Shown here: positions 1 to 26,522 of the stretch, piece by piece
How the letters are laid out: every line of letters starts with the position of its first letter
Position numbering within the stretch: the stretch's first letter is position 1
Virus record (IMG/VR): IMGVR_UViG_3300025131_007327
Coordinates: 1 to 26,522 of that record
Length of the DNA stretch: 26,522 nucleotides
From: a virus
Reading direction: 5' to 3' (one strand)
The notes under the pieces: model-generated
Told to the model about the DNA's origin: nothing
Database searches by the model: none
What the model saw: only the letters and a program-made list of their open reading frames with translations
Made by a program: the position numbers and the translations under genes

Positions 1-183
1 GATGCCCTTGATCTCTGGTTTTGCCCTCTCACATAGGGTCCCCAAAAAGAGGAAACCCCCCTCTACCGGGTCCCACGAGGCACGGGGGCTGTCGTAATGA
101 CCTTGGAGGGTAGAGATCCCCGACAAAAACAAAGCCCTCGTAGAAATTAAAAGCAGAAAAATCAAGAGAATCCCGAGTTTCAT
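1..183 (-). CDS. small secreted or membrane-anchored peptide, runs off the window start
   Basis: The open frame starts at an ATG (183-181) and stays open for 61 codons to base 1. The N-terminus (MKLGILLIFLLLIS) is strongly hydrophobic, like a signal peptide or membrane anchor. The rest is short and unremarkable. If the two window ends are joined through the shared 8-bp GATGCCCT, the frame continues for 12 more codons and stops at TAG (26478-26476), 18 bases before the next gene. That would give a 73-residue protein that tiles neatly between the endolysin and the terminase operon. No Shine-Dalgarno sequence is visible and the leader is AAAATTTT. The position after an endolysin would suit an accessory lysis peptide, but that is inference. 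I do not recognise the family. Confidence 0.45.
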   Translation of the reverse strand, partial: MKLGILLIFLLLISTRALFLSGISTLQGHYDSPRASWDPVEGGFLFLGTLCERAKPEIKGI

Positions 184-230
184 AAAATTTTGAAGTTGTC
201 CAGAGAATCCCGGGTGCCGGCCGTTTCGTG

Positions 231-653
231 TCATCCCCACCATGTCGCGTTGATCCCTCGGGTGTCGATGTGAACAAAGTTCGAGTAGCTTCCGAGCCCT
301 CCGGAGAAGGCACCAGACCTCCGGAGCCTCTTTAGAGTCTCGTGAAGTCTCTCCACCCTCCCGTTGGGGGGGATCAGGTCGAGTGCTGTGTTCTCTTTGT
401 GCTCGCTTGCGGCAGCCCCCCCGACCGCCCGGTTGTATTCTTCAGACCGATACGCGCTAGTAATGGCAAGAGGAAAGCCCAAGATGTGCCTTGCTTGGTC
501 GGCCACCCACAGGGTTGGGACGATGCTGTCCCACATCTCGGGAGGAGGCAGGGAGTTGGTCGTGCCGTCTCTCTCCCTATACCCTTGTCTAACCACTTCG
601 TTTGCTGAGAAGTAGCGGAGTCTGAGTCCTTCTAGGAATGCTGTGTATGTCAT
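231..653 (-). CDS. peptidase M15-type endolysin (peptidoglycan peptidase)
   Basis: This 140-residue protein has the zinc-peptidase pattern of the M15A family (D,D-carboxypeptidase/endopeptidase fold). An SAYRS segment (66-70) is followed by SEHKENTALD, in which H85 and D92 fit the SxHxxxxAxD metal motif, and FVHID supplies H128 and D130. Such phage proteins cleave peptide cross-links in the cell wall at the end of infection. There is no signal peptide, so export would need a holin. The start overlaps the stop of the upstream HAD gene by ATGA. It lies far from the holin/spanin group at 10.2-10.9 kb. The family call is firm. The lytic role is inferred from phage context; a virion-associated or host-wall remodelling role is the alternative. 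Confidence 0.88.
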   Translation of the reverse strand: MTYTAFLEGLRLRYFSANEVVRQGYRERDGTTNSLPPPEMWDSIVPTLWVADQARHILGFPLAITSAYRSEEYNRAVGGAAASEHKENTALDLIPPNGRVERLHETLKRLRRSGAFSGGLGSYSNFVHIDTRGINATWWG

Positions 654-958
654 GATTTTATCTTCATTGGATTAATTACGTTCGTGAACCTGGCCCAACC
701 CCACCCCGCGTCATCCACTAAAGTTCCAGGCTTGGAGAGGCACGCGTTCACTTTTCCTTCGAGCTCTGCCCTCTCTACGGCAGCCCTTGCTACTTCCTCC
801 CCCCGGGCTGACCAGACGTTGAGTTGGAATCCCTCTGCCCTCCTCTCCCCTAGCCACTGGACCAGCCGCTTGTTGATCCTCCCGCCGACCACCAGGGTAT
901 TGTCGACGTCACAGTAGATGACCCTTGGTCTCTTAAATTTCTGTCCCTTGGCTCTCAT
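650..958 (-). CDS. HAD-superfamily phosphatase-like protein
   Basis: The protein has 102 residues. The N-terminal YCDVDNTLV carries the HAD nucleophile motif DxDxT (D17, D19, T21). A serine in VWSARG (S50) fits motif II, K76 in LSKPG fits motif III, and VDD (D82/D83) fits the acidic motif IV. All core catalytic positions are therefore present in a minimal domain with little cap. Phage members of this type are often phosphatases acting on nucleotides or polynucleotide 3' ends, but the substrate cannot be read from the sequence. The gene is coupled by ATGA overlaps to the C5 methylase upstream and the M15 peptidase downstream. A role in nucleotide metabolism or end repair is inference. Confidence 0.75.
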   Translation of the reverse strand: MRAKGQKFKRPRVIYCDVDNTLVVGGRINKRLVQWLGERRAEGFQLNVWSARGEEVARAAVERAELEGKVNACLSKPGTLVDDAGWGWARFTNVINPMKIKS

Positions 959-1758
959 TCTTCAAGTTTCTTTTTCAACAGAGTCCATGCGAACGCCGCC
1001 ACTGTAGGAACTTGTCCGTTCCCGAGACACCGCACTCTGTCCATCCTAGTGGCCACCCCATTATCCACTCTACCCACCGCGGGTTCAGATACCCACCATT
1101 CGGACCCTCTTTTGCGTAGACTCTCCTCGGTAAGAGATCTTCTCTCTTCCTCTTGGAACCGTCCGGGTTCGTCGACTCTAGACTCATCCCCGGGGAATCC
1201 CTCCAATCTCTTGCGGTCGGAGTCGGCCACGTCTCCGTCTCTTCTCTTTCCCACCACCCACAGTCTGTTACGGCGGTGCGGGGCTCCGAGGTGATGAGCC
1301 CCAATAATGCCCCACGTCGCATCATACCCCAAGGTGGACAGCTCACCGAGGACCAGTGCAAGACCTCGGTCCACAAGCAAAGGTGAGTTTTCCAGGAAAG
1401 TGTAGGTAGGTCGAATCTCGCCCAACACTCTTGCCACCTCGGAGAACAATCCGCTTCGGGCTCCTTCGATGTCTTCGTGCTCTGGATTTGCTCCGCTGAC
1501 GTCTTGGCAAGGAAACCCTGCCGATACCACGTCAGCAGTTCCTCTCCACGGTTTTCCGTCAAAGGTAAGAATGTTGCTCCAAATCGGGAACGGTGGAAGG
1601 GAGCCGTCGTTCTGCCGGGATACCAGAACATCCCTAGCGAACGGGTCGTTTTCGACTGCAAGGATTGTTTGCCACCCGAGGAGGACTCCCCCGAGGATTC
1701 CCCCACCGGCCCCTGCAAACAGGCTGACCTCTCTAAAAGGGCGTTGCTCACCGTCCAT
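955..1758 (-). CDS. DNA (cytosine-5) methyltransferase
   Basis: This 267-residue protein methylates cytosine at C5 using SAM. Visible motifs are SLFAGAGGG (I, residues 12-20), the catalytic loop GFPCQDVS (IV, C84), ENS in place of the usual ENV (VI, 123-125), HRRNR (VIII, 161-165) and LGNGQVP (X, 245-251). The stretch between about 170 and 225 is short for a target-recognition domain, so the enzyme is compact. No restriction endonuclease is adjacent, so it is a solitary methylase, probably protecting phage DNA or acting in regulation. Its start overlaps the upstream small gene by 11 bases and it is coupled by ATGA to the HAD gene. Nearly the whole gene is also open in another frame (975-1763). 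Confidence 0.92.
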   Translation of the reverse strand: MDGEQRPFREVSLFAGAGGGILGGVLLGWQTILAVENDPFARDVLVSRQNDGSLPPFPIWSNILTFDGKPWRGTADVVSAGFPCQDVSGANPEHEDIEGARSGLFSEVARVLGEIRPTYTFLENSPLLVDRGLALVLGELSTLGYDATWGIIGAHHLGAPHRRNRLWVVGKRRDGDVADSDRKRLEGFPGDESRVDEPGRFQEEERRSLTEESLRKRGSEWWVSEPAVGRVDNGVATRMDRVRCLGNGQVPTVAAFAWTLLKKKLEE

Positions 1759-1763
1759 CCCAC
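975..1763 (-). CDS. possible overlapping gene in a second frame of the C5 methyltransferase
   Basis: A GTG-initiated frame of 262 codons runs through almost the entire methyltransferase on the same strand without a stop, far longer than expected by chance. The product is W- and T-rich and carries an ordered series of segments: GFLAKTSAEQ, LSWKTHLCL, PWGMMRRGAL, WPTPTARDWRD, and LNPRWVEWIMGWPLGWTE near the C-terminus. From memory, the same ordered motifs occur in proteins annotated as hypothetical beside or over phage C5 methylases. The last segment overlaps the codons for methylase motif X. Whether it is translated cannot be told from sequence, because codon bias under the methylase could keep the frame open. 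No catalytic function is suggested. Confidence 0.4.
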   Translation of the reverse strand: MGWTVSNALLERSACLQGPVGESSGESSSGGKQSLQSKTTRSLGMFWYPGRTTAPFHRSRFGATFLPLTENRGEELLTWYRQGFLAKTSAEQIQSTKTSKEPEADCSPRWQECWARFDLPTLSWKTHLCLWTEVLHWSSVSCPPWGMMRRGALLGLITSEPRTAVTDCGWWEREETETWPTPTARDWRDSPGMSLESTNPDGSKRKREDLLPRRVYAKEGPNGGYLNPRWVEWIMGWPLGWTECGVSGTDKFLQWRRSHGLC

Positions 1764-1975
1764 TGTGACCCTCCTTCTGGTTTGGACGCTCGCTCTATTT
1801 CCTCCGCTACCTCCTCGAACTTCCTCTGCCTTCTCCGCTCCTTTTCCCTCTTGCCCTCTTTCGCACTCCTGTCGTTCATCTCACGGAAGGTAGGCACACT
1901 GATCCCTCGGTTTTTGAGGAACCGGTCACATGCTTCCTTGAAGGCGTCAGAGAACTTACTTCTTCCTGCTACCAT
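1748..1975 (-). CDS. small charged protein of unknown function
   Basis: I place the start at the ATG at 1975, seven bases after the stop of the upstream methylase, giving 75 residues. A GTG at 2008 would extend it by 11 residues inside that gene. The N-terminal half (SKFSDAFKEACDRFLKNRG) looks helical. The second half is very rich in K, R and E and probably forms a charged helix or coiled coil. It lies between two DNA methyltransferases and overlaps the start of the C5 enzyme by 11 bases, so it is probably co-translated with it. Nucleic-acid binding is conceivable from the charge but not shown. I recognise no family. Confidence 0.6.
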   Translation of the reverse strand: MVAGRSKFSDAFKEACDRFLKNRGISVPTFREMNDRSAKEGKREKERRRQRKFEEVAEEIERASKPEGGSQWDGR

Positions 1976-1982
1976 GGTGGTG

Positions 1983-2963
1983 CTATTTTGCCCCCCCCTC
2001 TTCTTCACATCTACAGATATTTTGGTGGGCCTTTTTCCAATCTCCTTTGCAGAATACCAACAGGTTCTGGTGTGCTTTGGTCAGCTTCCGTCCCCCCTCG
2101 AAGATTCGTGCGCCCCTCATTGCACACGTCCCTACCGGGGTGACGAGGATTGCCTCGTTGTAGAGTTCCAGACCCGCGCCCCTGAACGAGCCAATCGTTT
2201 GACTGACGAAGTCCCTGCACCACCCTTCCTTGCTCCTAAAGTCTCCCACCACGATTGCAGCAAATCGGTTGTCCTTTAACCTCTCGCAACTCTTTTCCAG
2301 GATTTGGTAATACTCTGAACAGAACTGTGGCCACTCCATCGTCGAGAGGTCAGACGGGTCGTCAGAATAGACCTCGAGGTTTCCGTAGGGTGGGCAGGTG
2401 AAGAGGAAGTCCGCTTGCGGAGCTTCCACCATCGTGTAGCGAGAGTCCCCCCGTTCCCAATGGAGGTCCTGCCACCTAGCGTCGGGACAGATCTTGCGAG
2501 CCTGTTCCCAATTTGCTGCGACTTGTTCTGATCTCAACTCGCTCCCCCAATAGCGACGTCCCAACTTCTCCGCTATGATCCCCCGGACGCTTCCCCCTGC
2601 AAAGGGGTCTACGACCATACCACCTGGTGGGCTCCACCATCTGTAGGCAACCTCTGCCAGCACGGGGTCGAATACGCTCGTCCCTGCCGACTCTGACGCT
2701 TCCTTCTCCTGCTCTCCGTATCCCCCTTTGTTGACCGCGTCGGAGAAGCCGAGGAGATTCCCGGCCCTTCCCACTTCGCTTTCAATACCAAGTGAGAGCC
2801 ACGCGTTCTTCCTTTCCTGCCACGCCCCCTCCCTAGCACTAAGGACGGAGAAGGGCGGCACAAGGAACTTGTTAGCTAGTGGCCCTTGTCCTTCGGCTTT
2901 CATAGGCTCACCGAAGAGGTCGAGCCCCAACGGAGAGAAGTTGTTTGATCCTCCTTCGTTCAC
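1983..2963 (-). CDS. DNA N-4/N-6 (adenine-type) methyltransferase
   Basis: The protein has 326 residues and a beta-class order. An N-terminal phage-typical segment, NKFLVPPFSVLSAREGAWQE (31-50), comes first. Then follow a SAM-binding DPFAGGS (119-125) and the catalytic TCPPY (189-193), a (D/N)PPY variant with cysteine in place of the acidic residue. Such enzymes methylate exocyclic amino groups of adenine or cytosine. The N-terminal segment and the later LEVYSDDPSDLS are ones I associate with phage DNA methylases in replication clusters. The start is a GTG sharing GTGA with the end of the DnaA-like gene. No endonuclease partner is near, so protection or epigenetic control of phage DNA is inferred. 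The cysteine variant leaves base preference open. Confidence 0.85.
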   Translation of the reverse strand: MNEGGSNNFSPLGLDLFGEPMKAEGQGPLANKFLVPPFSVLSAREGAWQERKNAWLSLGIESEVGRAGNLLGFSDAVNKGGYGEQEKEASESAGTSVFDPVLAEVAYRWWSPPGGMVVDPFAGGSVRGIIAEKLGRRYWGSELRSEQVAANWEQARKICPDARWQDLHWERGDSRYTMVEAPQADFLFTCPPYGNLEVYSDDPSDLSTMEWPQFCSEYYQILEKSCERLKDNRFAAIVVGDFRSKEGWCRDFVSQTIGSFRGAGLELYNEAILVTPVGTCAMRGARIFEGGRKLTKAHQNLLVFCKGDWKKAHQNICRCEEEGGAK

Positions 2964-3448
2964 TTGTCCTTCCCCCCATCTACCGGGTAATCACGTCGTC
3001 GCCCCTTGCCTTCTGCCCTTTGGAAATTCTGCCACCTTGCTTCAAGATCTTGAGCGGCTGACCTCATCTCGTTACGAGAGTCCACCGTGGTCTTGGCGTG
3101 GAATACGGAACTGTGGTCCTTTCTTCCGAAGAGCTTCGCAATTTCTGTCGAGCTAGCGTGCAATACCCTGTGGGCCACCACCATCGAAAGAGCCCTAGCC
3201 TCTGCAATCCTCTTGGGCTTCCTTGGCCCTATCAGTTGAGCAACCGTCAGGTTGAACTGTTCGGCACAGAACTTCCTGAACCGTTCGTGGAAGATCATAC
3301 CCCCCTCTCCGGGCTCGGCTTGTTTCTCTTCCCTCCGAGCCAATTCGGCAACGAGGGAGTAGGTGGGGAACTCTTGGAGGAGCACCCTAGTAAGGAGCTC
3401 CTTCTTCAATTCTCTGGTATTCACGTTTGTCATCTGTTTGGTAGTCAT
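2960..3448 (-). CDS. stand-alone DnaA domain IV-like DNA-binding protein
   Basis: The protein has 162 residues. Residues 77-122 match the DnaA C-terminal (domain IV) fold: a helix through ARALSMVVAHRVL, then an HTH ending in LFGRKDHSSVFHAKTTVD. The segment GRKDHSSVFHA corresponds to the DnaA signature usually read as GRDHTTVxHA, which contacts the DnaA box. No AAA+ ATPase (no Walker motifs) is present, so it cannot oligomerise and melt an origin as DnaA does. It sits in the replication block with ATGA coupling to the organiser gene upstream and GTGA to the methylase downstream. It could bind a phage origin, titrate DnaA boxes or regulate transcription. Domain identity is strong; function is inferred. 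Confidence 0.85.
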   Translation of the reverse strand: MTTKQMTNVNTRELKKELLTRVLLQEFPTYSLVAELARREEKQAEPGEGGMIFHERFRKFCAEQFNLTVAQLIGPRKPKRIAEARALSMVVAHRVLHASSTEIAKLFGRKDHSSVFHAKTTVDSRNEMRSAAQDLEARWQNFQRAEGKGRRRDYPVDGGKDK

Positions 3449-4086
3449 TTTGATCCTTTCGGGGTATAGGCTCGGTCTTTCTTCAATCGGTCAACGAGGA
3501 GGGCAAGAGGCTTTCGGACCTTCTCTCCTCCGATAATCCATTTGCACGACTCCATCTCGTCGAGGAACTCTCGGGCGAGGGATTCGGCGCGGTGCCTGTC
3601 GGGGACTGCCTTTCCCACTAAGTCGAGCCAATCCTGGATTGACGACCAATCAAACTCACCGCAAGCGTCCGCTTCTGGTCTGCTGTGTTCTTCTCTTCTC
3701 TTGTCTTGTCTTGTCTTGTCTGCAATAGCTCTTTCTGTCGTTGCTATTGGCAAATCGTCCTTTTGCCATCTACTGGTGGCACCTGCTCTTCCTGCCTCTC
3801 TCCTCTTCCTGACGAGGCTCTCGGTTTCCTCGGGGTAGAACTGGACCACCAGGTCCTCCCCTTTCCATTTGTAGAGCTCACAGACGAGCAGAGTCTCCTC
3901 CCGGGTGACACAGCATAGCTGTTGCCACATTCGGTCCTTCCATCCCTTACAACGGCGTATGATTCCTCCGTTCTCTTTGTCGGCACAATAGGCTAGAAGG
4001 TTGAGCCAAGTCGCACGAGCCACCGGGTCGGAGCCAATGTACTCTTGTGATCTGATCACGTGGAGGTGCAGTTTAACCCACTCCAT
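3445..4086 (-). CDS. replisome organiser / replication initiation-like protein
   Basis: I choose the ATG at 4086 (MEWVKLHLHVIRS), giving 213 residues and a 14-base overlap with the upstream gene. An upstream start at 4149 would overlap it by 77 bases. The first 90 residues resemble the N-terminal winged-helix of phage replisome organisers of the DnaD or Lin1244-like type: short helices, WLNLLAYCADKENGG, then KGWKDRMWQQLC. A charged linker follows (RKRREAGRAGATSRWQ). The C-terminal part contains WSSIQDWLDLVGKAVPDRHR, a plausible DnaD-like helical end. Known relatives bind origin DNA and recruit the host helicase or loader. Position beside a DnaA-like gene supports this. The linker contains a pentanucleotide repeat at 3701-3720. 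Confidence 0.6.
   Translation of the reverse strand: MEWVKLHLHVIRSQEYIGSDPVARATWLNLLAYCADKENGGIIRRCKGWKDRMWQQLCCVTREETLLVCELYKWKGEDLVVQFYPEETESLVRKRREAGRAGATSRWQKDDLPIATTERAIADKTRQDKRREEHSRPEADACGEFDWSSIQDWLDLVGKAVPDRHRAESLAREFLDEMESCKWIIGGEKVRKPLALLVDRLKKDRAYTPKGSK
3701..3720. repeat. (TTGTC)4 pentanucleotide repeat inside the organiser gene
   Basis: Four perfect tandem copies of TTGTC (GACAA on the coding strand) lie in the charged linker of the organiser, encoding DKTRQDK. Five-base units are not a multiple of three, so gain or loss of one copy would shift the frame and remove the C-terminal domain. Confidence 0.9.
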
Positions 4087-4393
4087 CACAGAGCTCCCAC
4101 ACGATCTGCTTTCTCCCAGAGGCTCCGGGTCGTTTCTGCCCGGAATCACGGATCATTCCTTTCCTCCGGAGGGAGGAGAGCCGGGGGGTGATGCTGTTCC
4201 ACCGCTCCCCCGAGAGCCTCTCCACTTCGTCTGCAATCGCTCTTCCTCCATTGCAGCGGATAGCGTTGAGTGCTTTCTCTTCGAGCTTCGTCGCGTTGGT
4301 CCCTGAGAGAACCTTGGCAGCCTCTTTCGAGGTTGATGGGTCGGATCGTCGGGCGTGGGCGTTGCCCCCTCCGAACAGTTTCATTTGAGTCAT
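4073..4393 (-). CDS. winged helix-turn-helix protein
   Basis: The protein has 106 residues. An N-terminal segment ARRSDPSTSKEAAKVLSG is a signature I know from small phage HTH proteins. It is followed by a predicted winged helix: LEEKALNAIRCNGG, then IADEVERLSG, then WNSITPRLSSLRRKGMIRD, whose last part is the recognition helix and wing entry. The C-terminus (GRKQIVWEL) would be the final wing strand. This layout fits a MarR-like or replication-associated DNA-binding protein. It lies directly upstream of the organiser and overlaps it by 14 bases. Whether it controls transcription of the block or acts at the origin is not shown. Confidence 0.7.
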   Translation of the reverse strand: MTQMKLFGGGNAHARRSDPSTSKEAAKVLSGTNATKLEEKALNAIRCNGGRAIADEVERLSGERWNSITPRLSSLRRKGMIRDSGQKRPGASGRKQIVWELCDGVG

Positions 4394-4410
4394 GGTATGG
4401 TTTGGTAGTT

Positions 4411-4713
4411 TTAGCCTCCGCCAAGTATGGTTTTGAGAGCCTCAAGCTCTGGGCAGAACAGGCACTTGAGGGTGAAAGGGAGAAAGAAGAGGAAGAGCAG
4501 GAGAGAGAAGAAGCCCAAGACCGCTGCCCCAATACGTCCCCACTGAATGTCGTCAGGTTCCAGGCTTGCGCGTTTCTTCCAACAGGCCAGTGATCCGGAA
4601 ATGAAGACGAGAAGGAGCAAAGCCCAACCATACCACTCAAACAGTATGTAGCGTCGGAGCTCCTCGGAAGCCTGTCCGGAGAGAATTTCTAGTATTTCTA
4701 GTTTTGTTGTCAT
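4411..4713 (-). CDS. two-span membrane protein
   Basis: This 100-residue protein has two clear hydrophobic segments, YGWALLLLVFISGSLACW (about 28-45) and GAAVLGFFSLLLFLFFLPFTL (about 62-82). A charged loop (KKRASLEPDDIQWGR) separates them. It is coupled to the upstream VRR-NUC gene by an ATGA overlap. Position between DNA metabolism genes gives no clue to function. It could be an early host-membrane modifier such as a superinfection-exclusion protein, but that is a guess. I recognise no family. Confidence 0.6.
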   Translation of the reverse strand: MTTKLEILEILSGQASEELRRYILFEWYGWALLLLVFISGSLACWKKRASLEPDDIQWGRIGAAVLGFFSLLLFLFFLPFTLKCLFCPELEALKTILGGG

Positions 4714-5018
4714 CTTTGAGGTAAAGCAATTCGAGCAATTTGGACAGCTATGTCGGCAGCCGAGTGGCCCACGCCAATCTGACCTTGCCAGTTGGAGTGC
4801 ATCCCCACTTGAGCTTTCGTGAGCCTTCTCCCCGACTTCGGCTTCTTCGGGTCCTTCAGTTCAAAAAGGAAGTTAAGCCCTCTCCACCCTATCACCAGGT
4901 CGGGGAACCCCTTCCCGGCTCCTGACGCGTCGTAGATGGTTGCGTCTGGCATGGCGTCCCGAAGCTCTTCTACCACCGATCTGTGGTTGTCGTCCGTTCT
5001 CTTGGCGTACCTGCTCAT
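4710..5018 (-). CDS. VRR-NUC domain nuclease
   Basis: The protein has 102 residues, starting at the ATG at 5018 (TGATG overlap with the exonuclease stop; a GTG lies one codon upstream). The VRR-NUC pattern is nearly complete: GKGFPDLVIGW, then FELKDPKK, then GRRLTKAQVGMHSNW. D40, E53 and K55 form a PD-(D/E)xK catalytic set, and the downstream R, Q, H and W positions match the family. The domain stands alone, as is usual in phages, without the FAN1 accessory regions. Known relatives are structure-specific nucleases, some resolving Holliday junctions. Its place next to a RecE-like exonuclease supports a recombination or replication-intermediate role. Confidence 0.88.
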   Translation of the reverse strand: MSRYAKRTDDNHRSVVEELRDAMPDATIYDASGAGKGFPDLVIGWRGLNFLFELKDPKKPKSGRRLTKAQVGMHSNWQGQIGVGHSAADIAVQIARIALPQR

Positions 5019-5968
5019 CACTCAAGACCAGTCAGGAGCTCCGCTGTTGCCTCCTCTGCAAATACGCTAGGGGAGTGCATTGGTAGCGTCGTCTCGGCGT
5101 GGGCAAAGGTAGAGGACCACTGCAAGGACGACCGATCTTTGCAGTCCCGGATCATGCGTGGCAGGTGGAACTGGACATAGGCCCGTCCCGCGTCCAGCGA
5201 CAGGTTGTCGATCTCAGTGACTCGGACTTCGTAGGGGGGTGCGGAGCTCTGCCAAATGATCTTGAACGTCGTTCGATCTTCTCCTGTGGCTTTGTTCCAT
5301 AGGTAGAGATACATGGCGGCTTGAACATGGTAGCCGAGTCTCCCCACCTGCCTTGAGAGTTCATCGTCTGAGTAGAGGTTGACTCCGGTGGTCTTCAGAT
5401 CTACAAGGGATTCACCGTCCCCACAGACAATGTCTATTAGTCCCTTCACGGGAATCCCGGACCTTTCCTTCCCCTTGGTGGTCTCCGGACCCAACGAGTA
5501 TTTGAAACCAGCATAGTGGACCGCTGCCACCTGCGTTTGGGCTCCCTCCAAGAGACCGGCAGAAACCGGGGTCTGGTAGATTTGGGCGACCGCAAGAGCC
5601 GCGTTGGCGTAGTCCTTCTCAGAGACGAGCCTTGCCCCCTCTGCCTCCTTCTCCGCTACCCACTCTCTCGCCTTTTTGGTTCGGGCCACCCCGTCGGAGC
5701 TCAAGTGGGGGTTGGCTTCCTTAGAGACGAACTCTTCGCTCTGAAACTCCGGAGTGAATAACAGGCAGTCTACCAGAGATCCCCACGCCATTGCTGCCGA
5801 GGGTTTTCTTTCCTCGGACAAGGAAGCGAGGAAGCGAGGAGGACCGAGAGAGACGTACCTCTTCAATAGGCTAGTGCTTAGGGGACCGTCTCCCGGGTTC
5901 TTCGGATCGAAAGCCCAAGCGTGGTAGTCTTTGGGCCGAAGTCCGTGGTGTGTGCCGTTGGGGATCAT
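5018..5968 (-). CDS. RecE-like PD-(D/E)xK exonuclease
   Basis: The protein has 316 residues. The N-terminal part has the pattern of phage PDDEXK-like exodeoxyribonucleases: a small segment with SLLKRYVSLGPPRFLASL, then AMAWGSLVDCLLF. The catalytic core follows with VKGLIDIVCGDGESLVDLKTT, in which the aspartates and the DLK are the metal-binding and catalytic positions. A helix with GYHVQAAMYLYLW carries the family's conserved Q/YxY motif. The length suits RecE C-terminal-type or YqaJ-type enzymes. The reaction would be 5'-3' resection of dsDNA ends to expose ssDNA for annealing. The OB-fold-like protein encoded just upstream may be its single-strand partner. It is one base from that gene and overlaps the VRR-NUC start. 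Confidence 0.82.
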   Translation of the reverse strand: MIPNGTHHGLRPKDYHAWAFDPKNPGDGPLSTSLLKRYVSLGPPRFLASLSEERKPSAAMAWGSLVDCLLFTPEFQSEEFVSKEANPHLSSDGVARTKKAREWVAEKEAEGARLVSEKDYANAALAVAQIYQTPVSAGLLEGAQTQVAAVHYAGFKYSLGPETTKGKERSGIPVKGLIDIVCGDGESLVDLKTTGVNLYSDDELSRQVGRLGYHVQAAMYLYLWNKATGEDRTTFKIIWQSSAPPYEVRVTEIDNLSLDAGRAYVQFHLPRMIRDCKDRSSLQWSSTFAHAETTLPMHSPSVFAEEATAELLTGLE

Positions 5969-5969
5969 G

Positions 5970-6347
5970 CTACCAGAGGTCAGTCTTGGAAGGAGCCTCT
6001 CCCGTATCTGGGTTTATCTTTCTCACTCGTATGCACGGCTTTTTGGGATCTCCGAACGCCGAGCAAGTAGTGGGGAAGAGAGTCACTTTCTTTCCTTTCC
6101 ATTCTTCCGGGTCGGGACCGTGGATCTCTTTAATCGACATGTGGTTGATTTTCGCAAGCACCAGTTCCTTGTCGCTTTCCTGGAATGACAAGACCGTGCC
6201 TTCCATTTGCTTACCGTCGCTGCCCTTGTCCTTTGCGGAGGCGTACCGCCATGACTTAACGGTCAGAGTGCAGTCCTTCCCACCCAAGTCGGGCTCCCTC
6301 AGATAGGGAGAGGGGTAGGCTTTTGAGAACTTGAACTTTTCACTCAC
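5970..6347 (-). CDS. putative OB-fold single-strand DNA-binding-like protein
   Basis: The protein has 125 residues and is rich in beta-strand-like segments. The order TLTVKSWRYAS, ELVLAKINHMSIKEIHG, EWKGKKVTLFPTTCSAFG and KPCIRVRKI resembles small phage proteins commonly encoded next to recombination exonucleases and often predicted as OB folds. In particular, the WxGKKVxLxPT and PCIRVR segments are familiar. No acidic SSB C-terminal tail (DDDIPF-like) is present. It sits one base upstream of the RecE-like gene. An ssDNA-binding or annealing accessory role is therefore inferred from context and weak resemblance only. Confidence 0.5.
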   Translation of the reverse strand: MSEKFKFSKAYPSPYLREPDLGGKDCTLTVKSWRYASAKDKGSDGKQMEGTVLSFQESDKELVLAKINHMSIKEIHGPDPEEWKGKKVTLFPTTCSAFGDPKKPCIRVRKINPDTGEAPSKTDLW

Positions 6348-6678
6348 CGGACTCCCCCTTCTCCTCTGCTCCTTCGAGGAACCGCCCTCCCACCCGGGTG
6401 TAGGTGGGGACGTCGAGGTAGCCCCCTTCGTTCAGGAAAACCCGTAACTGAACGAGAGAGCTACCCCTTGCCCCGTCGGGGGAGGATTCCCCCGAGTGAG
6501 GGTTGCTACAAAGAATGGCAAGTCTCCAAATGGAGAGGACGCAGAACCAAGAAAGGAGGACGCTTGTTGGGGCTGCAAGAATTGGTGGCCACAAGGCCCA
6601 CGCCGTTCCCGCTAGAGCAGGAAAGAGGGTGGCACATAGGAACGACCACATTAGGTATTGGTTGGTTTTGGTAGTCAT
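6340..6678 (-). CDS. membrane protein with two N-terminal spans
   Basis: The protein has 112 residues. Two hydrophobic stretches lie near residues 8-30 (MWSFLCATLFPALAGTAWAL) and 35-58 (TSVLLSWFCVLSIWRLAIL). A soluble, acidic C-terminal half follows. Overlaps tie it to both neighbours: ATGA with the upstream 66-residue gene and 8 bases with the downstream gene. Both this gene and the one at 4713 begin MTTK and lie among DNA-metabolism genes, but their sequences are otherwise different. I recognise no family and assign no function. Confidence 0.55.
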   Translation of the reverse strand: MTTKTNQYLMWSFLCATLFPALAGTAWALWPPILAAPTSVLLSWFCVLSIWRLAILCSNPHSGESSPDGARGSSLVQLRVFLNEGGYLDVPTYTRVGGRFLEGAEEKGESGE

Positions 6679-6875
6679 AAATTGTGGAACCGGTCAAGGG
6701 TCTCCTCGGGGCTGTAGCCGCTCCCGTGGTAATCTCTCCAATCCTCCTCCGGGGGAGTCTCTCTCTTGAGTTTCTCCCCGAGGGCTTCGAGTTCGTTTGT
6801 CCAGTCATCGTAATGAGTTGGGTGGGGCCGGTGCTGCTCCGAGGGGGGGGGAGCGTGATCTTCACGGCTTTCCAT
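6675..6875 (-). CDS. small hydrophilic protein of unknown function
   Basis: The protein has 66 residues and is rich in P, E, H and R (for example EDHAPPPSEQHRPHPTHYDD, and ETPPEEDWRDYHGSGYSPEE). It has no membrane segment and no recognisable domain, and is probably disordered in part. It overlaps the upstream RHH-like gene by 14 bases and is coupled by ATGA to the downstream membrane protein. A run of nine C on the coding strand (plus 6843-6851) encodes the PPP and is prone to slippage. Tight packing in the operon supports it as a gene. Confidence 0.5.
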   Translation of the reverse strand: MESREDHAPPPSEQHRPHPTHYDDWTNELEALGEKLKRETPPEEDWRDYHGSGYSPEETLDRFHNL

Positions 6876-7080
6876 TTTCCTCCCCTTCCGAGAACTTCAA
6901 CGCCCACCCCCCCCCGTAATCTTTACCCTCGTGCAATTTGAAACCCGCGTTTCCCTTCTGCAATTTCTCCAACCCGCTTTCCAGGATTAGTTGAACCAAG
7001 AGGGAGAGAGATAACCCGTGCCGAGCCGCTTCGACTTTCGCCACCTTGTGCTGTTGGTCGTAAAGAGCCACTCGTTTCAT
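6862..7080 (-). CDS. ribbon-helix-helix-like small protein, first gene of the leftward block
   Basis: The protein has 72 residues. The segment from MKRVALYDQQHKVAKVEAAR through GLSLSLLVQLILESGLEKL fits a short beta strand plus two helices, as in CopG/Arc (RHH) repressors. The fit is moderate and no profile was run. It is the first gene leftward from the divergent region at 7081-7185, which holds two inverted repeats and phased T-tracts, so autoregulation at that region is a reasonable inference. A run of nine G on the coding strand (plus 6907-6915) lies in the C-terminal third at YGGGW and could shift the tail of the protein by slippage. Confidence 0.55.
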   Translation of the reverse strand: MKRVALYDQQHKVAKVEAARHGLSLSLLVQLILESGLEKLQKGNAGFKLHEGKDYGGGWALKFSEGEENGKP

Positions 7081-7185
7081 TGGCGGGTAGCATCCCTTAT
7101 TAAATAAGGCACAAAAGCCCTTTTTGCCTCTTTTTGATTGCTTTTTCTAGGCAATCAAAGTGGTCCGTGTTATACTGCCTCCGCT
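7081..7185. promoter_or_regulatory. divergent control region with palindromes and phased T-tracts
   Basis: This 105-base spacer separates leftward genes (from 7080) and rightward genes (from 7186). It holds a 7+1+7 palindrome CCTTATT-A-AATAAGG (7095-7109). It also holds an inverted repeat TTTGATTGC / GCAATCAAA (7133-7141 and 7151-7159, 9-base spacer). Three T5 tracts begin at 7121, 7131 and 7142, spaced 10 and 11 bases, as in intrinsically bent DNA. A rightward sigma70-like promoter ends the region. The leftward promoter is not obvious. Operator sites or an AT-rich replication origin are both possible. Confidence 0.6.
7148..7176 (+). promoter_or_regulatory. sigma70-like promoter for the rightward genes
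   Basis: The -35 TAGGCA (7148-7153) and -10 TATACT (7171-7176) are separated by exactly 17 bases. The predicted start of transcription (about 7183) lies only a few bases before the ATG at 7186, so the first mRNA may be leaderless. The -35 overlaps the right arm of the 9-bp inverted repeat, so a protein bound there would block polymerase. Confidence 0.55.
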
Positions 7186-7719
7186 ATGAAAGAGAAAACC
7201 AACATAATACCGTTCGAAAAGGAAGCGCCCCCGGTGCTTGCTCTTAAAAATGTCAAGGTGCACCTTGGGCTCTCCCAAGAAACCTTTGCCTTCACCGCTT
7301 CCCTTTGGGTCGATGGCAAACGCTATGCTGCCGTCAGTAATGCCGGACATGGCGGCCCTTGTGAGATCCATGAACAGAAAGGAGCACAGAGTGCTGCCGA
7401 ACTGGACCAGAGGATTTCCTCCACCTTCCCTCGGCTCTTTTCTGATCTCTTCCCCAAGGGGAGGGAGCAGGACCTTGACGAGGTCATCTCTGGTTTGGTG
7501 AGTAGGCACCTGCTCGTGAAGGAGATCAAAAGCAACTTCCGGAAGTGCTTCGTCGCTCTGAGTAAGGAGGATGAGAAGATCTACCAGTGGAAGAAAGTCC
7601 GAGGGGAATCCGAGGAGGCTGGAAAGGCTCGGTGGAAGGCGAGCAACGGTGAGAAGTACACCCTTCTGAACGATCTGCCTCTCGAAGAGGTGGTCGCTCT
7701 GCACAAGAAACACGGTTAA
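7186..7719 (+). CDS. conserved-looking phage protein of unknown function
   Basis: The protein has 177 residues. I choose the ATG at 7186 because it follows the promoter -10 element directly and starts a sensible protein; an in-frame upstream ATG at 7138 lies within the control region. The N-terminal half contains LALKNVKVHLGLSQETFAFT, then ASLWVDGKRYAAVSNAGHGG. This beta-rich segment, ending in SNAGHGG, I recall from hypothetical phage and bacterial proteins without a defined function. The C-terminal half is helical and charged (EEAGKARWKASNGEKYTLLN). There are no membrane segments. It is the first rightward gene and hence probably early. Confidence 0.7.
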   Translation: MKEKTNIIPFEKEAPPVLALKNVKVHLGLSQETFAFTASLWVDGKRYAAVSNAGHGGPCEIHEQKGAQSAAELDQRISSTFPRLFSDLFPKGREQDLDEVISGLVSRHLLVKEIKSNFRKCFVALSKEDEKIYQWKKVRGESEEAGKARWKASNGEKYTLLNDLPLEEVVALHKKHG

Positions 7720-7738
7720 TTTTAAACCAGAAACTACC

Positions 7739-8074
7739 ATGAAAAAGAAAGCCAAAATCACGAGAAAAATCGGAGCCAACAAAGGGAATCCCCGGCTGTG
7801 GCTAGAGGGAAAGTTGTTGCTCGAATTCGGGTGGAATAGAGGGGATCACTTTTTCCCTTCCTATGCTGCCGGTAAGCTCACCTACTCCAAAACTCCCAAG
7901 CTCCGTGGGAGCCCGGAGAGAGCCGTGGCAGGGACTTCCTGCCGCCCTATCATTGATACATGTGGGGCCTTTCTAGGGGCCACCTGTGGCTTTAACACAG
8001 GGGAAACTGTGGAGCTCAAGGTGAGCCGCTTGAAGATCGTTGTAACTCCTCTCAAACCAAGTAAATGTGCATGA
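7739..8074 (+). CDS. small basic protein with a SymE/AbrB-like N-terminal segment
   Basis: The protein has 111 residues and starts with MKKKAKITRKIG. Residues 15-40 (GNPRLWLEGKLLLEFGWNRGDHF) resemble the strand-helix of SymE-like and SpoVT/AbrB-fold proteins, where a strand is followed by a loop ending in G-x-x-x-G-x-x-F. The resemblance is weak and from memory. The rest carries many K and R residues and a short beta-rich C-terminus (GETVELKVSRLKIVVTPL). It follows the first rightward gene after 19 bases and shares an ATGA with the next. A nucleic-acid-binding role would fit the charge. Confidence 0.6.
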   Translation: MKKKAKITRKIGANKGNPRLWLEGKLLLEFGWNRGDHFFPSYAAGKLTYSKTPKLRGSPERAVAGTSCRPIIDTCGAFLGATCGFNTGETVELKVSRLKIVVTPLKPSKCA

Positions 8075-8421
8075 AAACCGAAACCAAACCGCTAACTTGG
8101 AAGAGAAACGAACGGATCGTTTTGTCCTCCGGTGCCTATGAGATCCGTAGAGGCAAACTGAGAAACCGCCCTTGGGAATTGTGGAGGTTGGAAACCCTCC
8201 TCGGGGCGTGGACCTTTCTCGAAGAGGCAAAAGACATGGCTGAGTGGAACGAAACCAAGTTGTCCGAAGTGGAGGACCGGGGGTTGATCCAATGGCTCGT
8301 GAAGGAGGTCGGGGGCTCTATGGACCCGGATACCTCGGCAGAGGAAATTGCCGAAATGGTGGTACAACTCGGGGGTTCCATGCACGAAGGAGTCCGGGTT
8401 GCGACTGCACTCGGCAGATAA
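8071..8421 (+). CDS. small protein of unknown function
   Basis: The protein has 116 residues. I prefer the ATG at 8071, which forms an ATGA overlap with the preceding stop; an in-frame ATG two codons upstream (8065) is the alternative. It begins with a basic strand-like region (TWKRNERIVLSSGAYEIRRG, then LWRLETLLGAWTFLEEAKDM), suggesting a small alpha/beta fold. An acidic helical end follows (SAEEIAEMVVQLGGSMHEG). No family is recognised. A strong terminator lies ten bases after its stop, so the first three rightward genes appear to form a unit. Confidence 0.62.
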   Translation: MKTETKPLTWKRNERIVLSSGAYEIRRGKLRNRPWELWRLETLLGAWTFLEEAKDMAEWNETKLSEVEDRGLIQWLVKEVGGSMDPDTSAEEIAEMVVQLGGSMHEGVRVATALGR

Positions 8422-8430
8422 TAAGCCCGA

Positions 8431-8462
8431 GAGGGGGGGGGAAACCCCCCCTCTTTTTTTTT
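8431..8462 (+). terminator. Rho-independent terminator after the first three rightward genes
   Basis: A perfect 9-bp stem pairs GAGGGGGGG (8431-8439) with CCCCCCCTC (8445-8453). The loop is GGAAA, and nine T follow (8454-8462). This is a textbook intrinsic terminator for plus-strand transcription. Confidence 0.93.
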
Positions 8463-8491
8463 GTTTCTATGAACCACAAAGCAAACACACA

Positions 8492-9256
8492 ATGAACAAA
8501 CTACTTGAAGCTACAGCCTCACTCCGTCGCACCATTACCAATGCGAAGAGGGAGATTGAAACATGGCGGGAGGTTCTCAGGAACGCCCCCGAGGAACTTC
8601 GCTCTGACCCAGCGTGGGTGACCCACATCGAAGGAGAAATGAAATCAGTGAGTAAGAAAATCACCGAAGCGGAAACCGAAATTGACAAGGCAACCGCCTT
8701 TGCCAATGGAGTAGCCGCACAAAGAAGGGGGGAGAGCACTTCCGCTCGTATTTTGATCAAGGAAGCCCAAATTGGTGCCACAGAAATGGCTTGGGGGGCT
8801 TCGAACGACGAGCTTAAATCTCCCGGCTACTCCTACTCTGTTGCTCTTGCTCTTCGGAGTCGATCCGGACCTGACGATCCTCTCAAAATGGCGGTTTACT
8901 CGGGGGTAGCCTCCGAGGCAGTCCACCGAGAAATTCAGGGACGAGCCTTCCTCCACGATGTCGAGTGTGAAGGCACACGGCCGAAACAGCAGGATCAGGT
9001 ACCCCGGATCAAGGAAGAGCCTTCAGAGAAGGAAGTCTACCGCTACTTCTTTTGGCTCGCTCACAGCCGGTTCTTCTACAATCTCTCCGAGGTTGGCCCG
9101 GAGGGGGAAGAAATCCAGGAACTCAAACCAGAACTTGGCCTGGAAGACGTCGAAACTTTGACGTCGAACCACCGGACGTTGGCCCAACAAAACTGGCACC
9201 TCGTGTGGGAACAAAACGTTGAGGATTGGGGGGGCTTCGCATTCCAATGGCAATAA
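8492..9256 (+). CDS. coiled-coil-containing protein of unknown function
   Basis: The protein has 254 residues, starting at the ATG at 8492. An earlier in-frame start would lie upstream of the terminator. Residues 1-70 are a long charged helix pair (LRRTITNAKREIETWREVL, then IEGEMKSVSKKITEAETEID), likely a coiled coil. The rest is mixed alpha/beta, with YRYFFWLAHSRFFYNLSEVG and a C-terminal LVWEQNVEDWGGFAF. No catalytic motif is seen. It follows the strong terminator, so it depends on read-through or its own promoter, which I could not identify. It overlaps the next gene by 10 bases. Confidence 0.7.
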   Translation: MNKLLEATASLRRTITNAKREIETWREVLRNAPEELRSDPAWVTHIEGEMKSVSKKITEAETEIDKATAFANGVAAQRRGESTSARILIKEAQIGATEMAWGASNDELKSPGYSYSVALALRSRSGPDDPLKMAVYSGVASEAVHREIQGRAFLHDVECEGTRPKQQDQVPRIKEEPSEKEVYRYFFWLAHSRFFYNLSEVGPEGEEIQELKPELGLEDVETLTSNHRTLAQQNWHLVWEQNVEDWGGFAFQWQ

Positions 9257-9438
9257 ATACGAACCAACCGAATTGGGGGGGAGCACGGCCAGGTTCCGGA
9301 CGACCTCGGAAACCCGAAGCGGAGAAGCGCGTCGTGAAGGGCGTTAGCCTTTCCCCGGAAGCGTGGGCCAAACTGGAAAAGGCAAGAGGGGGGCTCTCTC
9401 GGAGCTCCTTCCTGAACCATTTGATCCTCTCCCTTTAG
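9247..9438 (+). CDS. small AT-hook/ribbon-helix-helix-like DNA-binding protein
   Basis: The protein has 63 residues, starting at the ATG at 9247, which overlaps the preceding stop by 10 bases. The N-terminus GGARPGSGRPRKPEAEK carries the GARPGSGRP signature typical of small phage and plasmid DNA-binding proteins, with an AT-hook-like GRPRK. VVKGVSLSPEAWAKLEKARG and SRSSFLNHLILSL follow; strand, helix, helix fits an RHH dimer. Its stop codon abuts the conserved upstream element of the first RNA promoter (from 9438). A regulator of the two RNA cassettes is an attractive but untested idea. Confidence 0.68.
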   Translation: MAINTNQPNWGGARPGSGRPRKPEAEKRVVKGVSLSPEAWAKLEKARGGLSRSSFLNHLILSL

Positions 9439-9497
9439 GGAAAATCGAATGAACAACCCGGGATTATCTTGACGGGGGGTCCAGTTTCAGCTAGTAT
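9438..9497 (+). promoter_or_regulatory. promoter of RNA cassette 1 with conserved upstream element
   Basis: The -35 TTGACG (9469-9474), a 17-base spacer and -10 TAGTAT (9492-9497) predict a start near 9504. The 34 bases 9438-9471 recur at 9924-9957 with only two differences, ending in ATTATCTTG. This conservation extends far upstream of the -35, so it probably marks an activator or alpha-CTD site. The spacer sequence itself is not conserved. Confidence 0.78.
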
Positions 9498-9538
9498 GTA
9501 ACTGTTGAGAGGGGGAACCCGATCAACAGCTCCCCGGG

Positions 9539-9622
9539 AAAGATGGACTTCACTGATGATCTTTCTCGACCTAGGAAGGGAAAGGTGGACTTCACTGATG
9601 ATCTTTCTCGACCTAGGAAGGG
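9539..9622 (+). repeat. 42-bp tandem duplication within RNA 1
   Basis: Copies 9539-9580 and 9581-9622 are identical at 41 of 42 positions. Each can form a 9-bp hairpin between GGGAAAG(A/G)U and AUCUUUCUC. The single difference (A to G at the fifth base of the unit) changes an A-U pair to G-U, so the stem is kept. Each copy ends with CCTAGG plus AAGGG. Confidence 0.9.
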
Positions 9623-9872
9623 GGCAAGGAGCCCCCGGAGGGGGGTGCAAAGGCAGACTTCGGGCGCAACTCCCGCAAAACTAGATAGGGTCACAAAGTC
9701 TTGTAGCACCAAAAACCTCCGGGGGGACTCCGAGAGCTCCCGCTGGTGGGCGCAATCCATGACCAGCAAAAGTTGAGAGGAGGAGCCACCTCCGAGAGAT
9801 CACCGGCCCTTTGAGGGAGGTGTGAAACCCGGAACAGGAGCCGCTTCCGAAGAGCGTCAGCTGACTCTCAAC

Positions 9873-9907
9873 GCGTGCCGAGCCTCGGAGCTCGGCACGC
9901 TTTGTTT
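9873..9907 (+). terminator. intrinsic terminator of RNA 1
   Basis: The 11-bp stem GCGTGCCGAGC (9873-9883) / GCTCGGCACGC (9890-9900) has loop CTCGGA and is followed by TTTGTTT. It begins immediately after the CTCTCAAC closing strand. Confidence 0.9.
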
Positions 9908-9923
9908 GCCCCTTTGGAACCCG

Positions 9924-9983
9924 GGGAAAATCGCATGAACAAGCCGGGATTATCTTGGCAAGGGGGCTACTTTCCTTTAGTAT
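9924..9983 (+). promoter_or_regulatory. promoter of RNA cassette 2 with conserved upstream element
   Basis: The -35 TTGGCA (9955-9960), a 17-base spacer and -10 TAGTAT (9978-9983) predict a start near 9990. The 9924-9957 block matches 9438-9471 at 32 of 34 positions, exactly 486 bases apart, so the whole promoter was duplicated and kept. Confidence 0.78.
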
Positions 9984-9989
9984 GTATGT

Positions 9990-10195
9990 GTTGATAGGAA
10001 GAGCGGCTTCCGGGCCACCACCCTCCTTGAAACGAGTTTGGCTTGAGTGCTTCAAGCAAGTGAAGACGCCAAACCGAGTTCAGAACCGCCTATGCAAGCG
10101 GAAGGGGGGAGTGAGCCGGGTCTAACCGCCCTCCGTGGGGGCACCCACCGCGTATCAATAACGGGCCGATCTCCGGAGATCGGCTCGTTCTGTTT
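9990..10195 (+). ncRNA. structured non-coding RNA 2 (about 206 nt), paralogue of RNA 1
   Basis: Promoter and overall design match RNA 1, but the body is half as long and largely different in sequence. The 5' end GTTGATA (9990-9996) pairs with TATCAAT (10153-10159), which lies just before the terminator. Relative to RNA 1 the sixth pair is U-A instead of G-C, a compensatory change. Internal hairpins are GGAAG/CTTCC (9997-10001, 10007-10011), GTTTGGC/GCCAAAC (10036-10042, 10068-10074) enclosing CTTGA/TCAAG (10042-10046, 10052-10056), CCGC/GCGG (10086-10089, 10098-10101) and GTGGG/CCCAC (10135-10139, 10144-10148). No open frame with a sensible start fills it. The size and closed rod-like design recall 6S RNA or phage packaging RNA only superficially. 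Function unknown. Confidence 0.65.
10161..10195 (+). terminator. terminator of RNA 2, possibly bidirectional
   Basis: A 14-bp stem pairs ACGGGCCGATCTCC (10161-10174) with GGAGATCGGCTCGT (10175-10188), with one G-U pair and a CCGG turn. TTCTGTTT follows. The minus-strand late genes end at 10202, so the same hairpin may also stop leftward transcription, though the minus-side T-tract is poor. Confidence 0.8.
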
Positions 10196-10201
10196 GCACA
10201 T

Positions 10202-10441
10202 TTATTGCCTAGAATTCTCTAGGCTTTTTTTTAGCTCTTGGACGTCCTCTCGTAGAAACCTGAGTTCGGCTTTTATTTCAATCAGTTCGTCCCTCTGCTG
10301 ACGCATCCCATCGTGGTAGGCCAACTGCAGGTGGTTCCCTAACCTCTCCTCTAAACGAACCCCCCAAGCTACACCCCCGGCTGCCACAACGAGAATAGGC
10401 CAGTTCCGAAGAACCCACCCGACTCTCTCCTCTCCGCTCAT
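10202..10441 (-). CDS. single-span coiled-coil protein, inner-membrane spanin or holin candidate
   Basis: The protein has 79 residues. The ATG at 10441 shares ATGA with the preceding gene; an upstream start at 10630 would run through that gene in another frame and give an arginine-rich, implausible extension. The N-terminus has one membrane span (NWPILVVAAGGVAWGV, about 12-27). A long charged helix follows (QQRDELIEIKAELRFLREDV, then ELKKSLEN), probably a coiled coil. A single N-terminal span plus periplasmic coiled coil is the usual i-spanin layout, and a small lipoprotein is encoded nearby. It is the last gene of the late operon. Confidence 0.6.
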   Translation of the reverse strand: MSGEERVGWVLRNWPILVVAAGGVAWGVRLEERLGNHLQLAYHDGMRQQRDELIEIKAELRFLREDVQELKKSLENSRQ

Positions 10442-10650
10442 CTCACCCCGTGATCCTGAGAGCTCTTGTTGCCATCCCGGGCGGCTCCTCCGAGGAGGAC
10501 CGGCCCAATCGCTGACATAAGGTATCCAGCCCAAAGGAGCCAAGGGGGAGCGACCAGGTCGAGTGCGACATTTGCGCCCACGACGGCTGCCCCTATAGCG
10601 GAGAACAGCCCTCCGACGGTGGTTTTCCAACTGATTCTTGCGTTTTTCAT
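10438..10650 (-). CDS. holin-like membrane protein
   Basis: The protein has 70 residues, starting at the ATG at 10650, which shares ATGA with the preceding micro-gene. Two hydrophobic, small-residue-rich spans are visible: VGGLFSAIGAAVVGANVAL and WLLWAGYLMSAIGPVLLGG. A short polar tail follows (AARDGNKSSQDHGVR). The MKNARISWKTTVGG start and the LGGAARD ending are typical of small phage holin-like proteins. Such proteins form membrane lesions that release the endolysin. The endolysin itself is at the other end of the window, so the assignment rests on topology and on spanin-like neighbours. Confidence 0.62.
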   Translation of the reverse strand: MKNARISWKTTVGGLFSAIGAAVVGANVALDLVAPPWLLWAGYLMSAIGPVLLGGAARDGNKSSQDHGVR

Positions 10651-10736
10651 AAGATTCCGTGCTGACACATAGTCACGAGCATGGAGAGAACCCAAATGAT
10701 CCCCCCTCCTACCCAGAGGTGCCAGTCTTTGATCAC
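10647..10736 (-). CDS. 29-residue single-span membrane peptide
   Basis: A GTG start overlaps the lipoprotein stop as GTGA, and the TGA stop overlaps the next ATG as ATGA, so the micro-gene exactly bridges its neighbours. The product (start VIKDWHLWVGGG, then IIWVLSMLVTMCQHGIL) is almost entirely one membrane span. Precise coupling on both sides is the main evidence that it is real. A role as a pinholin, antiholin or lysis modulator is plausible from its place in the cassette. A chance frame cannot be excluded at this length. Confidence 0.5.
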   Translation of the reverse strand: MIKDWHLWVGGGIIWVLSMLVTMCQHGIL

Positions 10737-10882
10737 TTGTCGTTCATTATTTCCCGTGCATCTCTCGCAACCTCCACCCAAGCCCGGGCGGCTTCTGCCG
10801 CTTCCCTTGCTTGGTCAGGAGTTAGTTCCCCGGCACAGGAGCCGAGGAAGAGAGACCCAGTTATCAAAAGTAGCCGTTTCAT
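10733..10882 (-). CDS. small lipoprotein, outer-membrane spanin candidate
   Basis: The protein has 49 residues. The N-terminus MKRLLLITGSLFLGSCAG is a lipoprotein signal with lipobox L-G-S-C, giving a mature peptide of about 34 residues. That peptide is a single amphipathic helix (LTPDQAREAAEAARAWVEVA, then RDAREIMNDK). Small size, lipobox and helical mature part fit an o-spanin, which links to the i-spanin across the periplasm. It begins ten bases after the preceding virion gene. If correct, the host has an outer membrane. Confidence 0.6.
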   Translation of the reverse strand: MKRLLLITGSLFLGSCAGELTPDQAREAAEAARAWVEVARDAREIMNDK

Positions 10883-10891
10883 TTTCCAGGC

Positions 10892-11377
10892 TTAGGTTTT
10901 CCCGATTACGGTAACCTTGGCGGCTACTCCGGTTGCGTTGAGGTCGAGAATCAAGGTGTTACTTGAAACAGCCAGACCCTCACTCCAAAGCCAAATTGCC
11001 TTGTCTCCGGTTTTCGCCATGTTGGTCATCTCTGTGAAGTAGCCGTCGACAAACATCGACCCGTCAACGGTTTGCTCTACCATAATAGCGTAGAGGGTTA
11101 CCATTGTTGCGATTGTCTTACCCTCAAAATCGACGCCAGCGTCGGTAATTGTGGGGGAACCGCTTGTTGATACCGTCCCGTCTGCTAGTTGGACGGTCGC
11201 AATATCGGACGTAGTGGTTGCCACCGCCTTGATTGAATAAACGATGTCAGCGTCGGTGAATGATTTGGTTGCTAGTGCGGACCCGACAGCTGCCGAGTTC
11301 GTCACGTCTGTTCTTGTGGGTGTGCAAGTAGCCGTAAGAGCCATTTGCACACTTGATTTGGTGATGGTTGTTGCCAT
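10892..11377 (-). CDS. small beta-rich virion protein, distal tail or decoration candidate
   Basis: The protein has 161 residues and is rich in T, A, V and S with alternating polar and hydrophobic residues (VQMALTATCTPTRTDVTNSA, then TIATMVTLYAIMVEQTVDGS), typical of beta-structured capsid or tail proteins. No cysteine cluster, signal or membrane span is present. It is the last gene before the lysis group, where phages often encode distal tail or fibre proteins. The leader is CAATACAGCAATG without Shine-Dalgarno. I recognise no family. Confidence 0.55.
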   Translation of the reverse strand: MATTITKSSVQMALTATCTPTRTDVTNSAAVGSALATKSFTDADIVYSIKAVATTTSDIATVQLADGTVSTSGSPTITDAGVDFEGKTIATMVTLYAIMVEQTVDGSMFVDGYFTEMTNMAKTGDKAIWLWSEGLAVSSNTLILDLNATGVAAKVTVIGKT

Positions 11378-11396
11378 TGCTGTATTGTGTTTATGG

Positions 11397-12443
11397 TTAA
11401 GAAAGTACGCTGTCGGACAGCTCGTTGACGTAAATTGGTCCGTTTATGATTTGGTCGGTGATGAAGGCTTCGTCGGCTCCGTATTCGATTTTCGCGATTT
11501 CGTACCACAAGTCGCCAGTCGAGAAGTAGTTCGTCGTGTCCGTGCCCCGAGCCGGGGCCGCGGTGCGAAAGGAGTAAGCGGCAGTGCTGAGTGAGTCGAG
11601 TCGGTAGTTAGTGAGCGTGACCGTCGGCGATCCCCCCCCCCCGTCATTACTTGTCGAATGTTGGGCGGTTCCCCAACTTACGTTAAGCCAGATCGAACCG
11701 TTCACTCCGGGTATGGTGATCTCTGCACTTTCGTCAACCTCGAATGATTCGGACACAAGCGGATAGCTTGGTCCCTTCTGCCATACGATAAACCCTTTGG
11801 CTACCTTGAACGCTTCGGCTTCGGTCTTTCGCACCCGGAACTGGTGGTTGTCTGTCCATATCCCGAGGTTGTCCTGCACGATTTGCTCGTACATGAAGAT
11901 CTGTGGCGGCAGCGTTGAACTGACCGTGTCGTTGGTTACCTCGAACGTGCAAAGACGAATTGCCTTCTCGTCTCGGTCGATAGTTCCCGGGCCAACGTCC
12001 AGAGCGACGAATGTGATGTAAGCCTCGTAAGTGTCCCCGAGTTCCCTGTAAATGACCCACGCTTCATAGTCTCCGTCATCCAGGTTTTCCCGAGGAGCCG
12101 GGTCGCTGTCTATTGTGTCCCCCCCGAGGGTCGGGTAGATTTCCACCGCTTCGTTATCATCACCGGAAGGCTCGCAAATCGTGGGAGTTCTCAGGAACCG
12201 GAGCTTTCCAGGCCAAAGGCCCACGCCCCGTTCAAGCTCCACCCCCTCCTCGGGCTTCTCGTAATACCGGAGCCCTATCGGAGCAAACCCGTAGGCTTCC
12301 GGACAGACAACCGGGTTCTTGGGCTCGTCCAACCTGCCGTAAATGGAAAGCACCGCTTCCCTCATTTTGTTCCACTCCCGAGCCCCCGAACTCTGGTCGA
12401 CTCGGAATGGAATGTCAGGAATTCCGCTTTCAGACGCCGCCAT
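11397..12443 (-). CDS. tail-tip or receptor-binding candidate
   Basis: The protein has 348 residues. The N-terminal region (PFRVDQSSGAREWNKMREAV) resembles the attachment part of phage tail-associated proteins. The remainder is beta-rich (DGDYEAWVIYRELGDTYEAY, EVDESAEITIPGVNGSIWLN). A glycine run NDGGGGSPTV is encoded by an 11-G tract that divides the last third of the protein from the rest. It overlaps the upstream gene by one base (TAATG). Position after the tape measure and before lysis suits a tail-tip or receptor-binding role, inferred from order only. Confidence 0.55.
   Translation of the reverse strand: MAASESGIPDIPFRVDQSSGAREWNKMREAVLSIYGRLDEPKNPVVCPEAYGFAPIGLRYYEKPEEGVELERGVGLWPGKLRFLRTPTICEPSGDDNEAVEIYPTLGGDTIDSDPAPRENLDDGDYEAWVIYRELGDTYEAYITFVALDVGPGTIDRDEKAIRLCTFEVTNDTVSSTLPPQIFMYEQIVQDNLGIWTDNHQFRVRKTEAEAFKVAKGFIVWQKGPSYPLVSESFEVDESAEITIPGVNGSIWLNVSWGTAQHSTSNDGGGGSPTVTLTNYRLDSLSTAAYSFRTAAPARGTDTTNYFSTGDLWYEIAKIEYGADEAFITDQIINGPIYVNELSDSVLS
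11632..11642. repeat. C11 (coding-strand G11) homopolymer inside the tail-tip candidate
   Basis: Eleven C on the plus strand encode GGG GGG GGG GG(A). A slip of one or two bases would truncate or alter the C-terminal third of the protein. Confidence 0.9.
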
Positions 12444-13357
12444 TACATGAAAAACAGGGTATTGGGATCATACTCGTAGAGCCCTTTGTTGATTGGGTGG
12501 GGACCGTCTGGCCCGTCGGGGAACTTCGGGAATCCGAGGGGGGGAGAGAGCTCCCACGTCTGTGATTGATTCGTGAGCCCTCCCGTCGTGTCCTGCGACA
12601 TGGAAATCTTCATCCACTCGTAGGTGTGTCCCAACATTGGCATTGGCGGGTAGCCGGGGGGACGAGGGTCGTCGCTATACTCCACGAGCCCGAGGTGGTT
12701 GAGGTCTTTGTCGACCCACCCGTCCACGCTCGTCAGCTCTTCGGTCCACTGCAGCGTGGGGGCTTTGAAGGTTCTGTGACCCTCGACGAAAATCATTCTG
12801 CCCCACTTGACGGCGTCTGGGTGGTGTTCGGCGTAATCGGGTTGTCTTCGGTCTACCGTGGACTTGTAGTGGATCTGCTGTGCGTCAATGGTCTTGTCCT
12901 TTACCAACTCGGCTTTCCCTTCCATCACGGCCACTATCCACGCCTTGGAAAAGGCAGCATTGTCCTCACCCATTCGTTTCCCATCGAAGTCGTGCAGGAA
13001 GACCGGGTGTTGCAGAATTGACCTGTCCACCCGCGTCCCACTGAGAGTATAGACTGCCTCCTCCTTCTCTTCGTTCGTTCCTAACCAGTTGCAGTTGACA
13101 ATCGTCACCCCTCCCGGCTCGTTCCGAACGTCAACCTCGTCGAGGAGGAGAAACCCCCAATAAGACGGCAGCTCTTCGTAGAGATCAGTAATCGGTGTCC
13201 CTTTCAAAAACAGGAAACTTGCAGAATTCTCCCACGTCTCTCGGAGCATGGAAAAGGAGTTGGAAGCCATCCACCCCCCTTTGGCGTCTCTTCTGGCGTT
13301 GAAGTCGGGACGAGCCTTGAAGGTCGTGTTGTCGTATCCGTATGAAGTTGCGGCCAT
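12443..13357 (-). CDS. tail-associated protein of unknown function
   Basis: The protein has 304 residues and immediately follows the tape measure, one base away, the usual place of distal-tail or hub proteins. It is rich in aromatic residues and acidic loops (WENSASFLFLKGTPITDLYE, LLLDEVDVRNEPGGVTIVNC). It ends in a proline-rich stretch, PPLGFPKFPDGPDGPHP. The N-terminus MAATSYGYDNTTFKARPDFN resembles the start of the tail-tube candidate at 16086 (MAATKYGNGNYG), which may reflect only a shared start style. No enzymatic motif is seen. Confidence 0.55.
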   Translation of the reverse strand: MAATSYGYDNTTFKARPDFNARRDAKGGWMASNSFSMLRETWENSASFLFLKGTPITDLYEELPSYWGFLLLDEVDVRNEPGGVTIVNCNWLGTNEEKEEAVYTLSGTRVDRSILQHPVFLHDFDGKRMGEDNAAFSKAWIVAVMEGKAELVKDKTIDAQQIHYKSTVDRRQPDYAEHHPDAVKWGRMIFVEGHRTFKAPTLQWTEELTSVDGWVDKDLNHLGLVEYSDDPRPPGYPPMPMLGHTYEWMKISMSQDTTGGLTNQSQTWELSPPLGFPKFPDGPDGPHPINKGLYEYDPNTLFFM

Positions 13358-13358
13358 T

Positions 13359-14486
13359 TTAGGAACGGTAGATTGCTTTGTTTCTTTCGATCAGGTGTAA
13401 GACCCGACTCTGGTCCTCTGCTTGAGCCAAGAGTTCTCTGTCTAAATTCAAGCGTTCCTTCCCCGCTATTGCAGGGGGAGCCCCGAAGATTGCCGCACCA
13501 GGTCCCGGACCTCCTCCTCCGAGCAAATCCTTCAAGCCTGGAAACATGGTGGTGATGATATCAACGAACCCTTCCCCGATTTGTTCCCCCACTTCCTTTG
13601 CCTTTGCCACCACCTTTTCCATGAACCAATCACCCAATCCACCGAACCACTCGGGAAGGGTCTTCTTGAAAAAGCCCTCATTCCCGAACAAATCCACGGC
13701 GAAAAATTGACTCAACAGGGTGATGAATTGCGGGATACTTGAAAGCAGGTCTTCGATACTTTTTGCCATTTTTTCCAAATCGATTACCCCTAGGAGTTTG
13801 ACCCACGCGGCTCGGATAGTGTTATTAAACTTCGTAGCGGCGTTTTGCATTTTGCGTATGCTCTCTCCTCCCGCGTCGTCGATTGCCTTTGCTAGACCTT
13901 TGGTGTTCTCACGGGCGGTCTTCATACGCTCGTCCCAGTGCCTTGCCAGACCCACGGCCCTAATCCCTTCCCCTCCGAAGATCTCGTCCAACGCAAGAAC
14001 CACGTCTTGGATGGGACGCTGTGAGTTCTTGGCGGCTTTCATTATTGCCTCGAACTGTGCGGCAGCCGCCAAGGGGTCGAGATCCCTAACGTCTAGGTCG
14101 AGTATCTTTAGGGCTTCCTCTGCCGCTCCCCCCCGTAGGATCGTCTCCGCTAGTCTCTTTTGCATCTCCCCCAACATGTCGGCTGCCGTGTCCGCGTCGA
14201 CTCCCACTTGAACCAACGCGTTTCTAATGGCGAGGAGATCATGTGACGAAGCACCGGTCCTCTCCATTTCGTCGCGTAGAACTGCCATCATTCGTGCGGT
14301 GACCATTAACTGGTCTTTTACCACTCCGAAGATTGCACCCATTTTCCCCCCCTTCATTTTCCCCCACGCACCCTTGAGCTTGCCAATGGCTCCCTGTAGC
14401 TTGGAGAAGGCTCCTCGTATTTTTACCAACCCACGACCTACCGCCGTGGTGTCCATTTTTACCTTTAGCGTTGCGCCTAATGCCAT
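13359..14486 (-). CDS. tail tape measure protein (short)
   Basis: The protein has 375 residues and directly follows the chaperone frameshift gene, the hallmark position of a tape measure. It starts with basic helices (GAFSKLQGAIGKLKGAWGKM, KGGKMGAIFGVV). The TMP-type helical region follows, with ALVQVGVDADTAADMLGEMQ and IQDVVLALDEIFGGEGIRAV. Amphipathic and hydrophobic helices come next (SSIPQFITLLSQFFAVDLFG), then the glycine-rich GGGGPGPGAAIFG. By the known proportionality of about 0.15 nm per residue, it would specify a tail of roughly 55 nm. The small size suggests a short tail or a minimal scaffold protein. Confidence 0.78.
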   Translation of the reverse strand: MALGATLKVKMDTTAVGRGLVKIRGAFSKLQGAIGKLKGAWGKMKGGKMGAIFGVVKDQLMVTARMMAVLRDEMERTGASSHDLLAIRNALVQVGVDADTAADMLGEMQKRLAETILRGGAAEEALKILDLDVRDLDPLAAAAQFEAIMKAAKNSQRPIQDVVLALDEIFGGEGIRAVGLARHWDERMKTARENTKGLAKAIDDAGGESIRKMQNAATKFNNTIRAAWVKLLGVIDLEKMAKSIEDLLSSIPQFITLLSQFFAVDLFGNEGFFKKTLPEWFGGLGDWFMEKVVAKAKEVGEQIGEGFVDIITTMFPGLKDLLGGGGPGPGAAIFGAPPAIAGKERLNLDRELLAQAEDQSRVLHLIERNKAIYRS

Positions 14487-14487
14487 G

Positions 14488-15134
14488 TCAGTCCCCTAGC
14501 AAATAGTCCTCTGTTATCCACTTTGTGTTTTTCATGCGCTTTAACTTTTCCTTGGCCGTTTCTATTGATTTACCGTCAGTGATTGCCCACTCGAACGAGT
14601 CGCCTTCTGCCCGGTTTGCGTAAGCGTCGGCAAAGATTGTTTGGATAACTTCGATTGCTGAGACTCTGTCGAGGTCGGCTCTCGAGTATCCGAGATCAAG
14701 TCCCGCCCGGAGGAAAGCGGCTCGTCCGAATGGTTTCGCTCCTCCTTCTTCCGGGCTTCCACCTTTGGGTGGCTTACCATGCTCGCTTGCAGCGCGTCGA
14801 AGTCGGCAACGATCACTTCCTCTGCCGCTTGCCTGTCTTCTAGGGTTGTGCTCCTTCCGAGTTCTCTCCCTGACCGAGCAAGTTCTTCAATCTCCAAGTC
14901 CTTGACGTCGTCATACTTAGACGCGTAAAGGAAAAAGACTGCCTCTCCCAATTCGTCGTCCCCTATTCCTTCGTCCTCTTCCTCCGACGTCGATAACTCG
15001 AACAGCTCCTGCACTATCTCTAGCTTCCCCCCGTCGAGTGGGAAGAGTTCCAGGCCGTCAGGCATGGACCCCCCTTGGAAATACTTTCGAGCTCTTCGAC
15101 CCCTTGACTCTCTTCTCTGTCTTCCCTTACTCAT
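14488..15134 (-). CDS. tail assembly chaperone frameshift product (GT-like), joined by -1 slip
   Basis: Reading starts at the ATG at 15134 and is in frame 0 for 124 codons, up to AAG at 14763. A -1 shift at CCCAAAG then continues for 91 codons and ends at TGA (14490-14488), one base before the tape measure ATG. The -1 frame carries a sensible protein, including GRAAFLRAGLDLGYSRADLD and DSFEWAITDGKSIETAKEKL, and has no upstream ATG of its own. The product would be 215 residues. As in lambda gpG/gpGT, the longer form is expected at a low ratio and binds the tape measure during tail assembly. Gene order and the slippery site make this convincing, although the shift itself is predicted. Confidence 0.8.
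14562..15134 (-). CDS. tail assembly chaperone, unshifted product (G-like)
   Basis: Frame 0 encodes 190 residues. The first 124 are the shared domain: a basic start SKGRQRRESRGRRARKYFQG, then an acidic helical part with STSEEEDEGIGDDELGEAVF and TTLEDRQAAEEVIVADFDAL. After the slip site, frame 0 remains open for 66 more codons of S/T/Q-rich sequence that looks like untrained out-of-frame coding. Most related G proteins stop soon after the slip, so this extension is longer than usual. The gene starts in an ATGA overlap with the preceding gene. Confidence 0.72.
   Translation of the reverse strand: MSKGRQRRESRGRRARKYFQGGSMPDGLELFPLDGGKLEIVQELFELSTSEEEDEGIGDDELGEAVFFLYASKYDDVKDLEIEELARSGRELGRSTTLEDRQAAEEVIVADFDALQASMVSHPKVEARKKEERNHSDEPLSSGRDLISDTREPTSTESQQSKLSKQSLPTLTQTGQKATRSSGQSLTVNQ
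14763..14769 (-). promoter_or_regulatory. -1 ribosomal frameshift site CCCAAAG
   Basis: On the minus strand C-CCA-AAG is an X-XXY-YYZ heptamer in the correct frame. It lies in a small hairpin, CCACC-CAAA-GGTGG (14772-14759). Lambda uses GGGAAAG at the equivalent point. Shifting here joins the two frames before the first stop in frame 0. Confidence 0.78.
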
Positions 15135-15568
15135 GCTCCGATCTTTCCAAGAATGTGTTCCTGAACTCTGGTCGGAGCCCTAACGGGGTCGATCAAGGCA
15201 ACGCTTCGGCCCTTCTTTATGTAAACCTTCGCGTTGGCTTTCCTGACGTAGTCCCGGACGCACAGGAAATTGTCCCACGCGCACATTAGGTAAGCCAGCG
15301 GGTGGTCCGGGTTTTGGTAACTCCATTCTTCCTCCCTTGTCTTGGCGTCTCTCTCCTGTTTCCACGCGGCAACTATTGCGTCCGCTGACATCGTCGGGTC
15401 AGACGAGCTACCATTAGGAAGGAAGTTGAACGCTACCCTGTTGGCGTCTCCGGTGGTGATGCTGACTTCCTCTCCGGGGACAGGGGGAACCCCGAGTGCC
15501 ATCAACGAAGCCGCCAGTTTGATGTCGGTGACGCTAACCGTCGGTGCGTATTTTTTTATCGCTGGCAT
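15131..15568 (-). CDS. tail-region protein of unknown function
   Basis: The protein has 145 residues and lies between the tail-tube candidate and the chaperone, coupled to the latter by ATGA. Segments such as YAPTVSVTDIKLAASLMALG, SADAIVAAWKQERDAKTREE and AYLMCAWDNFLCVRDYVRKA suggest a small mixed alpha/beta protein with helical C-terminus. The position could hold another chaperone-like or tail completion protein. It overlaps the preceding small basic gene by 35 bases. No family is recognised. Confidence 0.6.
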   Translation of the reverse strand: MPAIKKYAPTVSVTDIKLAASLMALGVPPVPGEEVSITTGDANRVAFNFLPNGSSSDPTMSADAIVAAWKQERDAKTREEEWSYQNPDHPLAYLMCAWDNFLCVRDYVRKANAKVYIKKGRSVALIDPVRAPTRVQEHILGKIGA

Positions 15569-15689
15569 TTTTTCCTGCCTCTCTTGCTTTTTTCCTTCTT
15601 TCCCGCACCTCTCGGTTCCCTGCTTGGATCTCTTCCAAGTCAGGGTCTACCGGGAGGGCTGTGCTCTTTGCTTTTTTGGCTTTGGGCAT
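15534..15689 (-). CDS. 51-residue basic peptide
   Basis: A short frame fills the otherwise empty 125 bases between two tail genes. Its ATG is four bases past the preceding stop, and the end overlaps the next gene by 35 bases. The product is very basic (PKAKKAKST, then EVRERRKKAREAGKNASDKK) with an acidic patch VDPDLEEIQAG, perhaps a small nucleic-acid- or capsid-binding peptide. Short length and overlap make it uncertain. Confidence 0.45.
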   Translation of the reverse strand: MPKAKKAKSTALPVDPDLEEIQAGNREVRERRKKAREAGKNASDKKIRTDG

Positions 15690-15693
15690 TTGC

Positions 15694-16086
15694 TTACGTT
15701 ATGGTTGCAGACGCACTAGAGGCTGTGACTCCGAGCCACCCCTGTGCAGAGAAGGACCCCTGTTGGAAGTCTGTGTTTGCGTCGGTGAGTTCCACCGTGT
15801 TTATGTAGAACTTCGTGACGCCAGTATCGGTGCCGTAGATTGACGTGCTTGCGACGTCTAGGACTCCTCCCAACGTCTGCCCTTGGGTGTCTGCTGTAAC
15901 GGTCGCACCGTTACCGTTTAGCGTTGCAGTTTCGTTGTAGAAAACTGCGCCTGTGACCTCACCAATATGGTTGGGGAGCTCTACCACTTCTTCCGAAGCG
16001 GCCATAGAGAGACTCTGAATGTAGAGTCCCTTCGAACTTTCGTCAGAAATGCCGTAATTACCATTTCCGTATTTCGTGGCTGCCAT
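15694..16086 (-). CDS. major tail (tube) protein candidate
   Basis: The protein has 130 residues, beta-rich, with MAATKYGNGNYGISDESSKG at the start, SEEVVELPNHIGEVTGAVFY in the middle and repeated T/A/S strands at the end (GWLGVTASSASATIT). Small tail-tube proteins in lambda-like phages have this composition and lie just upstream of the chaperone pair, as here. The gene is set apart by a 36-base leader (ACGAAACGAAACAATG), longer than most spacers in this operon, consistent with strong separate translation. Assignment rests on order and composition. Confidence 0.55.
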   Translation of the reverse strand: MAATKYGNGNYGISDESSKGLYIQSLSMAASEEVVELPNHIGEVTGAVFYNETATLNGNGATVTADTQGQTLGGVLDVASTSIYGTDTGVTKFYINTVELTDANTDFQQGSFSAQGWLGVTASSASATIT

Positions 16087-16122
16087 TGTTTCGTTTCGTT
16101 AGTTTTAGGTTTAAAAAAAGGG

Positions 16123-16455
16123 TTAGGGGAAGGGAGGGGGTTCGGGCGGGTCGGGCTCCGGGGGGTTCCTAATAGCGTCAAGGATCGCTTGATAGTCCTC
16201 CTCGGAGATCTCCTCTGCTGCCTCACTCGAGATAGCTTGTGCAATCACGACCTCGTCCTCGTCAGTGATCCTCCACGAGTCAATAGGGCAGAGTCCCCAT
16301 CCCGTTGACGGTTCCTGCACAAGATCAGGGAAGAGAGGCAGACCTCGAAGGGTTCCCGCAACCGGGTATCCCCGAGACTCGTCCACGTAGTCCGTGTAGG
16401 TCGAGTAGTGGTCCGGATCGACTCGGAAAAAACGGTGGGTGGAAAGGTCGGGCAT
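16123..16455 (-). CDS. small protein of unknown function
   Basis: The protein has 110 residues with an N-terminal DLSTHRFFRVDPDHYSTYTD. An acidic middle follows (ISSEAAEEISEEDYQAILDA) and a proline-rich end (NPPEPDPPEPPPFP). It starts one base after the stop of the LRR-fusion gene. The proline/acid tail suggests a flexible segment. It sits in the tail module and may be a minor structural protein; nothing is recognised. Confidence 0.55.
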   Translation of the reverse strand: MPDLSTHRFFRVDPDHYSTYTDYVDESRGYPVAGTLRGLPLFPDLVQEPSTGWGLCPIDSWRITDEDEVVIAQAISSEAAEEISEEDYQAILDAIRNPPEPDPPEPPPFP

Positions 16456-16456
16456 T

Positions 16457-18184
16457 CTATTGGAGAACTCCGTTTAGTGTTATGGTCCAAGCCGGGGAGC
16501 AGGCTTTCAGCGTGGTCACCGCAGAGGTAATGTCAGGCGTCCCCGTGCCTGTGTCGTAGTCGATTGTTATATCTGGCCCACTTGCAGGTGCATCGACGCC
16601 AGATGTGGCTATAGAGTTCAGGATGTTCTCCACGGAGGTTGCGGTGAGCGACGAGCAGCCGTCCCATGCTTTGTAGAAGCAATCATTGGAGGGTGTTCCG
16701 GGAGACCAATAATCGAACAGGTTAGCGGGAAAATCTTCGAGTGAAGCGCACAGGTACCAGCAGTAATAGAAAGTGGTCCCGCTCGATAGGTCCAGTGTGC
16801 CGGGAAAACTTTCGAGTGAAGTGCAAGCATACCAACTGCCACTAAAATCTGTCCCGCTGGATAAGTCGAGCGTGCCGGGAAATTCGGTCAGTGGAGTGCC
16901 CCCCCAACTGTAACTGAAATTTGTTCCGCTGGATAAGTCGAGCGTGCCGGGAAATTCGGCAAGTGAAGCGCATAGATACCAGCAGGCGTAGAAATCTGTC
17001 CCGCTCGATAAGACCAAAGCGGGAAAACTTTCGAGTGAACTGCACGACCGCCAGCAGGAACTGAACGATGTGCTGCTTGAGAGGTCCAAAGCGGGAAATT
17101 CGGTTAGTGAAATGCAATTACGCCAGCAGGAAGTGAAATTTGTCCCGCTAGATGCGTCAATCTTGGGAAAATCTTCGAGTGAATAGCAATTATACCAGCA
17201 GGTACTGAAATTTGTCACCCCACTGAAATCCAACGCAGCAAACTTCGGGGCAACTAAATCGGTTCTATCGGCCCAGTATTGGTAAAGACTCCCAGTCGGA
17301 TTCCTCGTCGCGCCCGTGTTCTCTTCCAACCAACGGATCACAGACCCGACTTCCGTATTCGATACGGAGGAAGGAAACAGTGCATAGGCGTAGAGTCCTA
17401 GCCCTTGGAAGTAACCCGTCTCATTCCCTAGTGCGGTGATAATATCAACCGAGTCCGCGTCCACTTCGTAGGCAAAAATGCCGTTGCTAGTTGCAGTCAC
17501 AAGGATTCCCGCTTGAGCGACTGCCGTTGCACTGAAGTCTAGTTGCTTGTCGACCGCGTCAAATTGGAGGAAGCCCCCCGAAGCGTCGTGCGCTGGCTGT
17601 TCTTCTGCCGTAGTTTGCACCAAGTCTCTGACCAGTTGGTTTGACTTTCCAGGAGCTTGCGTCCATTTTTCGACGTCCCCCCCCTCGGTGGTGATTCCTT
17701 GGGTTCCGTAATACAGGAGGTAGGGGTTCAAGTCTTTGGGATTAATCAAGTAGGGGACCATGTCTGGGTCAGAGATCTCCGCACACTTGATCTCCAACGC
17801 AAACGTCGTCTGCCGGTAGCCGTCCACCGGCTCCGTCACCCCCTGCCCTCCGGTGGAGTCGTTGACTTGCATCACGGTCCCAAGGAAGCCCTTCAACGCG
17901 GCAGCATCCCCCACCAGGTCCGTCACGGCTTGCGTGATTTGCCGGTGAGTGGTGGCAGATTCGTCCGCTTCCGGAATTGTCATTACCACCACCGAGATTG
18001 GGACGGTGTATTGCCCCCGGATCACCTCGTTCTCTTCGGGATCTCCTGCCTCCGTGACGATGCACGCCGGGTAGGAGAGATCCCCACCAAAGTCTCGTTC
18101 GAAGAACGTCACGGACGATAACTCCGGGCGTCCTGACCCTTTCAGAAAGTCGGAGACTCCCGCTACTGTAATGTCGGTGATCAC
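16457..18184 (-). CDS. tail terminator-like domain fused to LamG-like and DUF285/BspA-like repeat domains
   Basis: The protein has 575 residues and a GTG start overlapping the preceding gene as GTGA. Residues 1-137 look like a tail terminator/completion domain: YPACIVTEAGDP, then ISVVVMTIPEADESATTHRQ, AVTDLVGDAAALKGFL and DGYRQTTFALEIKC. Residues 141-300 have a concanavalin-like pattern (LVRDLVQTTAEEQPAHDASG, then FLQFDAVDKQLDFS). Residues 319-489 hold seven repeats of about 24 residues. The C-terminus has the SLTATSVENILNSIA segment usual after such repeats. The terminator normally is a ~130-residue protein on its own. The fusion could place an adhesive rod near the head-tail junction or along the tail. 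Domain boundaries are judged by eye. Confidence 0.72.
   Translation of the reverse strand: MITDITVAGVSDFLKGSGRPELSSVTFFERDFGGDLSYPACIVTEAGDPEENEVIRGQYTVPISVVVMTIPEADESATTHRQITQAVTDLVGDAAALKGFLGTVMQVNDSTGGQGVTEPVDGYRQTTFALEIKCAEISDPDMVPYLINPKDLNPYLLYYGTQGITTEGGDVEKWTQAPGKSNQLVRDLVQTTAEEQPAHDASGGFLQFDAVDKQLDFSATAVAQAGILVTATSNGIFAYEVDADSVDIITALGNETGYFQGLGLYAYALFPSSVSNTEVGSVIRWLEENTGATRNPTGSLYQYWADRTDLVAPKFAALDFSGVTNFSTCWYNCYSLEDFPKIDASSGTNFTSCWRNCISLTEFPALDLSSSTSFSSCWRSCSSLESFPALVLSSGTDFYACWYLCASLAEFPGTLDLSSGTNFSYSWGGTPLTEFPGTLDLSSGTDFSGSWYACTSLESFPGTLDLSSGTTFYYCWYLCASLEDFPANLFDYWSPGTPSNDCFYKAWDGCSSLTATSVENILNSIATSGVDAPASGPDITIDYDTGTGTPDITSAVTTLKACSPAWTITLNGVLQ
16718..17230 (-). repeat. seven DUF285/BspA-like repeat units encoded in the fusion gene
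   Basis: Each unit of about 24 residues follows the pattern LSSGTxFxxCWxxCxSLxxFPxLD; for example STSFSSCWRSCSSLESFPAL and GTNFTSCWRNCISLTEFPAL. One unit is shorter (SYSWGGTPLTEFPGTLD). The nucleotide units are similar but diverged, so this is not a fresh duplication. Confidence 0.85.
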
Positions 18185-18918
18185 GATACGCTTGCTTTAA
18201 CTGCTCTTCTGTACCACTGGACGGTTTGCTTCCACCCGTTTCTGGTGGCTTCCTTTGCCGTCCGCTTTGAAAAAATGTTCGTGTCGAGTGTCGCAGGAGC
18301 GTCCGAGATCAAGTGCACCTCTGACTTGCCAAGCGTCCTCTTCACATACTTGGCCCTTCCCTTGTCGGAGTGCTTTTGTGCCCACTTCATAAAGTTCTTA
18401 CCGATCCTGGCTGGACTCGGCCCTCGTGATTTCTTGGCAAGGGCCATGCCGGCACCTAGCCACGACCCCTTGGTGATTCCCGCCAACTTCTTACGTCGGA
18501 CGAGAGTCTTGTTCATGACCGGAGTCTTCGTAAGCGCACGCTTGCTAGGGGGAAGTCTTCGGACTCTCCCGTCTTTCCCCCGGTGATCCTCAATAAAGTC
18601 GTTCACATCGTCCGGGCTTTCCAAGATTTGAGAAGGAGAGAGGTGTGCCACCCCCCCCTTGAACATGAACGAGGGGTTCCTCCTTTTCACGATTTGGTTA
18701 AACGTCCGAGCAGGAACGTCACTTATGTTTGTCTTCGCTCCCGTAATGATGTTTTGGATAATCTGTTTCTTTGATCTCCCCCGAGGCTCCGTCAAAACGG
18801 CGCACCCCCGGGCTACGGCCACTCCGTACCTGATCAACGCTTGATTGGAAGACTCCCCGAACAGTTTCCGGAACTTCCTCATCCCTTTTTCGTCGATCTT
18901 GGCGGTGGTTTGGATCAC
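18181..18918 (-). CDS. head-tail connector / minor tail-like protein (HK97 gp10-type candidate)
   Basis: The protein has 245 residues and is very basic (RRLPPSKRALTKTPVMNKTL, then VRRKKLAGITKGSWLGAGMA). The start GMRKFRKLFGESSNQALIRY and the internal ARTFNQIVKRRNPSFMFKGG resemble the neck/minor tail protein family that precedes tail terminators. Order (stopper, this gene, terminator) matches lambda-like connectors. It is longer than the usual 130-180 residues. Start is GTG overlapping the preceding stop as GTGA. Confidence 0.6.
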   Translation of the reverse strand: MIQTTAKIDEKGMRKFRKLFGESSNQALIRYGVAVARGCAVLTEPRGRSKKQIIQNIITGAKTNISDVPARTFNQIVKRRNPSFMFKGGVAHLSPSQILESPDDVNDFIEDHRGKDGRVRRLPPSKRALTKTPVMNKTLVRRKKLAGITKGSWLGAGMALAKKSRGPSPARIGKNFMKWAQKHSDKGRAKYVKRTLGKSEVHLISDAPATLDTNIFSKRTAKEATRNGWKQTVQWYRRAVKASVS

Positions 18919-19262
18919 GGTGCTTGAGTAGTCCCGGTTAGAGATACCAAGGTCATTGCTTCCCCCACTTCCACTGACTCGACCTTCCTCGCTTCTCCGT
19001 CCAAGGTTGCCGTCTTCCCTAGGTAATCGTCTGCCGGGTCTGTATATACCGAGACGAATTCGGAAGAAGCCCCCACGAAAGTTTGGGTAAGCTCAATTTG
19101 TTGTCCCCCCTCCATGTAGTCCCGAGCCACTCGAGCTTGGTCTTTCGTCCCCTCCCACGGGGGACCGGAGTCAATGGACAAGGAACTAGCCTGTCCGTTG
19201 GGACCGAGCATAGACGCGGCTGGTTTAAGTGCCGCGACCGCTATCTCTCCAAGCGTGCTCAT
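18915..19262 (-). CDS. head-tail stopper / completion-like protein
   Basis: The protein has 115 residues. It opens with GEIAVAALKPAASMLGPNGQ. It ends with a beta-rich domain (GASSEFVSVYTDPADDYLGK, GEARKVESVEVGEAMTLVSL) that fits stopper proteins such as lambda gpFII. Its position between the capsid region and the gp10-like protein supports this. It is coupled downstream by GTGA. A 66-base upstream spacer contains a strong hairpin (19276-19308). Confidence 0.6.
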   Translation of the reverse strand: MSTLGEIAVAALKPAASMLGPNGQASSLSIDSGPPWEGTKDQARVARDYMEGGQQIELTQTFVGASSEFVSVYTDPADDYLGKTATLDGEARKVESVEVGEAMTLVSLTGTTQAP

Positions 19263-19275
19263 CCTGTAGGCTCAA

Positions 19276-19308
19276 GTGCGCCCGACCCCTTCCGGAGCCG
19301 GGACGCAC
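19276..19308 (-). promoter_or_regulatory. GNRA-capped hairpin between capsid-proximal and connector genes
   Basis: On the minus strand GTGCG-T-CCCG pairs with CGGG-CGCAC around an inner GCTCC/GGGGT stem closed by GGAA. No T-tract follows, so it is not a standard terminator. It may protect upstream capsid mRNA from decay or mark a processing site. Confidence 0.5.
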
Positions 19309-19328
19309 TATCACTTAACTACCTTCGC

Positions 19329-19616
19329 CTAAGTCTTTTGTGCTGCCTTCTTTTTGGCAGCCTTTTTGGGCTTTGGATCACCCGCCTTTCGCTTGTCAGC
19401 TTCAAGCTGTCGAGCGTAAGCGGCTTTGTGTCCATCGTCTGTTAAGTACCTCCCATCACGGGAGAATACTTGTAAGACGGCTTCTCCGGGCTTCTTCAAG
19501 CCACCGGCTTTCTTCCTCATTGCGGTGACGCAATCGGGAAAGGTTCCGGAGAGAATAACCGAAGTGCTTCCTTCTTTGGTGAGGACGCAAACTGCTTTGG
19601 GCGTTTGGTCACTCAT
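19329..19616 (-). CDS. small protein with lysine/alanine-rich tail, next to the capsid gene
   Basis: The protein has 95 residues, starting at the ATG at 19616, two bases after the capsid stop; an earlier in-frame start would lie inside the capsid gene. The first 60 residues are a compact alpha/beta unit (VCVLTKEGSTSVILSGTFPD, then LQVFSRDGRYLTDDGHKAAY). The end is KPKKAAKKKAAQKT, a highly basic tail. The position just after the major capsid protein is used by decoration or head-tail connector proteins. The basic tail could bind packaged DNA. The family is not recognised. Confidence 0.6.
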   Translation of the reverse strand: MSDQTPKAVCVLTKEGSTSVILSGTFPDCVTAMRKKAGGLKKPGEAVLQVFSRDGRYLTDDGHKAAYARQLEADKRKAGDPKPKKAAKKKAAQKT

Positions 19617-19618
19617 GA

Positions 19619-20482
19619 TCAGGAAACTACGATGCAAGTGTAAGCGGAGCCGTCCGAAACGGCTGCACCGAACATAACTCCGTAGCTCATCCACTGCTCT
19701 CTGGTCGCAGTAGAACCCCACACGCAAACCTGAATAGTCAGGTCCAAGCCTGGAATGTCCACGGTGGAAACGCTGTCGAGTTGGTTCGCAACAGACCCGG
19801 GAATGTTCGGAAGACCCGAACAAACTGCAATCGCATTAGGAGTAGCGGCAACGCCGTAGATGTTGGACTCAATAGAGCTTGCGTCCCACTTGGTTGCCAA
19901 GTGGATACCATCCCAACCAAACGCACCCTCTTGCGAGAGTTGGAAACCGTTTTTGTCGGTCGGAGCATTGGTGGCGTAGGCCGTGCCGTTGAGGATCAGA
20001 TGTCGCTCGTATCCCTTGGCGATACTTCCGTACGCGCTTGCCCTATCGGTCGCGTCAAAAGCCGTTTCGGCTCCTGCCGTGATTACGGTGTTGGTGCTGT
20101 ATCCAGCAGCCTTCCGGAATAGAGTCGCGCACTTGTCCCAAATGTGGTCACCGAGATCGTTGAGGTTTGCTCTCGCAATCCTCTCGAGTCTCTCGCCTTG
20201 CATGAACCCTTGAGAGCCCACGTGGAACGAGGCGTTACACTCGTTAACTGTTACTTCAATCGCTGTTGAAGTGGTGTCCCCACTCTCGTAATCGGAGGGG
20301 TTGTCAGCCGCGGTGCTCGTGGTCGCCGTTGAGACGATCTGAACTTTTTGCCGAGGCATGTAAACGGAGGTTCCGAAGTCCCGAGTGAAGGCACGCAGTG
20401 GTGCCAATCTGTTCCCGAGAGTCGTAACCGCTTCTTCCGCAAGTCGATCTACGATCAACGCGGCAGCATAGGTGTTAGCCAT
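19619..20482 (-). CDS. major capsid protein (HK97 fold)
   Basis: The protein has 287 residues and directly follows the protease/scaffold gene. The N-terminus (VDRLAEEAVTTLGNRLAPLR, FTRDFGTSVYMPRQKVQIVS) resembles P22-like/HK97-fold coats. Mid-region segments are SFHVGSQGFMQGERLERIAR, NDLGDHIWDKCATLFRKAAG and RHLILNGTAYATN, the last being the usual A-domain strand. The C-terminus (QVCVWGSTATREQWMSYGVM, then FGAAVSDGSAYTCIVVS) ends as capsid proteins often do. There is no separate N-terminal delta domain, in keeping with a scaffold encoded by the neighbour. The leader is A-rich without Shine-Dalgarno. Confidence 0.85.
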   Translation of the reverse strand: MANTYAAALIVDRLAEEAVTTLGNRLAPLRAFTRDFGTSVYMPRQKVQIVSTATTSTAADNPSDYESGDTTSTAIEVTVNECNASFHVGSQGFMQGERLERIARANLNDLGDHIWDKCATLFRKAAGYSTNTVITAGAETAFDATDRASAYGSIAKGYERHLILNGTAYATNAPTDKNGFQLSQEGAFGWDGIHLATKWDASSIESNIYGVAATPNAIAVCSGLPNIPGSVANQLDSVSTVDIPGLDLTIQVCVWGSTATREQWMSYGVMFGAAVSDGSAYTCIVVS

Positions 20483-20518
20483 AATGTGTGTTATTTAGTG
20501 TTGTCTGAAGTGTGAGGG

Positions 20519-20986
20519 TTATCCCCCCAAAATGGTAGAGTGCTTGGCGCGGAACGCTTTCCTCTTTGCAGCCTCTCCGTAATTACTGATGTCAAACGCT
20601 GCGTATTCAGCTTTGACTTTCTCTTCCGCGGTAGCGGAGTCTTCAGAGAGAACTTCGAGAGGCTCGTGTCCTGCTTGGGCCAAAGTCGCGTTTGCTTTCT
20701 CGTCAGCAGAATTACCCACCAATTCGATTTCAACGTTCTTTGCCTCAATCTCTTTTGCGTGATTTGCTTCGAGCTCTTTTCTCTGCTCGTCTAAAGCGTT
20801 TTGCATTGCCTGTGCGTGTCGCTCGTCTCTCACTACCAGAGCGGCAGCGTTAGTGGCGACGGTTTCGTCGAGCTCTTTTTTCATTGCCGCAAGTTCTGGT
20901 CCGAGATCCTCGGGACCAATTTCTGCAACTTCAAGAATTGGCTCTCCGTCGTTTTGTTTGTTATTGAATAGTTTAAAGAACTTCAT
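20519..20986 (-). CDS. nested scaffold protein from an internal start (Nu3-like)
   Basis: An in-frame ATG at 20986 (MKFFKLFNNKQNDG) follows directly on a proline/glutamate-rich linker (PPREPEPVENQTS) and begins a 155-residue protein made of the whole coiled-coil scaffold. Lambda makes Nu3 in this way from within gene C. The preceding bases are A-rich (CTCAAAATG), as for other starts here. Separate synthesis is an inference. Confidence 0.5.
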   Translation of the reverse strand: MKFFKLFNNKQNDGEPILEVAEIGPEDLGPELAAMKKELDETVATNAAALVVRDERHAQAMQNALDEQRKELEANHAKEIEAKNVEIELVGNSADEKANATLAQAGHEPLEVLSEDSATAEEKVKAEYAAFDISNYGEAAKRKAFRAKHSTILGG

Positions 20987-21595
20987 TTTGAGTCCGCTGG
21001 TTTGATTCTCGACCGGCTCGGGTTCCCTTGGTGGGAGGAGCTTGTCGAAAAAGTTTCGTGGCACGTTTTGCCATTGGAAGACGTCGACGTGGGCAGCTAG
21101 TGCTTGGGCCGGGAGAAGGGAAGAGACGAGGCCCACCTCTAGGGCTTCCTTCCCGTTCAACCAAATCTCGTCTTTTAGCCGTTGGGCAGCCTCTTCGTTC
21201 GAGATCCCAAGAGCTTTGGAGATCTTCCCCGAGATTGATTCGTTCATGGTACGCATTTGGCCCAACTGCCGTTCAAGGTCCTCCTCTGTTCCCCCTGAGT
21301 AGTTGCGCACTTCGTGGAACATTAACCACCCGTCTTCGGGCATGGTCAGTCGGTCCGGCCCAACCTCTAACGCTATCACACCGGCCATGCTGAACGCCAT
21401 GCCGTCTACCTGTGCGCTTACTTCTGCGTCGTGTTGTCGTATTGCGTTCAGAATAGCCTCCCCGTCGAGGACGCTCCCTCCCTCCGAGTGAATCCGAAGC
21501 AAGATCTCCTCTCCTTTGGATTCCTGGAATTGCCGGACGACGTCTCTCGGGTCCGTGGAACCCCCTATCGGTCCGTAAATAAGTATCTCTTTCAT
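20519..21595 (-). CDS. prohead protease (ClpP/S49-like) with C-terminal scaffold domain
   Basis: The protein has 358 residues. Residues 1-175 are a ClpP-type serine protease: IYGPIGG at the start, LRIHSEGGSVLDGEAILNAI, then VDGMAFSMAGVIAL with the likely nucleophile S69, and DGWLMFHEVRNYSGG with H94. Residues 204-358 are an acidic coiled coil (PELAAMKKELDETVATNAAA, DEQRKELEANHAKEIEAKNV), matching a scaffold as in lambda gpC/Nu3. It is needed for prohead assembly and maturation. Coupled by ATGA to the portal gene. Stop is 36 bases before the capsid start. Confidence 0.88.
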   Translation of the reverse strand: MKEILIYGPIGGSTDPRDVVRQFQESKGEEILLRIHSEGGSVLDGEAILNAIRQHDAEVSAQVDGMAFSMAGVIALEVGPDRLTMPEDGWLMFHEVRNYSGGTEEDLERQLGQMRTMNESISGKISKALGISNEEAAQRLKDEIWLNGKEALEVGLVSSLLPAQALAAHVDVFQWQNVPRNFFDKLLPPREPEPVENQTSGLKMKFFKLFNNKQNDGEPILEVAEIGPEDLGPELAAMKKELDETVATNAAALVVRDERHAQAMQNALDEQRKELEANHAKEIEAKNVEIELVGNSADEKANATLAQAGHEPLEVLSEDSATAEEKVKAEYAAFDISNYGEAAKRKAFRAKHSTILGG

Positions 21596-23058
21596 TCTGG
21601 CTCGTCTGTTGTGATTAAAGTGTTCGGTTCGATCCGTTCGTGCAGACCCAACTCTTCCGGGCTCACCTCCACCCCTTCGGAGTTGGTAGCGGATACCTGT
21701 CGCGCTACCTTAGTTCTGGTCACTTTGGAAATGGCTTGTTCCCTGCAATGCTGTTCGTAATCCTTCCCCTTGAACGCCTGGTATTCTTGCTCCGAGCACA
21801 AGCCCTTCTCTACTGCCTCTCGGAGAGCTCTCTGTTCCCGTCCATCGTCGACCGAGAGCTTCTCGGGCAAGCTAAAGGTCCACTTGAGCATGTCCCCGGG
21901 GGCTTCGATGTCATACCGGGGGTTGGCTCCTGCTTTAGCTAGAGCGTACGTGATTGCCCTCTTGGCAAGGTAGCGGAGACGCTTCTGACGCGCTTCGATT
22001 GCTTTCCTTGCTCGGACGATCTCTGCTCGTTCTGCTGTGCCTTGTCCCGGGCTTTTCCAGACCAGACTGTAGCACCAACCGATACCCACGATGCTCGCTC
22101 GAAGAATTCGGTCTTGGAAGTCGTTCCAAATGCTACCGGGGTTCTCGTGTTTGATTACGTCCAGTTCTTGGTCGCCAGAAATGTGCCGAATACCCGGAGC
22201 AATCTGTTCGTAAAGCACGCCCTCCTTTGTGGACGTATCAATCTCCCCCACCCACGCCGGGTCGTCGGGGTCCGGACCGTGAGGGGACTTCTCGACGAGG
22301 TAAAGTGACGAGATCAAGTTCTGACGGAGTGTCTCGAGCTCAGTGGACGTCATGCTGTTTTTCATGTCGTCCAGAGAGTGAGAAAACGCAGGGTAGCCTC
22401 TGGTCTGCTCGGGAAAGTCGCAGTCGTAGACGTGGATGAGATCCCGGGCTGACATGTCCTTAAAGTTTTTGCCGTCCTCCGTCTCGTTCACCCGGTAGGC
22501 TACCGGTCTGCCTCTCTTGTTGAAGATGACCCCGTCGTCAATGCGAAGCCCCCGGTACCTGCCTTTTGCTACTTCCTTGTCTGCCCTCAAGTTCCACACT
22601 TGGTAGGACGGTATAATCTGCAGTTGAGGAAACCCGCCCCGGCTCTCGGTGAGGAGCACGAAGCTCTCCCCGTCCCGGTCCATGCTTTTGGACACAACTT
22701 CGAGGAGCTCCCGCCAATCGTGACCGTTCCCTCGAACGTCGCACAGAGGATACCAAACGTTCTCAAGCCAACTCGACGCTTCGGACCCTTGCTCTGCGTC
22801 TGCCCCAAAGTAAATAGGAGCCCACGCCGAACCGACACTGTAACTTGCCTTCTGACGTATCGCTTCTTTGGCTGGTCCTTGGTTGAATACGAGCCGTCTC
22901 GAGAGAGCCGACAAAGTCTTGCGGTCCGCTTGTGGAATCAAGTCGCCAATACCCCAATCGGGGTTGCGGAGATCTGCCCCCCTGAAGTAGTTGTGACTCG
23001 CAGCGTGGGCGAACCTCTTCGAGGTAATGGGACTTCCGAACTGGTCTACAATCGACAT
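21592..23058 (-). CDS. portal protein (lambda gpB family)
   Basis: The protein has 488 residues. It includes the N-terminal RGADLRNPDWGIGDLIPQAD and SALSRRLVFNQGPAKEAIRQ. The wing region holds VVSKSMDRDGESFVLLTESR and DLIHVYDCDFPEQTRGYPAF, a motif I associate with lambda-type portals. The stem and C-terminal crown follow (SLVWKSPGQGTAERAEIVRA, RKAIEARQKRLRYLAKRAIT). The portal forms the dodecameric DNA gate. Length suits the family. It lies between the gpW-like gene and the protease, as in lambda (A, W, B, C). Confidence 0.9.
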   Translation of the reverse strand: MSIVDQFGSPITSKRFAHAASHNYFRGADLRNPDWGIGDLIPQADRKTLSALSRRLVFNQGPAKEAIRQKASYSVGSAWAPIYFGADAEQGSEASSWLENVWYPLCDVRGNGHDWRELLEVVSKSMDRDGESFVLLTESRGGFPQLQIIPSYQVWNLRADKEVAKGRYRGLRIDDGVIFNKRGRPVAYRVNETEDGKNFKDMSARDLIHVYDCDFPEQTRGYPAFSHSLDDMKNSMTSTELETLRQNLISSLYLVEKSPHGPDPDDPAWVGEIDTSTKEGVLYEQIAPGIRHISGDQELDVIKHENPGSIWNDFQDRILRASIVGIGWCYSLVWKSPGQGTAERAEIVRARKAIEARQKRLRYLAKRAITYALAKAGANPRYDIEAPGDMLKWTFSLPEKLSVDDGREQRALREAVEKGLCSEQEYQAFKGKDYEQHCREQAISKVTRTKVARQVSATNSEGVEVSPEELGLHERIEPNTLITTDEPE

Positions 23059-23061
23059 TTA

Positions 23062-23331
23062 TCAAAAACGCACCCCTGTGGTGCGGGTGGAAAGGGTGCA
23101 GTCGTTGTCAACCTCGTAGAGGACTCTGCCGATTATCTTCAGCATGTCAGCCTTGGTCCTGACGAGTTGCCCGGAGGCACTTTGTCCGTTGAGAGAGAAG
23201 CTCGTGGTTTCCAGGCTCTTGTCTGAATTAAGACAGTCGAGGGCAAGAGCCTTCTGCCTGACCCGAAGTTCTGCAATCGCTGACGCGTCGTCCTTCAACG
23301 CCAAGTAGATTTGCCGGTATAATTCTGCCAC
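23062..23331 (-). CDS. gpW-like head-tail joining protein
   Basis: The protein has 89 residues with a GTG start (23331) placed directly after a TAG. It starts with two helices (AELYRQIYLALKDDASAIAE, LRVRQKALALDCLNSDKS). A beta pair follows (TTSFSLNGQSASGQ), then a last helix (KADMLKIIGRVLYEV). The helix-beta-helix plan and the location between terminase and portal match lambda gpW. It is 20 residues longer than gpW. Assignment rests on size, position and secondary structure pattern. Confidence 0.65.
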   Translation of the reverse strand: MAELYRQIYLALKDDASAIAELRVRQKALALDCLNSDKSLETTSFSLNGQSASGQLVRTKADMLKIIGRVLYEVDNDCTLSTRTTGVRF

Positions 23332-23537
23332 CTAAAATCGACCCTAGTGCCGCGTCTCGAAAATAGTCAAAGCAAAGAGTTGAAGAACCTTCCTTTTTCC
23401 CAACCTGCAAAACTGAGCCAGACGGCCGTCTTCTCTGGTTAGCTATAAATGGTCCCGGGGGGGGAAGAAGGGCGTCGGAGAGGGGAATACCCCGCCCCCA
23501 CGCCCCTGCCCGTTCCGTCTATCGCATGTGTGAAGGC
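23332..23537. other. 206-base stretch without a gene, palindrome-rich
   Basis: I see no convincing coding frame here. It contains the perfect palindrome GACGGCCGTC (23421-23430). It also contains a nested hairpin GGGCGT/ACGCCC (23470-23475, 23500-23505) around GGGG-AATA-CCCC (23482-23493), and CCAGA/TCTGG flanking the first palindrome. No promoter could be assigned. Such structure inside a head-gene operon could be an RNA element or a relic of a lost gene. Confidence 0.4.
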
Positions 23538-23798
23538 TTAACTTGTGCTTGTATAGTAGTCTACCGAAGGTGCCGGTGTTTTGTTCCCCTTGCTTTCTCC
23601 ATCGAAAGAACAGAGAATTCTGACGCCTTCTTCCTCTCTAAAGTAAACTGCAGCCTCACCATACAACGGGGGGACTAAGCAAGGGCGGTACGTGCTCGGA
23701 GAGGGAGAGGGCTTTACTCCCTCTCTCCTTTCACGAATTACGCGTGTCGGCTCATTGCCCCAAGGAGAGAGGGTTTCAAGTTGGGAAGACTCTCCAAA
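23538..23798 (-). CDS. coding-like frame without a standard start between terL and the gpW-like gene
   Basis: One minus-strand frame is open for 87 codons, from just after a stop within terL to TAA (23540-23538), and reads like a protein. Segments include GNEPTRVIRERREGVKPSPS, TYRPCLVPPLYGEAAVYFRE and EEGVRILCSFDGESKGNKTP. No ATG or GTG occurs in frame. A TTG at 23666 would give 42 residues and an ATT at 23738 would give 66. Relative to terL it lies in the +1 frame. It may use a rare start, be fused to the terminase by shift, or be a gene that lost its start. The stretch also includes a 9-bp hairpin GAGAGGGAG/CTCCCTCTC (23699-23707, 23717-23725). Confidence 0.4.
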   Translation of the reverse strand, partial: FGESSQLETLSPWGNEPTRVIRERREGVKPSPSPSTYRPCLVPPLYGEAAVYFREEEGVRILCSFDGESKGNKTPAPSVDYYTSTS

Positions 23799-25494
23799 TC
23801 AGAGCGGCAGCTACCTGGTAGACCTCACAGTCCCACGCGTGGTTGTGCTTTTTCTTCCGGACCCACCTGACAGTCGGCTGTTTCGTTTTGGGGTGTAGGA
23901 ACTCCTCCCTCTCTTCGGAGTCGATCTGTTCCGTCCACGCGTCCCCAATGTCGAAACAGACTTGCCACGGGACGCCTTCCCCGGCTCGGAGTCTCGCCAA
24001 GACGTTCTTGATCTGATCCACCGCCAAATGGACGAGGGGGATTCTCTTCCCACAGGGAGCAACGACTGTCTTCCTTTTGGACATGAGTCGGAGGACCGTC
24101 CCTCCACCCGCTGCCGAGTGCCTGAACCCGCCCGAGGGGTCGCCCTTAATCGCCACCCAGCCGTAGCGTGCACAGAGATCGTAGACCCGAGTGGAGTCGT
24201 AACCGGAGTCGATGTAGGCGTGGTTGCTCTGCACCCCGTGATCCCTCATCACCTGGTCGAGCATCTCGTCGGTGTGAATCAACCCGTAGTAGACTCCCAC
24301 CGAGGACGCGTCTGCCCTCCACGCCCGTATGCACAACCAGTAGTGCCACTTCCCCACGTCGATGGTTGCGAACCTCATCACTTCCCCTTCGAGCTTCTCC
24401 CCTCCCGAGTAACTCCGACAGCTCTCCTCACCGTAGTCAAGGTCCTCCTGAGAGAGAGTAAGGGCGTCATCCCACGGCTTTGCCATTTGCTTTTGCACGA
24501 ACTGTTGCATTGGCAACGACTGTCCGGTCTTCAACGCGTCCTGTGCCACGATGTGTTCGAGTGCGATATCTGCCCAAGGGGAACGCCAAAGAGTGAAAGC
24601 ATTCAGGTGGAAACTAATGTGGCCAGGAAGGTGAGCTTCCCGGGTGATCTCGTACTTTGATCTCTCACAGAGCTTCCGACGGTTCTTGGTCGTGTCCTTC
24701 AACGCAGTAGAGCAGTTGGCGCACTCGTAAACCGCCTTCCTTGACCTCTCGGCTGCCGTCCCCTCGTCGGGATACTTCAGTTGCTCAAGTTCGAAGGGCT
24801 GTGAGTCTTTGCACTTCGGGCAAGAGAACGACCAAACTCTTTGTTCCCCTTGGTGGTGAATCAACGTGAAGTCGTCTCCCACGACCTCCTCCCTTTCTCC
24901 CGCGTGCAAAAACCCCGCTTGCCCGAGAAACACGGCACGGCCGTTCCATCGTCGGTGGAGCCGCTTTAGAATCTCGCCAATCATCCCTTGCTTCCACAGC
25001 CACACTTCGTCACCAATCACCCACCGCTCGCTCTTGGATTGTAGGCCACTCATGTTTGCACCAGTCAAGTGGATTGGGGCTCTTGGAATTATCAGTTCCA
25101 TTTTTCGCCACTTGCCTCGTTCGGTCGGGAGCTTCGTCTTCAAAGGGACGCAAGCTGCCAGCGTGGGCCACAGCCCGGTCTCTGCCCAATCTCTCACGTC
25201 CTCATTCGTCTGACCGGAAATCATCATTGGACCCGGGTCCTCACTGAGAACGTTACAAGCAAGTGCTTCAATCATCGTGGACTTTCCCGAGCCAACCGGG
25301 GTGGTGATCGAAATGACCTTGTTCCCGTTGTCCCGTATTTCCTTCATTGGCTCCGTCCACCACGGAGTGTATTCCGGACGGTAATTCGTGGCGTCGGTGC
25401 TCCGGAACAGTTTGACGTGCTCTCGGCACCACTCGGAAGGACTCAGGCTGGTCCGTCTCTGGACGGCTCCTCGGTAACAATCGGTAAGGTTCAT
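23776..25494 (-). CDS. terminase large subunit (lambda gpA family)
   Basis: The protein has 572 residues. The ATPase domain has Walker A TPVGSGKST (65-73) and Walker B RWVIGDE (157-163, D162/E163). A CPKC...CANC zinc-binding pair around residues 230-270 is typical of gpA-type terminases. The nuclease domain begins near FATIDVGKWHYWLCIRAW, and IDSGYDST supplies further acidic residues. The enzyme cuts concatemers and drives DNA into the prohead at the portal. It starts with an ATGA overlap with the small subunit. Family membership suggests cohesive-end (cos) packaging. Confidence 0.93.
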   Translation of the reverse strand: MNLTDCYRGAVQRRTSLSPSEWCREHVKLFRSTDATNYRPEYTPWWTEPMKEIRDNGNKVISITTPVGSGKSTMIEALACNVLSEDPGPMMISGQTNEDVRDWAETGLWPTLAACVPLKTKLPTERGKWRKMELIIPRAPIHLTGANMSGLQSKSERWVIGDEVWLWKQGMIGEILKRLHRRWNGRAVFLGQAGFLHAGEREEVVGDDFTLIHHQGEQRVWSFSCPKCKDSQPFELEQLKYPDEGTAAERSRKAVYECANCSTALKDTTKNRRKLCERSKYEITREAHLPGHISFHLNAFTLWRSPWADIALEHIVAQDALKTGQSLPMQQFVQKQMAKPWDDALTLSQEDLDYGEESCRSYSGGEKLEGEVMRFATIDVGKWHYWLCIRAWRADASSVGVYYGLIHTDEMLDQVMRDHGVQSNHAYIDSGYDSTRVYDLCARYGWVAIKGDPSGGFRHSAAGGGTVLRLMSKRKTVVAPCGKRIPLVHLAVDQIKNVLARLRAGEGVPWQVCFDIGDAWTEQIDSEEREEFLHPKTKQPTVRWVRKKKHNHAWDCEVYQVAAALIWRVFPT

Positions 25495-25985
25495 TTTCTG
25501 TGGGCTGCCGCTTTTTTCAGATCACCTCGTAGCTCTTTCTCCACTGCAGCTCTTGCAGCTTTCCAGGGTCGGCTTCGGGCAGTCGACCGAGCCTCTTTCC
25601 ACTCGTCGACGAACGGAGTCAACTCCTTTTCGATTTGAGCAGGAGTAAGCCCGGAAAGACGGGAGGGCAGCTCTGACAGGATTGCTGAGTCGAACGAGTC
25701 GCAGACTCCCGCCACTTCCGCTAAAGCTACTTCGAGTTCCTTCCGGGGTAAATACTCCTCGTCCAAGATGGCAAGTAGCCTTTGCTCCTTCTCCGTGGCC
25801 GTGTCAATTCTCTCAATTTCTGCCCTCTTCTTCCTGTCGGCCAACTCCGCTCCTCCGAGACTTAGGTCGTTCTGCCACTTCTTCCACGTGGCGAGGCTGA
25901 CCCCTCTCTCTCTCGCAAGCTCTAACTGTGTCTTTCCGCTGCCGTCTTTGACGGGTCTTCCCCGTTTCGTTTTACCTTCTGCCAT
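25491..25985 (-). CDS. terminase small subunit (Nu1-like)
   Basis: The protein has 164 residues. I choose the ATG at 25985, which overlaps the preceding gene by 14 bases; a start at 26159 would add a long out-of-character stretch overlapping that gene. The N-terminus (EGKTKRGRPVKDGSGKTQLE) leads into an HTH (LARERGVSLATWKKWQNDL) for binding the packaging site. A helical charged body follows (AEIERIDTATEKEQRLLAIL) and a basic end that would contact the large subunit. Position and size suit terS. Confidence 0.78.
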   Translation of the reverse strand: MAEGKTKRGRPVKDGSGKTQLELARERGVSLATWKKWQNDLSLGGAELADRKKRAEIERIDTATEKEQRLLAILDEEYLPRKELEVALAEVAGVCDSFDSAILSELPSRLSGLTPAQIEKELTPFVDEWKEARSTARSRPWKAARAAVEKELRGDLKKAAAHRK

Positions 25986-26457
25986 TGGGAGTCTCTTGGT
26001 CGTTTTTGTGAGACGCGGCGTATTCTCCGGGCATTTGTGAGCCCTTCGAACGTCGAGCAAGAGCCGAGCCGACAAAGTAGAAGTCTTCCAGACAGGAGTC
26101 TTCGGGCAGGTAGGGTCTCCTCGCCCTCCCCGGTTGCTTTTTGACAAACGCATTCCCAACCCCTCCGTAGAATGGGGTCGTCAATTTGCTCAAGCACCCG
26201 TAATTCTCGAACAGCAGACAGCGGGACTCGTGGGAAAGACCCCGGACCCACGTCTCGAATTCTCCCCGGGCGGCTTGAACTCTCTGCCTTGCCCTCAAGG
26301 TTCTCCGAATCCACCGTCCAGAGGACAGGTAGACGCACATGTCCCTCCTCTCCTCAAACTCGGCTTCCTCGGTGATGAAACGCTCAAGAGTTCTCTCCCT
26401 TTCCCTAATGGTTTCGAGGAACTCGGCAGCTTTTTGAATTAATTCGGTTCGGTTCAT
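25972..26457 (-). CDS. protein of unknown function, first gene of the packaging operon
   Basis: The protein has 161 residues. It begins with a long charged helix (TELIQKAAEFLETIRERERT, LERFITEEAEFEERRDMCVY). A middle part follows with arginine clusters (RRTLRARQRVQAARGEFETW) and a C-terminal part that includes KKQPGRARRPYLPEDSCLED. No membrane span or known motif is seen. It overlaps the small terminase by 14 bases and starts 65 bases from the window end, in the position where many phages encode an HNH nuclease or packaging accessory. No HNH residues are visible. Confidence 0.6.
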   Translation of the reverse strand: MNRTELIQKAAEFLETIRERERTLERFITEEAEFEERRDMCVYLSSGRWIRRTLRARQRVQAARGEFETWVRGLSHESRCLLFENYGCLSKLTTPFYGGVGNAFVKKQPGRARRPYLPEDSCLEDFYFVGSALARRSKGSQMPGEYAASHKNDQETPNGRR

Positions 26458-26522
26458 TGGTTCGTTGCTTAATAGCTATTGATATTTTCGCAAACTTTGC
26501 AAAAAAAGCCCGAAGATGCCCT
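26458..26522. other. window end: possible packaging site region with two palindromes and an 8-bp terminal repeat
   Basis: This non-coding end lies directly upstream of the terminase operon, where cos sites occur. It holds the perfect palindrome AATAGCTATT (26471-26480) and GCAAA-C-TTTGC (26490-26500), then GATGCCCT (26515-26522), identical to bases 1-8. Palindromes of this kind could bind the small terminase. A filled-in cohesive end or a circular assembly overlap would explain the repeat. Confidence 0.45.

Follow-up and report, generated by a model that had tools for sequence, protein, structure and literature searches.

In this study we describe two tandem units, at 9438-9910 and 9924-10197, which are copies of one cassette in an uncultured phage. 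The window, that is the whole stretch of DNA analysed, is an entire IMG/VR virus record of 26,522 bases. Judging from the sequence, we consider it very probable that the units are two real non-coding RNA genes (RNA1 and RNA2), for which transcription is predicted. It seems fairly likely, on the same grounds, that they represent two independent moron-type RNA genes, formed from one tandem-duplicated cassette and residing in an accessory insertion site. Morons are accessory units with their own promoter and terminator and are usually protein genes.

Layout and promoters of the two cassettes

The features of the locus are listed below; the lengths of RNA1 and RNA2 assume that transcription begins (+1) at 9504 and 9990.

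9247..9438, + strand: small gene of 63 aa, its stop codon lying right against the block; resembles a ribbon-helix-helix protein by eye only
9438..9471, + strand: upstream control block of unit 1, GGGAAAATCGAATGAACAACCCGGGATTATCTTG; overlaps the -35 element
9469..9497, + strand: predicted RNA1 promoter, TTGACG-17-TAGTAT, sigma70-like by consensus match
9504..9910, + strand: RNA1, predicted structured non-coding RNA, ~404-407 nt (fold z, low coding score)
9504..9510, + strand: 5' strand of closing stem P1 in RNA1; begins at the predicted +1; partner 9866-9872
9536..9619, + strand: two tandem 42-nt repeats in RNA1, each a predicted hairpin with the same 14-nt loop, GGACUUCACUGAUG (repeat search, fold)
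9772..9872, + strand: RNA1 3' domain, opening with a second GUUGAGAGG (at 9772); weak match to the RNA2 model
9866..9872, + strand: 3' strand of P1 in RNA1; directly abuts the terminator
9873..9904, + strand: RNA1 intrinsic terminator, 11-bp stem, TTTGTTT tail
9924..9957, + strand: upstream control block of unit 2 (repeat search, identity by parts)
9955..9983, + strand: predicted RNA2 promoter, TTGGCA-17-TAGTAT, sigma70-like by consensus match
9990..10197, + strand: RNA2, predicted structured non-coding RNA, ~206-208 nt (fold z, P1 ensemble pairing)
9990..9996, + strand: 5' strand of P1 in RNA2; partner 10153-10159
10153..10159, + strand: 3' strand of P1 in RNA2; partner 9990..9996
10160..10196, + strand: RNA2 intrinsic terminator; three double changes against the RNA1 terminator, pairing kept

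Identity between the two units is unevenly distributed. The 34-bp upstream block (9438-9471 against 9924-9957) is identical at 32/34 positions with a spacing of 486, as an earlier sequence-only reading of this DNA had claimed, and an unbiased repeat search extended it to a 75-nt repeat (9438-9512 against 9924-9998, 81%). The -10 elements are identical (6/6), the first nine transcribed bases of RNA1 and RNA2 agree in 8/9, and the terminators are 76% identical over 42 nt (9874-9915 against 10162-10203, spacing 288). In contrast, only 11 of the 20 spacer bases between block and -10 are alike, the identity over the first 60 body bases (27%) is that of chance, and a gapped alignment of the RNA1 and RNA2 bodies was no better than shuffles. 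The conserved stretches are therefore the ones on which a promoter, its upstream control site, the beginning of an RNA and a terminator would depend. The proposal of a duplication with diverged bodies was borne out for promoter, start and terminator, but a common origin of the two bodies could not be demonstrated; hence they may equally well have come about by replacement or insertion.

Between 8500 and 11500 only two sigma70-like sites occur on the + strand, and both are the cassette promoters (1.1 +/- 1.0 sites in shuffles, both strands counted). Their -35 elements match in 5/6 and 4/6 positions, the reference being the sigma70 consensus, which may not be that of the host. The two promoter-RNA-terminator units are thus confirmed at the level of sequence, and the lengths of about 404 and 206 nt given in the sequence-only reading are right if the starts are as assumed here. 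Both terminators, described there as strong, are present (9873-9900 and 10160-10189), but the second has a weaker T-run (TTCTGTTTG) and is missing from the list of the terminator tool. Other occurrences of the block core in the window all have at least 2 mismatches. In addition, CTCGGAGCTC is found at 9398-9407, in the 3' end of gene 9226-9438, and at 9884-9893, in the RNA1 terminator, again with a spacing of 486 bases, as if the duplication had extended further upstream.

Closing stem, predicted folds and coding potential

In both units the closing stem P1 joins the two ends of the RNA: the first 7-8 bases, counted from the predicted start, pair with those immediately preceding the terminator. 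Pair 6 is G-C in RNA1 and U-A in RNA2, a double compensatory change, and pair 1 changes on one side from G-C to G-U; pairing is kept in both cases. Three terminator pairs are likewise altered on both sides between the units and all are still paired. These four double-sided changes with retained pairing, counted over P1 and terminator, support structure at the RNA level. Sliding the P1 partner by 1-2 positions leaves only 1-4 of 7 pairs, and random 7-bp pairing has a frequency of 0.0015. The ensemble probabilities of P1 are 0.70-0.99 in RNA2, whose predicted fold is closed by P1 but branched, and ~0.44-0.48 in RNA1, where a local hairpin competes; with P1 forced, the minimum free energy of RNA1 is at most 0.5 kcal/mol from that of the free fold. 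The bodies are without covariation because there are only two copies, in one genome.

This pattern also bears on the idea that the region is a DNA element, such as a replication, packaging or integration site, with a promoter-like look. Such a site might account for the direct repeats and palindromes, which lie where there are no genes, and in one relative, L007, the same site contains an attP-like tRNA piece; but it would not need base-pair-preserving conservation at the -10, the start, P1 and the terminator, there are two repeats only, and no tRNA genes were found in the window. We consider a DNA element very unlikely.

Both RNAs are predicted to fold with z scores of -3.8 (RNA1) and -3.3 (RNA2) when the terminators are included, and of -3.2 and -2.6 against dinucleotide shuffles when they are not; the part 9504-9770 of RNA1 reaches -4.8. 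Since 170-nt windows across the genome have a mean z of -0.5 (sd 1.4), RNA1 stands out, whereas RNA2 does so only to a moderate degree. The reverse complements of both bodies fold about equally well, and with RNA2 unexceptional among genome windows, fold stability alone is insufficient for a claim of non-coding RNA.

Besides P1 with its compensatory changes, two further features go beyond the sequence-only reading: the 42-nt tandem repeat at 9536-9619 and the internal GUUGAGAGG at 9772. The two 42-nt repeats differ once, by an A to G change that turns an A-U pair into G-U. A hammerhead ribozyme, considered for the CUGAUGA in this repeat, was rejected, with no room between the repeats for stems I and III and no Rfam hammerhead match. 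The RNA1 segment 9772-9872 is matched weakly, from end to end, by an RNA2 model (E 0.032 in an unfiltered search of 491 bases), which suggests, without proving it, that RNA1 might be an RNA2-like unit enlarged on its 5' side.

Codon use argues against coding. The open frame 9543-9776 in RNA1 scores -0.8 per 100 codons, whereas known genes reach 7.8-24.2; the remaining frames score lower still, and the tested open frames of the cassette stretch on both strands all fall under the known-gene range. That the stretch holds small protein or peptide genes could be argued from the 42-nt repeat, which is a multiple of three and lies inside this frame; but besides the codon scores no convincing ribosome site was seen by eye and RNA2 is without a comparable frame, making this reading extremely unlikely. 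The low coding score, the covariation in P1 and terminator, the conservation pattern and the lack of an Rfam match together support the earlier proposal of two structured non-coding RNAs.

Neighbouring genes and the insertion site

The large terminase of the phage matches phrog_15, the portal is of the lambda family, and genes for a Clp-type protease and an M15 peptidase (endolysin-like) are present; the nearest isolated phages share only ~25% terminase identity. The window ends (1-8 and 26515-26522) share an 8-base direct repeat, GATGCCCT, and the gene order is continuous when they are joined; possibly this is a complete genome, circularly permuted. The sequence-only reading had placed the cassettes in the only large gene-free stretch of the genome. 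The region is indeed ORF-poor, but the claim is slightly overstated: there is a second ORF-poor stretch of ~440 nt (23332-23775), flanked by a small gene and the terminase gene and with a fold z of -0.6, no better than shuffles.

Nearly all genes run leftward, except for a rightward block at ~7.1-9.4 kb with the cassettes at its end. RNA1 and RNA2 also run rightward and converge on the leftward lysis and structural genes, and the next gene past RNA2 is the convergent 10202-10450. A promoter, a short RNA and a terminator beside a lysis region might recall terminated leaders or attenuators of the lambda 6S/pR' type, in which read-through expresses something downstream, and L007 has an integrase module at the same place. 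However, read-through of the converging RNAs would give only antisense RNA, and one more terminator-like stem follows RNA2 at 10207-10224. We regard such leaders as highly improbable.

Relatives were fetched with two baits, the lysis gene and the ssb-like gene, and the site was readable in four of them (L004, L005, L007 and L020). In the first three the bait genes enclose differing contents: only small genes (~1 kb) in L004, other small genes in L005, and an integrase, an excisionase-like gene and an attP-like tRNA-Met piece in L007. In L020, other small genes lie beside the ssb-like gene. As all four readable relatives carry other genes there, the locus is an accessory insertion site. The partial tRNA-Met-like sequence of L007 (11650-11720), beside the integrase gene and where the window has the RNA cassettes, is probably an attP site. 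The phage lineage has temperate members.

For the five + strand genes in the insert of the window, the fetched relatives contain no homologue (0/5), and only gene 7138-7719 of this rightward insert was seen to have distant relatives in cultured phages. The small upstream gene 9226-9438 gave no family match at the cut-off, this gene and 8492-9256 used as baits gave no matches in IMG/VR, and no prophage relative was found among GTDB genomes by protein profile. The block hoped for in related phages was not found either. Exact promoter and block patterns in IMG/VR returned nothing beyond one chance match (L006), rejected as lying inside coding sequence of an AT-rich phage, and the block pattern was absent from GTDB genomes; 20 whole related viral records, with partly incomplete contigs, gave chance DNA matches only and no match to the RNA2 model. 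The combination of promoter, closing stem and adjacent terminator is rare, with 4 hits in 0.997 Mb of other phage sequence (both strands summed), and the same scan in the window finds RNA1 only, the tail of the RNA2 terminator being below the T cut-off.

The cassettes therefore resemble morons in several respects. Consensus matches predict an own promoter and terminator for both copies, and the cassettes are self-contained units, absent from close relatives, at a variable site that is spaced or filled differently in L004, L005 and L007 and, on the ssb-like side, in L020. They differ in that the product is apparently RNA and that there are two tandem copies. The RNA pair looks like a newly acquired accessory cassette, and a moron or accessory role of RNA1 and RNA2 appears reasonably probable.

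Known phage RNAs and possible roles

The sequence-only reading found no counterpart among known RNAs, and our searches agree with it. Covariance models of Rfam 15 gave 0 matches in the window at the gathering threshold (GOLLD, ROOL, OLE, 6S, RNase P, tmRNA and hammerhead included), cmscan at E<=10 returned chance-level matches only, and blastn of the region against INPHARED phages and PLSDB plasmids found none. Individual candidates were rejected as well. A CsrA sponge of the CsrB/RsmZ type should be rich in GGA, and there was no excess over dinucleotide shuffles (15 against 15.5 expected in RNA1, 3 against 4.3 in RNA2). For 6S RNA, a closed rod with a central bubble, there was no Rfam match at E<=10 and RNA2 is branched. 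A ToxI type III antitoxin would be a repeat array upstream of ToxN; here only two repeats are embedded in a longer RNA, and no toxin family was found among the neighbour genes.

The closest systems in kind are GOLLD, ROOL and the lysis-cluster RNA of ICP1, and in genome placement the morons. GOLLD and ROOL are highly structured RNAs of phages and prophages whose function is unknown (PMC12286853). RNA1 and RNA2 are likewise phage-encoded and predicted to be highly structured, but GOLLD and ROOL are considerably larger (many GOLLD RNAs over 800 nt) and often lie near tRNA islands, which the window does not have, and their covariance models had no cmscan match in the window even at E 10. ICP1 has an ~800-nt non-coding RNA at the start of its lysis cluster, a predicted transcript from an ORF-less stretch (PMC7567579). 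The position in an ORF-less stretch beside the lysis cluster is shared, whereas the ICP1 RNA is single, longer and from an unrelated phage; we set it apart by its description, and the INPHARED collection held no match. Prophage accessory non-coding RNAs also include STnc6030 of BTP1 and IsrJ of Gifsy-1 (PMC7067206). They too are phage-borne, with an accessory role like the one proposed here, but STnc6030 is antisense to late genes while RNA1 and RNA2 are antisense to no gene, and no sequence relation is known. What is unusual here is the pair, one frame with two different bodies.

As base-pairing regulators of the antisense or sRNA type, acting on phage or host mRNAs like the P4 and P1 immunity-type RNAs, RNA1 and RNA2 would not be without precedent, since phage and satellite non-coding RNAs in such a role exist (PMC7567579). 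A pairing of -42.1 kcal/mol is possible between RNA1 9741-9788 and the start region of gene 5018-5968, and none of 60 shuffled probes did as well. Among the 60-nt windows of the whole genome, however, it comes only in about eleventh place, and since eight probes were tried it is not significant. No phage translation start matched better than the genome background, matches of the repeated 14-nt loop to the phage stayed at chance level, and the predicted folds, being compact, leave few bases unpaired; the tests covered phage messages. Hence base pairing seems to us rather unlikely, and RNA1 and RNA2 more likely act in trans via their structure.

A possible course of events for the favoured moron-type genes would begin with a tandem duplication of control block, sigma70 promoter, RNA and intrinsic terminator that gave two genes. 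A phage or host regulator might bind the 34-bp block and switch both RNAs on together, each RNA would fold into a closed, P1-sealed structure, and the folded RNAs could then present structured sites to a protein in trans, with RNA1 displaying the same 14-nt loop twice. Example roles would be a decoy against host defence, or host control; as a specific mechanism, a protein-binding decoy is a tentative suggestion only. It is conceivable, if unlikely, that the locus exemplifies a new class of phage RNA, a modular 'RNA moron' slot: control block, closing stem and terminator would be constant and the structured bodies exchangeable, and a single regulator might thereby drive different protein-binding RNAs for anti-defence or host takeover. 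Should the bodies be exchangeable within a single control frame, the mobile parts of phage accessory regions would include RNA genes as well as proteins. Annotation by protein genes and Rfam misses the whole locus. A small twin cassette with defined ends that is absent in sister phages would offer an easy system for asking what structured RNAs of phages do, as it can be removed, exchanged or expressed by itself.

Elsewhere in the window, 16457-18184 encodes a protein with at least 6 degenerate 24-residue repeats (72-nt period), BspA/leucine-rich-like by eye and with no Pfam match. A small protein at 2960-3448 has the DnaA C-terminal DNA-binding domain (Bac_DnaA_C, E 4e-15) and adjoins an N6/N4 DNA methylase gene. 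In the distant relative L024, an abiF RNA (RF03085) is located at 2217-2253 next to three tRNA genes.
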